Assembly: GCA_020723765.1 (NCBI GenBank)
Contig: DYIF01000010.1
Span: forward strand, 1-64,000
DNA from: Elusimicrobium minutum
Lineage (GTDB): Bacteria > Elusimicrobiota > Elusimicrobia > Elusimicrobiales > UBA9959
Reading direction: 5' to 3'
Length of the DNA stretch: 64,000 bases
Under the pieces are notes generated by a model. The model worked only from the letters and a program-made list of their open reading frames with translations, was not told where the DNA came from and searched no databases. The position numbers and the translations under genes were made by a program. Shown one piece after another: positions 1-64,000 of the stretch (position 1 is the first letter of the stretch; the number at the start of each line of letters is the position of its first letter).

Positions 1-58
1 TATTTTTGACAAGATGTATCATATTATAGTTAGATTATATTTGATTTGATTCGTTAAA

Positions 59-87
59 TTGACTTGATTTTCATATTTAATTAAAAT
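59..87 (+). promoter_or_regulatory. Candidate sigma-70 promoter for the amino-acid permease
   Basis: TTGACT at 59-64 and TAAAAT at 82-87 are separated by 17 bases, the ideal spacing for a housekeeping promoter. The predicted start near 94 leaves a short leader with a strong GAGGAGAG ribosome site at 107-114. The background is very AT-rich, so chance matches are possible. Confidence 0.5.
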
Positions 88-117
88 AATATGATATTTT
101 ATTTATGAGGAGAGCGT

Positions 118-1566
118 ATGGGTAATTTGTTTGTAAAAAAGTCAATAGATAAACTTTTGGCTGACGCCGAAGAAAAAGACCATTCTTTAAAAAGGGTATT
201 GGGCCCTTTAAATCTTACGATGTTGGGAGTCGGCGGAATAATAGGCGCCGGAATCTTTGTATTAACCGGTCAAGCCGCCGCTCAATATGCGGGACCGGGA
301 ATAGTTTTATCTTTTGTAATATCCGCCATAGGCTGCGCTTTTGCCGGTTTGTGTTATGCTGAGTTTGCGTCAATGATTCCGATAGCCGGAAGCGCCTATA
401 CTTATTCTTACGCCACACTCGGCGAGATTTTGGCTTGGATTATAGGATGGGATTTGATATTGGAGTATCTTTTCGGAGCGGCTACGGTATCGGTAGGATG
501 GTCGGGTTATGTAGTAAGTTTTTTAAAGGATTTTGGAGTTAATATACCCGCTTATCTTTCGCAATCGCCTTTTGCTTATGAGGTTGGGAAAGGGTGGTAT
601 GCTACCGGGGCTGTAATAAATCTTCCGGCCGTTTTGATAGTTAGCTTAGTTACGGCTCTTTTGGTAGTGGGGATCAAAGAGAGCGCTAATTTTAACAATA
701 TTATCGTAATTCTTAAAATAATGGTCATAATACTTTTTATCGTTTTCGGTTTTGCTTATGTAAATTCAGAAAACTGGAAGCCTTTTATACCAGATAATAC
801 GGGACATTTTGGGCATTTTGGATGGAGCGGAGTTCTTAGAGGAGCCGGCGTAATATTTTTCGCATACATAGGCTTTGATGCGGTATCTACCGCTGCTCAA
901 GAGGCTAAAAATCCTCAGAAAGATATGCCCATAGGAATAATGGCCTCTCTTTTTATATGCACGATATTATACATATTGGTCGCTCTTGTTTTAACCGGAG
1001 TCGTAAAGTATGATAAATTATTGGTGCCGGATCCGATAGCGGTAGGCGTAGATGCCGCAGGCGAGGGACTATTTTGGCTTAGGCCTTTTATTAAAATAGG
1101 GGCTATAGCCGGTCTTTCTTCGGTTATACTTGTATTGTTATTGGGCCAACCCAGAATATTTTTCGCTATGGCAAACGACGGGCTTTTGCCTAAAGTTTTC
1201 TCAAAAGTTCATCCGAAATTTAGAACTCCTTATATAACGACCATAGTTACAGGAGCCATCACCGCCCTTATGGGAGGACTTTTCCCGATAGGAGCTTTGG
1301 GAGAGATGGTATCGATAGGAACGCTTTTGGCTTTTACGATAGTTTCGATAAGTGTTCTGGTTTTGAGGAAAACAAACCCGGAAATACCGAGACCTTTTAA
1401 AACGCCGCTTGTTCCGTTTGTGCCTATAATGGGAGCCGCGGTTTCTTTGCTTCAGATGCTTTCTCTTCCTATTCCGACCTGGATAAGATTGATAGCGTGG
1501 ATGGGGATAGGAATTTTAATTTATTTCTTATACGGATATAAAAACAGTAAAATAAGAAATATTTAG
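118..1566 (+). CDS. APC-family amino-acid permease (CAT/YfnA-like)
   Basis: This 482-residue protein is an inner-membrane amino-acid transporter of the amino acid-polyamine-organocation superfamily, closest in style to cationic amino-acid transporters and YfnA. About twelve hydrophobic segments are visible. The first carries the glycine-rich unwound-helix motif IIGAGIF at residues 41-47, which in this fold contacts the substrate backbone. The CYAEFASMIPIAGSAYTYSY stretch and the PQKDMPIGI stretch are also typical. The ATG at 118 is preceded by GAGGAGAG at a good distance, fixing the start. The gene stands alone, with its own candidate promoter, and is followed by a tRNA gene. The substrate cannot be read from sequence; neutral or cationic amino acids are equally likely. 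Confidence 0.9.
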   Translation: MGNLFVKKSIDKLLADAEEKDHSLKRVLGPLNLTMLGVGGIIGAGIFVLTGQAAAQYAGPGIVLSFVISAIGCAFAGLCYAEFASMIPIAGSAYTYSYATLGEILAWIIGWDLILEYLFGAATVSVGWSGYVVSFLKDFGVNIPAYLSQSPFAYEVGKGWYATGAVINLPAVLIVSLVTALLVVGIKESANFNNIIVILKIMVIILFIVFGFAYVNSENWKPFIPDNTGHFGHFGWSGVLRGAGVIFFAYIGFDAVSTAAQEAKNPQKDMPIGIMASLFICTILYILVALVLTGVVKYDKLLVPDPIAVGVDAAGEGLFWLRPFIKIGAIAGLSSVILVLLLGQPRIFFAMANDGLLPKVFSKVHPKFRTPYITTIVTGAITALMGGLFPIGALGEMVSIGTLLAFTIVSISVLVLRKTNPEIPRPFKTPLVPFVPIMGAAVSLLQMLSLPIPTWIRLIAWMGIGILIYFLYGYKNSKIRNI

Positions 1567-1572
1567 TTTTTT

Positions 1573-1606
1573 AAAAAAAATCCCAAAACTATTTTACGAT
1601 TTTTTT
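1573..1606 (+). terminator. Weak AT-rich hairpin after the permease gene
   Basis: Bases 1574-1582 (seven A, then TC) can pair with GATTTTTTT at 1598-1606 across a 15-base loop, seven bases after the permease stop codon, ending in a T run. Only one G-C pair holds the stem, so this is at best a weak intrinsic terminator. Confidence 0.25.
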
Positions 1607-1628
1607 AAAATTTTATATTATTTAATTA

Positions 1629-1634
1629 TATAAT
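1629..1634 (+). promoter_or_regulatory. -10 element of tRNA-Thr promoter
   Basis: A perfect TATAAT lies six bases before the first base of the mature tRNA, so transcription would start at or within a base or two of the tRNA 5' end, leaving little or nothing for RNase P to remove. No convincing -35 box is seen in the T-rich sequence upstream. Confidence 0.45.
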
Positions 1635-1640
1635 AAAAAC

Positions 1641-1714
1641 GCCAGGGTAGCTCAGCTGGTTAGAGCGGCGGTTTCGTAAACCGCAGGTCGAGGGTTCGAT
1701 TCCCTTCCCTGGCT
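1641..1714 (+). tRNA. tRNA-Thr(CGT)
   Basis: A full cloverleaf can be drawn. The acceptor stem GCCAGGG/CCCTGGC (1641-1647 with 1707-1713) is perfect; the D arm is GCTC/GAGC; the anticodon stem GCGGT/ACCGC closes the loop TTCGTAA with anticodon CGT, which reads ACG (threonine); the T arm is GAGGG-TTCGATT-CCCTT. The discriminator is T1714. CCA is not encoded and must be added by tRNA nucleotidyltransferase. The gene is directly followed by a structured repeat element that duplicates its 3' end. Confidence 0.95.
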
Positions 1715-1857
1715 TTTTTGCTAAGAAACAGCGGTAAGCTGTTTCGTGGGAATCGAAAGTCCGCAGGCCGAATTGAGCTATGCAAGAGGCCGAGGAGCGG
1801 CCCGCGAAAAAACGAGCGGTGAGCGAGTTTTATTTGCGGGAGATTCCCTTCCCTGGC
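1715..1857 (+). repeat. tRNA-linked structured element, copy 1 (Thr locus)
   Basis: No protein is supported here. The segment holds, in order: CTAAGAAA (1721-1728); a perfect 8-bp hairpin GAAACAGC/GCTGTTTC (1725-1732 with 1738-1745, loop GGTAA); GGGAATCGAA (1748-1757), the exact reverse complement of the tRNA T-arm bases 1695-1704; the block TCGAAAGTCCGCAG; GGCC-flanked sequence; a long imperfect hairpin 1801-1840 with GCGAAAAAA, loop GGTGA and TTTTATTTG; and at 1842-1857 a 16-base exact copy of the tRNA from T-loop base G57 to its last paired base (1698-1713). GGGAATC (1748-1754) can also pair with GATTCCC (1842-1848) and so close the whole element. The unit repeats with a period of about 145 bp. 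It is visibly GC-richer than its surroundings. A matching element follows tRNA-Arg at 54999-55155. Confidence 0.85.
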
Positions 1858-2030
1858 TTTTTTTGCTAAGAAACAGCGACAAGCTGTTTCGCGGGAATCG
1901 AAAGTCCGCAGGCCGAATTGGGCTATGCAAAAGGCCCAGTGGCTTTGCTTCAAAAGATTGCTTTAGACACCGTGGCAAATGCGAAGTGTTATGACACTGT
2001 AGCGGCCCGCGGTGAGAGTTGGGATTTAGT
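1858..2030 (+). repeat. tRNA-linked element, copy 2, degenerate
   Basis: After the tRNA tail copy the element starts again: hairpin GAAACAGC/GCTGTTTC (1870-1877 with 1883-1890, loop changed to GACAA), then the T-arm complement GGGAATCGAA (1893-1902) and the same block up to the GGCC at about 1932. From there it departs from copy 1. Roughly 70 bases bounded by CAGTG (1937-1941) and CACTG (1995-1999) are inserted before AGCGGCCCGCG. The A-rich/T-rich hairpin is then largely lost, and no further tRNA tail copy is found. It therefore looks like an older or decayed tandem copy. The loop changes while the stem stays perfect, which argues for RNA-level constraint. Confidence 0.75.
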
Positions 2031-2033
2031 TTG

Positions 2034-2083
2034 TCGACGGAGTTGGTTTGCAATGCGCTTGGCGCTTTAAACTATCCCGTCGA
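2034..2083. repeat. Nested inverted repeat between the tRNA element and the next gene
   Basis: TCGACGG (2034-2040) is complementary to CCGTCGA (2077-2083), and GCGC-TTG-GCGC (2055-2065) forms the tip of the same long hairpin. No T run follows, so it is not a standard terminator. It may be the remnant 3' part of the decayed element copy or a separate palindromic repeat. The rest of the gap up to 2164 is AT-rich and contains TTTATCGGTT twice (near 2118 and 2133) but no recognisable gene. Confidence 0.5.
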
Positions 2084-2164
2084 TTAGATTTGAGCGTAAA
2101 GATTTTAAAAATAATAATTTATCGGTTCTCTTTATCGGTTTGATTTTAAAGATTATGAGGTTTT

Positions 2165-4609
2165 ATGAAAAAGGAATTAAATTATAATTTTAACGATTTG
2201 CAAATTGCCGAGCCGGTTTCAATAGCAAGAAAATCTATACAATTCCTAATCCCTTTGCTTTATCTTTTGATTTCTGTTTCTTTTTATTTAAGAACTTACG
2301 ATTCGGCTCAGGTTAAAATCACACTTTTACAGATGGGGGGATTTAGCATAATATGTTTATGGCTATCTCTGCTTTTTTTGGAAGGAAAAAAAGCGTTTAA
2401 AAAAGAAGACTTTGTTTTCCTCTCTCCTTTTTTGGCTTATCTTATTTACATGATTTTTTCGTTTATAAATGTTCCTTACAAACAGTGGGCCATAGACGAC
2501 TTTGTAAGATATATAATTTATTCTTTCATATCCCTGATAGTTTTAAGGGAATTCGACAAAAACGCGATAGAAAAATTGACAAAATTTTTAATAATTTCCG
2601 CATGGATAGCCGTAGTATACGGTATAGTTCAGTGGATAGACGTAAATTTTTTCCCGCCGAAGGAATTGGGAGGCGGTTCGTTTGACCCTTTTATATGGAG
2701 AGGGGCTTTTGGAAATAGAATATTCTCAACTTACGGTAACCCTAATTTTTTCGCAAATTATATGGTTCTTATGCTTCCGATAATAATATCGAGATTTATT
2801 AAAACAAAATCTATCGGAATGCTGGTTCTTGCGATTCTGGATATTTTTTGCATAATAAATACTTATACCAAAGGGGCCTGGATAGGATTCGGTATATCTT
2901 CTCTTCTTTTTATTTCGATATACATATATTACTTTACCGGTTTTAATAAAAAAATAATAAGATGGATATATATTTCCTTTGTAGTTATAGGTGTTTTAAT
3001 AATGCTCGGCGTCGTAAATTACGCGATGAAAACGAGCAGAACATCGGTTCCTTTTAGAGTTGCGACATGGATTTCCACATGGGAAATGATAGAAACGCAT
3101 CCTTTAATAGGTAGCGGGGTCGGCTCTTTTAGACCTTTATATCCGGCATATAGAAGACCCATTATATTTCACTTGGAGGGCAAACATAACACTGAAACGG
3201 ATCATGCGGAGAACGAACATTTGGAGCAAATTTTGGATAACGGAATAATAGGAGCCGGAATATTTTATTGGATGATAATTTTCGTTACTATAACAGCATT
3301 AAGAGCGATAAAATTTAATGTAGAAAACAAACGAAAAGAAGAGGCTTACGATGTTTTGGGTTATCTTGTAGCTTTTCTGGCCATGCTGATACATAATTTT
3401 ACCGATGTAAGCATGAGATTCGTTTCTTCCGGGGTTTATTTGGGCCTTCTTCCGGCGGTAATAATAAACCTTTCAAGGGGACATGCCTTGTGGGAATTCC
3501 ATTATATGGAAGAAGAAACTAAAACAAAAGATAAAAATCCGGAAAATAAATCTGGGTTATTTGATAAATTAATAGGATTTTTATCCGCTGTAGTTATTAT
3601 ATTTGCCGGCTATAAGATATTAACGGAGTTTAAAGAAATACAGGGCGATTTCGTAAATATGAGAAGTGGAGACCTTTTTTTATGGGTATCCTCATGGGCC
3701 GTACTTCTTTTTCTTATTGTCTATATATCGTATGTTTTTATAAAAATAATTGTAAAGAGTTATAACCGGTATATGGCCTTCATTTTGATTATTTTTTATT
3801 TTCCGGTAAGTTATTTTCCGATTTACTACTTTTGGGGGTGGTTTAAAGCCGATGTACAGCATAATATAGCGATATATTTTTCCAAATTGGGCAATTGGGA
3901 TTCGGCGCTTGGTTATTATCAAAAAGTCGTAAAAAACAATCCCACATTTATAATGCCTTATTATTTTATGGGCAATGTTTTTACCGACAGATTTAATATG
4001 ACAAAATTAAACAGGATCGATTGGGGAGATAAGGAAGGCGAACTTAGAGACGATTTCGAAAGAGCAAAGGATATGTATGAACACGTAAGAAAGTTAGCGC
4101 CGAATTACGTTCAGATGCATCATCAAGTCGGGGTGCTTTATATGAAGATGGCTGAGTATATGAGAGCCAACGGGAAAAACGAAGAAGCATTAAAGTATCT
4201 TGATAAAGCTATGAATAGATTTGAAATTTATCAAAACTTAGATCCGGTTTTCCCTTATAATTATTTTAGGAAAGCTCAGATATGGGTTTATAAGGGTCAG
4301 TTTAAAAAAGCCGAGGAAGAATATTTGAATTATCTTGGAGCATGGAAATGCGATAAACACGATTTTGCGGCCGCTCAAAAAGTATACGGCGTAGACCACG
4401 AAGGAAACGGCATAAAGGAACCTTTAACATGGAAAGATATTTATCCGAATCTTCCCGAAGTATACACCAATTTGGGTAATATTTATTTTATGATGGGAGA
4501 GTATAAAAAGTCGTACGAGAGCTATAAAAAAGCTTTAGATAAAAACCCCGACTATGAGCCCGCCAAAAAAAACATAGCCGTGGCGAAGATGAGGGGTAAT
4601 ATAAAGTAA
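2165..4609 (+). CDS. O-antigen ligase/polymerase-like membrane protein with C-terminal TPR repeats
   Basis: The 814-residue protein has a hydrophobic N-terminal two-thirds with about a dozen membrane segments and a Wzy_C (O-antigen ligase/PglL) core: the GNRIFSTYGNPNFFANY motif at 183-199 and, in a long external loop, HAENEHLEQILDNGIIG at 347-363, matching the H-x-x-x-x-x-x-E-x-G signature. From about residue 575 to the end there are tetratricopeptide repeats (AIYFSKLGNWDSALGYYQKV, later NLPEVYTNLGNIYFMMGEYK). Such enzymes move lipid-linked glycans to lipid A core or to proteins. It lies directly before a paralogue (one-base gap) and a pilus locus, so pilin O-glycosylation is a reasonable but unproven role. 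GAGG precedes the ATG. Confidence 0.75.
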   Translation: MKKELNYNFNDLQIAEPVSIARKSIQFLIPLLYLLISVSFYLRTYDSAQVKITLLQMGGFSIICLWLSLLFLEGKKAFKKEDFVFLSPFLAYLIYMIFSFINVPYKQWAIDDFVRYIIYSFISLIVLREFDKNAIEKLTKFLIISAWIAVVYGIVQWIDVNFFPPKELGGGSFDPFIWRGAFGNRIFSTYGNPNFFANYMVLMLPIIISRFIKTKSIGMLVLAILDIFCIINTYTKGAWIGFGISSLLFISIYIYYFTGFNKKIIRWIYISFVVIGVLIMLGVVNYAMKTSRTSVPFRVATWISTWEMIETHPLIGSGVGSFRPLYPAYRRPIIFHLEGKHNTETDHAENEHLEQILDNGIIGAGIFYWMIIFVTITALRAIKFNVENKRKEEAYDVLGYLVAFLAMLIHNFTDVSMRFVSSGVYLGLLPAVIINLSRGHALWEFHYMEEETKTKDKNPENKSGLFDKLIGFLSAVVIIFAGYKILTEFKEIQGDFVNMRSGDLFLWVSSWAVLLFLIVYISYVFIKIIVKSYNRYMAFILIIFYFPVSYFPIYYFWGWFKADVQHNIAIYFSKLGNWDSALGYYQKVVKNNPTFIMPYYFMGNVFTDRFNMTKLNRIDWGDKEGELRDDFERAKDMYEHVRKLAPNYVQMHHQVGVLYMKMAEYMRANGKNEEALKYLDKAMNRFEIYQNLDPVFPYNYFRKAQIWVYKGQFKKAEEEYLNYLGAWKCDKHDFAAAQKVYGVDHEGNGIKEPLTWKDIYPNLPEVYTNLGNIYFMMGEYKKSYESYKKALDKNPDYEPAKKNIAVAKMRGNIK

Positions 4610-4610
4610 T

Positions 4611-7151
4611 ATGAATTTTGAAGAATTTGAAAAAAGTTCTTTTATTAAATCTTTTTTTGTTTTATCTTTCTTTTTTATTCCACTGGTTTTTTTTACAAAT
4701 CTTACAAGGAATCCTTATTTTTTTCAAATAACATTTTTAAATATATTGTTAATTTCTTTTATTTTCTTTGTTTTTTATCCCGGTATTAAAAATAAAACGA
4801 TAATATTGACTTCAGGCGGTTCGATTAAGCCTTTTGTTTTAATGCTTTTCGTCTTCTTTTTAACTTCGGTTCTTTCTTATATAAGACATGAAGATTTTTT
4901 TAAACCGAGCATGATAAGCGAATTCAGGCGTATATGGATATTTACCATAGTTAATTGTTTTGTTCCTTTTATGATCGCTCATTATCTTAAAAATAGTCAA
5001 GAAGATAAAGATTTAAACTATAGCCTGAGTTTTATAATACTATGGGGAGCCGCATGGTTTCTTTTTCCTTATTTTAAGTCCGATAACCTTTTTTTCGATT
5101 TTTACGGATTTCTCCTCTGGTCGGCGGGACTAATTTATTTGTTTTTGAAAACAAAAAAAATAAATATCGAGACCGTTTTAAATATAGCGATGCTTGGCGC
5201 TTTTTATGCCTCGGTATACGGAATTCTTCAGTATTTCGGCTTTGAAATAATATGGCCTAAGGTTTTAAATCCATACGGCAGAAGAGCGGTTAGCACTTTT
5301 GGAAACCCTAACTTTATCTCTTCTTATGTTTTAATGCTTATACCGTTTGCGATTTTTTATTTTGTCAGAGCCAAAGAAATTTACGGGAAAATAATATATT
5401 TTATTTTTCTTGTTTCATATTTCGGAATGATTTTTGCAAGTCTCACTCGTTCTTCTTTAATAGGTCTTTTGGTTTCGGTTATATTTCTTTCAGTATTTAA
5501 GGATTATAGAGATTTTATCGGAATCAATTTTAAACATTTTAAAAAAATTCTATTGACCGTATTTTTTATATTGTTGTTATGGCCGGATCAGAATTTAAAG
5601 CCTTTAAGTTTCGGAGTGGCTAATAGAATATACGAAGGATTTGCAAGCAGTATTAATAAATTTTCTTTAAACGTGGAAAAAAAAGATGTTTATCCGTCTT
5701 TTCATCAAAGACTTTTAATATGGAGTTCGGGTATTCAAATGTTCAGGGAAAATCCTGTTATAGGTAAAGGATGGGGGGCTTTCGAGCTATTTTATCCTTT
5801 TTATCAAGGGTGGTTAATGAGGGTTTATCCCGCCGCAAGAGATCTCAGAACTCACGCAAATAACGCTCATAACGAAATAATAGAGATCATTTCACAAACG
5901 GGAATTTTGGGACTGGGAGCCGCTTTGTTTTTTTTGTTTTCGCTTTTTTATTCTTTTTTTAAAAAAATAAAAGAATATCCCTTGGAAAAAAGGATTTTCC
6001 TTTTAACCGCTTTTTCGTCGGTAGTCGGAATGATTGCAGATAACATGTTAAATGTTTCGATACATTTTGCCGTTCCCGCAATGCTTTTTTTCTTTTTATT
6101 GGGCGTCTTGTCTAAAAATTTGGGTCGGCCGGCCGAGACTTTGGAGATTAAAAAATATGGTAAATTTTTCTCGGTTTTAATATTTATTATTTCTTTTATC
6201 TTAACGGCTTTTTGGATTTCTCAATTTTTAAGGGAAATTTATTATTTTAAGGGATTTAAAGAAATGAGACAAAACGATTTTTATAATGCGATTAAAGATT
6301 TGGAGAAAGCCTATTCTTTTAATAAAAGAGAGGTTAACAATAATTACGAATTAGCAAATGCTTATGCCAGAACCGAGGATTTGGATAAGGCGATTTTTAT
6401 GTACGAAGAATCTTTAAAGACAAATGCCGGATATGATGAGATTTATTTTAATTTGGGAGTGGTTCAAAAGAAGAAAGGTCTTTTGGATAGCGCGTTTAAA
6501 AATTTCAAAACTTCCGTATGGATAAATCCATTAAACGAAAAGGGATATTACGCCCTTGCCGAAATAGGTTTAAATAATAATAAAAATATAAAAGAGATAA
6601 TAGAAATACTTGAAGACGGAGTTAAAATGCACAAATATAATTCTTATATTTATAATCTTTTAGGTTATTGCTATGAAACTTTAAAAGATTATGAAAAAAC
6701 CACCTATTATTATAAAAAGGCGGCCGAAAACGACCCTTTAAATGATACTTATTTTTTAAATTACAAACGAATCAATAAAGATCAAAAATCTAAAACCGAA
6801 GAATTTATAAATATATACAGGGATGTCAATTTTAAAAATTTATTTAACGTTCAGGAATTATATAAAAAACTTCAAAACTTGGAAAAAGAGTTTAAAGACA
6901 ATCCTAAATTCGATTTCTTAATGGCCAGATATTATTTTGAAAAAGGAGATTATCAAAAATCGATAGATTTACTTAAGAGTATAAAAGAAAGGGATCCGTA
7001 TTTTTATTCGGCGGTCTATTCTCTGGGAGTTAGTTACGAAAAAATGGGGAAATATGAAGAGGCAGTAGAAATGTATGAGTATTATCTTTCTTTAAATCCA
7101 GCAAGAAACGATTTAAGAGAAAGAATTAATAAATTAAAAATAATGAAATAA
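4611..7151 (+). CDS. O-antigen ligase/polymerase-like membrane protein with C-terminal TPR repeats (second copy)
   Basis: This is an 846-residue paralogue of the preceding protein with the same plan: about twelve membrane segments, RRAVSTFGNPNFISSYV in the middle, HANNAHNEIIEIISQTGILG in the large external loop, then TPR repeats from roughly residue 565 to the C terminus (for example YDEIYFNLGVVQKKKGLLDS). The two genes are adjacent and presumably one transcript, and their sequence divergence is high, so the duplication is old. The pair could act on different acceptors (lipid A core versus protein) or as polymerase and ligase; sequence alone does not decide. No Shine-Dalgarno site is visible, consistent with translational coupling. 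Confidence 0.75.
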   Translation: MNFEEFEKSSFIKSFFVLSFFFIPLVFFTNLTRNPYFFQITFLNILLISFIFFVFYPGIKNKTIILTSGGSIKPFVLMLFVFFLTSVLSYIRHEDFFKPSMISEFRRIWIFTIVNCFVPFMIAHYLKNSQEDKDLNYSLSFIILWGAAWFLFPYFKSDNLFFDFYGFLLWSAGLIYLFLKTKKINIETVLNIAMLGAFYASVYGILQYFGFEIIWPKVLNPYGRRAVSTFGNPNFISSYVLMLIPFAIFYFVRAKEIYGKIIYFIFLVSYFGMIFASLTRSSLIGLLVSVIFLSVFKDYRDFIGINFKHFKKILLTVFFILLLWPDQNLKPLSFGVANRIYEGFASSINKFSLNVEKKDVYPSFHQRLLIWSSGIQMFRENPVIGKGWGAFELFYPFYQGWLMRVYPAARDLRTHANNAHNEIIEIISQTGILGLGAALFFLFSLFYSFFKKIKEYPLEKRIFLLTAFSSVVGMIADNMLNVSIHFAVPAMLFFFLLGVLSKNLGRPAETLEIKKYGKFFSVLIFIISFILTAFWISQFLREIYYFKGFKEMRQNDFYNAIKDLEKAYSFNKREVNNNYELANAYARTEDLDKAIFMYEESLKTNAGYDEIYFNLGVVQKKKGLLDSAFKNFKTSVWINPLNEKGYYALAEIGLNNNKNIKEIIEILEDGVKMHKYNSYIYNLLGYCYETLKDYEKTTYYYKKAAENDPLNDTYFLNYKRINKDQKSKTEEFINIYRDVNFKNLFNVQELYKKLQNLEKEFKDNPKFDFLMARYYFEKGDYQKSIDLLKSIKERDPYFYSAVYSLGVSYEKMGKYEEAVEMYEYYLSLNPARNDLRERINKLKIMK

Positions 7152-7177
7152 AAATTTAATATAATTTATTTAATAAT

Positions 7178-8755
7178 ATGATTATGAACAAGTTTATCGC
7201 ATTTATGTTTTTGGGCTTTATCGCTTCTTTGTCATACTCTCAAGCCAATTATTCAAGGCAAATGCAACAGGCCATAAGGCTATATCAGGAGGGGAAAAAT
7301 TCCGATGCCATGGATAGATTTATGGATATACTTGTAAGCGGAACTCCGGAAGAAAAAGCGGTCGCTAACGAATATATATCTAAAATAACTCAAGGCGTTT
7401 CTCCGACGTCGTCCCAACAGAGTTCCGTAAATATAAAAACGGTAAGTGAAATTTCCGCCCCCGCCAAGGATACAAAATCGCAAGTCGAGGTGTTAAAACC
7501 GCAATCCTCATCATCGGTTTCTTCCAATGCCGCTCAAGAAACTCAAATTACTGACCAATCTCAGATTTCAAAAAAAGTTTCCGACAAAATAAAACAAATT
7601 AGAACAGACATCTTAGTTTCTTTGTACAGGAAAAACTTCGTAAAGTTTTATATGAACGAAGCCAACGAAAAACCTCTTTATATTCTTTTAAAAGAAGAGC
7701 AAATATTTAACGAAAACATGACTTTTAATGAGAAGTTAACCGACGATTTAAAAGCCCTCTCCGGGCTTTTGGTTTCTTTGGGAAGAGTGAGCGTAACCAT
7801 AATACCTAACGGAGCGATATTGGGCAATATGAAGATTTCGAATGTAAGGAAATCTTCCATTCTTCATTCTTTTTTTACTTCGTACGGAATTTCTCCGTCA
7901 AAGATAAAATTGGATATGGTAGCAAATAATATACAGGTTTCCAAAAAAGTGGACGACTTAGAGGGAATACTTTTGATCGTTAATTACGATAAAGAACCGG
8001 ATAATGTTTTGAGCGATATGTCTTCCCCTGGAGTTTATGTGTCGGCTTATCCAGAAAAAATAGATTCTTCAAAAGACGAGGCGGCGATAGTGGAATTTGC
8101 CGTGATAATGGGGAAAAATCCTTTGGCGAGTTGGAAGCTTTTTTTGAAAAGAAAAGATAAAAGCGGAAAAACATACGAGGTTCAAAAAATTGAAGGAACC
8201 GATCCTTCTTCTTCTCAAATACTTTTTAATGGAAGAGAAAAGATTATAGGCAATCTTTATCCTCCCGGAGAATACGAGTTTTCGTTGGAGGCTTCGGATG
8301 TCAAAGGCAATAATTCCTTTGCCAAAAGATCGATCTATTTGCGATCGGAAGAAAACCCCATCCAGAAGGAAGAAGATACGTCAAAACCCAAGGTTATTTC
8401 TTCTAAACCCGTATCTTCCTCGGCCGCTTCCCCAAAAACTTCTCCAAAAACCGAAGCCAAACAAAAATTCCAGATTTACAAGATATATTTCGAACCCGAT
8501 ACTTTTAATATAACAGAAAACAGCAAAATAAAGATAGAACAAATGATGGAAGAACATAAGAAAGCCAAGAAAACCATACTGCTTGTCGGATACGCTTATT
8601 CAAAAGAAAAAAAACCCAAAACTACCGCAATTAAAAGAGCCAATGCGGTTAAAAATTTTATAACAAAAAACTACAAAGTAAATCCGAAAAGCGTAATAGT
8701 TAATTATAAAGTGGTCGATATAAAAAAAGTAATAGTGGAGGCCAGTTTTAAATAA
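7178..8755 (+). CDS. Secreted envelope protein with OmpA-like C-terminal domain
   Basis: This 525-residue protein begins with a signal peptide (KFIAFMFLGFIASLSYSQ) and a TPR-like helical pair (residues about 20-70). A serine-rich linker and a middle region of unknown fold follow, then a second Pro/Ser-rich linker (about 395-425). The C-terminal 95 residues look like a divergent OmpA peptidoglycan-binding domain (IYFEPDTFNITENSKIKIEQ, ending in RANAVKNFITKNY). Two in-frame ATGs (7178, 7184) are possible; the second puts the signal peptide at the very start. No ribosome site is seen. The gene ends two bases before pilM, so it may anchor the pilus secretin complex to the cell wall, as other wall-binding proteins do in type IV pilus systems; that is an inference. 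Confidence 0.6.
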   Translation: MIMNKFIAFMFLGFIASLSYSQANYSRQMQQAIRLYQEGKNSDAMDRFMDILVSGTPEEKAVANEYISKITQGVSPTSSQQSSVNIKTVSEISAPAKDTKSQVEVLKPQSSSSVSSNAAQETQITDQSQISKKVSDKIKQIRTDILVSLYRKNFVKFYMNEANEKPLYILLKEEQIFNENMTFNEKLTDDLKALSGLLVSLGRVSVTIIPNGAILGNMKISNVRKSSILHSFFTSYGISPSKIKLDMVANNIQVSKKVDDLEGILLIVNYDKEPDNVLSDMSSPGVYVSAYPEKIDSSKDEAAIVEFAVIMGKNPLASWKLFLKRKDKSGKTYEVQKIEGTDPSSSQILFNGREKIIGNLYPPGEYEFSLEASDVKGNNSFAKRSIYLRSEENPIQKEEDTSKPKVISSKPVSSSAASPKTSPKTEAKQKFQIYKIYFEPDTFNITENSKIKIEQMMEEHKKAKKTILLVGYAYSKEKKPKTTAIKRANAVKNFITKNYKVNPKSVIVNYKVVDIKKVIVEASFK

Positions 8756-8757
8756 TT

Positions 8758-10308
8758 ATGGCGAAAAAAACAAACGAAAGCGGAATTTTAGGCATATATG
8801 TGGATGTTAGCGAAATAACTCTTTCCCTGGCTTATTTAGACAAAAACAAAATAAATATTTCAAAGGTAATTCATATTCCAACCGAGTATAAAACCGAGGG
8901 TATCATAAAACCTCTTTCTTTGAATAACGATTTTTTTTCCGACAAACAAAAATGGGTTTCTTCTTTTAAGGATATAATCAAAAAATCGGATTTTAAAACT
9001 TCCAAGGCCGTAGTATCTCTTTCTCACGATTTTTCCATTACCAGATTTTTTTCGATGCCTTTTATAGAAAGAAAATTCTGGAATAAAGCAATACCTATAG
9101 AATCAAAAAAATATATTCCCGTTTCATTTGACGAGTTGGCTTACGATTTCTACGCCTATCCTTTGGAAAACAACTCCAAGGTCGGGGTTTGTTTTTCTGT
9201 GACTCAGAAAAAAACGACCGAGTTTTTAATTCAACTTTTAAAACAAGCCGGCATAGAATTGCTGATGGCGGAACCTTCGGCGGTATCAATGATAAGATTC
9301 TTTTCAATAACTTCCGAAAATAAGGACCCTTCGGTTTTGGTTTATGTTTCCGAGGACGAAGTATATACCGCGATAGACTCTGAAAACGTTCCCGTGGTTT
9401 TTAGATACCTATCTTTTTCAAAATCTCCCGCTTTTTCGGAAAGGAAATCCTTGGATTTAAAAGGTTCCATGCTTTTTGCGCAGAGAACCCTCCCCAATGT
9501 CGATATTAATAAAATAATTTTTGCGGGTATAGGCGGAGATAAGTGGTCCGAACAGGCGGAGAAAGAAACTTCCATAAAACCGGAAATTTTAAAGATGGAT
9601 GAGAAAATTAATACGGGGGATTTTAAATTTTCAACTATTATGAGCGCTTCGGCTTCGGTTAAGTATCAACGAAAAGAAAAGGTTTCGATAGATATATCCG
9701 AGGTCGAAAAAAACAAAAGGTTAAATAAAACGATTCAAAACTCAATATTTATGATAGGCGGATTTGTCGCCGGATTATTCATTCTCCTTTTCTTTATTAA
9801 CTCTTTGAGAAACTATTTTATAAGAAACGAAATACTGAGCTATATGTCTAAAATGCCGGAGATATCCGAGTTTGAAGGGCTTACCACCGAACAGGCAAAC
9901 GATAAGGTAGTGAAGATGAGAAAGATAAAAAATTTATTTTCAAAGATAATAATAAAAAGAGATTACTTCGCACCCAAAATGTCGGATATGTGCGATGTGA
10001 TACCGAAGGATATGTGGCTTAAAGAAATGGTTTACACAAATCCCGTTACCATTAACAACGAAGCCAATATTAAAATAGAGTTTACCATAAACGGAGAAAC
10101 TTACCTTACCGGGGAAAGCAGAACTTATTATATGGATTATTTTATGAAAGAAATTAAAAAAAGTAAGAATTTCATAATATGTAATCCCCCTTTGGGAAGC
10201 ATAGATTATAACGTGAGAGACGCCGAAAATTTTAGTATGGATCCTAAAGCCAAGGCGGCTCCGGCCGTTTTTAGAATATCTTGTCATATGGATAAGAGCA
10301 AATTATGA
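8758..10308 (+). CDS. Fused PilM-PilN type IV pilus assembly protein
   Basis: Residues 1 to about 310 resemble PilM, the cytoplasmic actin-like ATPase of type IV pilus alignment complexes (start GIYVDVSEITLSLAYLDK, then PIESKKYIPVSFDELAYDFY). A single membrane helix follows (FMIGGFVAGLFILLFFINSL, about 330-350), then a periplasmic PilN-like domain (IPKDMWLKEMVYTNP). PilM and PilN are normally separate proteins that bind each other through the PilN N-terminal tail; here they are one 516-residue chain. The stop overlaps the start of the pilO-like gene (ATGA type), and the order pilMN-pilO-pilP-pilQ is the canonical one. The protein should sit at the inner membrane and link the ATPase ring to the secretin. 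Confidence 0.8.
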   Translation: MAKKTNESGILGIYVDVSEITLSLAYLDKNKINISKVIHIPTEYKTEGIIKPLSLNNDFFSDKQKWVSSFKDIIKKSDFKTSKAVVSLSHDFSITRFFSMPFIERKFWNKAIPIESKKYIPVSFDELAYDFYAYPLENNSKVGVCFSVTQKKTTEFLIQLLKQAGIELLMAEPSAVSMIRFFSITSENKDPSVLVYVSEDEVYTAIDSENVPVVFRYLSFSKSPAFSERKSLDLKGSMLFAQRTLPNVDINKIIFAGIGGDKWSEQAEKETSIKPEILKMDEKINTGDFKFSTIMSASASVKYQRKEKVSIDISEVEKNKRLNKTIQNSIFMIGGFVAGLFILLFFINSLRNYFIRNEILSYMSKMPEISEFEGLTTEQANDKVVKMRKIKNLFSKIIIKRDYFAPKMSDMCDVIPKDMWLKEMVYTNPVTINNEANIKIEFTINGETYLTGESRTYYMDYFMKEIKKSKNFIICNPPLGSIDYNVRDAENFSMDPKAKAAPAVFRISCHMDKSKL

Positions 10309-10889
10309 ACATAAACAAAATATTTTTGGAATTTAAATCTCATATAAAAGATTTGTTTTCGGATATGCAGGCGGTATATTTGGAAAAAGGGCCGGAGCCT
10401 TTTAAAAAACCGGTTTTATACGCTCTTTCGGCCGTGGTAGTATCGTATCTTATATATTCTTCCAATACGGGAACTCTTAAAAACAATAAACTGCAACTTG
10501 AGAAAACGATTCAGTTAGCGGGTTTTTATAACGAATATGTGGATCTCAAGGCGGCTATGAAAACATACTCCAAAATGATCCCTTCGATAAAAGAGAAAGA
10601 CGAATTTTTAAACTATCTTTTAAATACGACCGCGTCTAAATACGGAATAACTTTTACCAATATAGACAGCCAGAAAGAATTGAAAGTGGATAATATGTAT
10701 TTCGTATCCAAACAGGTTCAATTTTCCGCGGATTACGATACCCTGGGAAATTTTATAAGAGAAATAGAAAATTCTCCGGTTTTTGTTGAAGTTTCGCAAT
10801 TATCGGTAACTAAAAAAAATAACGAGATCGTCATAGGAAGACTGGATGTTTCGCTAAATATTTCGACCGTATTTGTGGAGAGAATATGA
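10305..10889 (+). CDS. pilO: PilO-like pilus alignment protein
   Basis: This 194-residue bitopic inner-membrane protein has one N-terminal membrane helix (VLYALSAVVVSYLIYSS), a coiled-coil stretch, and a ferredoxin-like periplasmic domain (KYGITFTNIDSQ, FSADYDTLGNFIREIENSP), which is the usual PilO layout. PilO pairs with PilN in the periplasm and contacts PilP. The gene overlaps both neighbours by four bases, so translation is probably coupled. Primary sequence identity to model PilO proteins is low; the call rests on architecture and gene order. Confidence 0.75.
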   Translation: MNINKIFLEFKSHIKDLFSDMQAVYLEKGPEPFKKPVLYALSAVVVSYLIYSSNTGTLKNNKLQLEKTIQLAGFYNEYVDLKAAMKTYSKMIPSIKEKDEFLNYLLNTTASKYGITFTNIDSQKELKVDNMYFVSKQVQFSADYDTLGNFIREIENSPVFVEVSQLSVTKKNNEIVIGRLDVSLNISTVFVERI

Positions 10890-11425
10890 AGGGTTTCGTC
10901 GCAGAGATTTTATCGGGTATAGCGTTAACCGTATTTTTTGTTTTATCTTTATCTACCGTTAATTCGAAAATAATATCCGAGGATATCGAAAAAGATTTTA
11001 GGATGAGTGTGGCCGACTCGGTTTCGACTCAAACCGTTACATCCCAGGTTGAAGTTTCTACAAATGTCGCTACGGCGGAAAAGACAAAACAAGCGACCGA
11101 GGGTAATTCTTATTTCGCTCCCAAATCCAAAAGAAATCCTTTTTTAAGTCCGCAAGAATATGAAAAAATAAGGATAATGGAAGAACAGCGTTTAGCTCAG
11201 GAAGAGTTAATAAAAAGAATGGGGACAAACGATCCCGTGGTTAAAAGAGAGGATCCAACAAAGAAATACAAACTCCAGGGGATAGTGGGGAAATATGCTA
11301 TAATAAACGGAGAGATGATCGGAGAGGGCGAAAATTATAAGAAAGAAATTATACTTGAAAAAGTTTATTCTAACTATGTTATAATAAAATATAAAGGTAA
11401 GCAGTACAGGCTTATACTTAAGTAG
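10886..11425 (+). CDS. pilP: PilP-like pilus assembly protein
   Basis: The 179-residue protein has an N-terminal hydrophobic anchor (ILSGIALTVFFVLSLST), a long low-complexity Thr/Val/Ala/Ser-rich stretch, an NPFLSPQEYE motif of the kind seen in PilP/GspC proteins just before the folded part, and a small beta domain (KYKLQGIVGKYAIINGEMIGEG) matching the homology-region fold that docks on the secretin. It appears anchored by a helix rather than by a lipobox, unlike many PilP lipoproteins. It is followed after eight bases by the secretin gene with an AGGAGG ribosome site. Confidence 0.7.
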   Translation: MKGFVAEILSGIALTVFFVLSLSTVNSKIISEDIEKDFRMSVADSVSTQTVTSQVEVSTNVATAEKTKQATEGNSYFAPKSKRNPFLSPQEYEKIRIMEEQRLAQEELIKRMGTNDPVVKREDPTKKYKLQGIVGKYAIINGEMIGEGENYKKEIILEKVYSNYVIIKYKGKQYRLILK

Positions 11426-11433
11426 GAGGATAA

Positions 11434-13080
11434 ATGATTAGGTTTTTGATTTTTATTTCTATTTTTATTCAATTACCTTTGTTTTCTCAACAGGACGATT
11501 TTGAGTCGGATATGGGAGGTCCGATATTGGAAGATACTACGACAAGCAGTACCAAAGATACTCAAATAAAAATACCGGCCAAAACACAGACTCCCGGCAC
11601 TCCCGTTAAAGCCGACGCGGTTATAGAAGCCCCTTTATATGAAGAAGCCGAGGATATATCTCCGTTAGATAGGAAAATAGGACCTATAAGATTAAAAAGC
11701 GCTCCTCTTACAAGCTTTTTGGATATAATATCCGCCCAGTCTCAGGTTAACTTTATAATAAGCGACGATGTCATAGGAAAACAAATTACGGTTTTCTTAA
11801 GAAGAACAACTGTTAGAGAAGCCCTTGAAATATTATTAAGGGTTAAAGGGCTTACATATCAAAGAATAGGTAAAAGTAATACTTATATAATAATGAAAAG
11901 GACATCCACTCAGCCGAACATGGTAACAAAAATATATACTCTTAATTATATACCCCTGATACCTTTGACAGAAAAAGAAAACGATCTTAATATCGGCGGT
12001 TCAACCGGAGGCGATTCGGGCGGGGGTAATATGCAAATGGGAGGAGGGCAACAGCAGGGCGGAGGCTCGGATACCGAAAGCGCGATAAACATAATTAAAA
12101 TTTTAAGAAGCGTATTAAGCAAAAAATATGGCTCGATTGCCGTTGATCCAAGGACTAATAGCATAATAGTAACCGACATACCGGAAGTTTTTCCTCAGGT
12201 TGAGCAGATTATAGCCGAGCTTGATAAAAAAGCTCCTCAAATATTAATAGAAGCAAGAATTGTAGAAATAAATACAGATAGACTAAACGAGTTAGGAATA
12301 GAATGGGGAGGATCACGCGGAGAATTGGCCTATTATGCGGGACCCTCAAGACTAACCGACTGGCCGTTAAGACCCGGAATATTTTCCGGAGACAACTGGA
12401 AAAATTTCTTTCCCAAGTCTCCTCAGATAAACGAAGACTCTCCAAGTTCTTCGGCCGGCGGCGGTGGAGGAGAAATAGATCCCATATTTTCTACAAGCAA
12501 AACAAGTCCTCAGGGCGTTTATTACGGAGTGTTTAGCTTGGCTCAGTTGCAGGCGATATTCAGGGCTTTAATATCCAGAGGCGAAGCGAGGTATTTGGGA
12601 ACCCCGAAAATTGTCGCAATGAACAACAAGACATCCGTTATAACGATATCCAAAGAAGCGGCCGTAGCTTCTCAAACCACCGTAGTTTCGGCCGGAGGTT
12701 CGGCGGGCTCATCATCTACGGGAGTCGAGAGAAAAACCATAGGACTTACGCTTAAGGTTACTCCTCAGGTTAATAAGGAAGGATATATAACCATGCTTGT
12801 TCAGCCCCAATATTCGGATGTGACCTCCTCGGCTATAACAATACAGGGAGTAAACGTCTTGGATCCTATAACAAGAGGGGCTCTTACGATGGTTAGAGTT
12901 AAAAACGGCCAGACCGTAGTTATAGGCGGAATGCTTTCTTCGACGGAACAAAAAGTCGTTAAAAAAGTTCCGCTTTTCGGTTATATTCCGGTTATAGGTT
13001 GGTTTTTTACTTCGACAAGCATAAGAAGGACAAACACGGATCTGGTTATATTTTTGACCCCGACCATACTTGTAGATTAA
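11434..13080 (+). CDS. pilQ: PilQ-type outer-membrane secretin
   Basis: The protein has 548 residues with a signal peptide (residues 1-18). An N-terminal secretin/TonB short domain (IGPIRLKSAPLTSFLDIISA, about 80-150) and an N1-like domain are interrupted by a Gly/Gln-rich loop (about 190-210). The secretin barrel domain follows, with LIEARIVEINTDRLNELGIEW and the signature region VKNGQTVVIGGML and PLFGYIPVIGWFF near the C terminus. It forms the outer-membrane gate through which the pilus leaves the cell. No lipobox for piloting is visible. It is somewhat shorter than PilQ of Neisseria or Pseudomonas because peptidoglycan-binding AMIN repeats are missing; the OmpA-like protein upstream could supply wall binding. 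Confidence 0.88.
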   Translation: MIRFLIFISIFIQLPLFSQQDDFESDMGGPILEDTTTSSTKDTQIKIPAKTQTPGTPVKADAVIEAPLYEEAEDISPLDRKIGPIRLKSAPLTSFLDIISAQSQVNFIISDDVIGKQITVFLRRTTVREALEILLRVKGLTYQRIGKSNTYIIMKRTSTQPNMVTKIYTLNYIPLIPLTEKENDLNIGGSTGGDSGGGNMQMGGGQQQGGGSDTESAINIIKILRSVLSKKYGSIAVDPRTNSIIVTDIPEVFPQVEQIIAELDKKAPQILIEARIVEINTDRLNELGIEWGGSRGELAYYAGPSRLTDWPLRPGIFSGDNWKNFFPKSPQINEDSPSSSAGGGGGEIDPIFSTSKTSPQGVYYGVFSLAQLQAIFRALISRGEARYLGTPKIVAMNNKTSVITISKEAAVASQTTVVSAGGSAGSSSTGVERKTIGLTLKVTPQVNKEGYITMLVQPQYSDVTSSAITIQGVNVLDPITRGALTMVRVKNGQTVVIGGMLSSTEQKVVKKVPLFGYIPVIGWFFTSTSIRRTNTDLVIFLTPTILVD

Positions 13081-13089
13081 TATAATAAA

Positions 13090-14835
13090 ATGGCAAGAAA
13101 AAGATTAGGCGAAATATTAATAGAACAAAAAATAATAGACGAAGAGAAGTTAGCTAAGGCTTTAAAGTATCAAGAGCAGAATAGATGTTTAATAGGGGAA
13201 GCTCTTATTAAATTGGGCTATGCCACGGAAGAGCAGGTCGCCATAGCTTTATCCAAGCAGTTGGGCATTCCTTACGCATCGATACAAAATCAAATATTGA
13301 AACCCGAAAAAGGTCAGGATATAGAAAAAATAATTCCGGAAAAATTCGCGAGAGACAATAAAATTATCCCTTTGTTTGTGGAAAACGGAGTTATCGCGAT
13401 AGCCATGTCGGATCCCACGGATCTTATGCTTTTGGATAACATAAGAGCGATGACCGGAATGGATGTTCAGGTATTCATATCCACAAAAGCTCAAATTCTA
13501 AAAGTTATAGACTCGTTTTATCAGATGGAAACGAGTCTTATTGATCAGGTTGTAGATACCGGCAAAGGTTCCGATAGCGACATATCGGATTCGGATGTTT
13601 TGACTCCGGACGGGAAACTGGATCTGGACAGGGTCATAATGAGTCAGTCTTCCGGGGCGCAGGCGATCAAGCTGGTTAACGCCATATTAAAACAAGCCAT
13701 AGCCGAGAGAACAAGCGACATACATCTGGAAAAATACGACGAAAAAATTTCTTTAAGATTTAGAATAGACGGAGTTTTACACGAAAGAACCGCTCCGCCG
13801 AAAGAGCTTTTTGACAATATAATAGCGAGAGTGAAAATACTATCGAAACTGAATATCGCCGAAAGAAGGCTACCTCAGGACGGAAGTTTTTCGATAAGAT
13901 ATCAAAACAGAACCATAGAAGTCCGTGTTGCGACATGTCCTACCGTTTTCGGCGAAAAACTTGTTATGAGATTGTTGGATAAGGGTGGAATAGAATTAAA
14001 TCTTGATAAAATGGGTTTGGATCCTGAGCAGAAGGAGGATTTTTTAAAAGCCGCAAACTCTCCACACGGACTGATTCTCGTAACCGGTCCTACCGGTTCC
14101 GGTAAAACCACCACTTTAGCCGCATTGCTTACGACAATTAAAACGCCGGAGATGAATTTTTTAACTTTGGAAGATCCGGTCGAAGTAAAAATGGACGGTA
14201 TAAGCCAGGTTCAGGTTAAACCGGAGATAGGTCTTACTTTTGCGGCTGGTTTAAGGTCTTTTTTGCGTATGGACCCGGATGTTATACTGGTGGGAGAAAC
14301 AAGAGACAACGAGACAGCCGAGGCCTGTATAAAAGCCGCTATGACCGGTCATTTAGTTTTGTCAACATTGCACACGAATAACGCTTTGGAAGCCATACCT
14401 CGTTTAATAGATATGGGAGTGGAACCTTATCTTTTGGCTTCGACTTTGCTTTTAACCGAAGCTCAAAGACTTGTAAGAAGGCTTTGTCCGGATTGTAAAC
14501 AGCCTTACAAACCTTCAAAAGAAGAACTTGATATGTTTTTAAAAGAATCTCTTTTAAGTCCGATGCCGGATCCCAATAAAATTATTTTTTACAAACCCAG
14601 GGGTTGTCAAAAATGTTTTAATATAGGATACAAAGGAAGAGTCGCCATATATGAGACATATTTTATAACCGAAGAGATAAAAAAGATAATAAGCGATAAC
14701 CCCGACATATTAAAAATAAAGGAAGTGGCAAAAAAACAGGGAACATGGGATTTAAGGGCAAGCGGTTGGAGAAAGGTTTTGGCGGGAGTTACTTCGGTCG
14801 ATGAAATGTTAGCTACAACCATAGTCGAAATGTAG
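13090..14835 (+). CDS. pilB: PilB/GspE-family pilus extension ATPase
   Basis: The 581-residue ATPase carries an N-terminal MshEN domain (residues about 1-140; RLGEILIEQKIIDEEKL), a candidate c-di-GMP-binding module in this family. The RecA-like core follows with Walker A GPTGSGKTTT (333-342), the Walker B region VILVGE (398-403), histidine box residues (GHLVLSTLHTN) and a zinc-binding tetracysteine CPDC (467-470) and CQKC (507-510). It powers pilin polymerisation at the inner membrane. No retraction ATPase (PilT) is found in this window. The ATG has no clear Shine-Dalgarno site but is preceded by TAATAT at six bases. Confidence 0.92.
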   Translation: MARKRLGEILIEQKIIDEEKLAKALKYQEQNRCLIGEALIKLGYATEEQVAIALSKQLGIPYASIQNQILKPEKGQDIEKIIPEKFARDNKIIPLFVENGVIAIAMSDPTDLMLLDNIRAMTGMDVQVFISTKAQILKVIDSFYQMETSLIDQVVDTGKGSDSDISDSDVLTPDGKLDLDRVIMSQSSGAQAIKLVNAILKQAIAERTSDIHLEKYDEKISLRFRIDGVLHERTAPPKELFDNIIARVKILSKLNIAERRLPQDGSFSIRYQNRTIEVRVATCPTVFGEKLVMRLLDKGGIELNLDKMGLDPEQKEDFLKAANSPHGLILVTGPTGSGKTTTLAALLTTIKTPEMNFLTLEDPVEVKMDGISQVQVKPEIGLTFAAGLRSFLRMDPDVILVGETRDNETAEACIKAAMTGHLVLSTLHTNNALEAIPRLIDMGVEPYLLASTLLLTEAQRLVRRLCPDCKQPYKPSKEELDMFLKESLLSPMPDPNKIIFYKPRGCQKCFNIGYKGRVAIYETYFITEEIKKIISDNPDILKIKEVAKKQGTWDLRASGWRKVLAGVTSVDEMLATTIVEM

Positions 14836-14861
14836 TTTTATCTAATTTTTAGGGAGGGAGC

Positions 14862-16085
14862 GTGCCAAGGTTTATATATACGGTACAAGACTCTGAAGGA
14901 AACGTAACCACCGGTTCCATGGAAAGCGAGGATGAAGATAGTTTAGTTACCACTCTTCAAAACAAGGGTTATTTTATACTTTCGATACAATCTGAAAAAG
15001 AAAGCGCAAAAGGACTATTTGCTTTAAAGAAAAAGGCGGGGGGAAAAGTATCCGGAAGAGAAATAGTGTTTTTTGGTGAGCAGATTGCGACACTTGTGGC
15101 TGGCGGCGTACCTCTTGTCAGAGCACTTTCACTTCTGGCTGAAAATAGCGAAAACAAAGCTTTGCAGACTGTTCTTTTCCAGATAACGAAAGACGTATCC
15201 GCCGGTAGTACTTTACATAAAGCGCTCGAAAAACATCCAGATGTTTTCGACGATATATGGGTTTCTCTTGTGGCCGCTGGAGAAGTTTCCGGTCAGTTGC
15301 CTTTAGTTTTAAGACAGATTACGAAGTACAAAGAAATGCAGGAAGAAATTAAAGGAAAGATTATAACGGCCTTTGCTTATCCTACGGTGCTATTTTTAAT
15401 GTCAATGGGCGTTTTGTTTTATTTCGTAATATTCATAGTTCCTGTGTTTGCTCAGATATTTAATGATTTTGGTTTAAAGCTTCCGGTAATAACTAAAATG
15501 GTTATGGGTTTTTCTTATATAATTCAAAACTACTGGTTAATGATGATAATATCTTCGATAGCCGGTTACTGGACTTTTAAGATGTATATAAAAACCGAAG
15601 CAGGTCTTTTAACATGGAATAAGTTCCTTTTTTCCTTGCCGGGACTTGGCGGTTTTATAAAAAACATGCAATATGAAAGATGCTTAACGACGATGTCTAC
15701 TCTTTTAAAAAGCGGCGTCAGCATAATAAATTCGCTTGCAGTATTGGAAAACGCTTTTAAGAAAAACCTTATAATTCAAGGAGCTTTAAAAAAAGCCAAA
15801 AACGATATAACAAGTGGTAAAGCTATATCTGAATCTTTTAAAAGGACTGGGGCTTTCCCTGCATTTGTGACTGATATGATGCTTATGGGAGAAGAATCGG
15901 GTAAGCTTCCTGATATGATAGATGTTTTGTCCGGTTATTATAAAGAGCAGATTAACCAATTTTTAAGAAGGTTTTCGGCTATAATAGACCCCATACTGAT
16001 GTTGGGAATAGGTGCCATAATAGGAACGGTCGTTATGTCGGTTTATATACCGATATTCCAGCTTTCTCAAATCAAAGGAAATTAG
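14862..16085 (+). CDS. pilC: PilC/GspF inner-membrane pilus platform protein
   Basis: This 407-residue protein has two GspF domains (about 70-190 and 270-395) and three membrane segments, as expected for the platform on which PilB acts. Conserved features include GGVPLVRAL in the first domain, SGVSIINSLAVLE in the second, MGEESGKLPDM, and the C-terminal DPILMLGIGAIIGTVVMSVYIP. It starts with GTG at 14862 behind a very strong AGGGAGGGAG at 14851-14860. Gene order pilB-pilC-pilA is standard. Confidence 0.93.
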   Translation: MPRFIYTVQDSEGNVTTGSMESEDEDSLVTTLQNKGYFILSIQSEKESAKGLFALKKKAGGKVSGREIVFFGEQIATLVAGGVPLVRALSLLAENSENKALQTVLFQITKDVSAGSTLHKALEKHPDVFDDIWVSLVAAGEVSGQLPLVLRQITKYKEMQEEIKGKIITAFAYPTVLFLMSMGVLFYFVIFIVPVFAQIFNDFGLKLPVITKMVMGFSYIIQNYWLMMIISSIAGYWTFKMYIKTEAGLLTWNKFLFSLPGLGGFIKNMQYERCLTTMSTLLKSGVSIINSLAVLENAFKKNLIIQGALKKAKNDITSGKAISESFKRTGAFPAFVTDMMLMGEESGKLPDMIDVLSGYYKEQINQFLRRFSAIIDPILMLGIGAIIGTVVMSVYIPIFQLSQIKGN

Positions 16086-16094
16086 GGAGGATTT

Positions 16095-16553
16095 ATGAAA
16101 AAAGGTTTTACCCTTATAGAACTTTTGGTGGTGGTTTTAATATTGGGTATTCTCGCCACCATATCCATGCCTTTATATAGAAAAACGGTGGAAACTTCAA
16201 AAGCTACTGACGCTCTTTCCATATTAAACATGATAGCAAACGCCAATAGAATGTATCAGTTAGATAACGGATCATATTCTACCGGCAATATATTATCTAC
16301 TCAAGTTTTGGTTTCAAATAAGTATATAGCCGACCATCCATGGGCCAGTTATCAATGGAAATTTTGCGCGTGTAGCGATACCGCGGGTTGTGGAGCTTGT
16401 GGAGGAGCATCCTGTTCGGCTATGGGAAGAATAGCCTGCGCGTATAACACCTCGGGGCTCGGAGCTCCGTTTAATACATGGAGGTACGAGATCTCTCCCG
16501 ATGGGACATGTAACGCCTACGGAACTCAGGTTCCGCCCTGTCCTCAGCAGTAG
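16095..16553 (+). CDS. pilA: Major type IV pilin, cysteine-rich
   Basis: A 152-residue prepilin with the leader MKKG cut before FTLIELLVVVLILGILATI, with glutamate at mature position 5. This is the canonical class III signal and hydrophobic alpha-1 helix. The variable C-terminal half contains eight cysteines (six within about 35 residues around FCACSDTAGCGACGG), enough for several disulfides; most pilins have two. An AGGGAGG ribosome site precedes the start. It is the first and best-expressed-looking pilin gene in the cluster, hence 'major'. The prepilin peptidase PilD is not in the window. Confidence 0.9.
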   Translation: MKKGFTLIELLVVVLILGILATISMPLYRKTVETSKATDALSILNMIANANRMYQLDNGSYSTGNILSTQVLVSNKYIADHPWASYQWKFCACSDTAGCGACGGASCSAMGRIACAYNTSGLGAPFNTWRYEISPDGTCNAYGTQVPPCPQQ

Positions 16554-16555
16554 TT

Positions 16556-17008
16556 ATGAAAAAGAGAAAAGGTTTTACATTAGTAGAGATAATAGTATCC
16601 ATACTTATAAGCGCTATGGTTGCAATGTCTTCTTTTTCCATTTTCACTTCCACAATGACCAGCCAAAAAAAAGCGGACAAAAGAGAAATTTCAGCTCTTG
16701 CCATAAGAATGGTTCAGGAGCAGTTAAAGGCCTATGTTACGGCCGATACAGCATGGACTCCCTCTCCAAACGCCAGCTGGAGATTGTGTAATCATTTGGG
16801 AGTTTGCGATACATATGCCGGCTGGGCATTGCAAGCCGGGGCTCATAATATAACAAATTTTTTAAACACCGATCCTTTTTTGACAAAGCTTTGCAACGGA
16901 AATGTAGCAAATTGCAGTTTTACTTATACCGTTACCGATCTGGATTGCGGATTTGGAATCGGTGCAAATGCTTGTAAACAGGTTCAGTTTAGTTTGACTT
17001 ACCCGTAA
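16556..17008 (+). CDS. Minor type IV pilin-like protein
   Basis: The 150-residue protein starts MKKRKG then FTLVEIIVSILISAMVAM, a correct prepilin cleavage motif with Glu at position 5. Its globular part has paired cysteines (RLCNHLGVCD, CNGNVANC, CGFGIGANAC). It starts two bases after the major pilin stop codon. Size and position suggest a minor pilin of the tip or priming complex. It has no specific match I can name. Confidence 0.75.
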   Translation: MKKRKGFTLVEIIVSILISAMVAMSSFSIFTSTMTSQKKADKREISALAIRMVQEQLKAYVTADTAWTPSPNASWRLCNHLGVCDTYAGWALQAGAHNITNFLNTDPFLTKLCNGNVANCSFTYTVTDLDCGFGIGANACKQVQFSLTYP

Positions 17009-17011
17009 TTT

Positions 17012-17665
17012 ATGAAAAAAAATGGATTTACTTTAACAGAACTTCTTATTTCTCTTGTCATATTTTCTTTTATGGCTGTAACTTTATCTACCGTATATGC
17101 TACTGCAAACAGATTTTTTTTCCAGCAATACAGAGAAGATATGTGGAAGAACAGGCTTACTCTTTCCATGAAATTTATAAAGAATAAACTTTCTGCTGCA
17201 ACTGAAATAGAAAGACCGGCTTTGGGGGCGGAAACTAACGACCTCGCGTTTTACACAAATTTTATAAAATCTCCTCCTGGAGATACCACATACCCGGGTA
17301 ATGGCTGCGCCCCGACTACGGCGGTTAGTTCTCAATGGCATTATTTTTGCGTTAACTCTAATATTTTATACTACTATACAGGAACCATAGCCGCTCCGGC
17401 CCAGTGCCCGAACGAAGCGGGAGTCGCCAACTGGATAGGAACGATATCCTGCGGCGTTACCGGCGGAGGTGTTGTGCTTTCTCAAAACATAACCATACCC
17501 GCCAATAGAACCACATATTTCGGGAGAGTCAATACTCCCTCAAATACCGTAAGGGTATCTTTAAGGATGTTATGGCAGGCAACCGGTGGATTTTCCACCA
17601 TAGCTCGAAATATAGACACTTCCGACGAAACTTATGTTACGATAAATAGACCTGCCGCATGGTAA
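17012..17665 (+). CDS. Minor type IV pilin-like protein (PilW/GspJ-like)
   Basis: This is a 217-residue protein with prepilin signal MKKNG then FTLTELLISLVIFSFMAV. The long post-helix region (NRFFFQQYREDMWKNRLTLSMKFIKNKL) and larger size resemble PilW/GspJ-type minor pilins that cap or prime the pilus. The gene begins three bases after the preceding stop. A few cysteines occur in pairs. Exact class assignment is uncertain. Confidence 0.7.
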   Translation: MKKNGFTLTELLISLVIFSFMAVTLSTVYATANRFFFQQYREDMWKNRLTLSMKFIKNKLSAATEIERPALGAETNDLAFYTNFIKSPPGDTTYPGNGCAPTTAVSSQWHYFCVNSNILYYYTGTIAAPAQCPNEAGVANWIGTISCGVTGGGVVLSQNITIPANRTTYFGRVNTPSNTVRVSLRMLWQATGGFSTIARNIDTSDETYVTINRPAAW

Positions 17666-17668
17666 GGG

Positions 17669-17697
17669 TTGAAAATATCTTTTTTCTCTGCTAAAAT
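17669..17697 (+). promoter_or_regulatory. Candidate internal promoter giving a leaderless transcript
   Basis: TTGAAA (17669-17674) and TAAAAT (17692-17697) are separated by exactly 17 bases, and the ATG at 17704 comes six bases after the -10 box, where transcription would start. The gene has no ribosome-binding site, so a leaderless message fits. It lies right after the last minor pilin stop codon. Confidence 0.5.
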
Positions 17698-17703
17698 GTC
17701 AAT

Positions 17704-18009
17704 ATGAAGTTAATTAAAAAAAGAAAAGCTTCTCTTTCCGCGACTCTTTTGTTATGCATAGCCATAATTACTATTTCCACATACGTTATGAAATGGGTTT
17801 TGGATAGACATACTATAACTACTAGATTTCACAGAAGTTCGGTGGCTACTATGAGAACCGAAGGGATATTTTATAACAGAATATCCTGTTGTCAATACGG
17901 TTCCAATTGCCTTTCGTCGGTTGATGGAAAATCGGTGACTATAACTGGACTTAATTGCGGTGCTTCTGCTGCTACATCAGTAACTTTTTCGATTAATGCG
18001 GACAATTAA
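17704..18009 (+). CDS. Small membrane-anchored protein at the end of the pilus locus
   Basis: The 101-residue protein has a basic start (MKLIKKRK), one hydrophobic helix (ATLLLCIAIITISTYVMKWVL) and an external part with the cysteine cluster SCCQYGSNC and a Thr/Ser-rich tail. It lacks the prepilin G-FTLxE motif, so it is not an ordinary pilin. Position and size suggest a PilX/GspK-like accessory component, but this is a guess. It has its own candidate promoter. Its stop codon overlaps by four bases the stop codon of the convergent peptidase gene. Confidence 0.6.
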   Translation: MKLIKKRKASLSATLLLCIAIITISTYVMKWVLDRHTITTRFHRSSVATMRTEGIFYNRISCCQYGSNCLSSVDGKSVTITGLNCGASAATSVTFSINADN

Positions 18010-18827
18010 ATTTTCTTAAATTCTATTCTTTTAAAAGGCTTAAATTCCATAGAATTTTTCTTGTTTTCGTTTATCGTTTCTTTAAGCCAGTAAAACCATT
18101 TTTTTTCAAAATCGTCGTAATCTAAAATTCTATAATTATCCCAGAAAGATTTTTGTACTTCTTTTCCGTTTAATATATCTTCGCAGAATTTGTAAAAAAT
18201 AAGTTTTTTTGATTCGAACATATACCTTACTATCCCGTAAGATTGAAGATACCAATTAGCTATGTCGTTGTCGTTTTTAATGGAATTTAAATCGGTTTTA
18301 AAAAAAGAGTCGAATTTCATATATACGCTTTTCGGACTATACCTTAAAGCTCTGGACCACAAAGGATCCGTTTGATAAGAGATATCCTCCATATAAACCG
18401 CTATTCCTTCGTTCAACCATAAAGGAGGGTGTTTTAGTTTGGTATTAAAATAGCTTTCGAAATAAAGATGAGTAAGCTCATGGGTTATGGTCGGAATAAA
18501 AGATTCTTTTTTTTCAGAATCGTATACCACTATCGTTTTTTTATCCACAAACGCAAGTCCCTTCGACCATTTTGGGGGGGAAAAACTTCCCTTTATATAA
18601 TTTTCATAGGAAGAATAAATATATATGTTTGTTTTTTCGTTTTTCATCCACGGAGCGAAAAAAGAAAGATTTAAATTCATTAAATTGTATATCCTTTCAA
18701 GCTCTATGGTTAGGTTGGTGATTTGCCATTTTCCTTCCGAAAATATGTTAAAATGAGCAGTTTCTGTTCTGTTCCACTGTTCTTGAGAGTTAAGATAAAA
18801 TGCTATTATTAATAAGAGCTTTATCAT
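18006..18827 (-). CDS. Secreted HExxH metallopeptidase, peptidase-MA-like
   Basis: The protein has 273 residues with a short N-terminal signal-like helix (IKLLLIIAFYLNSQ). The zinc site is clear: HELTH at 116-120 and WLNEG with Glu at 140 as the third ligand, the gluzincin arrangement of the peptidase MA-like family. The likely location is the periplasm or cell surface. The substrate is unknown; because the gene sits tail to tail with the pilus locus, processing of a surface protein is possible but unsupported. Its start overlaps the uvrA stop by four bases, so it is probably co-transcribed with nadB and uvrA. Confidence 0.75.
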   Translation of the reverse strand: MIKLLLIIAFYLNSQEQWNRTETAHFNIFSEGKWQITNLTIELERIYNLMNLNLSFFAPWMKNEKTNIYIYSSYENYIKGSFSPPKWSKGLAFVDKKTIVVYDSEKKESFIPTITHELTHLYFESYFNTKLKHPPLWLNEGIAVYMEDISYQTDPLWSRALRYSPKSVYMKFDSFFKTDLNSIKNDNDIANWYLQSYGIVRYMFESKKLIFYKFCEDILNGKEVQKSFWDNYRILDYDDFEKKWFYWLKETINENKKNSMEFKPFKRIEFKKI

Positions 18828-21595
18828 TTTAGATATTTTGCGGTGATAGATTTTCCCGAAAGATGTATTTTGTCCGCTTCTCCTTGATAAATTAGATACC
18901 CTCCGTTAGGTCCTCCGTAAGGGCCTAACTCGATTATCCAGTCAGCAAAAGATATAACGTCGGTATTATGTTCTATTATTATCGCCGTGTTTCCTTTTTC
19001 GACCAGTCTGTCAACTACGTTTAAAAGTTTTTCGACATCCGCAAAATGAAGTCCGGTTGTGGGTTCGTCCAGAATATATATATTTTTGCCTTCGTTCCTT
19101 TTGGATAGCTCATAGGCTATCTTGATTCTCTGTGTTTCTCCTCCGGAAAGCGTAGTCGAGCTTTGTCCTATTTTAATGTAACCGAGTCCCACATCGCTTA
19201 ATAGTTTTAATTTATTATAAATATGCGGTATGTCTTTAAAAAAACCTAAAGCTTCTTCCACGCTCATCTCAAGCACTTCGTAAATGTTTTTATCTTTATA
19301 TTTGACTTCCAGCGTATCTTTATTAAATCTTTTACCGTTACATTCTTCGCATTTTATATGAACATCGGGTAAAAATTGCATTTGTATGTCTATATGACCT
19401 TCTCCTTTGCAATTTTCGCATCTTCCGCCCGTAAGATTAAAAGAAAATCTGGAAGGGGAATATCCTTTTCTTTTAGCCAGAGGAGTAATAGAAAACAAAT
19501 ATCTTATTTCGTCGAAAAAACCTATGTATGTTGCGGGGTTTGATCTGGAGGTTTTGCCTATCGGAGATTGATCCACCAGTATTATTCTGGAGATTTCTTT
19601 ATCTAAATTTATTTTTTTAAAAGAGCCCGGTTCTTCTTTGAAAAAAGGATTTATTTTTTTCATGAGTCCTTTATAAATTATTTCATATAGAAGAGTAGAT
19701 TTCCCGGATCCCGATACACCGCATATTACCGTTACAAGACCCAGGGGTATTTTTACGTCTATGTTTTTTAGATTAAACTGCGCCGCTCCTTTGATTTCTA
19801 TAAACCCGTTTTTCGGCTTTCTTTTTTCGGTTTTTTTTACTACGGTTAATTTTTTGGATAAATATTTTCCGGTTAGAGAGTTTTGATCTTTTAACATGTC
19901 TTCCAATTTTCCGCAAAAAACCATCTCTCCTCCGTATATGCCAGCTCCGGGTCCTAATTCTATAAGCCAATCGGCATTTTTTATCATTTTTTCGTCGTGT
20001 TCCACTATTACCAGAGTGTTATCCAGATCTCTTAAAGATTTAAGGGTTTCAATCAGTCTTTGGTTATCTAATGGATGAAGTCCTATGGTAGGCTCGTCCA
20101 GAACATAAAGCACTCCGCTTAACCGCGAGCCTAACTGAGTGGCAAGCGATATCCTCTGGGCTTCTCCTCCAGATAATGTTTGAGAGTATCTGGATAATGT
20201 AAGATATCCAAGCCCAACATTTAATAAAAAAGTTGATCTCGATTTTATTTCTTTTAATATAAGTTTTGATATCTCTAGTTCCGTTTCTGAAAGATTTAAA
20301 TTATTTATAAAATTTAGAAAATTTTCTATTGTCATATCTGAAACTTCGGCTATGTTTTTTTCGTTAATTAAAACAGATATAGCCTCTTCCTTTAGTCTTC
20401 TTCCTTTACATTGCGGACATTTTATTTCTTTCATAAATCTTGAATATATTTCAGATTTAACAAATTCCGATTCGCTTTCCCGATATCTTCTTTTAATATT
20501 GTTTATTACTCCTTCAAATTCTCCGTCTCCGTATAAAATTATATTTTTTTCTTTTTCATTTAAGTCTTTGAATTTCTTTTTAGTGTTTATATCATATTTT
20601 TCAGATATTTTTTGTATTATATCGTAATAATAATTTCTCCAAGATGTTTTCCATCTGTTTGTCCTTGTAGTTACCGGGTTTTCCCAGCATAAAAGCGCCC
20701 CTTCCTCTATGGATTTGGAAAAATCTACAGCTAAATTTTCATCCACCTCTGTTATAAAACCTATTCCTTCGCATTTTGGGCAAGCTCCATAAGGAGAATT
20801 AAAAGAAAATAGTCTTGGTTCTATTTCGGCTATAGATATTGAACAATAAGGACAGGAGTTTTTTTGACTGTATATATTTGATTTGGTTTTGGATTTTATT
20901 TCCAGAAGATGATTTTCGTTTAAAGCCAGATCTATATCTTCCCTCAATCTTTCATATTCTTCATCAATAATCGTGAATTTATCCAGTATTAAGGATATCT
21001 CGTGTTTTTTATATCTTTCAAGTTTTGGAATCTCCGAGTAAGAGTATTCTTTTTTGTCTATTTCAAAATTTACAAACCCTTTTTTTTTGTATCTTTCAAA
21101 TAATTCCTCGTAAGTTCCTATCCTTCCGGTTATAAGTGGTATTTTTATAATTATTTTTTCTGAGTAAAACCTTTTTTTTATATCTTCGAATATTGCGTCT
21201 TTAGACCAGCTTTTAACGAGTCTTTTACATTTTGGACAGTGAGGTTTTCCTATCCTTGCAAACAATAGTCTCAAATAATCGTATATCTCGGTGACAGTTC
21301 CGACAGTTGACCTTGGATTTTTTGATGGCGAGTGTTGTTCGATGGCTATTGAAGGGGAAAGTCCGTCTATAAGATCCACATCAGGTTTGTCCATCATTTC
21401 CAAAAATTGTCTTGCATATGCGCTTAAGCTTTCCACATATCTTCTTTGACCCTCGGCGTATATAGTATCGAAAGCTAAAGAAGATTTTCCACTCCCGCTG
21501 AGTCCGGTTATTACGGTTATTTTATTTTTCGGTATTTCTAAATTTATGTTTTTTAGATTATGGGTTCTTGCGTCCTTTATCGTTATTTTATTCAT
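18824..21595 (-). CDS. uvrA: Excinuclease ABC subunit A
   Basis: The 923-residue protein is a full-length UvrA, the damage-recognition ATPase of nucleotide excision repair that works with UvrB and UvrC. It has two ABC modules: Walker A GLSGSGKSSLAFDT near residue 30 and GVSGSGKSTLLYE near 640, ABC signatures TLSGGEAQRI and TLSGGETQRI, and zinc-finger cysteine pairs (CPKCKR, CPYC, CENCKGEG, CEECNG). Start and stop overlap with neighbours by four bases each. Nothing unusual is seen. Confidence 0.97.
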   Translation of the reverse strand: MNKITIKDARTHNLKNINLEIPKNKITVITGLSGSGKSSLAFDTIYAEGQRRYVESLSAYARQFLEMMDKPDVDLIDGLSPSIAIEQHSPSKNPRSTVGTVTEIYDYLRLLFARIGKPHCPKCKRLVKSWSKDAIFEDIKKRFYSEKIIIKIPLITGRIGTYEELFERYKKKGFVNFEIDKKEYSYSEIPKLERYKKHEISLILDKFTIIDEEYERLREDIDLALNENHLLEIKSKTKSNIYSQKNSCPYCSISIAEIEPRLFSFNSPYGACPKCEGIGFITEVDENLAVDFSKSIEEGALLCWENPVTTRTNRWKTSWRNYYYDIIQKISEKYDINTKKKFKDLNEKEKNIILYGDGEFEGVINNIKRRYRESESEFVKSEIYSRFMKEIKCPQCKGRRLKEEAISVLINEKNIAEVSDMTIENFLNFINNLNLSETELEISKLILKEIKSRSTFLLNVGLGYLTLSRYSQTLSGGEAQRISLATQLGSRLSGVLYVLDEPTIGLHPLDNQRLIETLKSLRDLDNTLVIVEHDEKMIKNADWLIELGPGAGIYGGEMVFCGKLEDMLKDQNSLTGKYLSKKLTVVKKTEKRKPKNGFIEIKGAAQFNLKNIDVKIPLGLVTVICGVSGSGKSTLLYEIIYKGLMKKINPFFKEEPGSFKKINLDKEISRIILVDQSPIGKTSRSNPATYIGFFDEIRYLFSITPLAKRKGYSPSRFSFNLTGGRCENCKGEGHIDIQMQFLPDVHIKCEECNGKRFNKDTLEVKYKDKNIYEVLEMSVEEALGFFKDIPHIYNKLKLLSDVGLGYIKIGQSSTTLSGGETQRIKIAYELSKRNEGKNIYILDEPTTGLHFADVEKLLNVVDRLVEKGNTAIIIEHNTDVISFADWIIELGPYGGPNGGYLIYQGEADKIHLSGKSITAKYLK

Positions 21596-23226
21596 AAATT
21601 GGCTTTTCTTTTAACGGCATTTTCTAAATATCTGTTAAATACGGATTCATAAATCTCATTTGATTTTTTAGGAAAGTCTTCATTATAATAAGATCCTCTG
21701 GATTCTTGCCTTAAAAGAGAGCTTTCTATTATGGCTTTGGAAACAAACGCTATATTCCTAAGTTCTATGAAATTTTTATTTGGCTTGTATTTGTTATAGT
21801 AGTAGTTTATTTCTTCAAATATCAAATTTATTTTTTTCTTAGCCTTAATAAGCCTTTGTGTACTTCTTATGATTCCGGCGTAGTTTGTCGTAAGCGTTCT
21901 TATTTCATCCCAGTTTTGAGATATTATAACGTCTTCTTCCGATTTTTGCGTTTTAAGATAATTCCACAATATATGTTTCCCTTTTTGCGTATTTGGAATT
22001 TCTATTCTGTCGTTTTTTATTGATAAATATGCTTGATATGCAAAAACCGATGCTTCTAAAAGAGAATTGGATGCTAATCTGTTGGCTCCGTGCAAGCCTG
22101 TATATGAGACCTCTCCAACGGCGTATAAATTTTTAATGCTTGTTTTTGAGTTTTCATCAACCTCTATTCCTCCGCAGAAAAAATGAGCAGCCGGAACTAC
22201 CGGGATAGGTTCTTTTGTTATATCTATTGAATATTTTAAACATGTTTTGTATATATATGGAAATCTTTTTTTAACAAAATCTGGTGATTTAAAAGAAATA
22301 TCCAGATATACGAAATCATCTCCGTTTTTTTTGAGTTCGTTTGCTATGGCTTGAGATACGATGTCCCTTGGCGCAAGTTCTTTCATTGCTGAATAATAAG
22401 ACATAAATCTTTTGCCTTTTATCGTTTTTAATATGGCTCCCTCACCCCTTAAAGCCTCGGAAATTAAAAAGTTTTGAGCTTTGTGGTGATATAAACATGT
22501 AGGATGGAATTGAACAAATTCCATATTTACAAGATTCAAACCGCTTTTATATCCTATCGCGAATCCGTCTCCAGTAGCCGTATGAGGATTTGATGTATAA
22601 AGATATGTTTTTCCAGCTCCTCCGGTGGCTATTATTATTTTAGAAGCTAAAAAAGAATTTATTATATTTGTTTTTGAGTTTAATATATAAGCTCCCAGAG
22701 CTTTGTTTTTTTCCGGTTTTGTTTTTTGAGGATGAAACTCTAATATTAAATCTATAATTTGATGATTTTCAAATACTCTTATGTTTTTGTTTTTTCTGAC
22801 TCTTTTTATCAAAGAGTCTATTATTTCTTTTCCGGTATAATCGTATCTATGAAGAATTCTTCTAAAAGAATGCCCTCCTTCAAGCCCAAGCTCGAATTTA
22901 TTTCCTGATTTATCGAATCTTACACCTAAATTTACTAATTCCTGAATTATTAATGGCGCTTTTTTCACAGTCATTTCCACTATTTTTTTCTTGGATAATC
23001 CGCCACCGGTTTTTAAAGTGTCTTTTATATGATTTTGGAAATCATCTCTTTCATCCAGTACCGCGGCTATGCCTCCCTGGGCGTAAACCGAGTTGGATAT
23101 ATCTATTTTTTCTTTCGTTATAAGATTAACTTTTCCAATCTCGCTAAGTTTTATTGCGCAAAAAAGTCCTGCTATTCCGCTTCCTATCACCAGAAATTCG
23201 CTTTTATATATTTTTTTATCTTCCAT
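21592..23226 (-). CDS. nadB: L-aspartate oxidase
   Basis: This 544-residue flavoprotein oxidises L-aspartate to iminoaspartate, the first step of de novo NAD synthesis with NadA. The FAD dinucleotide-binding motif VIGSGIAGLFCAIKL is at residues 13-27. Family marks include YAQGGIAAV, the EGGHSFRRILH stretch, ELAPRDIVSQAI with the active-site arginine, and the flavin-binding GLHGANRLASNSLLEA. A C-terminal succinate-dehydrogenase-like helical domain is present. nadA and nadC are not adjacent. Co-directional overlap with uvrA suggests one transcript. Confidence 0.93.
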   Translation of the reverse strand: MEDKKIYKSEFLVIGSGIAGLFCAIKLSEIGKVNLITKEKIDISNSVYAQGGIAAVLDERDDFQNHIKDTLKTGGGLSKKKIVEMTVKKAPLIIQELVNLGVRFDKSGNKFELGLEGGHSFRRILHRYDYTGKEIIDSLIKRVRKNKNIRVFENHQIIDLILEFHPQKTKPEKNKALGAYILNSKTNIINSFLASKIIIATGGAGKTYLYTSNPHTATGDGFAIGYKSGLNLVNMEFVQFHPTCLYHHKAQNFLISEALRGEGAILKTIKGKRFMSYYSAMKELAPRDIVSQAIANELKKNGDDFVYLDISFKSPDFVKKRFPYIYKTCLKYSIDITKEPIPVVPAAHFFCGGIEVDENSKTSIKNLYAVGEVSYTGLHGANRLASNSLLEASVFAYQAYLSIKNDRIEIPNTQKGKHILWNYLKTQKSEEDVIISQNWDEIRTLTTNYAGIIRSTQRLIKAKKKINLIFEEINYYYNKYKPNKNFIELRNIAFVSKAIIESSLLRQESRGSYYNEDFPKKSNEIYESVFNRYLENAVKRKANL

Positions 23227-23304
23227 TTATTTATAAAATATATGTATATCCCTTTTTGGGATTATAAATATATTTTAACATTTATTGGTTGGTTTAACAG
23301 AGGA

Positions 23305-24339
23305 ATGAAAAAAAATTTAAAATTTTTGCCTTTAATAATTGCGGCTTTAATACTTTATTTCCTTATATATCCCAATTATGAAAACATAATTAGAGTATAT
23401 CACGAATCTAAGAGAACTTACCTTTTGGTTTCTATGCTTGCGGCGCTTGGAAGCTATTTTTTTATGAGCCTCTCGCTTTATGAGATGCTTAAAATAATGG
23501 GACATAAGATACCTTTTTTACAAACTTTTTCCATTACCATGATATCTACAGCGGTTAACTATTTTTTTTCGAGCGCTGGCGCAAGCGGTTTTGCCATAAG
23601 AACCCATCTTTTAAACAAAAGAAAAGTTCCGGTAAGTATATGCATAACCACATCTGTAGTTCTTACTGCTTTTATTTATCTTATACTCGGTTTCATAGTA
23701 TTCCAAAGTTTTATTCTTCATATGATATCGATAAAGAAAATAAATTTGCAGGTGCTGGAAGGTTTTATAGGAACGCTTTTTATTTTCTTAATTCCTTTTC
23801 TGTTGACTTTGGTAATGTATAATCATAGATTTAGAAACAGATGGGCGATAAGGATATATTACTTTATAAATTCGACGATATATCAGATAACAAAATATCA
23901 AATACCTAAAGAAGATTTTAGGGAGTTTAAAAACCAGCTTAATCACGGAGTTTCCATTTTGCATAGCAAAAGATATGAGCTTCATAAAGTTCTGTTTTAC
24001 GTTTTGCTGGATTGGGTTTTAAATATTATGGTTTTATATTTTGCTTTTCTTTCTTTGGATATTAAACTATCGCTGGTTAAAATAATAATAGGATTTTCTT
24101 TCGGAATGATAATGACCGTTATTCCGATTCTTCCATCCGGACTTGGGGCCATGGAGTTCGTGATAGCTAATTTTTATTCGAATTACGGAGTTCCGATAGA
24201 ATCCGCGATATTCGCAAGTCTTGTGTTTAGGGTTTGTTATTATATAATTCCGTCTCTGGTAAGTTTTATTATGTTTTACGGAATAAAAATAGCTGAACCT
24301 GAGATTAAATACGACGGAAATAAAAAGGAGGATATATGA
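23305..24339 (+). CDS. Lysylphosphatidylglycerol synthase/flippase-like membrane protein (UPF0104)
   Basis: From ATG 23305 the product has 344 residues with about eight membrane segments and the family signature toward the C terminus (IPILPSGLGAMEFVIANFYSNYGVP). Members of this family are flippase domains of MprF-type proteins or stand-alone lipid transporters/glycosyltransferase partners; here no synthase domain is attached. An open frame extends upstream to 23029, but that part is antisense to nadB. An AGAGGA directly abuts the chosen ATG; another in-frame ATG at 23242 is possible. It overlaps the next gene by four bases. Confidence 0.75.
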   Translation: MKKNLKFLPLIIAALILYFLIYPNYENIIRVYHESKRTYLLVSMLAALGSYFFMSLSLYEMLKIMGHKIPFLQTFSITMISTAVNYFFSSAGASGFAIRTHLLNKRKVPVSICITTSVVLTAFIYLILGFIVFQSFILHMISIKKINLQVLEGFIGTLFIFLIPFLLTLVMYNHRFRNRWAIRIYYFINSTIYQITKYQIPKEDFREFKNQLNHGVSILHSKRYELHKVLFYVLLDWVLNIMVLYFAFLSLDIKLSLVKIIIGFSFGMIMTVIPILPSGLGAMEFVIANFYSNYGVPIESAIFASLVFRVCYYIIPSLVSFIMFYGIKIAEPEIKYDGNKKEDI

Positions 24340-24833
24340 TCGAAAAATTCATGGGTTTTTCCCCAAGGATATCGGATTCGGCTTTTATTCATAAAACCGC
24401 GGTCATAATAGGGAACGTCGAGATAGAAGATATGGTTTCCATATGGCCTGGAGCGGTATTAAGAGGGGATGTAGAGAAGATAAAGATAGGTAAAAAGAGC
24501 AATATTCAGGATCTCTGCGTTTTTCATCCAAATAGAAATAAGCCCGTTATACTTGGGGAAAATGTTACCGTTGGGCATTCCGCCGTAGTTCACGGTTCGG
24601 TGGTGGGAAACAATACTTTGATCGCAATGAACGCTACTGTTATAGACAGCCAGATAGGCGAAAACTGTCTTATAGGAGCTGGTTGTGTAATAACTCCAAA
24701 CTCGATAATACCGCCAGGGTCTTTGGTTTTAGGAGTTCCTTTTAAAATAATAAGACAACTTACCGATAAAGAAATAAAAGCTCTTTCCGATTCGGCTGAA
24801 GATTATTTTAAGCTTATGTCTCTCTATAAATAG
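24336..24833 (+). CDS. Gamma-carbonic-anhydrase-like hexapeptide-repeat protein
   Basis: The 165-residue left-handed beta-helix protein is of the gamma-carbonic anhydrase/PaaY/YrdA group. The hexapeptide repeats run from about 15 to 135, and the three zinc-ligand histidines of the family are present in VFHP, VGHS and VVHG. It starts within the stop of the preceding gene (ATGA), behind a strong AAAAGGAGG. Such proteins are often annotated as transferases; the retained histidines make a metal-binding role likely, although catalytic CO2 hydration is not proven by sequence. Confidence 0.85.
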   Translation: MIEKFMGFSPRISDSAFIHKTAVIIGNVEIEDMVSIWPGAVLRGDVEKIKIGKKSNIQDLCVFHPNRNKPVILGENVTVGHSAVVHGSVVGNNTLIAMNATVIDSQIGENCLIGAGCVITPNSIIPPGSLVLGVPFKIIRQLTDKEIKALSDSAEDYFKLMSLYK

Positions 24834-24835
24834 TT

Positions 24836-25201
24836 ATGAAAAAAATATTGATAATAGAGGATAATAAACAGGGATTAGAGGTTCTAAAAGAAGTTTTGGA
24901 ACATGAGGGATATTCAGTAATTTGGGCAAACGACGGTATAAACGGGCTTAGATTTGCTAAAAAGGAATTTCCGGATTTGATACTTTTAGATCTCTTGCTA
25001 CCTAAGTTTAGTGGTTTCGATATATGTTTGAAGTTGGCCGAAGATGATAAAACCAGAAAAATACCGATAATAATAATATCTACTCTTGGAGAGGAAAAGT
25101 CCACTTACGAAAAACTAAGAAAATTTGAAATTATAAAATTTATGAAAAAACCTTATAACATAGATGACCTTTTAGCCGAGATTAAAAAAACATTAAGCTG
25201 A
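24836..25201 (+). CDS. Single-domain response regulator (CheY-like receiver)
   Basis: The 121 residues make one receiver domain with no output domain. Phosphoacceptor Asp52 lies in LLDLLLPKFSG, with acidic Asp9 (IEDN), Ser82 (IISTLG) and Lys105 (KKPYN) in the expected active-site positions. No histidine kinase is nearby, so its partner is encoded elsewhere. It could signal to the pilus machine or pass phosphate in a relay; the context (between an enzyme and a DNA glycosylase) gives no clue. Confidence 0.88.
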   Translation: MKKILIIEDNKQGLEVLKEVLEHEGYSVIWANDGINGLRFAKKEFPDLILLDLLLPKFSGFDICLKLAEDDKTRKIPIIIISTLGEEKSTYEKLRKFEIIKFMKKPYNIDDLLAEIKKTLS

Positions 25202-25208
25202 ATTTAAA

Positions 25209-25928
25209 ATGTATCAAAAAAAAGATATAATTTTACTAATTTTTAGAATCCTTTTTAAGCATTACTCTCATCAGGGTTGGTGGCCGATCTTTGATTTGGA
25301 TAAGAATATTTCCATATATAGAAAAGGAAAATACTTGCCTGAAAAAAAAGAAATATTTGAAATATCCGTCGGAGCGATACTGACTCAAAATACTTCATGG
25401 AAAAATGCGGAGAAGGCCTTAGGAAAATTGAAAAAAAACGGGTATCTAACCCCTTTAAAAATAATTAACTCAGAGAATGAAAATCTTTATGAAATGATAA
25501 GGTCCAGCGGTTATTTCAGACAAAAAACAGAAAAATTAAAAACATTTTCTTTGTGGTTTTTAAATAACCAAAAAGATATATTCAAAAAAGATCCTATCTA
25601 TTTAAGAAATGATCTGCTTAGACTAAAAGGAGTGGGAAAAGAAACGGCTGATTCCATAGTTTTATATGCTCTTGGTGGGAAAATATTCGTAATAGATTCA
25701 TACACCAGAAGAATATACTCAAGAATTACTGGCGATTGTAAAAAATATGAATACGATGATTTGAGAAAAATATTCGAAAACAATTTGCCTTCAGATTTAA
25801 GGATATATAACGAATTTCACGCGCTTATCGTAAAATTGGCTAAAGAAATCTGTCAAAAAAGAAATCCTTTATGCGGGGAATGTCCTTTAAAAAAAATTTG
25901 TCGGTTTAAAAGGAGAAAAGATGAATAA
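25209..25928 (+). CDS. HhH-GPD DNA glycosylase, MagIII-like (endonuclease III superfamily)
   Basis: This 239-residue base-excision repair glycosylase has a helix-hairpin-helix (LKGVGKETADSIVLYA), the GPD aspartate in FVIDSYTRRI, and a C-terminal [4Fe-4S] site CQKRNPLCGECPLKKIC with C-x6-C-x2-C-x5-C spacing. In endonuclease III the hairpin reads GVGRKTA with the catalytic lysine; here the aligned residue is glutamate (GVGKETA), as in MagIII-type 3-methyladenine glycosylases. A monofunctional alkyl-base glycosylase is therefore more likely than an AP lyase. Its C terminus overlaps the next gene by eight bases. Confidence 0.82.
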   Translation: MYQKKDIILLIFRILFKHYSHQGWWPIFDLDKNISIYRKGKYLPEKKEIFEISVGAILTQNTSWKNAEKALGKLKKNGYLTPLKIINSENENLYEMIRSSGYFRQKTEKLKTFSLWFLNNQKDIFKKDPIYLRNDLLRLKGVGKETADSIVLYALGGKIFVIDSYTRRIYSRITGDCKKYEYDDLRKIFENNLPSDLRIYNEFHALIVKLAKEICQKRNPLCGECPLKKICRFKRRKDE

Positions 25929-26958
25929 AGTAGAAACGAAAATAGAGAAATATCTGGAACAAGAAAACACTAAAGCTGCAAAAAAAATACTCAAGGATAT
26001 AACGAACAAATCTTATTTTTATTTTTACAAAGGCGAAATTAAAAGAATCGAAGGATTTATGAAAGAAGCCGTCGATTGTTACGAAAAAGTTTTAAACGAA
26101 AAAGATAGAGACGATATCGTTTGTTTCGACTCGCTATTAAATCTCATATCTTTATACAGAGCGGAAGGGAATGTGGGCAAAACGGAAAATCTTATAAAAA
26201 AAGCCGAAAAAATTTCTCCGAAAGACCCGAGGTTAAAACTTGAAATCGCCATGTTTTATAGGATGAAAGGAGAATTTAAAAAAGCTCTTTTCGAATTAAA
26301 CAAAATAAAATCCGGTTATCTTTTGTCAAAAGATTTTCAAGGGGTTTCATATATAGAATGGGCGGTCGGAGGAATATACAGGCTTATGGGAGAATTTAAA
26401 AAAGCCGTAGATTCTTATGAAAAATCGGTAAAATACGCAGAAAAATCGAAAGACGATTCTTTGAAAACTTACGCTCTTTTGGGGCTTGCCGGTACTTTCA
26501 GAGTTTTCGGTAAAATAAAAAATTCTTACGAATGTTACTCAAAGGCCGGCAAGATTATTAAAAGCGACGACTATTTCGCAAAGGCTTATGTTTGTTGCGG
26601 TCTCGCTAACGCTTTAAGACAAATGGGTGAAATAAAAAAAGCTATTTTCAATTACAAAAAATCTTATAAACTTTATAAAAGAATAGGCGACAAACTGGAT
26701 CTCGCTCTGGTATTATGGGGCATGGGGGAGTGCTATAAAAAACTGGGAGAGTTTGAAACAGCTTTGGAAAAATTTAAAAAGGCGGATAATTTATTTAAAA
26801 AAGGATTTGAACCGAGAGGTTTTATACTAAACAGGATATCGACTGCACAAACGCTTTATTTAATTGGAGAAAAGAAAAAAGCTAAAAGTATTTATTTTAA
26901 CGCTTTAGACGAAGCCAAAAAACATAATCTTAATACTTACTTAGAGATATTTACCTAA
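25921..26958 (+). CDS. Cytoplasmic TPR-repeat protein
   Basis: The 345-residue protein is made almost wholly of tetratricopeptide repeats (for example YKGEIKRIEGFMKEAVDCYEKV and LVLWGMGECYKKLGEFETAL), with no signal peptide or membrane segment. It is probably a protein-protein interaction scaffold. The partner is unknown; it overlaps a DNA glycosylase gene upstream and precedes lpt genes. A GGAGAAAAG ribosome site lies inside the upstream gene. Confidence 0.8.
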   Translation: MNKVETKIEKYLEQENTKAAKKILKDITNKSYFYFYKGEIKRIEGFMKEAVDCYEKVLNEKDRDDIVCFDSLLNLISLYRAEGNVGKTENLIKKAEKISPKDPRLKLEIAMFYRMKGEFKKALFELNKIKSGYLLSKDFQGVSYIEWAVGGIYRLMGEFKKAVDSYEKSVKYAEKSKDDSLKTYALLGLAGTFRVFGKIKNSYECYSKAGKIIKSDDYFAKAYVCCGLANALRQMGEIKKAIFNYKKSYKLYKRIGDKLDLALVLWGMGECYKKLGEFETALEKFKKADNLFKKGFEPRGFILNRISTAQTLYLIGEKKKAKSIYFNALDEAKKHNLNTYLEIFT

Positions 26959-26976
26959 AATGCTAAAATATAATTA

Positions 26977-27657
26977 ATGATAATCGGTTTTTTAATAGCG
27001 ATTTTGTCTTTTTCGCCGCATATACTTGCGGGCGAGAAACTGGATCGTTTTTTAATGGGAAGCGTCGTCAAAAGCGAAGAATGGGAGATAGATAGGAAAA
27101 AAAACATAGAATATTTTAAAAATAATGTTTATTTTAAAAACTATTATTATATTATGAAATCAGATTACGCCACCTACGATAGGAATAAACAAATATGGGA
27201 TGTAAAAGGCAAAGTTTATTGCAAAAAAAAGTTAGACGACGGATCGTGGATTGAAATGTTTTGCGATAGGGGAGTTTATTTGGAAAAAGACGAAAAAGCC
27301 GAACTTTTTTCTGATACCAGAGTTAAGATGATTTATTATGATTCTTTAAAAAATGAAAATTATCTTTCTTATTCCAAAAAAGCGTTAGCGGATAATAATT
27401 ATAAAAAAATATTTTTTAAAGGAAACTTTGAAGTTAAACTTTCAAGCATAACCGCTTATTCCGACGAAGCGGTTTACGACGATATGGAAAAAACTTTTAT
27501 TCTTAACTCAAAACCCTCCGCATTGGGTTTTAACCAAAAATATAAGGTTTATATACAATCTGAAAAAATAAAACTAAACAAAACGGAACTTAGCATATCG
27601 GCCGAAAAAAATGTTTTTGGAGTTTTGAAACCTTTTAAAAATAAGGATAAAAAATGA
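26977..27657 (+). CDS. lptA: LptA-like periplasmic LPS-transport protein (OstA family)
   Basis: The protein has 226 residues with a signal peptide (IIGFLIAILSFSPHILAGE) followed by an all-beta OstA-type repeat region (EYFKNNVYFKNYYYIMKSDYATYDRNK, DVKGKVYCKK, FFKGNFEVKLSSITAYSDEAVYDD) that would form part of the periplasmic bridge carrying LPS to the outer membrane. The match is by fold pattern and by context: the stop overlaps lptB by four bases and an LptC-like gene follows. No Shine-Dalgarno site is seen; TAAAAT lies seven bases before the ATG, so the message may be leaderless. Confidence 0.75.
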   Translation: MIIGFLIAILSFSPHILAGEKLDRFLMGSVVKSEEWEIDRKKNIEYFKNNVYFKNYYYIMKSDYATYDRNKQIWDVKGKVYCKKKLDDGSWIEMFCDRGVYLEKDEKAELFSDTRVKMIYYDSLKNENYLSYSKKALADNNYKKIFFKGNFEVKLSSITAYSDEAVYDDMEKTFILNSKPSALGFNQKYKVYIQSEKIKLNKTELSISAEKNVFGVLKPFKNKDKK

Positions 27658-28373
27658 ATTTAAGAGCCCAGAATCTTGTTAAAATCTATAACAAGAAAAA
27701 GGTTGTAAAAGGCATTTCATTAAACGTTTCTTTAGGGGAAATCGTCGGGCTTTTGGGGCCTAACGGCGCCGGCAAGTCTACTACTTTTAATATGATAATA
27801 GGATTTGTCGTTCCGGACGAAGGAAATGTTTATATAGACTCCATAAATATAACTAAGAAACCGGTTTATATGAGAGCGAGGTTGGGGTTAGGATATCTCG
27901 CCCAGGAGCCTACCATATTCAGAGAGTTAACGGTAGAAGATAACCTGGTCGCAATACTCGAAAGAACCGTCAAAGATAAAAAAGAGATAAACTCCCGGGT
28001 GGAAATGCTTTTAAAAGAATTTAATATAGAAAGATTAAAAAAACAAAAAGCGTATACATTATCCGGAGGAGAGAAAAGAAGGCTTGAAGTGGCGAGAGTG
28101 ATGATTAACAACCCCAAGATAATAATGCTCGACGAGCCTTTTGTCGGCATAGACCCGATAACGGTAGGGGAATTAAAGAAGATAATAAAATACCTAAAAA
28201 ATAAAAATATAGGAGTTTTGATAAGCGATCATAACGTCAGGGAAACTCTTTCCATAGTAGATAGGGCTTATCTGGTATATTCCGGAGAAATTTTGGTCGA
28301 AGGAAAAGCCGAAGATTTGATATCCGACCCTAAAGCGAGAGAATTTTATTTAGGACATGACTTTAAATTATAA
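27654..28373 (+). CDS. lptB: LPS export ABC transporter ATP-binding protein
   Basis: The 239-residue cytoplasmic ATPase drives LPS extraction from the inner membrane with LptF/LptG. It shows Walker A GPNGAGKST (about residues 38-46), Q-loop LAQEP, ABC signature LSGGEKRR, Walker B IIMLDEPF and H-loop SDH. Length equals the family norm. Flanking lptA- and lptC-like genes support the assignment over a branched-chain amino-acid ATPase (LivG), its closest relative. lptF/lptG are not in the window. Confidence 0.93.
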   Translation: MNLRAQNLVKIYNKKKVVKGISLNVSLGEIVGLLGPNGAGKSTTFNMIIGFVVPDEGNVYIDSINITKKPVYMRARLGLGYLAQEPTIFRELTVEDNLVAILERTVKDKKEINSRVEMLLKEFNIERLKKQKAYTLSGGEKRRLEVARVMINNPKIIMLDEPFVGIDPITVGELKKIIKYLKNKNIGVLISDHNVRETLSIVDRAYLVYSGEILVEGKAEDLISDPKAREFYLGHDFKL

Positions 28374-28884
28374 AATAATTTCTTTTAAATTGCTGGCAAA
28401 TGTTTGTTTCTTCTTTTTTTTGATTTCATGCTCGGGGGAAAAAGAAGAAAAATCTTTCGAAGAAACATCGATGAAAAAATTCTTTTTAACTCATATGAAA
28501 AATAGCGAAAAAAAATGGGACCTTTACTGCTCCAGAGCGTTTTTGGACCAAAAACAAGACAAAATAAAATGCTATTCTACGGAAATATCGGTTTACTCGG
28601 ATTCTGCCAAAATTTCTCAAATAAATTCAAAAACCGGGTTTGGCGAACTTTCAAAAGAATCTTTTTATTTAAAGGACGGCGTAAAAATAATCTCTTATTC
28701 TCAAGGACTTGAACTATACTGCGAAAAAGTTTATTTCGATTCGCAAAAAGAAAAGATTTATTCGGATTTGCCGACGACCGTCATAAAGAAAAAGGAAAAT
28801 GTGGAAATAAAATCCATGGGTTTTGAAGCCAGATCAGACCTTTCAAACATAAAATTTTTTAAACACACCACGAGAAAGATATAA
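28357..28884 (+). CDS. lptC: LptC-like lipoprotein
   Basis: The 175-residue protein has an N-terminal hydrophobic segment ending in a lipobox-like LISC (FFFFLISCSGEK) and a beta-rich OstA/LptC-type body (KWDLYCSRAFLDQKQDKIKCYSTEISVY, LELYCEKVYFD). LptC normally receives LPS from LptB2FG and hands it to LptA. Model LptC is anchored by an uncleaved helix; a lipoprotein form occurs in some phyla. It overlaps the end of lptB by 17 bases. The order lptA-lptB-lptC is reversed relative to E. coli lptC-lptA-lptB. Confidence 0.72.
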   Translation: MTLNYKIISFKLLANVCFFFFLISCSGEKEEKSFEETSMKKFFLTHMKNSEKKWDLYCSRAFLDQKQDKIKCYSTEISVYSDSAKISQINSKTGFGELSKESFYLKDGVKIISYSQGLELYCEKVYFDSQKEKIYSDLPTTVIKKKENVEIKSMGFEARSDLSNIKFFKHTTRKI

Positions 28885-28895
28885 GTTTTTAGAGT

Positions 28896-29888
28896 TCAAA
28901 TAATCCCTTCTTTTATCAAATCTCTTTCGTCTATTATGCCTACGACCTTTCTTTTGTCGTCTATGACTGGGATGTTGTCTATTTTTTTTGAGCTAATTAT
29001 CATTGCGGCTTTTATCGCCATTTCGTTTCGGTTTATGCTTATCGGATTTTTCGTCATATGAACGGATATTTTGTCGTCGAGGGATATGGACGAAAATTTT
29101 CTTCTCAAATCCCCGTCGCTGAAATAACCGCATAATCTGTTTTTGTTATCGACTATCGATACCGCTCCGAGTGATGAGTCGGTCATTTTATCGATGGCTT
29201 GTTTTACGGTCGCGTTTATATTTACTACGGGATTATCCTTTCCCGTCCTCATTATTTCGAAAACCTTTACATACAGAAGTTTTCCAATGTTTCCTCCGGG
29301 ATGATTTTGAGCGAAATCGTTTTTATTATACCCTTTTTCTTTCATTAAGGTTAAAGCTATAGCGTCTCCGACCGCCATCATGGAAACGGCGGAAGCGGTG
29401 GGTATTATGTTGTCGGGACATGCTTCTTTTTTAGTATTGATATTTATTACCACATCCGAAACGGAGGCCAATTTGGAGTAAGGGTTGTTTATTATCGAAA
29501 TTATCTTCGCTTTTCTTTTTCCGCACATTAAAGCGAATTTTGTTATTTCCGGGGTTTGACCGGAGTTAGATAGCAAAATAACCGCGTCGTTTTCCGAAAC
29601 AAGCCCGATGTCTCCGTGCATCGCTTCTACCGGATGAACGAATACCGATTGGGTTTTGGTGGAGGTTAGCGTCGCCGATATCTTTTGAGCTATTATTCCG
29701 GATTTTCCTATTCCGCTCACTACCACTTTTCCTTTTATAGATTTCAATAAAGCTATCGTTTCGTCAAAAGATTTGCCAAGAGAATTTTTAAGCGATGTTA
29801 ATGCGGAAATTTCGGTCTCTATTACTTTTTTTGCGAACTTAACGGTTTGTTTTGTCAGTCTTCTATTTGTTTTTTGGGGTGTAGCCAT
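28896..29888 (-). CDS. kdsD: Arabinose-5-phosphate isomerase
   Basis: From ATG 29888 the product has 330 residues: an SIS sugar-isomerase domain (KVVVSGIGKSGIIAQKISATLTSTK and VHPVEAMHGDIGLV) followed by two CBS domains (from about residue 210). It converts ribulose-5-phosphate to arabinose-5-phosphate for Kdo synthesis (KdsD/KpsF/GutQ family). Two signs fix the start: an AAGGAG site eight bases upstream, and the family length. A frame open further upstream to 30071 would run through the zinc-ribbon gene. It is the last gene of the kdsB-pyrG-kdsA cluster. Confidence 0.92.
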   Translation of the reverse strand: MATPQKTNRRLTKQTVKFAKKVIETEISALTSLKNSLGKSFDETIALLKSIKGKVVVSGIGKSGIIAQKISATLTSTKTQSVFVHPVEAMHGDIGLVSENDAVILLSNSGQTPEITKFALMCGKRKAKIISIINNPYSKLASVSDVVININTKKEACPDNIIPTASAVSMMAVGDAIALTLMKEKGYNKNDFAQNHPGGNIGKLLYVKVFEIMRTGKDNPVVNINATVKQAIDKMTDSSLGAVSIVDNKNRLCGYFSDGDLRRKFSSISLDDKISVHMTKNPISINRNEMAIKAAMIISSKKIDNIPVIDDKRKVVGIIDERDLIKEGII

Positions 29889-30114
29889 GGGGTCATCTCC
29901 TTGGGTATTATTCTTTGGTTGTATGGAGGCGGAAGTTTGTGGAGAAAATAGCTTGCTATAAAATAAAAAACTATTAAAGAAACATATATTATCGAAAGAG
30001 TTTTTATATGCCACTTCGTGTCGCAAAACCAGGAGGGGGGAAGAGTAAGGTCTTTTCCGCATTTTTTGCAAAATTTTAAATTCGGTTTGTTATCGAAACC
30101 GCAATCGGGGCATT

Positions 30115-30118
<4 letters not shown>
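29855..30118 (-). CDS. Small zinc-ribbon membrane protein
   Basis: The 87 residues contain an N-terminal zinc ribbon (CPDCGFDNKPNLKFCKKCG, two CxxC pairs) and one membrane helix (IIYVSLIVFYFIASYFL), with a short tail. It overlaps kdsA by four bases and runs 34 bases into kdsD, so it is wedged into the Kdo operon and probably translationally coupled. Function unknown; a regulatory or scaffold role at the inner membrane is possible. Confidence 0.65.
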
Positions 30119-33319
<3,201 letters not shown>

Positions 33320-33323
<4 letters not shown>

Positions 33324-34324
33324 TCGTTTATAACCTCTTTCAGTTCTTGCGGAGTGGCGCTTGCCGTACCTATCTTTGCGACCACCAGTCCGGCCGCGTA
33401 GTTTGCCACCATGGCGGAATGCAGTATGTTTTTGGAAGCCGCATATCCCAAAGAGAGAACCGATATTACCGTATCTCCCGCTCCCGTTACGTCGAAAACT
33501 TCTTTAGCTTTTGTTGGTATGTGAGTCGTTTTTATTTTTTGGTTTAAATTTTCAAATACAGTCATTCCGTTTTCGCTTTGAGTTATTATTAAAGATTTCA
33601 GTTTGAGTTTTTTTACTATTTCTATGCCCAATTTTTCTATTTCAAACTGCTCCCTTTTTTCGGGTCTTCTCATTCCGGAAAAAGCCTCCATTATATTCGG
33701 AGTCATTGATGTTACCTTTTTGTAAGACATAAAATGCTCTATTTTAGGGTCTACAAATATGGGTATTTTCGCTTTTAACGACGATTCTATGGAGTACTCT
33801 ATTATTTCCCTGGACAAAACTCCCTTTCCGTAATCCGAAAGAACCAAGGCGTCGATCCCTTTTTTTATAAGGTTTTTTATATTGTCTTTCATTTTTTGTT
33901 TAATTTTATTGTCGTAGTTAAATTTTGTTTCTCTGTCTATCCTGACCACCTGCTGATGTTCGGCTATTATTCTGGTTTTTTCTATCGTTTTTTGAGATTC
34001 GTCGAATATTATATAAGAAGTGTCGATCCCTTTTTTTTCTCTCATCATCGAGGATATTTCGCTTGCCGCCGAATCGTTCCCGAGAACCGAAAGCATTACC
34101 GCTTTGCCGCCCAGATCCGATATGTTGCTTGCGACGTTGCTCGAACCTCCGAACGATATCTTTTCGGAATTTATTTCCACTACGGGAACGGGAGCTTCGG
34201 GAGATATTCTTCTTACTTTTCCGAAGATGTATTTGTCCAGTATTACATCCCCTATAATCCCTATCGTTTTATTTTTAAAATTATCGACTATTTTAATAAG
34301 TTCTTGTTTTATTAATTTATCCAT
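33320..34324 (-). CDS. hldA: PfkB-family heptose-7-phosphate kinase (RfaE domain I)
   Basis: Starting at ATG 34324 the product is 334 residues, a PfkB/ribokinase fold matching the kinase half of HldE: IGDVILDKYIFGKVRRISPEAPVPV at the N terminus and DVTGAGDTVISVLSLGYAAS with the catalytic aspartate near the C terminus. It should phosphorylate heptose-7-phosphate at C1 on the way to ADP-heptose. The adenylyltransferase half is absent from this protein and from the window. A TTG nine codons upstream is also in frame, but TATAAT lies six bases before the ATG, fitting a leaderless start. First gene of the minus-strand Kdo operon. Confidence 0.88.
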
Positions 34325-34330
34325 AAATAT

Positions 34331-34336
34331 ATTATA
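34331..34336 (-). promoter_or_regulatory. -10 element of Kdo/heptose operon promoter
   Basis: On the minus strand TATAAT occupies 34336-34331 and is followed by six bases and then the ATG of the heptose kinase. There is no ribosome-binding site, so the RNA would begin at or next to the start codon. No clear -35 box is visible. Confidence 0.45.
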
Positions 34337-34386
34337 TAATTTTTGTTCCAAACGAGTTTTTGTATTTGGTGATGTTTATTCTTTTG

Positions 34387-34392
34387 TATAAT
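34387..34392 (+). promoter_or_regulatory. -10 element of heptosyltransferase-lpxK operon promoter
   Basis: TATAAT is followed by six bases and the ATG at 34399. It mirrors the divergent TATAAT 50 bases away on the other strand, so both LPS operons would produce leaderless messages from one 74-base intergenic region. A matching -35 box is poor. Confidence 0.45.
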
Positions 34393-34398
34393 CTAATT

Positions 34399-35877
34399 AT
34401 GAAAATACTTATAATAAGATTTTCTTCCCTGGGCGATATAGTATTGACTTTGCCCGTTATAAAAAACATAAAATTAAACGACGAAAACTCGGAAATTTAT
34501 TATCTTACCAAAAAACAATTCGGCAAGATATTATCTCGGAACAAAGATATAAAAGAAGTGCTTGAATTTTCGTCCGTTAAAGATCTTTTCGAAATCGGGA
34601 AAAAATACGAGTTTGATTTGATAATAGATCTTCATTCCAATATTAGGAGTTTCCTTGCTTGTAAAATAATAAAAGCGCAAAAAAAGATAAAGTACGACAA
34701 GGATTCTCTTTATCGAAGGCTTTTCGTAAATTTCAGGATACTATCTCCGAAGCTTGAAAAACATGTCGTGGAAAGGTATCTTTCGGTTTTGGAAAAAACA
34801 AATTTTAAAATAATAGATAAAAAGCCGGATATAAAAAACGCCGATTTTTCCGAAAAACTCGACTCTAAACCCAGGAAGATACTTATAATACAAACCGCCT
34901 TTTTGGGCGATCTTATGCTTACTCTCCCTATGATAAAAAAAATAAAATCCGAAATTAAAGATTCTTATATTTCCATTCTCATAAGAAAAGATACTGCCAA
35001 AGCTGTCGAAGGGGTAAAAGAGATAGACGAAATAATATGCGACGAGAAAAAAGAAAGGCCTTTTTTGGCGGAGTTTAAAAGAATAATAGAACTTATTAAA
35101 AATAAGGGATTTGACATAGCCATAATTCCTCATCGTTCTCTTAGATCGGCTCTAATCGCTTTTTTTGCAAAAATTAAAATCAGGATAGGATTCGATATTA
35201 AACCTTCTTCTTTTTTCTATACTCATAGAATACCTTTCAGCTGGCTGGTACACGACGCCGAAAGGAATTTTATGCTTTTGTCTCCTTTGATAAAAGAAGG
35301 GGGAATAGAATTCCCGGAAATGAAAGAAGCTTCTAACGGCAAATTTGGAGATATTATAAAAATAAAACCGTTGATATTGATAAATCCGTCTTCCGTTTGG
35401 GAAACTAAAAGATGGCCGGAATACAAATTCGCCTCTCTTATCGATAAACTTTACTCGGAATATTCGGTTACTCCGGTTCTCATAGGTTCAGGAAAAGAAA
35501 AAGAATATTGCGATAAGATAAAAGAGATTGCGGGAGACGCCAAATGTTTAAATATGGCAGGAAAAACAAGCTTAGACGAGCTCGTATGGTTGATAAAAAA
35601 ATCGGATATTTTAATAACCAACGATTCGGGTCCTATGCATATTGCGACTGCTTTGGGCGTTTGGGTGGTGGCTATATTCGGGCCCACCACGAGGGAATTG
35701 GGTTTTTTCCCTTATAGCGAAAAATCTATAGTTTTAGAAAAAGATCTTTTATGCAGGCCCTGCAGGCTTCACGGCTCCAGGAAATGCCCTCATTCGCATT
35801 TTCTTTGCATGAAACTAATAAAAGTCGAAGAGGTTATAAAAGCGGTTCAAAAAATTCTAAAATATAATTATGAATAA
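34399..35877 (+). CDS. GT9 heptosyltransferase with duplicated N-terminal domain
   Basis: The protein has 492 residues, against about 350 for ordinary WaaC/WaaF. Residues 159-492 form a complete family-9 heptosyltransferase: KILIIQTAFLGDLMLTLPMI at 160-179, the C-terminal nucleotide-sugar site NDSGPMHIATALG and a cysteine-rich end (CRPCRLHGSRKC). Residues 1-158 repeat the first half: KILIIRFSSLGDIVLTLPVI at 2-21, and YEFDLIIDLHSNIRS parallels KGFDIAIIPHRSLRS. It should add heptose to inner core LPS. The extra half may be non-catalytic. Overlaps the deacetylase gene by eight bases. Confidence 0.85.
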   Translation: MKILIIRFSSLGDIVLTLPVIKNIKLNDENSEIYYLTKKQFGKILSRNKDIKEVLEFSSVKDLFEIGKKYEFDLIIDLHSNIRSFLACKIIKAQKKIKYDKDSLYRRLFVNFRILSPKLEKHVVERYLSVLEKTNFKIIDKKPDIKNADFSEKLDSKPRKILIIQTAFLGDLMLTLPMIKKIKSEIKDSYISILIRKDTAKAVEGVKEIDEIICDEKKERPFLAEFKRIIELIKNKGFDIAIIPHRSLRSALIAFFAKIKIRIGFDIKPSSFFYTHRIPFSWLVHDAERNFMLLSPLIKEGGIEFPEMKEASNGKFGDIIKIKPLILINPSSVWETKRWPEYKFASLIDKLYSEYSVTPVLIGSGKEKEYCDKIKEIAGDAKCLNMAGKTSLDELVWLIKKSDILITNDSGPMHIATALGVWVVAIFGPTTRELGFFPYSEKSIVLEKDLLCRPCRLHGSRKCPHSHFLCMKLIKVEEVIKAVQKILKYNYE

Positions 35878-36679
35878 ATTGTTTTACTTCGTTCCTTTTG
35901 CCGGACTCTTATATTCTCTAAGATGGAGCTGGTGGTATAAAAATCTATCCGGCCTTAACGTTTTGGTTTATCATAAAATAGGATACCCTCCCAAAGGCAC
36001 CAAATTAAAAGAATTATGGGTTACTCCGGAAAGATTTGAAAAACACATATCCTGGCTTACCAAAAAAGGTTATAAGCTTATAGGTTTTTCGGAACTTGCC
36101 GATTATTATAAAAACAACAAACCGGTAGACGATGTGGTTTTGGTTACATTCGACGACGGATATGAAAATAATTACAAATACGCTTATCCCATACTTAAGA
36201 AATATAACGCCAAAGGAAATATATTTGTGGTTTATAACACCATAGGCAAAGTAAACGTCTGGCATAATCCCAAAACCGAAGTGTGGATCAATATGGCCAC
36301 AAAAGAAATGCTAATAGAAATGGATAAAAGCGGGGTTATGGAGTTCGGTTCTCACACTATGAATCATCCTCGACTTGCAAACATAGACATAGAAGACGCA
36401 AAGTGGGAAATATTCGAATCGAAAAAACAACTTGAAAATTTGTTCCAAAAAGAAATAATAGCATTCGCCTATCCTTACGGCAACGGCGCTTACGAGCCGG
36501 AAATAAGAAAGCTTGTCCTGGAAGCCGGTTATCTTTTCGACTTTAGTTTCAAACAGGGAAAAACATCCTGGCCGTGGGAAAGAGAGAAAAAAACTCTGGA
36601 TAGATTATTTATAAAATACTCGGATTCTTGCTTCGATTTAAATTTGCATATTAAAAAAGGCGTTTCGAAAATATTTTAA
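35870..36679 (+). CDS. Polysaccharide deacetylase (NodB/CE4 family)
   Basis: The 269-residue protein has the CE4 metal site: TFDDGYENNY (catalytic and metal-binding aspartates) and FGSHTMNHPRL (metal-binding histidines), then AYPYGN. The N terminus has a hydrophobic stretch (LFYFVPFAGLLYSLRW) that could be a membrane anchor. Within an LPS operon it probably removes an N- or O-acetyl group from a core or surface sugar; the substrate is not determinable. TAAAAT lies six bases before the ATG inside the upstream gene. Confidence 0.88.
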   Translation: MNKLFYFVPFAGLLYSLRWSWWYKNLSGLNVLVYHKIGYPPKGTKLKELWVTPERFEKHISWLTKKGYKLIGFSELADYYKNNKPVDDVVLVTFDDGYENNYKYAYPILKKYNAKGNIFVVYNTIGKVNVWHNPKTEVWINMATKEMLIEMDKSGVMEFGSHTMNHPRLANIDIEDAKWEIFESKKQLENLFQKEIIAFAYPYGNGAYEPEIRKLVLEAGYLFDFSFKQGKTSWPWEREKKTLDRLFIKYSDSCFDLNLHIKKGVSKIF

Positions 36680-37758
36680 TGAATCTTGAAAAGCTAAGAA
36701 ATGAGATAAAATCTTTTTATATCGGAAAATTTTTTTTATTATTATTAAGCTTTTTATATCGATTTGCTTTTTTTATCAAAAAATCTTTTTATTCCGCCGG
36801 TATTATAAATCCAAAAAGCTTTAAAAAACCGATAATATGCGTTGGCAATATATCGACCGGAGGAACCGGAAAAACCACTTTTGTGATATCTCTTTCCAAG
36901 GAACTGGCAAAATCGGATATAAAAACCGCGGTAACGATGAGAGGATACAAAAGCGGATACGCTAAAAACGATGTGGCCGACTCCAAAATAGTCGGTAATT
37001 TTTTCGAAGACCAAAAAATGGCGGACGAACAAAAATTAATTTCGCTTTCTCTTAAAGATTTGGGAATTCCGGTCGTCGCTTCAAAAAACAGAAAAAAAGC
37101 GATAGAATACGCGATTGACAGATATAATCCGGATGTTTTGATAATGGACGACGGGTTTCAAAATTTTTCGATTAAAAAAGATTTGAATATCGTAATATTG
37201 AATATAAATATGCTATACGATAAAATACTTCCTGTTGGAAACCTCAGGGAAAGCTATTTAGGATTAAAAAGAGCTAATTTTGTCATTTTAAACCATTGCG
37301 AACTTTTCGATTCGGATTATATAGAAAAAGCCTATTCGTATGTAAAAAAATACGTAGATGAAAACAAAATAATAAAAGCGAGCTACGTCATATCCGGATT
37401 TTTGAATAACGTAACCGGAGAAAAAATAAGCCTGGAATATTTCAGGCGTAATTTTAAAGATGTGGCTTTGTTTTCCGGAATAGGAGACAATTCTCAGTTT
37501 AAAAAAATGATAGAAAAAAGCGGTTTTAAAGTTTTAAAGGTCTGGCAGTTTCCGGATCATTATAAATATTCCTACGAGGAATTAAAATCCATAAATAATC
37601 TGAGAGACGGGCTCCCATTATTGACCACATATAAAGATTCGGTAAAGTTTATGTCGAAATCTGAAGAAATATTTTCGACCGATATTTATTCGGCGGATGT
37701 TGATATTAGGTTGTCAGAAAATTCCATTATAGATTCGATTAAAAAAATATTGAAATGA
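36679..37758 (+). CDS. lpxK: Tetraacyldisaccharide 4'-kinase
   Basis: The protein has 359 residues. LpxK phosphorylates lipid A disaccharide to lipid IVA at the inner membrane. An N-terminal membrane helix (FFLLLLSFLYRFAFFI) precedes the Walker A GGTGKTTF (about residues 61-68) and the motif MDDGFQNFSIKKDLNIV, where the catalytic Asp lies. Overlaps neighbours by one and four bases. Confidence 0.94.
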   Translation: MNLEKLRNEIKSFYIGKFFLLLLSFLYRFAFFIKKSFYSAGIINPKSFKKPIICVGNISTGGTGKTTFVISLSKELAKSDIKTAVTMRGYKSGYAKNDVADSKIVGNFFEDQKMADEQKLISLSLKDLGIPVVASKNRKKAIEYAIDRYNPDVLIMDDGFQNFSIKKDLNIVILNINMLYDKILPVGNLRESYLGLKRANFVILNHCELFDSDYIEKAYSYVKKYVDENKIIKASYVISGFLNNVTGEKISLEYFRRNFKDVALFSGIGDNSQFKKMIEKSGFKVLKVWQFPDHYKYSYEELKSINNLRDGLPLLTTYKDSVKFMSKSEEIFSTDIYSADVDIRLSENSIIDSIKKILK

Positions 37759-38327
37759 AAATAATATATTTAAAATCGAGAGAAAAAAAACCGGCTGTTT
37801 TTTTGGATAGAGACGGCGTTATAAACAAAGATATTCCCGGCAAATATATAAAATCTCTTTCGGATATAAAATTATATAAAACGGCTTTAGAGGGGCTAAA
37901 AAAAATATCTTCCTGCGACAGATTCCATTTGATAATAATCACCAACCAATCCGCCGTAGGAAGGGGGTATATAACCGAGAGAATCTCGAGAAAAATAAAC
38001 GACAAAATAGTAAAAACCTTAGAAAAAGAAAAAATAAAGATTAACGCCGTTTATTACTGTCCCCATTCTCCCGTGGATAATTGCGATTGCAGAAAACCCA
38101 AGCCCGGACTTATAAAAGAAGCATTAAAAGATTATAAAATAGACCTCAAAAAGTCTTTTTTGATAGGAGATAAAAAAACCGACATGGAGCTGGCTTTAAA
38201 AACCGGAATAAAAGGCGTTTTTGTTTTAACGGGTCAGGCTAAAAATCAAATAAAAAAACATAGGAAAATAAAAGCCGATTATGTTCTTAAAAATTTAAAA
38301 AACGCGGATAAAATAATATGCCGGTAA
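37755..38327 (+). CDS. gmhB: D-glycero-D-manno-heptose 1,7-bisphosphate phosphatase
   Basis: The 190-residue HAD phosphatase has FLDRDGVIN (nucleophile Asp and acid/base Asp), ITNQSAVGRG, a GmhB-specific zinc loop CPHSPVDNCDC, and GDKKTDMELA. It removes the C7 phosphate in ADP-heptose synthesis, the step after the kinase encoded divergently at 34324. Slightly longer N terminus than E. coli GmhB. Confidence 0.92.
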   Translation: MKIIYLKSREKKPAVFLDRDGVINKDIPGKYIKSLSDIKLYKTALEGLKKISSCDRFHLIIITNQSAVGRGYITERISRKINDKIVKTLEKEKIKINAVYYCPHSPVDNCDCRKPKPGLIKEALKDYKIDLKKSFLIGDKKTDMELALKTGIKGVFVLTGQAKNQIKKHRKIKADYVLKNLKNADKIICR

Positions 38328-39094
38328 TCTTTTTAATATCTTATTTCTTTTCTTTTGTTTTTGGGGAAAATTTTTTCGATGCCTATAAATCCGTAAAAGA
38401 TAAGGAAACATTTCCCTTCTATTCGCAAAAATACGAATATAATATCTACTGGGGTTTTTTGAATGTCGGAAAAGCCGTCATAAAAGTGGAGGATGTGGTG
38501 GAAATTTCCACCAAAGTCTACGCTTACAAAATAGTATCAAACGCCGTGTCGAGTTCTTTTATAGCCAACCTATTTAAAGTAAGAGACAAAAACATAGGAT
38601 ATCTGGATGTCAATTTCGAGCGTTCATACGGTTATTATAAAGACATTAACGAAGGCAAATATTCTTTAAAGGAATACACGGTTTTCGATTATGAAAATAA
38701 AAAATTTTACGGCAAAAAAATAAAAAACGGGAAAGAAAAAGAGCATTACGGAGAACTGGAGCAAAATGTTTACGACATTCTTTCTTCTCTTTATCTATTT
38801 GTAAAATCCGAAAAAGAACCGGAAAAGGTCAAGAAAATAGATATAGTTACCACAAAATTGTGGAAATTGGAAGTAATAAATCACGGCATGGAAAAAATTA
38901 AGATAAACTCAAAGAAAATAAAATGTTATAAACTGGAACCGAAGGTCGGAGACGACGGGATATTCATTTCAAAGAAAGGAAGAAGCCTTTATGTCTATTT
39001 GTCCGAGGATAAAAAAGTGCCGGTAATGCTGGAGGCTGAGGTTTTTATAGGAAGCGTAGTCGCTAAATTGGAAGATTACGACAAGGAAAAGTGA
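38318..39094 (+). CDS. DUF3108 periplasmic protein
   Basis: The 258-residue secreted protein (signal VIFLISYFFSFVFGENFF) has a beta-rich body typical of DUF3108: YEYNIYWGFLNVGKAVIKVED near the start, later DILSSLYLFVKSEK and an end with MLEAEVFIGSVVAKLEDYD. Family function is poorly known; membership in LPS operons suggests envelope maintenance. It overlaps gmhB by 10 bases and is the last gene of the plus-strand LPS operon. Confidence 0.8.
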   Translation: MPVIFLISYFFSFVFGENFFDAYKSVKDKETFPFYSQKYEYNIYWGFLNVGKAVIKVEDVVEISTKVYAYKIVSNAVSSSFIANLFKVRDKNIGYLDVNFERSYGYYKDINEGKYSLKEYTVFDYENKKFYGKKIKNGKEKEHYGELEQNVYDILSSLYLFVKSEKEPEKVKKIDIVTTKLWKLEVINHGMEKIKINSKKIKCYKLEPKVGDDGIFISKKGRSLYVYLSEDKKVPVMLEAEVFIGSVVAKLEDYDKEK

Positions 39095-39130
39095 TAAAAC
39101 GCGGAGCAAAAAATATATAATATCTTTATA

Positions 39131-39652
39131 ATGAAAAGAGGGATTATAATATTTGTCTTTTTATGGTTTGATTGCTTGGTCCTTTTTTCCGCTATGACTT
39201 CCGGTTCTTACAGAATAAATACCCTTTACCCTTACACAACTCCAAATACGGATTACAAAGTTTCCTATTCGTATAGGCTTTTGGGCAATATTCTGCCTTT
39301 AGGCTATACCAACGCTACGGGAGCGAGAATAGGTTTATTCCCGGAAGTTTTGGGGCTATCAAGAGGCCCGGAGGCGACGGTGGAAAACGCTTACGCATTC
39401 CCCAATCCCTGTAACATAAAATACGGTTGTAACGGGATTTCTTTTACCAAATTGACTTTGAGATGCGAGATAAGGATATTTAATATCGCCGGGGAACAAG
39501 TAAGAACGATATTAAAAAATTCTAATGTTGAATCTCAGGGTTGGGATTTGAAAGATTCTAATAACAATACCGTACCGAGCGGTTTATACATATTTTACAT
39601 AAAAGATGAAAACGGCAAGACCAGAAAAGGAAAACTGGTAATTATAAGATGA
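39131..39652 (+). CDS. Secreted protein with FlgD-Ig/T9SS-like C-terminal domain
   Basis: The protein has 173 residues with a signal peptide ([18 protein letters not shown]). The last 85 residues match the small Ig-like module found at the end of many exported proteins: [56 protein letters not shown]. In Bacteroidota this domain is a type IX secretion signal; in other phyla it is a generic surface module. It immediately precedes the giant surface protein gene, probably in one transcript. TAATAT seven bases before the ATG hints at a leaderless start. Confidence 0.7.
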
Positions 39653-39677
39653 GATTTTTAAAATGTTTGGAGGAAAA

Positions 39678-42600
39678 ATGAGATTTTTTGTTTTGATACT
39701 TTCGGTCGTATTCTTTCCGATTAATCTTATTTCCGGCGATGTTAAAGTTAACTCCGTACCCAATCTCATAAGCTATCAGGGAAGAGTGGAAAAAGACAAC
39801 GCCCCTTTAAACGGCCTTTTGCACATAAGATTTAGAATATACAAATACGAAACTGGGGGAAGCCCTGAGTGGACAAGCGACGAGTTTTTAGTCGAGGCGA
39901 GGTCGGGGATATTTTCGGTTAGTTTTCAACCGCCTTTAGACATATTTTCAAAAGGAAATTCTTTATGGCTTGAAGTTGAAATAGAAGGTGAAAAACTGAG
40001 CCCAAGAGAACCCATAAATACGGTCATATATTCTTTGATTTCGAAAAAATTGGAAGACGGAGCATTTGTTCATTTCAGCTCTTTTACCGTAGGAACAAAT
40101 CCCAATGCCATAGGACCTTCCGGCCAAAGAGCAATCATATTAAACGGCGGCATATACACCGATAGAATATGTTTTACGGATAATTCTTGCATGAGTACAA
40201 GCGGCGGTTCTTCGGCCACAAACGAGGTCTATTCTCCGGTTGATGTTTTCATAAGAGCGGATAGCGTAGGAGACGGTAACGGCGCCATAATATTTCAGAC
40301 GTCGACTACCTACAAAGGAATAATTACAAACTCCGGCAATTGGGGAATAGGAACTCAAACGCCTTCCACAAGATTGCATGTAAACGGAAATTCTTTAGTA
40401 TCCAACGATTTAACTGTCGGAGGAAATTTTTCTTTAACCGGAGTCTTTAATAACGGCGTAATTAGAGGGACAAACAACGAACAGATAAGCGTAGGAGTAA
40501 ACGATAATAGAATCGATTTTTTAGTTAACGGTACCACCGGAGTTACTATAAACAACGGAAATTTGGGCATAGGATATACAAACCCTACAAGAGCTCTGGA
40601 TGTAAACGGCAATATAAGAGCCGTCGATATGGATATATCCAATCTCATAGTTTCAAACGAAATTAGAAGTTTTGGGGGGAACAACCTTATAATTCAAAGA
40701 ACGAATCTTTTGAATGTAGGAATAGGAACCGATACTCCGAAAGAAAAACTTCATGTAGCGGGTACCATAATGGCTGACAGAGGCATTACCGCATCCACGG
40801 CTTCGTTTCTTTCCGATGTAAATATCCTTGGAAATCTAAACGTTACAAACTTCGGCAAAGAAGTTAAACTATCTTCTACGACGATATTCGGAACTTTAAA
40901 CGTAAAAGGCGGATTTACATTAAATAACGATAATATAGCCGCTTTAGCATCCACCCAAACATTCTCGGCTCAAAACACTTTTACCGCCCAGATTACGGTA
41001 TCTTCTCACGCCCTGATAAGCTCCAGACTGGGAGTAGGCGCGAATTCTTTTTCATATTCCGATCCTTCATATATTCAAATAGGAGAACCTAATGTCCCTT
41101 CTTCTTCTTCCACATTATACATCTCCGCCGGAGCCAATTCCCAGGGAAGGGTTAATTTTTATAGAGGCTCATCCAAAATAGGATCGATCGGAACAAACGG
41201 AAACAACATACAGATATTCTCAGGCGGTTCGGATATTTCAAAACTTTATATAGATTCTACCAACTTTAAAATATATAATTCCACTTTAATAATATCTCCC
41301 ACCCAAAACGATTCAGCTCCCGCTTTATATGTGGACGGAAATTCGAGAGTGGGAGTGGGAACGAACGCTCCGACTCACCCTTTGACCGTATCCGGAAACA
41401 TAAAAATTACCGGTTCGGGTAACGGTATCATATTTAACGACGGAACAATACTAAACTCAAGTTCTTCCATATCTGTAGGAGCGATATCAAACAACTCTGA
41501 TGCTCTCATTCAGGCGGATGCCGATAGCAACGGAACCGGCAAAATAATACTGAGAGTTAAAAACAACGATTCTTTGATAGTCGATAATACGGGCAAAATA
41601 GGAATAGGAACGGCAAATCCTTCCGACAAATTTCAAATAATAGGAGGCGATGTCGTTATAGGAAACACTATAAATCCGTATTCGGGAGATAGCAAAGAAG
41701 ACCTTGTAGTCGCCGGCAATATAGTGGTAGACGGCACTCTAAAACAAAGAACGGCTACGCCGGTCGAATTTACCTCGCTTTATGTTTCACAGGATGTTTA
41801 TCTTTCGACCGCTACGGGTTATAAAACCGGAATAGGAACTTTGACTCCAAATTACACTTTAGACGTTAACGGGGATATAAACACTTCGGGAAACCTGCGT
41901 TTAGGAGGAACAAATATTATTACAAGCGGACGCCTTTTGCAAAATTTGACTGGGATATCTTCATCAGGAAACATAAATTTTTCTTCTCTTACTTCATCAA
42001 GACTTGTAGCTACAGATGGCTCTAATAATCTTACAAGCTCCATAACATCGGCCAATTTAGCCTCTTCTATTACCGACGAAACAGGAACGGGTTTGGCGGT
42101 ATTTAATACGGCCCCTTCTTTTAATACGAGCATAAGCGTAAGCGGATGGGGGAATTTTACTCAAGGTATTACCGCCTCAAGCGGAACCTTTACCGCTTTC
42201 GGACAATATTCCATAGCATCCTCTTCCGGAATAAACATACTAAACGGAACGGTAAATCTAAATAACTCGGTAAGAATTAAAAATTCTTTAGATCCTATAG
42301 ACAATCAAGACGCGGCGACAAAGTCATATGTGGATAATAAGTTTTTAATAGGGGGTTCGGAACCTAATTCATGGCTTGTTACGGGCAATAACGCGGGTTC
42401 TAACAGGGTTTTAGGTACGACAAACTCTCAGTCTTTTAATATCATTTCAAACAACACTCCGAGAATAACCATAGGAGATACGGGATTGATAACATTTTTG
42501 TCCGGGGTTGGACATACGATTTTTACAAACGGAATTACCGCCTCTTCCGGAACATTTACGGGAAATTTTTATGTTGGAGGCAGCCTAAATTTAAACTCTC

Positions 42601-44048
42601 TAACCGCCTCGAGGCTTGTGGCGACGGACGGATCAAAGAATTTAACAAGCTCCATAACATCGGCCAATTTAGCCTCTTCAATTACCGACGAAACAGGAAC
42701 AGGTGCGGCTGTATTTAATACGGCCCCTTCTTTTAATACGAGCATAAGCGTAAGCGGATGGGGAAACTTTACTCAAGGCATTACCGCCTCAAGCGGAACT
42801 TTTACCGCTTCCGGCGTCACACAGTATAGCATAGAAACTTCTTCTGGTATTTTTGTAACTACCGGAACGGTAAATCTAAATAACTCCGCAAGAGTTAAAA
42901 ACTCTTTGGACCCCGTAGATAATCAAGACCTCACTACCAAAAAATATGTGGATTCTTTGCTCGGAGGAGGAGGAATAGAGCCTACCGCATGGATTATCAC
43001 CGGTAACTTAGCCGGTTCTAACAGGGTTTTAGGTACGACAAACTCTCAATCTTTTAATATCATTTCAAACAACACTCCGAGAATAACCATAGGAGATACG
43101 GGATTGATAACATTTTTGTCCGGGGTCGGACATACGATTTTTACAAACGGAATTACCGCCTCAAGCGGAACCTTTACGACCGCATTGAAAGTAAACTCTT
43201 TTACGACGGCCGGTTTTGTAAAAAATAACGCTTCGGGAGTACTAAGCGGGGGCAACTCGATAGTAGCCACCGATATACCTACAAGCAATCTGGTAAACGG
43301 AACCGGAATATCGATGAGCGGGACTTTGACAAATAGAATAGTAGGTTCCGGGGATAACATCACGGTATCTCTTTCCGGCCAGGCTTTAGCTTTCCATAAT
43401 TTGGCTACCAATGGTATTGTTACAAGAACCGCCGCAGATACAATAACGGCAAGAACCATAACAGCTGGCTCAACAAAGATAAGCATAGCAAACGGAGATG
43501 GAGTATCTGGAAATCCGACGATAGATGTCAATGAAGCGGCCTTAACACTTACAAATATTGGGGGAACTTTATCAGTTTCAAAAGGCGGAACAGGTGCTAC
43601 GACTTTAACCGGTCTTTTAAGAGGAAACGGAACTTCCGCGATAACCGGCGGCGCTACGGTTAATTTGGGTAGCGAAGTGAGCGGAACTCTTGGGGTTTCT
43701 AATGGCGGTACAGGAAGCACTACTTATACATCAAGTCAATTCCTATGGTATAACGGTACCAATATAGTTGCAAGCGGATATTCAAATTCAAGTTTCGCCA
43801 ACGCTTCACATACTCACAACGCAAGCGATATAAATGCTGGAACTCTTCCCGTAGCACGTGGCGGGACGGGAAGTACGACATATACAAACAATCAACCAGT
43901 TATTTATAACGGAACGGCTCTAATATCTTATGCGGGTTTTAACGGGTCCTTTACCGTAGCAAATTCAACGAGTCCCACGGGGGGATGTACTCAGTTGAAT
44001 TATCAGTACGGTATTTTGGCGTCTACTCAAGCCGTTGCCTGCCCTTAA
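39678..44048 (+). CDS. Giant tail-fibre-like surface repeat protein
   Basis: From ATG 39678, behind GGAGG at 39669-39673, the product is 1456 residues with a signal peptide ([18 protein letters not shown]). Residues about 25-125 form the 'SYQGR' N-terminal domain common on large exported fibres. The remainder is low-complexity beta-helix-like sequence rich in Asn, Gly, Ser and Thr, with repeated phage-tail-fibre phrases: [53 protein letters not shown] and [21 protein letters not shown]. About 200 residues are tandemly duplicated. It ends [22 protein letters not shown] with two cysteines, and no autotransporter barrel is seen. The likely role is a trimeric adhesive or structural fibre. Convergent with waaA, stop codons abutting. 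Confidence 0.8.
41985..43200 (+). repeat. Tandem ~615-bp duplication inside the surface-fibre gene
   Basis: Two adjacent units (about 41985-42595 and 42597-43200) are nearly identical over long stretches. CATAACATCGGCC recurs 612 bases apart (42041 and 42653) and TAACAGGGTTTTAGG recurs 618 bases apart (42401 and 43019). The encoded phrase [20 protein letters not shown] is unchanged in both. The high DNA identity indicates a recent duplication and a likely hot spot for copy-number change. Confidence 0.85.
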
Positions 44049-45311
44049 TTATTTCCAGATTTCCTTTATTATTTTTTGAGTGGCGCCCTGAAGGGATTTT
44101 AACGTTTGGTTGGATTTCTCGCCTATTTCTTTAAGTTTTTTATCGTCGGATAATATTACGCTAATTCTCGCTTTTAAGTCGTATTCGTCGGATACCACAA
44201 ATCCTCCTCCGTTTTCCAAAAGTTTTTCTGCGGATTCTTTTTGACTTAAATAATTGGGTCCAAACAAAACAGGTTTTGAAAAAACCGAAGGCTCCAATAA
44301 GTTATGCCCTCCTACTCGGTTTAGCGTTCCGCCCACAAAAGCAAGAGCCGATATCGAGTAAAAATAAAGCAACACTCCCAATTTATCCGCCAATAGTAAC
44401 TCTGTATCGTATAAATCTTTAAAAGGGTCTTCGGATATTTTAGATAAAACCGCGTATTTTATCTCAAACTTTCGAATTACATCTTCAAACTCTTTTGTTT
44501 TCTCTATGTGTCTTGGAACCAAAACATATCTTATTTCTTTTATTTGTTTTTTTAACAAAATAAGGCTTTTAATTATTTTCTCGGCTTCGTCTGGATGAAC
44601 GCTTCCGAATGTTATTATTTTTTTGTCTTTAAAATCCAGTTTGTTTATTTCTTTTTCAAAAGAAAACTCGGGTGTAGTTTCTTTTAAATTGTCGTATTTG
44701 GTGTTTCCGCATAATAAAAGTTTTTTTTCTTCGACGAAATTTATAAGCAAGTCGTAGCTCTTTTTGTCTTGAGCAAAAAATCTTTCTATGTTTTTAAATG
44801 TATGTTTTATTAGAGGAGAAATAAAACGATAAAATTTAAAAGTTTTTTCGCTCATTCTCGCATTTATGTAATAAACTTTGCATTTTTTAGCCGATTCCGA
44901 TATGAATATGGGCCATATTTCAGTTTCGGATATGAAAACCATACCGGGATTTGCTTTGTTTAAAAATTTTTTTACCGTTTTTTGAATATCGAAGGGAATT
45001 AAAAAAGAATTTTCGGTTATCTTCTTTGCGCTTTCAATAGCCGTTTCGGTAAAAGTCGTTATTATTATCGGGTTTCTTGGAAACTTTTTTTTAAGCGTTT
45101 CTATCATTTCTTTTGCCGAATTTAACTCTCCCAAAGAAGCGCAATGGAAAAGAATCGTTTTTTCCTTAAACCGGGGGAGATCGGGGAAAAGTCTTTTTTT
45201 AAAAGATTTTTTCGTAAAAGACCTGGTTTTAGAAAAAAAAGAAAAAACAAAAGCAAACAAGATTCCGATATAAGAAATGGATTTATATATATTAAAAAGT
45301 AATTTTCCCAT
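44049..45311 (-). CDS. waaA: Kdo transferase
   Basis: The 420-residue protein is WaaA/KdtA, which adds Kdo to lipid IVA. It has an N-terminal membrane anchor (SISYIGILFAFVFSFFSK), the acceptor-side motif HCASLGELNSA with the catalytic glutamate, ISETEIWP and the CMP-Kdo-binding GGHNLLEPSVFSKPV near the C terminus. It follows the unknown 204-residue gene and ends exactly where the surface-protein gene on the other strand ends. Confidence 0.94.
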   Translation of the reverse strand: MGKLLFNIYKSISYIGILFAFVFSFFSKTRSFTKKSFKKRLFPDLPRFKEKTILFHCASLGELNSAKEMIETLKKKFPRNPIIITTFTETAIESAKKITENSFLIPFDIQKTVKKFLNKANPGMVFISETEIWPIFISESAKKCKVYYINARMSEKTFKFYRFISPLIKHTFKNIERFFAQDKKSYDLLINFVEEKKLLLCGNTKYDNLKETTPEFSFEKEINKLDFKDKKIITFGSVHPDEAEKIIKSLILLKKQIKEIRYVLVPRHIEKTKEFEDVIRKFEIKYAVLSKISEDPFKDLYDTELLLADKLGVLLYFYSISALAFVGGTLNRVGGHNLLEPSVFSKPVLFGPNYLSQKESAEKLLENGGGFVVSDEYDLKARISVILSDDKKLKEIGEKSNQTLKSLQGATQKIIKEIWK

Positions 45312-45318
45312 TTAGAAA

Positions 45319-45933
45319 CTATTTTTTCTTTTTAAGGCTCCAGTATACAAAAAAAAGAGCGGAATATTTGGGAACTATGACGCCGTTTTCCGATTTTATT
45401 CCTATTTTTTCAGACTGCAGTTTAGTTAAATACGAAGAAAAATCCGAGTCTAAAACTATGAAGTTTTCAAAATTGAAAGGAGAATAAACAAAATACGGAA
45501 GAGATAATTCGGAATTTTCCTTTTTCGCTTCCTCGGCTATCATATCGGTTAAAGCGCCTATTGCGGTTTTGGTATATACTTCAAGAGCCGTTTCTGATAT
45601 CTTTTTCTCTTCTTCGTTTTGGCCGTTTATATGGTCTTCAATCTCTTTGGAAAGAGTAAGGCAGGATAAGGTTATGGTATTTATTTTTTTCGATTTATCT
45701 GTCGGATCGAACTCTCTGGTTTTTACGGTTTCCAGAAAATCCGATACCGAAAGGTTTAAATATATGGCGGAAAGTTTCGTTTTCGATATTGCGTTAGATA
45801 TAAACTCTTTAAAGTTTTTTTCAAAATTGTCTCCTTCTCCAAACAATGAGACGGCATTTAAGCCGTTTTTTTTGGTTTTCCTTATTATATCGTAGTGGTA
45901 TATAGGAACTTTGAAATTTTCTATTCTTCTCAT
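45319..45933 (-). CDS. Unknown protein with possible MetH-activation-like fold
   Basis: The 204-residue soluble protein is without signal or membrane segments. I do not recognise it firmly. The C-terminal half (ALEVYTKTAIGALTDMIAEE, then YSPFNFENFIVLDSDFSSYL and KIGIKSENGVIVPKYSALFF) has the rhythm of cobalamin-dependent methionine synthase activation domains, where an ISPGYGD segment precedes IGVxLTxSxxMxPxKS, but the key ISPGYGD residues are not present. It sits between secF and waaA and appears co-transcribed. Confidence 0.55.
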   Translation of the reverse strand: MRRIENFKVPIYHYDIIRKTKKNGLNAVSLFGEGDNFEKNFKEFISNAISKTKLSAIYLNLSVSDFLETVKTREFDPTDKSKKINTITLSCLTLSKEIEDHINGQNEEEKKISETALEVYTKTAIGALTDMIAEEAKKENSELSLPYFVYSPFNFENFIVLDSDFSSYLTKLQSEKIGIKSENGVIVPKYSALFFVYWSLKKKK

Positions 45934-45946
45934 AAATCGGTAAAGT

Positions 45947-46819
45947 TTATTGTTTTTGCCATTCGTAAGCTATTGTTGTCGCTATGGCAAGTGTCGAATA
46001 AACTCCGGTTATGGAACCTACAAGCATGCAAAAAGAAAAATCCGCTATTCCCGAACCGCCGAAGAAGAATAAAATCACCAAAACCATTATTACGGTCAAG
46101 CTGGTTATTATGGTTCTCGATAAAGTTTCGTTTATGCTGGTGTTTATCAACTCTCCGAAAGGCATTTTCGGGAATTTTTTTATATTTTCTCTCATTCTGT
46201 CGTATATAACTATGGTATCGTTTATCGAATAACCGGCTATGGTTAAAAGGGCGGCGACTATTACAAGGTCTATTTCTCTGTTCGTTAAAGACATTGCAGC
46301 TATCGCCACCATAACGTCGTGCAAAAGGCCTATTACGCCGGTAATTCCCCATACGGGATTTGTGAATCTAAAAGCGATATATACTATTATCCCGAACATA
46401 GAAAGAACTATCGCAAATATAGCTTTTTTCGCAAGTTCCTTTCCTACCACGGGGCCCACAAAATCTCTTTTTTCTTCTTCAAACTTAACTCCGGCTTCAT
46501 CCAATGCCGTTATTATCTTTTGGGCGTATTCGTTTACGTTTTCCTGACTGCCTTTTACCATTATACCGAAACTATTGTTGTCGTAGCTTCTTATCTGAGC
46601 GTCTATGGAATTATCTTTCATTATTTTCCTTATCTGTGATATGTTTTCGCCGGAGTTTACTTTCACCTGAATAAGAGTTCCGCCGGTAAAATCAAGTCCC
46701 AAATTAAGACCTTTTAAATATATTGAAATGAAACCGCTTATTATGACCAAAGCCGAAAGAGCGAAAAAATAATATCTTTTTCCGATAAAATCGATATTTG
46801 TCTTAGGTATAATTTTCAT
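45947..46819 (-). CDS. secF: Protein translocase subunit SecF
   Basis: The 290-residue inner-membrane protein has six membrane segments, the motif GLDFTGGTLIQVKV in the periplasmic P1 region, and the family block NDTIVIYDRMRENI between segments four and five. With SecD it uses the proton-motive force to pull exported proteins through SecYEG. Co-transcribed after secD (nine-base gap). Confidence 0.95.
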   Translation of the reverse strand: MKIIPKTNIDFIGKRYYFFALSALVIISGFISIYLKGLNLGLDFTGGTLIQVKVNSGENISQIRKIMKDNSIDAQIRSYDNNSFGIMVKGSQENVNEYAQKIITALDEAGVKFEEEKRDFVGPVVGKELAKKAIFAIVLSMFGIIVYIAFRFTNPVWGITGVIGLLHDVMVAIAAMSLTNREIDLVIVAALLTIAGYSINDTIVIYDRMRENIKKFPKMPFGELINTSINETLSRTIITSLTVIMVLVILFFFGGSGIADFSFCMLVGSITGVYSTLAIATTIAYEWQKQ

Positions 46820-46828
46820 AAATCCTCC

Positions 46829-48262
46829 TTATACGCTCAGCTTCTTTGGGTTTGAAGTAAGCCAGAAATCGTAGATGGTTCTGGTAACAAAAACCGATGT
46901 GAAAACGCCTATTACAAGACCTATGGTAAGGGTCGTCGCAAACCCTTTTACCGGCCCCGAACCGAATTGAAAAAGGAATACGCTTGTAATCCATGTGGTC
47001 AGGTTAGAGTCGAATATCGCGCTCCACGCTTTTTCATACGCCGTGGAGATGATTATGGGTATTGGTTTTTTTAAATCCAGCTCTTCCCTCATTCTCTCAA
47101 GTATTAACACGTTGGCGTCCACGGCCATCGCGAGAGACAGTATCATACCGGCTATACCGGGTAGCGTTAATGTGGCGTTAAAATACGAAAGCACCGCAAG
47201 AAGTATTATAAAGTTTAATCCTAAAGCCACATCCGCAACAAAACCGCCGCCTCTATAATAAATAATCATAAAAATAACGACCGCGATAAATCCTATCAGA
47301 CTCGCTTTGACGCCCTTTGAAATTGAGTCCTGACCCAGAGTAGGTCCGACCACTCTTTTTTCTATGATTTTTACCGGCGCGGGAAGAGCTCCGCTTCTAA
47401 GAACAAGAGCTATGTCTCTGGCCTCTTCCATAGTAAAGTTTCCTTCTATTATCCCTTTTCCGCCGGTTATTTTTGTTTTAATTCTCGGAGCGGTATAGAC
47501 CACGTCGTCTAAAACTATGGCCAAAAATCTTTCCACGTTTCTTGCCGTAAGTTCTTCGAAAAGTTTTCCGCCCTCTTTGTTAAACGAAAAAGCGATATTA
47601 GGCATTCCAAACTGGGCGTCAGTCTCGACTCTCGCGTTTTCAAGATAAGCTCCGGTAACTTCCACTTTCGATTCTAAAACATAATATTTAACATCCGAAG
47701 TTTCTCTGTCGGATTTTCCTTTGAGTATGGTAAGATTGGGTGGGAGTATTTTTTTTATTTCCGGAGCTATATTGCCGTCTTTATCTATTGCGGGTTTGTT
47801 AAGCTTTGAAATTTCTTCCTGTATTTTTGCCGCCTGAGTGGATTCGTTTACGAGCATAAATTTTAGTTGCGCGGTTTTTCCTATCAAAGCCTCGGCCTGT
47901 TCGGTTTTTGATATTCCCGGCAGATCAACGCTTATCCATCTATCTCCGACCTTGGCTATAGGGGTTTCGGCTATTCCGTAGGCGTCAACTCTGTTTCTTA
48001 TTATTTCTATCGCTCTTTGCATGGCGTCCGTAATTTTTTCGTTTTTATCCAATTTGTCTATCTCGAGCTCCAATAAAAGATGCGTTCCGCCTCTTAAGTC
48101 GAGCCCCAAATTAAGTATATGTTTGGGCCTTTGTTTCATCGCTTCTAATTTTTCTCTTTCTTGCGGAGATTTGGAGTACCACTCGAATGTAAAATAAAGA
48201 GAAAACAAAGACAGCAAAATAACCGCCAATATAACAGACATTTTCCAATGAAGGGCTTTCAT
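46829..48262 (-). CDS. secD: Protein translocase subunit SecD
   Basis: This 477-residue SecD has GLDLRGGTHLLLELE near the N terminus, a large periplasmic P1 domain (about 60-290) and the conserved GIAGMILSLAMAVDANVLILERMREEL in the membrane part. It is shorter than the 615-residue E. coli protein, as in many other phyla that lack part of P1. It ends KKLSV and lies between yajC and secF. Confidence 0.95.
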   Translation of the reverse strand: MKALHWKMSVILAVILLSLFSLYFTFEWYSKSPQEREKLEAMKQRPKHILNLGLDLRGGTHLLLELEIDKLDKNEKITDAMQRAIEIIRNRVDAYGIAETPIAKVGDRWISVDLPGISKTEQAEALIGKTAQLKFMLVNESTQAAKIQEEISKLNKPAIDKDGNIAPEIKKILPPNLTILKGKSDRETSDVKYYVLESKVEVTGAYLENARVETDAQFGMPNIAFSFNKEGGKLFEELTARNVERFLAIVLDDVVYTAPRIKTKITGGKGIIEGNFTMEEARDIALVLRSGALPAPVKIIEKRVVGPTLGQDSISKGVKASLIGFIAVVIFMIIYYRGGGFVADVALGLNFIILLAVLSYFNATLTLPGIAGMILSLAMAVDANVLILERMREELDLKKPIPIIISTAYEKAWSAIFDSNLTTWITSVFLFQFGSGPVKGFATTLTIGLVIGVFTSVFVTRTIYDFWLTSNPKKLSV

Positions 48263-48275
48263 ATATGACTCCTTT

Positions 48276-48554
48276 TTATTGGTTGATATTAACCGAAGTA
48301 ACCGCCGTTTTTAACGCCGTCACTTTTACGTTTTTGGATATTTCCAGCTCTATTTCGTTATCTTTTATGGATGTAATCGTTCCGATTATACCCCCGACGG
48401 TTATTACTTTGTCGCCGACTTTCAAAGAATCGAGCATCTTTTGTCGTTCTTTCATTTGTTTTTGTTGGGGTCTTATGAGAAGAAAATAAAATATGGCTAT
48501 CATCAATATAAAAGGCAAAATCTGCATTATTGCCGAAGGCTGAGCAGCGTTCAT
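48276..48554 (-). CDS. yajC: Preprotein translocase subunit YajC
   Basis: The protein has 92 residues, one membrane helix (ILPFILMIAIFYFLLIRPQQKQMKER) and a small SH3-like cytoplasmic domain (LKVGDKVITVGGIIGTITSIKDNEIELEI). It accompanies SecDF. An AGGAGG site lies upstream of its ATG. The tgt-yajC-secD-secF order is widely conserved. Confidence 0.95.
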   Translation of the reverse strand: MNAAQPSAIMQILPFILMIAIFYFLLIRPQQKQMKERQKMLDSLKVGDKVITVGGIIGTITSIKDNEIELEISKNVKVTALKTAVTSVNINQ

Positions 48555-48595
48555 AAAAAAACCTCCTGATATCTAAAAGTTACATTTATATTTTA

Positions 48596-50788
<2,193 letters not shown>

Positions 50789-50802
<14 letters not shown>

Positions 50803-51943
50803 AATAAACGTCCTCTATGTCTTTTATTTTTGAGCCCGGATAATAGAAGTTTAAAATCTTTTTATAATCCGCTCCTCTGTCAGCCATTTCCCTTGCACCG
50901 TCCTGACAAAGCCCGACTCCGTGGCCCCAACCCTTTCCGGTTATCTTAAATCCGTTTTTCATTTTTATTATGTTCGTTATTAAAGTGCTTTTCATGTCGA
51001 AGTTTCCTACGTGGTTTCTAAAATCCTTCGCCTCAAGCTTTATATTTCCTTTGTCGGTTTTGAATAAGAGTTTAACCGCCCTACCGGATCTGTCTTTGGA
51101 ATATATTTTCATATCTTTTATTTTAAGCGCGGAATGTCCGCTTGAGCTTATAAAATTAAGTATATCGGAATTTGATACATAAACGGACCATGCGGCATGT
51201 TTTGAGTTTTTGTAATAAGGGTCTTTCACCCCTTTAAGCGGAGGAATGATATCGCCGTTCCATACTCCGCTTGGAGTAGTTGTTTGTCCGCCGGAATTTG
51301 CGTGATAATAAGCGTAGAATATCTTGTCTTTATAAGTTAAAACCTCTCCTCTCGTCTCGTTTACCGCCGATATGATTTGCGGAGATATGTTTTCAAATCC
51401 GGTATAAACCTGATGTTTTGTCGAGTTGGTCATATCGTAATCCGCGTTTCTGTTTAACGACGCCAATGTGTATGTCCTTGAAGCCACCGCCTGGGCCTTT
51501 AAGGCTTCCATCGGCCAGCTCGTTCCCATCTCAGGTCCCAATACGCCCCATAAGTATCTTTCTATGTCAACAAATTCTATTATTTGAATTTTGCCTTCGG
51601 AGTTTTTTATTTTAAATTTTCCTCTGTATTTTTTCCCGTTTATAATCATATGGCTGTTTGGATTAGAGTTTTCAAGCAAAACGGGGGAGTATAATTTTTG
51701 TAAAGATACGTATATGAAATCCGAACCTTCGGCCTTAATGTCGTAATTGGATTCTTCGACCAAAAGATATTTTTCTCCCGTTTTTTCTTCGGTTAAATAA
51801 ACCTTTCCATAAGTTTTTAAGCTTATTTTTTCGGAATTGTTTTCTATGAGTATCCTGACCTCTATGCTTTTCGATATTCCGTCGGCGGAATATAAACTTT
51901 GAGACAGGATTAAAAAAAATAAACTCTTAAAAAAGATTTTCAT
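50789..51943 (-). CDS. Secreted SpoIID/LytB-domain protein
   Basis: The 384-residue protein has a signal peptide ([19 protein letters not shown]) and a C-terminal SpoIID domain: [19 protein letters not shown]-type segment (here [20 protein letters not shown]), [24 protein letters not shown], and [20 protein letters not shown] at the end. SpoIID enzymes are lytic transglycosylases acting on peptidoglycan stripped of peptides. Here it is embedded between ruvB and queA by overlaps. In a non-sporulating diderm it presumably acts in wall remodelling. Confidence 0.88.
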
Positions 51944-52940
51944 TTTTAGAATAAGGCAATTTCAGATGTTTATAGGCTTTTTCGGTTAATACCCTTCCTC
52001 TGGGGGTTCTTTGTAAAAAACCGGATTTTATTAGATAAGGCTCTATTACGTCGGTAATAGTATCTATTTCTTCGCTAAGAGCCACAGCGAGGTTTTCCGC
52101 CCCGACCGGCCCCCCTTTAAATTTTTCGGCTACGGTCGCAAGAAAAAATCTGTCCGTTTTATCAAGCCCCATCTCGTCTATTTCCATAGATTCAAGCGCT
52201 TTTAGAGCTATATCTTTAGTAATTATTCCCTTTCCTTTCACATCGGCGAAATCTCTTACTCTTTTTAAAAGCCTGTTGGCTATTCTTGGAGTGCCTCTCG
52301 AGCGTTTGGCTATTTCGGCTATTCCCTCTTTTTCAGTTTTTACTTCCAGTATTTTTGCCGACCTTTCGATTATTTGAACTATTTCCTCTTCTTCGTAAAA
52401 ATTTAAATTTACCGCTATTCCGAATCTATCTCTAAGCGGGGTGGTTAATAAACCGCTTCTTGTCGTGGCTCCGATTATAGTAATTTTGGGAGTTTGTATT
52501 TTTAAAGTCGTAGCTCCCGGTCCTTTCCCGGTATTTATGAAAAAATTGAAATCCTCCATAACCGGATAAATACTTTCCTCAACCGCCACGTTGAGCCTGT
52601 GTATCTCGTCTATAAAAAGAACATCCCCATCGGAAAGTTCGGTGGTAAGCGTCGCGGCCAAATCGCCCGGTTTTGTTAAAACCGGACCGGAGGTAACCTT
52701 TATGTTAACTCCCAACTCGTTTGCTATTATATGAGCTAAAGTGGTCTTTCCCAATCCCGGAGGAGCGTAGAAAAGACAATGATCCAGCGGTTGTTTTCTC
52801 TTTTTTGAAGCTTCTATGAATATCTTCAAGTTTTCTTTTATTTTGCTCTGACCGATAAACTCTTCAAGAGACTTTGGTCGTAAAGAGTATTCGAATTTTG
52901 CTTCTTCAGAATTTTGATTTTTATCGTATATATATTCCAT
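51927..52940 (-). CDS. ruvB: Holliday junction branch-migration ATPase RuvB
   Basis: The protein has 337 residues: AAA+ motor with Walker [13 protein letters not shown], Walker B FIDEIHRL, sensor/arginine-finger region [10 protein letters not shown], and the winged-helix end [17 protein letters not shown]. It drives branch migration with RuvA. It is separated from ruvA by two bases and overlaps the SpoIID gene by 17. Confidence 0.97.
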
Positions 52941-52942
52941 AG

Positions 52943-53560
52943 TTATTTAAAAGAAGATATTTTCCTGAGCGACAATTTTATTAAATCCTCTATGGTCAGT
53001 TTATTCTCGCCTTTTTCTTCCAGTACGGAGTTTAAAGCTTCTCTGGAATCGGAAACTTTATACCCCAAGCTTATAAGAGCGTTAAGCGCGGTTTCGTAAC
53101 TTGAGCCGAAGAATTGGGATTGGTATCTTTGATTTTCGGAAGTTTCAAATCTTTGAATTCTATCTTTTAGCGATAATATTAGTTTATCGGATGTTTTGGT
53201 CGTAAAGCCGAATAAATTTTTTAGAGTTTTCGTATCTTTTGTTTGTATGGCTTTTTTGAAGTCTTCGGGAGATTTCAATATTTTGTTCATATACTCTATC
53301 GCTTTTTTCGGTCCGGTGTTGGGTATGGAATTCATTAATAATTCGAATATTTCCAGATGTTTTTTTTCTAAAAATCCGTAAAGATTAAATCCTTCATACA
53401 TACTAAAAGAGGGGTAGATAAAAAACTCGCATACGGCCTGTCGGTTTAACCGGGAAATTAAACCCTGGCATGTTTTGATTTTATATCCGATTCCGTTAGT
53501 CTCCAAAATTACGTAATCCTCGGATATTTCTATTATCTTTCCTTTTATATAAGATATCAT
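52943..53560 (-). CDS. ruvA: Holliday junction-binding protein RuvA
   Basis: The 205-residue protein has an OB-fold N terminus ([28 protein letters not shown]), helix-hairpin-helix motifs ([17 protein letters not shown] and the [14 protein letters not shown] variant) and a C-terminal domain that binds RuvB ([19 protein letters not shown]). The second hairpin is slightly atypical (usually GIGKKTAERL). Overlaps ruvC by four bases. Confidence 0.94.
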
Positions 53561-54051
53561 AAAATATTTTTTTTCCTTAACTCAAAAAGCCTCAAATCGG
53601 TAAGAGCTATGGCTATCGCGTCGGCCACATCCGGATAGATTTTTTCCTTTATCGAAAACATCATTGCAATTACGGACTGTATCTGCTGTTTTTGCGCGTT
53701 TCCGTTGCCGGTTACGGTTTTCTTTACCACTCTCGGATTGTATTCCGAATAAGGAATGTTGAAATTTTCAAGAGCGAGAAGTATCACTCCTCTGGAATGA
53801 GTGGTCAGAGATTGAGTTTTAATTTTATCTATAAAATAAATTTCTTCTATGGCGGCCCTGTCCGGCGAAAACTCCTTTATTTTAGAGCCGACCGATTCGT
53901 ATATTTCCTTTAGCCTTTTTGAGAGAGCCAGCTTCGAGCTGGTTTTTATTAGCCCGAATTCTTTTAAAATTATTTTATTTTTTCCGTCTACTTCTATTAA
54001 AGCCCATCCGGTATCTTCAAGCCCCGGATCTATTCCCAGGACCTTCGTCAT
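53557..54051 (-). CDS. ruvC: Holliday junction resolvase RuvC
   Basis: The 164-residue nuclease has the catalytic acidic residues: Asp7 in [15 protein letters not shown], Glu in AIEEIYF, and Asp pair in [14 protein letters not shown]. Resolves the junctions moved by RuvAB; overlaps both ruvA and yebC by four bases, so the yebC-ruvC-ruvA-ruvB block is one transcript. Confidence 0.96.
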
Positions 54052-54809
54052 TCTTTTATAAGCTTATCCAACAATTCTTTGGGTATGTCGAAGTTGGAGT
54101 AAACGTTTTTTACGTCGTCGTGATTTTCCAATTCGTCCATCATTTTAATTATAGAGCCGGCTTTTTCTTCGTCGGTTATTTTAACTTCGTTTTTAGGCAA
54201 CATCGTTACTTCCGCCGATGTGGTTTCTATCTTTTTTTCGCCGAGCTTTGTTTTTACAGATTCGAAAGATTCGGGAGAAGTAAGTATTTCATATACGTCG
54301 TTGTCTTGTTCGTTTTTTATATCCTCAGCCCCGGCTTCTATCGCCACATTGAAAAGTTCTTCTTCGGATATATTTTCTTTTTTAACGGTTATATATCCTT
54401 TTCTTTCAAAAACCCAGCTTACGCAACCGTTTGTGCCCATATTTCCGCCGTGCCTTTCGAGTATTACCCTTAATTCGTTGAAAGTTCTGTTTTTATTGTC
54501 GGTTGTAGCCTCTATCATAACCGCAGTCCCCTGAGGTCCGTAACCTTCGTATATTACCTCTTCGTAAACCGCACCCGGAATCTGACCGGTTCCTCTCATT
54601 ATCGCTCTTTTTACGTTATCAAGCGGCATATTGACTTCTTTGGCGTCGTCTATGGCTTTTCTTAGCCTCGGATTTTTATCCGGATCTCCTCCGCCCATTT
54701 TTGCTGCTATAGTTATTTCTTTTATAAGTTTTGTATATATTTTTCCTTTTTTAGCGTCGTTTGCGGCTTTTTTGTGTTTTATTCCGGCCCAGTGAGAATG
54801 TCCGCCCAT
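54048..54809 (-). CDS. yebC: YebC/PmpR-family regulator
   Basis: The 253-residue protein has the family start [21 protein letters not shown] and the LPLDN-like [10 protein letters not shown]. Members act as transcription regulators of, among others, ruv genes, and some (YebC2) help ribosomes at proline stretches. It is first gene of the minus-strand operon, with AGGAGG before its ATG. Confidence 0.93.
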
Positions 54810-54902
54810 ATATTCCTCCTATTCATAATTCAAAAACAAATATATAATAAATACATATGTAAAGAACGATCGTTTTAGTTCTTACTTAATTATTTTATAA
54901 AA

Positions 54903-54908
54903 TATAAT
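54903..54908 (+). promoter_or_regulatory. -10 element of tRNA-Arg promoter
   Basis: A perfect TATAAT ends 17 bases before the tRNA, with only weak -35 candidates (TTCTTA at 54879-54884, 18-base spacer). An inverted repeat AAGAAC/GTTCTT lies just upstream near 54862-54882, between this promoter and the divergent yebC start. The rest of the 116-base gap is AT-rich with no further features. Confidence 0.5.
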
Positions 54909-54925
54909 CCTGATTTACAAACATG

Positions 54926-54998
54926 GCCCCCTTAGCTCAAAGGATAGAGCAGCTGCCTTCGAAGCAGTTGGTTAGAGGTTCGAGTCCTCTAGGGGGCG
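54926..54998 (+). tRNA. tRNA-Arg(TCG)
   Basis: The cloverleaf is clear: acceptor GCCCCCT/AGGGGGC (54926-54932 with 54991-54997), D arm GCTC/GAGC, anticodon stem GCTGC/GCAGT with loop CTTCGAA (anticodon TCG, reading CGA), T arm AGAGG-TTCGAGT-CCTCT, and discriminator G54998. CCA is not encoded. A structured repeat element that copies its 3' third follows immediately. Confidence 0.95.
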
Positions 54999-55155
54999 TG
55001 CTGGTTCTAAGAAATGCGAATAGCATTTCGCGAGGACTCGAAAGCCCGCAGCGAGCTTAATCATACAAGCGAGCGAGGGGCGGTCTGCGAAAAAATTTTC
55101 GGTGAGAAAATTTTATTTGTAGGAGAGTCCTCTAGGGGGCGTGCTGGTTCTAAGA
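54999..55155 (+). repeat. tRNA-linked structured element, copy 3 (Arg locus)
   Basis: The parts are in the same order as at the Thr locus. CTAAGAAA is followed by the hairpin GAAATGC/GCATTTC (55011-55017 with 55023-55029, loop GAATA). Next is GAGGACTCGAA (55032-55042), the exact reverse complement of the tRNA-Arg T-arm bases 54979-54989. Then come TCGAAAGCCCGCAG and a long hairpin from 55085 to 55122 with GCGAAAAAA (55087-55095), loop GGTGA and TTTTATTTG (55111-55119). At 55125-55155 there is a 31-base exact copy of 54982-55012, from T-loop base G57 through the tRNA end into CTAAGA. The period is 143 bases. GAGGACTC (55032-55039) can alternatively pair with GAGTCCTC (55125-55132). No protein is supported. 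Confidence 0.85.
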
Positions 55156-55186
55156 GATAAATATATGAAAATTCATAAGGGTGGAT

Positions 55187-55417
55187 ATGAAGTTTAATTG
55201 TAAAGAATACGGAATTTACGTTTTAGTACCCACGCTAATAACAATTTTAATATCTATTAGATACTCATGGAGGTTTTCAAGAAAAATAACAGAGAGCTTA
55301 AACTACGAAACGGGGTTCGTATTTTCTCTGCTCATAACCTTTTTCTTTTCTTTTTTTATCGCGCCCTATTCGGTTTATTTTTATGTCTGGATAGTTTCTT
55401 TGTTGTTCGGAAATTAA
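55187..55417 (+). CDS. Small two-helix membrane protein
   Basis: A 76-residue protein with two hydrophobic helices (GIYVLVPTLITILISI and VFSLLITFFFSFFIAPYSVYFYVWIVSLLF) joined by a basic loop (RYSWRFSRKITE). ATG 55187 is preceded by AAGG at a proper distance; a GTG six bases earlier is in frame. It begins about 30 bases after the tRNA-linked element. No family recognised. It might be a real small gene or chance reading in AT-rich DNA; the ribosome site and strong hydrophobic pattern favour real. Confidence 0.5.
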   Translation: MKFNCKEYGIYVLVPTLITILISIRYSWRFSRKITESLNYETGFVFSLLITFFFSFFIAPYSVYFYVWIVSLLFGN

Positions 55418-55464
55418 AATTCTTATTGCTTGCTTAATAATCAATATTATGATAAATTTTATTT

Positions 55465-57474
55465 ATGAGTTTGTTTTTTTTGTTTTTTTTAAACTTAAAT
55501 ATTTTTTCGGCGGAATCGGTTTATAAAATTTACGATTCGGCTATAAAAAGCTGGTTTGACGGAAGGATATCCGATTCCATAGGCTCTCTGGAATATATCG
55601 TTTATAACTCCACCGACGATAATCTAACTTTAAAAGCCGGAAAAGACCTTATGGTTCTTTTAGCCGAAACAAACGAAAACTCTCTGGCAATAGCTTACAT
55701 AGACAAACTCAAGGCTATAAAACAGAACGATCCTTACTTAGAATTTGAAAAATCTTTCAATCTTTTTTCTCTTAACAAATATAAAGAATCTTCTGATAAT
55801 TTTGATAACGTATTCGCTACCACAAACGACGAAGATTTGATTTATTTTTCGCGGTTTGTAAAAAGCATGGTGGAGATGAATTTAAGCGGATATGAAAAAT
55901 CTATGGACGAACTTCAAACCGTTTATAAAAAATATCCTTCGCTTTTAGCCCCTTCTTCTTATCTTATATCCGATATGTTTAATCGGATGGGCAAAAAATT
56001 ATCTGCGTTGAACTTTATAAAAGATTCTTTGAAATACGACTCTCAAAACGTTCAAGCGTTAATAGATCTGGCCGAGTTATACGAGGAGGTCCATTATTAT
56101 CTTCCCGCATGGCAATCCTTCTATACTTTAAAAGAAATAGATTTTTCCAATCCTTACTTTTTAAAAAAATCCGAAAAGTTAATAAAAAAAATAGAAAAAG
56201 AGCCGGACGAAATTTTTTACTGGACAAGACTCTCCTGGCCGGTTCATAACGTCCCATTACAAAACAGGTCTTTAACCAATCCGATAAAAATATCTCTATA
56301 TTCGGACGAAAAGGGAACCCCGGCTTATTTGGATTCTTTTTATTTCATATCCAATTCGGATTTCGAGGTTTTCGATAGCGTTTTGGGCAAAACCTATTAT
56401 GGAAAATCTAATATGCAGTATTCCATGGAATACGTAAAATCCAACAGAATATTCGAATTAAGAGATAACTCCAGATCCAAACTTTATTCCACAAGAAACA
56501 ATTTTGATATAAGACTAAAAGATCCTAACGGAGTTTTGTTGATAAAAAAACCTTCGGTTTCCGAAGTCTTTTCCGGAGTAAACAAAAGCGATATGGAGAT
56601 TTCAAATAAGCTTGAGGTTATAGTCTCAACCTCGGGAATGACTCTTTACAATCAAACATATATTGATCATATAATACCTTCAATGGTCTCGGTGATAAAA
56701 GGTCCGAAAGACACTTACGAGTTTGTAAAAGCGCTTACCGTAATGGTTCGAACCTATCTTTTAAGAAAAATAAACGCTTCAAAAAATTATGTTTTGCCCG
56801 ATTCCGATAAAAAGTTTTTGTTTAAAGGACTGCAATATGAAAAAGAGCAGTATGTATCCGCGCTTAAAGAGACGGCAAATCAAGTTTTGACCGACAACTC
56901 GGGTTCTTATTTGGACGTTTCATATTCTCTAAATTCGGCCGGAAAAACCTTGTCGGGAGTCGACGATAATTCGTCAAAACCGTCTTCTTTGACGCCTTTT
57001 GAGTTATTCAGATGGATAAGTTTCGATTTTTTCAAAAAACCCGCAAACTCCATACCACAAGACCAAACGCTTCTTTCCGAAATATCTTGGCTTGTATTGT
57101 TAAAACCCAAATGGATAGAAGATAGATTAAATAGAGAATATAAAATAGGTAAAATAAAAAACATATATGTTCTTAAAAGAGACGAGTTTGGAATAGTAAA
57201 ATCTATAAAGGTTGAAGGAACCGCGGCCAATGCGGAAATAAACGGAGAAGATGAGATAAAAAGATTTTTGTCCGGATCCACTCTTCGCTCAAATCTATTC
57301 TATATAAGGCCGATTATGAAAGGGAAATTCCCCGAGTTCTTTATAATAAAGGGCGTTGGAACCGGAAATTTTACGGGGCTATGCGTCTACGGGGCGAATT
57401 ACTTATCTAAAAATATGGGTTATAATTACAAACAACTCTTAAAACATTATTTCCCAAACGCAGTATTAAGATGA
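55465..57474 (+). CDS. Exported TPR protein with C-terminal SpoIID domain
   Basis: The 669-residue protein has a signal peptide (LFFLFFLNLNIFSAES) and an N-terminal TPR-like helical half (residues about 20-260; SFNLFSLNKYKESSDNFDNVF). A C-terminal region is related to SpoIID (residues about 380-669): a short TLTVMVRTYLLRKINASKNY-like segment corresponding to AVASRTY, and VGTGNFTGLCVYGANYLSKNMG in place of GHGVGLCQ. The histidine-glycine motif is altered (GTGNFTGLC), so lytic activity is doubtful. It is one of two SpoIID-type proteins in the window. TAAATT six bases before the ATG may give a leaderless message. Overlaps the next gene by four bases. Confidence 0.72.
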   Translation: MSLFFLFFLNLNIFSAESVYKIYDSAIKSWFDGRISDSIGSLEYIVYNSTDDNLTLKAGKDLMVLLAETNENSLAIAYIDKLKAIKQNDPYLEFEKSFNLFSLNKYKESSDNFDNVFATTNDEDLIYFSRFVKSMVEMNLSGYEKSMDELQTVYKKYPSLLAPSSYLISDMFNRMGKKLSALNFIKDSLKYDSQNVQALIDLAELYEEVHYYLPAWQSFYTLKEIDFSNPYFLKKSEKLIKKIEKEPDEIFYWTRLSWPVHNVPLQNRSLTNPIKISLYSDEKGTPAYLDSFYFISNSDFEVFDSVLGKTYYGKSNMQYSMEYVKSNRIFELRDNSRSKLYSTRNNFDIRLKDPNGVLLIKKPSVSEVFSGVNKSDMEISNKLEVIVSTSGMTLYNQTYIDHIIPSMVSVIKGPKDTYEFVKALTVMVRTYLLRKINASKNYVLPDSDKKFLFKGLQYEKEQYVSALKETANQVLTDNSGSYLDVSYSLNSAGKTLSGVDDNSSKPSSLTPFELFRWISFDFFKKPANSIPQDQTLLSEISWLVLLKPKWIEDRLNREYKIGKIKNIYVLKRDEFGIVKSIKVEGTAANAEINGEDEIKRFLSGSTLRSNLFYIRPIMKGKFPEFFIIKGVGTGNFTGLCVYGANYLSKNMGYNYKQLLKHYFPNAVLR

Positions 57475-58595
57475 AAATAAAAATAGTTCATATAATAACC
57501 AAATTGGAGCTTGGCGGAGCTCAGGGCAATACCATATATACGGTATCCAATCTGGATAAAGATAAATTTGATGTTACCCTTATTTGCGGAAGAGGAGGGG
57601 TGCTTGACGAAAAGACGGGAAAGATTAATGTCATTTTTATAGACGATTTGGTTAGAGAAATTTCACCATTTAAAGATATAAGAGCTTTTTTGAAAATATA
57701 CAAAATTATTAAAGAAAAAAAACCGGATATAGTTCATACCCATTCTTCAAAAGCCGGGATAATAGGAAGGTTTGCCTCTTTTTTTGCGGGAGTTAAAAAG
57801 ATAATACATACATATCACGGATTCGGATTCAACGATTATCAAAACATGTTTGTAAAATATTTTTATATTCTTATAGAAAAGATCTCCTGCGTTATATCCG
57901 ACAGGATAATATTCGTTTCAAAAGACAATATTAAAACGGCGTTGAGATACGGCATAGGAAAATCTATAAAATACGAGCTGATAAGAAGCGGAATAAAATT
58001 ATCCGATTATTCGAATAGGAAAAACTACGAATTTATAAAAAAATTGGGAATAGAAAAAAACAACTCCGTAATAATATCTACCGTGGCCAATCTAAAACCC
58101 CAAAAAAATCCCGAAGACTTCTACGAGGTCGCCAAAAACATAATAAACTCGGGGTATGACGTTTATTTTATATACGCCGGAGGTGGAGAAAGGCTCGAAT
58201 ATTTCAAAAAGAAAGCGGAACTCGATAAAATAAGTAGCAAAATTTTTTTCGTGGGATGGGTTTTAAAACCTTTCGACGTATATTCCTGTTCGGATATTTT
58301 TATCTTAACTTCTTTATGGGAAGGATTGCCGAGAAGTCTTGTGGAAGCGATGAGCTCGGGAGTGGTTCCTGTATGCTACAAAACGGACGGAGTTAATGAT
58401 ATAATAATAGATGGAACAAACGGCTTTATAGTCGAGCAAAAAAACATTAAAAAAATGACGGATACAGTAAAAAAATTGATAGAAGATCCTAAACTTTTAG
58501 AGGAGATAAAAGAGAATGTGTTAAAAACCGATCTTTCCGAATTCGATATAGATTTTATGGTTAAAAAACAAGAGGAACTTTATTTAAATTTATGA
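57471..58595 (+). CDS. Family-4 glycosyltransferase
   Basis: This 374-residue GT-B enzyme has an N-terminal acceptor domain (ITKLELGGAQGNTIYTVSNL, VHTHSSKAGIIGRFAS) and a C-terminal donor domain with GGGERLEYFKKKA and the EX7E region WEGLPRSLVEAMSSGVVPV. It probably builds a lipid-linked or surface polysaccharide; the sugar is unknown. Overlaps the upstream SpoIID-like gene and the downstream GT2 gene by four bases each. Confidence 0.9.
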   Translation: MKIKIVHIITKLELGGAQGNTIYTVSNLDKDKFDVTLICGRGGVLDEKTGKINVIFIDDLVREISPFKDIRAFLKIYKIIKEKKPDIVHTHSSKAGIIGRFASFFAGVKKIIHTYHGFGFNDYQNMFVKYFYILIEKISCVISDRIIFVSKDNIKTALRYGIGKSIKYELIRSGIKLSDYSNRKNYEFIKKLGIEKNNSVIISTVANLKPQKNPEDFYEVAKNIINSGYDVYFIYAGGGERLEYFKKKAELDKISSKIFFVGWVLKPFDVYSCSDIFILTSLWEGLPRSLVEAMSSGVVPVCYKTDGVNDIIIDGTNGFIVEQKNIKKMTDTVKKLIEDPKLLEEIKENVLKTDLSEFDIDFMVKKQEELYLNL

Positions 58596-59518
58596 GTAAA
58601 ATATCCGTAATAGTTCCGGTCTACGACGAAGAAGAAAATATAAGCCCGCTTTATTCGGAAATTGTTAGCCGGTTGAACGAATTTGAGCTCGTATTCGTAG
58701 ACGACGGAAGCAAAGACAAAAGCTGGGATAAAATAAAAGAAATAGCTTTAAAAGATAAAAGAGTAAAGGCGATAAGATTTACCAGAAACTTCGGCCAGAC
58801 TCAGGCTATTAAAGCTGGGATTAAAAACTCAACCGGCGAAGTAATAGTTATTTTAGATTCTGACCTTCAAAACGATCCCGCCGATATACCGAAACTTATG
58901 GCGGAGCTTGAAAAGGGCTACGACCTGGTAAGCGGGTGGAGGAAAAAAAGAAACGACCCTTTTTTTACCAGAGTTTTGCCTTCTAAAATTGCGAACAAAA
59001 TAATTTCTTTTTCAACCGGAGTCTATCTTCACGACTACGGATGCAGTTTGAAGGCTTATAAAAGGGAGATTATAGAAAAAATAGACCTTTACGGCGAAAT
59101 GCACAGGTTTATACCGGCGCTGTGCAGTTATGTCGGGGCGAAGATATCCGAAGTAGAGGTAAACCACAGACCGAGAATAAAAGGAAAGTCCAAGTATGGA
59201 ATGATAAGGATATTTAAAGTCATTCTGGACCTTTTGACAGTTAAGTTTATGGGTAACTTTATGACCAAGCCCATATACTTTTTCGGCATTTTTTCATTCG
59301 GTCTTATCTCGATTTCTTCTTTGTTTTTTTTGATTACCCTCTACAATAAATGGTATAATCATATATTTGTGAAGGACCAGCCGCTTTTTTTGGTCGCAAT
59401 ATTTCTTTCGCTGGCGGGCCTTCAGCTCGGATTGATAGGCGTAATAGCCGAGATGCTTACGAGGATCTACTATTCGAGCGAAAAGAGAGATTATTATATA
59501 AAAGAAAAGATTTTATGA
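58592..59518 (+). CDS. Family-2 glycosyltransferase, DPM1/ArnC-like, with two membrane helices
   Basis: The protein has 308 residues: GT-A domain with VPVYDEEENISPLYSEI, FVDDGSKDKSWDKI and the metal-binding DSDLQNDPADIP, then two C-terminal membrane segments (YFFGIFSFGLISISSLFFLITLY and LFLVAIFLSLAGLQLGLIGVIAEM split by a loop). Such enzymes make undecaprenyl-phosphate sugars for later transfer outside the membrane, which could supply donors to the Wzy/PglL-like proteins at 2165-7151. That link is an inference. Confidence 0.88.
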   Translation: MSKISVIVPVYDEEENISPLYSEIVSRLNEFELVFVDDGSKDKSWDKIKEIALKDKRVKAIRFTRNFGQTQAIKAGIKNSTGEVIVILDSDLQNDPADIPKLMAELEKGYDLVSGWRKKRNDPFFTRVLPSKIANKIISFSTGVYLHDYGCSLKAYKREIIEKIDLYGEMHRFIPALCSYVGAKISEVEVNHRPRIKGKSKYGMIRIFKVILDLLTVKFMGNFMTKPIYFFGIFSFGLISISSLFFLITLYNKWYNHIFVKDQPLFLVAIFLSLAGLQLGLIGVIAEMLTRIYYSSEKRDYYIKEKIL

Positions 59519-59922
59519 ACAAAAATGTTTTTGAGTACGACATAAAAAAGATAAAAAGAGACGGAGGGCTGACCGAAAACTACGACTCGGACATAGGCTT
59601 GTTTTCTGATTGTTTAAGCCCTATAACTTCGCTTAGCCGAATAAACATATCCGTGGAATTTTACTTAAACGAAAACTCAGTTTTATTAACCGGCAAAGTA
59701 GATGCAAAAGCGAAAACCGTATGCTCAAGATGCGGAAAAGAAATGGAAATAGATATGAGCGAAGAGTTCGAAGAAACTTACGAAGCCGAAGAGACCGTAA
59801 ACATAAAACCTCTGATAGACGAGGCTTTGACATTATCGGAACCGTTGAAATCAGTATGTCAAAACGACTGTTCTCAAAGGCAAGTGGAAAATTTCGAATT
59901 AAAAAGATTTAAAATAAAATAA
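59515..59922 (+). CDS. yceD: YceD/DUF177 family protein
   Basis: The 135-residue protein has the family's zinc-binding pair CSRCGKEMEIDMSEEFEETY and later VCQNDC. Its conserved position directly before rpmF (11-base gap) is seen across bacteria; the family has been linked to 23S rRNA accumulation. Overlaps the GT2 gene by four bases. Confidence 0.88.
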   Translation: MNKNVFEYDIKKIKRDGGLTENYDSDIGLFSDCLSPITSLSRINISVEFYLNENSVLLTGKVDAKAKTVCSRCGKEMEIDMSEEFEETYEAEETVNIKPLIDEALTLSEPLKSVCQNDCSQRQVENFELKRFKIK

Positions 59923-59933
59923 GGAGAAACACT

Positions 59934-60143
59934 ATGCCAAATCCAAAAAGAAAACATACCAGATCCAGAAGAGACTTAAGAAGATATCAGGCATGGAAAT
60001 TGGACCTTGTAAACCTTTCCGCCTGTCCTAACTGCGGAGCTTTGAAAAAACCGCATATAGCCTGTCCTTCCTGCGGATACTATAAAGGCAAAGTCGCCGT
60101 GGTAAAAAAAGAGAAAACAAAAAAACAAGAAGAGAACAAATAA
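59934..60143 (+). CDS. rpmF: 50S ribosomal protein L32
   Basis: The 69 residues have the universal start NPKRKHTRSRRDLRRYQAWKL and a zinc ribbon CPNCGALKKPHIACPSCGYY, then a lysine-rich tail. AAGGAGA precedes the ATG. yceD-rpmF-plsX is the common bacterial order. Confidence 0.97.
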   Translation: MPNPKRKHTRSRRDLRRYQAWKLDLVNLSACPNCGALKKPHIACPSCGYYKGKVAVVKKEKTKKQEENK

Positions 60144-60161
60144 CATATTAAAACCGCGATT

Positions 60162-61211
60162 ATGAAATTGTGTTTAGACGCTCACGGCGGAGATTTCGGG
60201 TTAAGGCCAAATATAGAAGCGGCTATAAAAGCCGTTTCGGAGCTTGGGGTCGGGATTGTTCTTGTAGGAAGAGAAAAAGAAATAAGAGAAGAGTTTAGAA
60301 GATTGGGTCAAAACGAAATTCCAAAATCCATAGAAATACTCGACTGTAAAGACATAATAGATATGGGAAAGGAACCGGTTGAAGAGTGCAAATCTAAACC
60401 CGAATCTTCCATAATGGTTGGTTGCGAACTGGTAGGCGACAAAAAAGCCGACGCTTTCGTTTCGGCCGGCAATTCGGGAGCCATTATGGTATCCTCTCTT
60501 CTTAAAATAGGAAGGATAAAAGGAGTGGCAAGACCCGCTATAACCGTTCCTTTCCCTACCGAAAACGGTTTTTCTCTTTTACTGGACGCCGGAGCCAATA
60601 TGGACTCCAAACCTTATCATCTTTTGCAGTTTGCCATAATGGGGTCAATATATATGAAAAATGTCGCGGGGATATCCAACCCCAAGGTGGGAATTTTATC
60701 CATAGGAGAAGAAGAAACCAAAGGAAATTCCTTAGTAATAGAAACAATACCTTTACTTAAAAATTGCAAACTGATCAATTACTACGGTCCGGTAGAAGGT
60801 AGAGATATCCCTTATAATTTATGCGACGTGGTGGTAACGGATGGATTTACCGGAAACGTAGTTTTAAAATTATCCGAAGGTCTTTCAAAATTTCTTTTCA
60901 AAGAAATAAAAAACGGAATATCTAAAAGCTTTATATATAAATTGGGAGCTTTGATGATGAAAGGAGTTTTTTCCGAAATAAGGAAAAAAACCAACCCAGA
61001 CGAATTCGGAGGGGCTCCGCTTTTAGGCATAGACGGAGTGGTGATAGTAAGCCACGGAAAGTCTTCATCTTACGCCATATTCAACGCCCTTAAAAACGCT
61101 AAAAAACTGGTTTTGGAAAATATAATAGAAAAAATGAGAACCGAAATAGAACAAAGCATGGATAGCGTCAAATCTAACGCAGTAAACGGAGAAGTAAATG
61201 AAAGAGTTTGA
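60162..61211 (+). CDS. plsX: Phosphate acyltransferase PlsX
   Basis: The 349-residue enzyme makes acyl-phosphate from acyl-ACP for phospholipid synthesis. Marks: LDAHGGDFGLRPNIEAA at the start, SAGNSGAIMVSSLLKIGRIKGVARPAI, LSIGEEETKGN and VVTDGFTGNVVLKLSEG. No clear ribosome site. Its end overlaps fabG by 14 bases. Confidence 0.95.
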   Translation: MKLCLDAHGGDFGLRPNIEAAIKAVSELGVGIVLVGREKEIREEFRRLGQNEIPKSIEILDCKDIIDMGKEPVEECKSKPESSIMVGCELVGDKKADAFVSAGNSGAIMVSSLLKIGRIKGVARPAITVPFPTENGFSLLLDAGANMDSKPYHLLQFAIMGSIYMKNVAGISNPKVGILSIGEEETKGNSLVIETIPLLKNCKLINYYGPVEGRDIPYNLCDVVVTDGFTGNVVLKLSEGLSKFLFKEIKNGISKSFIYKLGALMMKGVFSEIRKKTNPDEFGGAPLLGIDGVVIVSHGKSSSYAIFNALKNAKKLVLENIIEKMRTEIEQSMDSVKSNAVNGEVNERV

Positions 61212-61941
61212 AAACAAAGTCGTTTTAATAACGGGATCCGCGGAGGGAATAGGAAAGACGATAGCCGAGGTTTTCGCCGAAAACGGAGCAAATCTGGTTT
61301 TAACGGATATCTCTTCGAATATAGAATCGGTGGCATCAAAAATAGCCGTAGATTTCGGAATTAAAACTTTAGGAATTATTCAAAACGTTTCATCCGAGGA
61401 AGATTGCAAAAAAGCGATAGACGAGACGATTAAAAAATTCGGACAAATAGACGTACTTATTAATAATGCGGGCATTACCAGAGACGGCCTTTCGATTAAG
61501 ATGAAAGAAAAAGATTTCGAGGATGTGATATCGGTCAACCTTAAAGGTCCTTTTCTTATGTGCAAACACGCTTTTATTCATATGTCTTCAAAGAGATATG
61601 GAAAGATTATAAACATATCTTCCGTGGTAGGACAGACCGGTCAGGCCGGGCAGGCAAATTACTCCGCTTCAAAAGCCGGGCTTATAGGGCTTACAAAATC
61701 TTTGGCGAGAGAATTTTCAAAAAGGAACATTAACGTAAACGCCATAGCCCCGGGATTTATAACCACAAAGATGACCGAAAAACTCGAAGAAAAAGTTAAG
61801 GAATCTATAATTTCTCAAATACCGCTAAACAGATTCGGTTCACCGGCGGATGTGGCGAACGTCGCGTTATTTTTAGCTTCGGATAAAAGCTCATATATAA
61901 CCGGCCAGGTGATATCCGTAAACGGCGGATTATATATGTAA
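61198..61941 (+). CDS. fabG: 3-oxoacyl-ACP reductase
   Basis: The 247-residue short-chain dehydrogenase has a GSAEGIGKTIAEVF nucleotide-binding motif, NNAGITRDGL, the catalytic Ser in NISSVVGQTGQAGQ and the Tyr-x3-Lys in NYSASKAG, ending ITGQVISVNGGLYM. It catalyses the first reduction of fatty-acid elongation. GGAGAAG inside plsX serves as its ribosome site. Confidence 0.95.
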   Translation: MKEFENKVVLITGSAEGIGKTIAEVFAENGANLVLTDISSNIESVASKIAVDFGIKTLGIIQNVSSEEDCKKAIDETIKKFGQIDVLINNAGITRDGLSIKMKEKDFEDVISVNLKGPFLMCKHAFIHMSSKRYGKIINISSVVGQTGQAGQANYSASKAGLIGLTKSLAREFSKRNINVNAIAPGFITTKMTEKLEEKVKESIISQIPLNRFGSPADVANVALFLASDKSSYITGQVISVNGGLYM

Positions 61942-61975
61942 CATAATAATCATATTGTTTTTTTGTATTTTTTGA

Positions 61976-61981
61976 TATAAT
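61976..61981 (+). promoter_or_regulatory. Candidate -10 element upstream of acpP
   Basis: TATAAT in the 68-base gap between fabG and acpP, with TTGTTT at 61955-61960 as a poor -35 at a short spacing. It would give acpP its own high expression in addition to read-through; GGAGG at 61999-62003 is the acpP ribosome site. Confidence 0.4.
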
Positions 61982-62009
61982 ATAAAATAATCTAAAACGG
62001 AGGAAAACG

Positions 62010-62261
62010 ATGGCAATGACAAGAGAAAATGTAGCGGAAGAAATAAAAAAATTAATATCGGAGTCTCTTTCTACCGATATAAACGAAATAAAAGAAGATT
62101 CTAAATTTGTAGACGACTTAGGGGCGGACTCTCTCGATATAGTAGAATTGGTTATGTCTATGGAAAATAAATTCGATATAGAAATACCGGATGAAGACGC
62201 GCAAAAAATAAAAACCGTAGGCGAAGCTATAGATTACATATCGAACAGAGTTTCGAAGTAA
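62010..62261 (+). CDS. acpP: Acyl carrier protein
   Basis: The 83-residue four-helix ACP has the phosphopantetheine serine in DDLGADSLDIVELVM and the acidic helix II typical of fatty-acid ACPs. The ATG at 62010 is behind GGAGG; a second ATG two codons later is less well placed. It is followed directly by rnc. Confidence 0.96.
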   Translation: MAMTRENVAEEIKKLISESLSTDINEIKEDSKFVDDLGADSLDIVELVMSMENKFDIEIPDEDAQKIKTVGEAIDYISNRVSK

Positions 62262-62264
62262 TTG

Positions 62265-62951
62265 ATGTTTTTTAATAACCATAAAGAATTAGAAGATAAA
62301 ATAGGGTATTCTTTTAAAGATAAAAAACTTCTCGACAAAGCCTTAACTCACAAATCTTATTCCGTTGAAAGAAAAATGATTTATCACAACGAGAGATTGG
62401 AGTTTTTGGGAGACAGCGTTGTCGGACTTATAGTCTCGGAGCATCTTTTAAAAAAATATCTCGATAAAGACGAAGGGTTTCTTTCGAAGATGAAATCGTA
62501 TATAGTCTCGTCAAAAAATCTTCACAGATGGGCAAAAATAATAGAGCTTGACAAATATATAAAACTTTCAAAAGCCGAAACTCTTATGGGCGGGAAATCC
62601 AAACAGCAAATTCTCGCAAACGCTTTCGAGGCGGTTATCGGAGCGATGTATATGGACGGGGGCTTCGAAAACGCCAAAAAATTCATATCGGGACTTCTTG
62701 AGGCAAACCACTACGCTCCGATACTTGATTATAAATCTCATATTCAGGAATACTCTCAAAAGAAATACAAAACGCTTCCTCATTATAAACTTATCTCTCA
62801 AACCGGACCCGACCATAAAAAAAACTTTGTAGTAGCTCTTTATCTTAACAATCAATATATATGCGAAGGAGAAGGCCAGAGCAAAAAAGAAGCGGAACAA
62901 AACGCCGCTAAAAAAGCCGCGGAAAAACTCCACATAAACAACATAAAATAA
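62265..62951 (+). CDS. rnc: Ribonuclease III
   Basis: The 228-residue endonuclease has the RNase III signature HNERLEFLGDSVVGLIVSEHLL with the catalytic Glu/Asp, a second acidic site in NAFEAVIGAMYMDGG, and a C-terminal double-stranded RNA-binding domain (HIQEYSQKKYKTLPHYKL, GEGQSKKEAEQNAAKKAAEKL). ATG 62265 is chosen over a TTG three bases earlier. It cleaves double-stranded RNA such as rRNA precursors and could process structured RNAs like the tRNA-linked element. Confidence 0.95.
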   Translation: MFFNNHKELEDKIGYSFKDKKLLDKALTHKSYSVERKMIYHNERLEFLGDSVVGLIVSEHLLKKYLDKDEGFLSKMKSYIVSSKNLHRWAKIIELDKYIKLSKAETLMGGKSKQQILANAFEAVIGAMYMDGGFENAKKFISGLLEANHYAPILDYKSHIQEYSQKKYKTLPHYKLISQTGPDHKKNFVVALYLNNQYICEGEGQSKKEAEQNAAKKAAEKLHINNIK

Positions 62952-62969
62952 TACTTTTCGGAGGATTCT

Positions 62970-64000
62970 ATGCTTTTCAATTTTAACGAAACCCACGAGG
63001 AAATAATCAAGCTTTCAAAGGATTTCGCAAACGGCATACTAAAACCTTTATCCGAAGAATACGACGACAGGGAAGAGTTTCCTCTGTCTTTGTTAGAAGA
63101 GTATAAAAAGTCGGGCTTTTATTCCATTTTATATCCCGAAGAATACGGGGGGATAAACGCCGGTCTTACGGGATTGTGTTTATGCATAGAAGAGCTTTCG
63201 AAGGTAGACGGCTCTTTAGCTCTTCCTCCTGCGACTTCCGCTCTCGGAGCAATTCCGATGATACTATACGCAAACGAAGAACAAAGAAAAAAATATTTTC
63301 CGTTACTTGCTTCTGGAGAAAAACTTGCGGCTTTCGCTTTAACCGAACCCGAGGCGGGCTCGGACGCCACATCTATAACCACCCAAGCCAAAAAAGAAGG
63401 AGATTATTACCTAATAAACGGAATGAAACATTTCTGCTCTTCGGGAAACATATCGGACATTTACATAATATTCGCAAAAACCGCTCCGGAAAAAGGAGCC
63501 AGAGGAATAAGTTGTTTTGCGATAGACAAAAACGCCGAGGGATTTAAGATAGGCAAGAAAGAAAAAAAATTGGGAATAAAATCCAATCCCACGACCGAAA
63601 TATTTCTCGAAAACGTAAGGGTTTCAAAAAACGATATGATAGGACCGGAAGGGTTCGGGCTTTTCGTTTTGCAGGAAACCTTCGATTATTCAAGGCCCGG
63701 AGTCGCCGCGCAGGCCATAGGCATAGCCGAAGGAGCTCTGGAAATAACGGTAAAATATTTAAAACAAAGAAAACAATTCGGCCAAAGCATAATATCCTTT
63801 CAGGCGGTATCGCATAAAATCGCGGAGCTTGCAACAAAATTGGAAGCGGCAAAATCTTTTCTTTACCTGATAGTATCGAGAATGGACGAGTCCTATACGC
63901 AGGCGTTTGAAAACGCGATAAAAAATCAGAAACCTTTAAGAGAGGAATTAAAAAAAATATCAAAAGAAAGATGGACCAAATACTCCGCTATGATAAAGCT
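62970..64000 (+). CDS. Acyl-CoA dehydrogenase (3' end outside the window)
   Basis: About 343 codons are present and the frame is open at the window edge. The three-domain acyl-CoA dehydrogenase plan is visible: N-terminal helices with GFYSILYPEEYGGINAGLTG, the FAD/substrate middle domain FALTEPEAGSDATSI and KHFCSSGNISDIYIIFAK, then the C-terminal helical domain AEGALEITVKYLKQRKQFGQSI. After LVSRM-like IVSRMDES there are roughly 20 residues of lysine-rich sequence before the usual AKIFASE-type helix position, an apparent insertion. The catalytic glutamate lies beyond the window. The ATG has a GGAGG site. A role in fatty-acid or amino-acid-derived acyl-CoA metabolism is expected. Confidence 0.88.
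   Translation, partial: MLFNFNETHEEIIKLSKDFANGILKPLSEEYDDREEFPLSLLEEYKKSGFYSILYPEEYGGINAGLTGLCLCIEELSKVDGSLALPPATSALGAIPMILYANEEQRKKYFPLLASGEKLAAFALTEPEAGSDATSITTQAKKEGDYYLINGMKHFCSSGNISDIYIIFAKTAPEKGARGISCFAIDKNAEGFKIGKKEKKLGIKSNPTTEIFLENVRVSKNDMIGPEGFGLFVLQETFDYSRPGVAAQAIGIAEGALEITVKYLKQRKQFGQSIISFQAVSHKIAELATKLEAAKSFLYLIVSRMDESYTQAFENAIKNQKPLREELKKISKERWTKYSAMIK

Follow-up and report, generated by a model that had tools for sequence, protein, structure and literature searches.

The closest described counterparts of the elements reported here are the tRNA-linked repeats (TLRs) of E. coli, which were first described in 1978 and, according to the available text of PMC8144298, had no known function as of 2021. 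The same text, which cites Egan and Landy 1978 and Rudd 1999, puts the number of copies at 22, distributed over ten loci, and describes the last 18–19 bp of a TLR as a copy of the end of the upstream tRNA or rRNA (PMC8144298). One group of E. coli TLRs is covered by the Rfam family RtT (RF00391), which gave four matches in the tyrT region of E. coli, run as a positive control, and also matched 66 of 369 genomes of a class-wide gammaproteobacterial sample, behind Tyr, Gln, and Ser tRNAs. Here we describe a family of elements that shares the TLR plan and carries, in addition to the direct copy, an inverted segment matched to the T-arm of its own tRNA. In the available text of PMC8144298 we found no mention of such an inverted match.

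Two element-bearing tRNA loci

The window, i.e. the whole 64,000-nt stretch of DNA analysed here, lies at one end of a 65-kb contig belonging to a 2.1-Mb genome in 32 contigs (C13, C22, C25, C26, and C29 of which end inside or close to elements of the kind described below). All features are on the forward strand. The gene for tRNA-Thr(CGU) occupies 1641–1714 as delimited by ARAGORN and by sequence, with T-arm positions 54–63 at 1695–1704. Downstream of it lie a hairpin, H (GAAACAGC-GGTAA-GCTGTTTC, 1725–1745), and a segment that we call the guide (1748–1757), which is the exact reverse complement of the T-arm bases (TTCGATTCCC at 1695–1704, GGGAATCGAA at 1748–1757) and forms the 5′ strand of a closing helix, P1. 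The core, delimited at its first part by covariation, consists of helix P2 (TCC/GGA) around hairpin Pb (1758–1800), followed by a long hairpin, Pc (CCCGCGAAAAAA...TTTTATTTGCGGG, 1801–1840), with GU pairs on the forward strand. A tail (1842–1858) repeats directly the 3′ end of tRNA-Thr from position 57 (1698–1714), and its first nucleotides pair with the guide. A second, truncated unit follows at 1859–2017, comprising the left end, a hairpin at 1870–1890, a guide at 1893–1902 identical to that of the first unit, and a core of a longer variant, without a tail.

The second locus, at tRNA-Arg(UCG) (54926–54998; T-arm positions 54–64 at 54979–54989), is built in the same way. Hairpin H (GAAATGC-GAATA-GCATTTC, 55011–55029) precedes a guide at 55032–55042 that is the exact reverse complement of the T-arm (TTCGAGTCCTC at 54979–54989, GAGGACTCGAA at 55032–55042). 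In the core, P2 and Pb (55043–55083) have a covarying P2 pair in its C-G version, and Pc (55084–55123) has a G-U pair, CUGC/GUAG. The tail (55125–55141) again repeats the host, here tRNA-Arg, from position 57 to its 3′ end, and the repeat runs on to 55155 (TGCTGGTTCTAAGA). The inverted matches that the initial annotation had noticed at the two loci are thus exact. Its argument that a plain target-site duplication cannot yield an inverted segment is also sound, as is its proposal that the guide can pair either with the T-arm (10–11 bp) or with the tail (7–8 bp).

Distribution and comparison with TLRs

A sequence search of the window genome returned dozens of related stretches, almost all adjoining tRNA genes, and an element stands behind 20 of the 43 tRNA genes and behind the tmRNA gene; the spread of such elements can reach half of a genome's tRNA genes. 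The elements are some 130–150 nt long, non-coding, and structured. A short spacer separates the tRNA from hairpin H, which is followed by the guide, the core, and the tail; the guide is the inverted complement of T-arm positions 54–63 or 54–64, and the tail a direct tRNA copy from position 57. The stem sequence of H varies between loci with its pairing preserved. Element-bearing tRNAs of the window genome are accompanied by an exact inverted copy of 9–12 nt and a direct tail copy of 15–20 nt, with the exception of Arg(tct), where the tail is present and the guide has decayed. For the rest of the 43 tRNAs, nearly all inverted or direct matches are of 8 nt or less, the exceptions being Leu(gag) and Gly(tcc), the latter with a flank truncated by the contig end. 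The repeat at Leu(gag) is rtT-like and includes a direct copy of 15 nt; because it differs from the main family, two TLR families are present in one genome. In this 3′ flank (L195), the guide GAAGGGAC is followed by GAGAACG and the tail copy, beside a run of N. A separate short tandem repeat (TTTTTGCTTAACGCAAAAATCGGAGGCTCTCC...) lies behind Ser(gct) (L188).

The window family and the TLRs are both short structured repeats situated directly 3′ of tRNA genes, and both close with a duplicate of the upstream RNA's 3′ terminus. TLRs lie directly 3′ of tRNA or rRNA genes, and the window family adjoins 20 tRNAs and the tmRNA in the same position; its direct copies of 15–20 nt compare with the 18–19 bp of 3′-end identity in TLRs; and, as a TLR locus contains one to five copies in tandem, so tandem arrays are found in the window genome at Thr, Leu(caa), Glu, Leu(cag), and Lys. 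The longer core variant also occurs in this genome. The arrays appear to break the assembly, which suggests that copy numbers are underestimated. The two differ in core sequence, in the start of the tail (position 58/59 in E. coli, 57 in the window family), and in range, the window family occupying many more tRNA types as well as tmRNA and having a guide that extends to position 54. As the elements share the TLR plan and gave no match to the Rfam RtT model at gathering or relaxed thresholds, the family is TLR-type in plan and not RtT by sequence; judged from its sequence, it is a new TLR variant.

The inverted segment is found in E. coli as well. The Tyr TLR copies have an inverted T-stem segment (10/10), the Lys copies read CGTGAAGGAT where CGTGCAGGAT is expected (9/10), and one Arg copy has an inverted segment of 8 nt; the 5S-linked copy has none longer than 7 nt. 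The rrnB T1-T2 terminator stretch of E. coli K-12 (L061, L388–L395) holds a TLR core (RrB) and a 5S tail copy without a clear inverted 5S segment. Across 15 gammaproteobacterial tRNA–RtT pairs, the segment ahead of GAGAAC agrees with its own T-stem and acceptor at 129 of 150 positions, against a mean of 99 and a maximum of 119 in permuted pairings. RtT and the window element therefore have in common a guide-core-tail plan with an inverted, covarying T-stem segment.

An Rfam search of the window elements returned no credible family other than tRNA, and group I or II introns, HDV-like, or other catalogued RNAs were set aside for lack of an Rfam match. The Theta ribozyme, an HDV-like double pseudoknot that processes tRNA at its 3′ end (PMC10879173), appears by inspection to differ in topology from P1-P2-Pb-Pc.

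Covariation between guide and T-arm

A covariance model built from 18 window-genome copies was used to search 295 genomes of the window's phylum and found relatives in 40 of them, a count that, with the strict filters applied, is a lower bound. A pattern scan of genome contigs gave mostly chance matches but found one locus, L092, which led to a 0.7-Mb genome (G061) with further copies. The resulting set of 65 loci thus represents the window's phylum and this one small genome. In it, we looked for copies whose segment disagrees with the adjacent T-arm, the kind of counter-example that the initial annotation had named. The guide is perfect to its own T-arm over 10 nt at 53 of the 65 loci and has at most one mismatch at 60, whereas permuting guides within groups (5000 shuffles) gave a mean of 7.8 perfect matches and a maximum of 17.

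The positions at which T-arms vary change in step with the guide. Pairs between T-arm and guide are G-C 33 times and A-T 28 times at position 57; A-T 33, G-C 17, T-A 12, and C-G two times at position 59; and C-G 35 and T-A 25 times at position 63. In the window genome and in its genus-mate G001, the tmRNA T-loop has TGC and both tmRNA guides have GCA, not GAA; the two tmRNAs differ at position 57 and their guides differ there correspondingly. Beyond the 10 nt, position 64 matches at 39 of 64 loci, where about 17 are expected, and the match is at chance level from position 65 onward. In the window genome and family f2 this stop is sharp, as if the segment were a slot of fixed length. Imperfect guides include the decayed one at Arg(tct) and those at Arg(cct), L288, and L330, which are mismatched at position 63 only and whose tails follow the host there; Arg(cct) retains a Val-type base at this position, and unit 1 of Leu(cag) retains the Glu guide base at position 64.

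The initial annotation went on to conclude that the element is customised to its host. Its core stands in that guide and adjacent T-arm vary together across many loci and genomes. As a statement about what happens at insertion it goes too far, because conserved T-arms leave mainly positions 57, 59, and 63 (55 in tmRNA) informative, and the choice of a matching target would explain most cases as well; T-arms are so alike that a single guide is often compatible with several tRNAs. A guide evolving faster than the core, considered as a sign of customisation, was unsupported (8.6% against 5.8% in close pairs). Nor does the guide track the tRNA significantly better than it tracks the tail (the tail is the worse of the two at 16 loci, the guide at 8).

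Fold and strand

RNAalifold applied to the 18 window-genome copies yields four helices, P1, P2, Pb, and Pc, with P1, the closing helix, formed by the guide and the first 7–8 nt of the tail. Over 42 distinct phylum copies, 92.2% of pair cells hold standard pairs, against 72.6% in shuffled and 33–49% in slid alignments, and the covariation score is 0.453 against 0.167 in shuffled ones; all four helices covary. Pc contains 54 G-U cells and 3 A-C cells, and it is therefore the tRNA-sense strand that folds, which is compatible with either RNA or single-stranded DNA. In the related Ser(cga) copies L303, L305, and L306, the stems of hairpin H are strongly divergent yet paired, and change at a higher rate than the remaining parts of these copies.

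Tails are better preserved at positions 57–63 than at 64–72 across the phylum (0.06 against 0.20 mismatches per site), and in G061 the first seven bases have 0.14 and the next nine 0.39 mismatches per site. Such a gradient is as expected if P1 stays useful while the remaining tail is a relic. The decay of the distal tail (0.20–0.39 mismatches per site) rules out a spare 3′ half for tRNA repair.

Mobility among relatives

To judge from comparisons of copies and genomes, the element is apparently mobile and spreads between tRNA genes. The cores at Glu and Leu(cag) show no differences in 82 positions and those of two Arg loci only three in 80, and the occupied tRNAs differ between relatives. In the one genus-mate compared, G001, elements stand at Asn and Gly(gcc), sites that in the window genome are empty or hold a decayed copy, and are absent from Val(gac), Arg(gcg), Arg(tct), Thr(cgt), and others; by eye, the element-free Arg(tct) site of G001 resembles the tail and flank of its window-genome counterpart. 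In G052 an element is found behind 4 of 32 tRNAs. Elements of at least three core classes stand behind many of the 37 tRNAs of G061 (L201–L239); in this genome a perfect inverted acceptor and an intact tail tend to be alternatives, rarely found together at one locus. In G001, another repeat (CCTGTCCGCCGAAGATATATCAGC...) appears inserted within elements at L249 and L256.

Two enzymes of repeat mobilisation were looked for, and each is missing from several carriers. RVT_1 is absent from the window genome, G001, G061, G013, G021, G027, and G052; Y1_Tnp is absent from G061, G013, G052, and G126, and has one weak match in the window genome. A retroelement or a repeat mobilised by Y1 enzymes (IS200/IS605, RAYT) was rejected because these enzymes are missing in many carrier genomes, and phage or plasmid cargo because no match to phage or plasmid sequences was found.

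How the match may arise

We favour the view that the segment is part of a TLR-type element in which guide pairing chooses the target and selection then keeps the helix, over templated inversion or an RNA switch, and hold it tentatively, with a confidence somewhat short of even. The element is situated where an insertion between T-loop positions 56 and 57 would put it, with the tRNA 3′ end in duplicate, one copy completing the tRNA and the other forming the tail behind the element; because the 3′ end is present twice, the tRNA remains intact. Three bases of the guide beyond P1 would pair with T54–C56 across the insertion point. A tRNA-sense single strand, whether RNA or single-stranded DNA, may thus recognise a new tRNA gene through pairing of the guide with the T-arm; this pairing would span the insertion point and position the element's end there, and copying past that point would create the new tail. 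If only matching hosts were entered, guide and host would agree, and P1 would be maintained by later selection. The data show the architecture, the covariation, the fold and its strand, and the differences in occupancy between relatives; from them we infer both the pairing-directed insertion and an enzyme that would carry it out.

Two known systems work in a comparable manner. A group I intron likewise pairs through one continuous guide strand on both sides of an insertion point, but the window element is too short, has no Rfam group I match, and leaves the host RNA intact without splicing. Elements of the IS200/IS605 type combine a hairpin with guide-to-target pairing in single-stranded DNA; however, the Y1 transposase is missing from several carriers, and the window element has a tail duplication.

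Target choice is favoured because guides retain a foreign base at position 63 or 64 (Arg(cct), L288, L330, and Leu(cag)), while at 63 the tails follow the host (Arg(cct), L288, and L330). The view as a whole also draws on the agreement of guides with their own T-arms far above permutation, the confinement of the match to positions 54–64, the covarying helices, the near-identical cores at different tRNAs, the tandem arrays, the different occupancy in G001, and the better preservation of tail positions 57–63. It is weakened by the want of a candidate enzyme, RVT_1 and Y1_Tnp being missing from several carriers; by the small number of informative T-arm positions, which leaves the same data compatible with templated copying or in-place coevolution; and by homologous exchange between copies, which could imitate spread. 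In addition, about nine G061 loci carry a perfect inverted acceptor strand beside a palindromic terminator-like hairpin, a feature that would not be expected from plain target choice and that suits templated copying or selection better.

Among the rivals, an insertion that copies its target in both orientations is unlikely on balance. A 3′ end lying just past the tRNA would snap back at a hairpin, copy the tRNA 3′ half in antisense as far as position 54, and switch to the core, the tail being the target-site duplication. The G061 loci lend themselves to this reading, since they form near-perfect palindromes running from tRNA acceptor through terminator-like hairpin, inverted acceptor, and H to inverted T-arm. 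So do the tmRNA guides, with GCA opposite TGC, and the Arg(tct) locus, where the left arm of H equals host flank, is repeated behind the tail, and is similar to the element-free G001 site, the right arm being its inverse. Copying of this kind fits poorly with a match that stops at position 64 in the window genome and family f2, like a fixed slot, and with the Glu and Val-type bases kept at Leu(cag) and Arg(cct).

A function in place is likewise on the improbable side. The element would be read together with the tRNA, pairing of the guide with T-arm or tail would act as a switch or processing signal, and selection would keep the match, mobility being rare. The strong structural covariation and the tRNA-sense strand are in its favour, as are the Ser(cga) elements L303, L305, and L306, which appear to have persisted across species while acquiring compensatory changes, and the E. 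coli TLRs, which are transcribed and some of which yield processed sRNAs (available text of PMC8144298). Predicted ensembles of tRNA plus element, which ignore co-transcriptional folding and modification, favour guide:T-arm pairing at 9 of 16 window-genome loci, and a switch affecting the tRNA, as the initial annotation had envisaged, is thermodynamically possible according to these models. Against such a function stand the limited occupancy (20 of 43 tRNAs in the window genome, 4 of 32 in G052), its differences between relatives, and the terminator-like hairpin that parts tRNA from element in G061 and in many f2 loci of window-genome relatives.

tRNA genes are common targets of integrases, whose insertion leaves the 3′ end directly duplicated. 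The elements might accordingly be remnant attachment sites, in which the tail would be the copied attachment site and the inverted T-arm the core site of an integrase, and both the use of tRNAs and the direct copy are typical of integrases. We nonetheless regard this as very improbable, as the elements are about 130 nt long with a conserved covarying fold and no phage or plasmid match, and many tRNA types each have their own tail, whereas an integrating element carries the end of one tRNA. Chance likeness of conserved T-arms, which vary at so few positions that a guide often suits several tRNAs, has a negligible claim in the face of the permutation tests and the matches of 8 nt or less at almost all element-free tRNAs.

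Implications for the TLR family

Mobile structured nucleic acids in several phyla, including the TLRs of E. coli, could be finding tRNA and tmRNA genes by means of an antisense guide laid across positions 56/57, either rewriting the guide from the host or selecting hosts by it. We consider so broad a generalisation doubtful; if true, it would represent site-specific insertion that is programmed by base pairing and poor in protein. The matched antisense strand, common to the window family and to the RtT elements of E. coli, provides a concrete handle on how TLRs move or act. It is a testable clue to how these elements choose or mark their host tRNA, as it names the bases to mutate, and the test can be made in E. 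coli.
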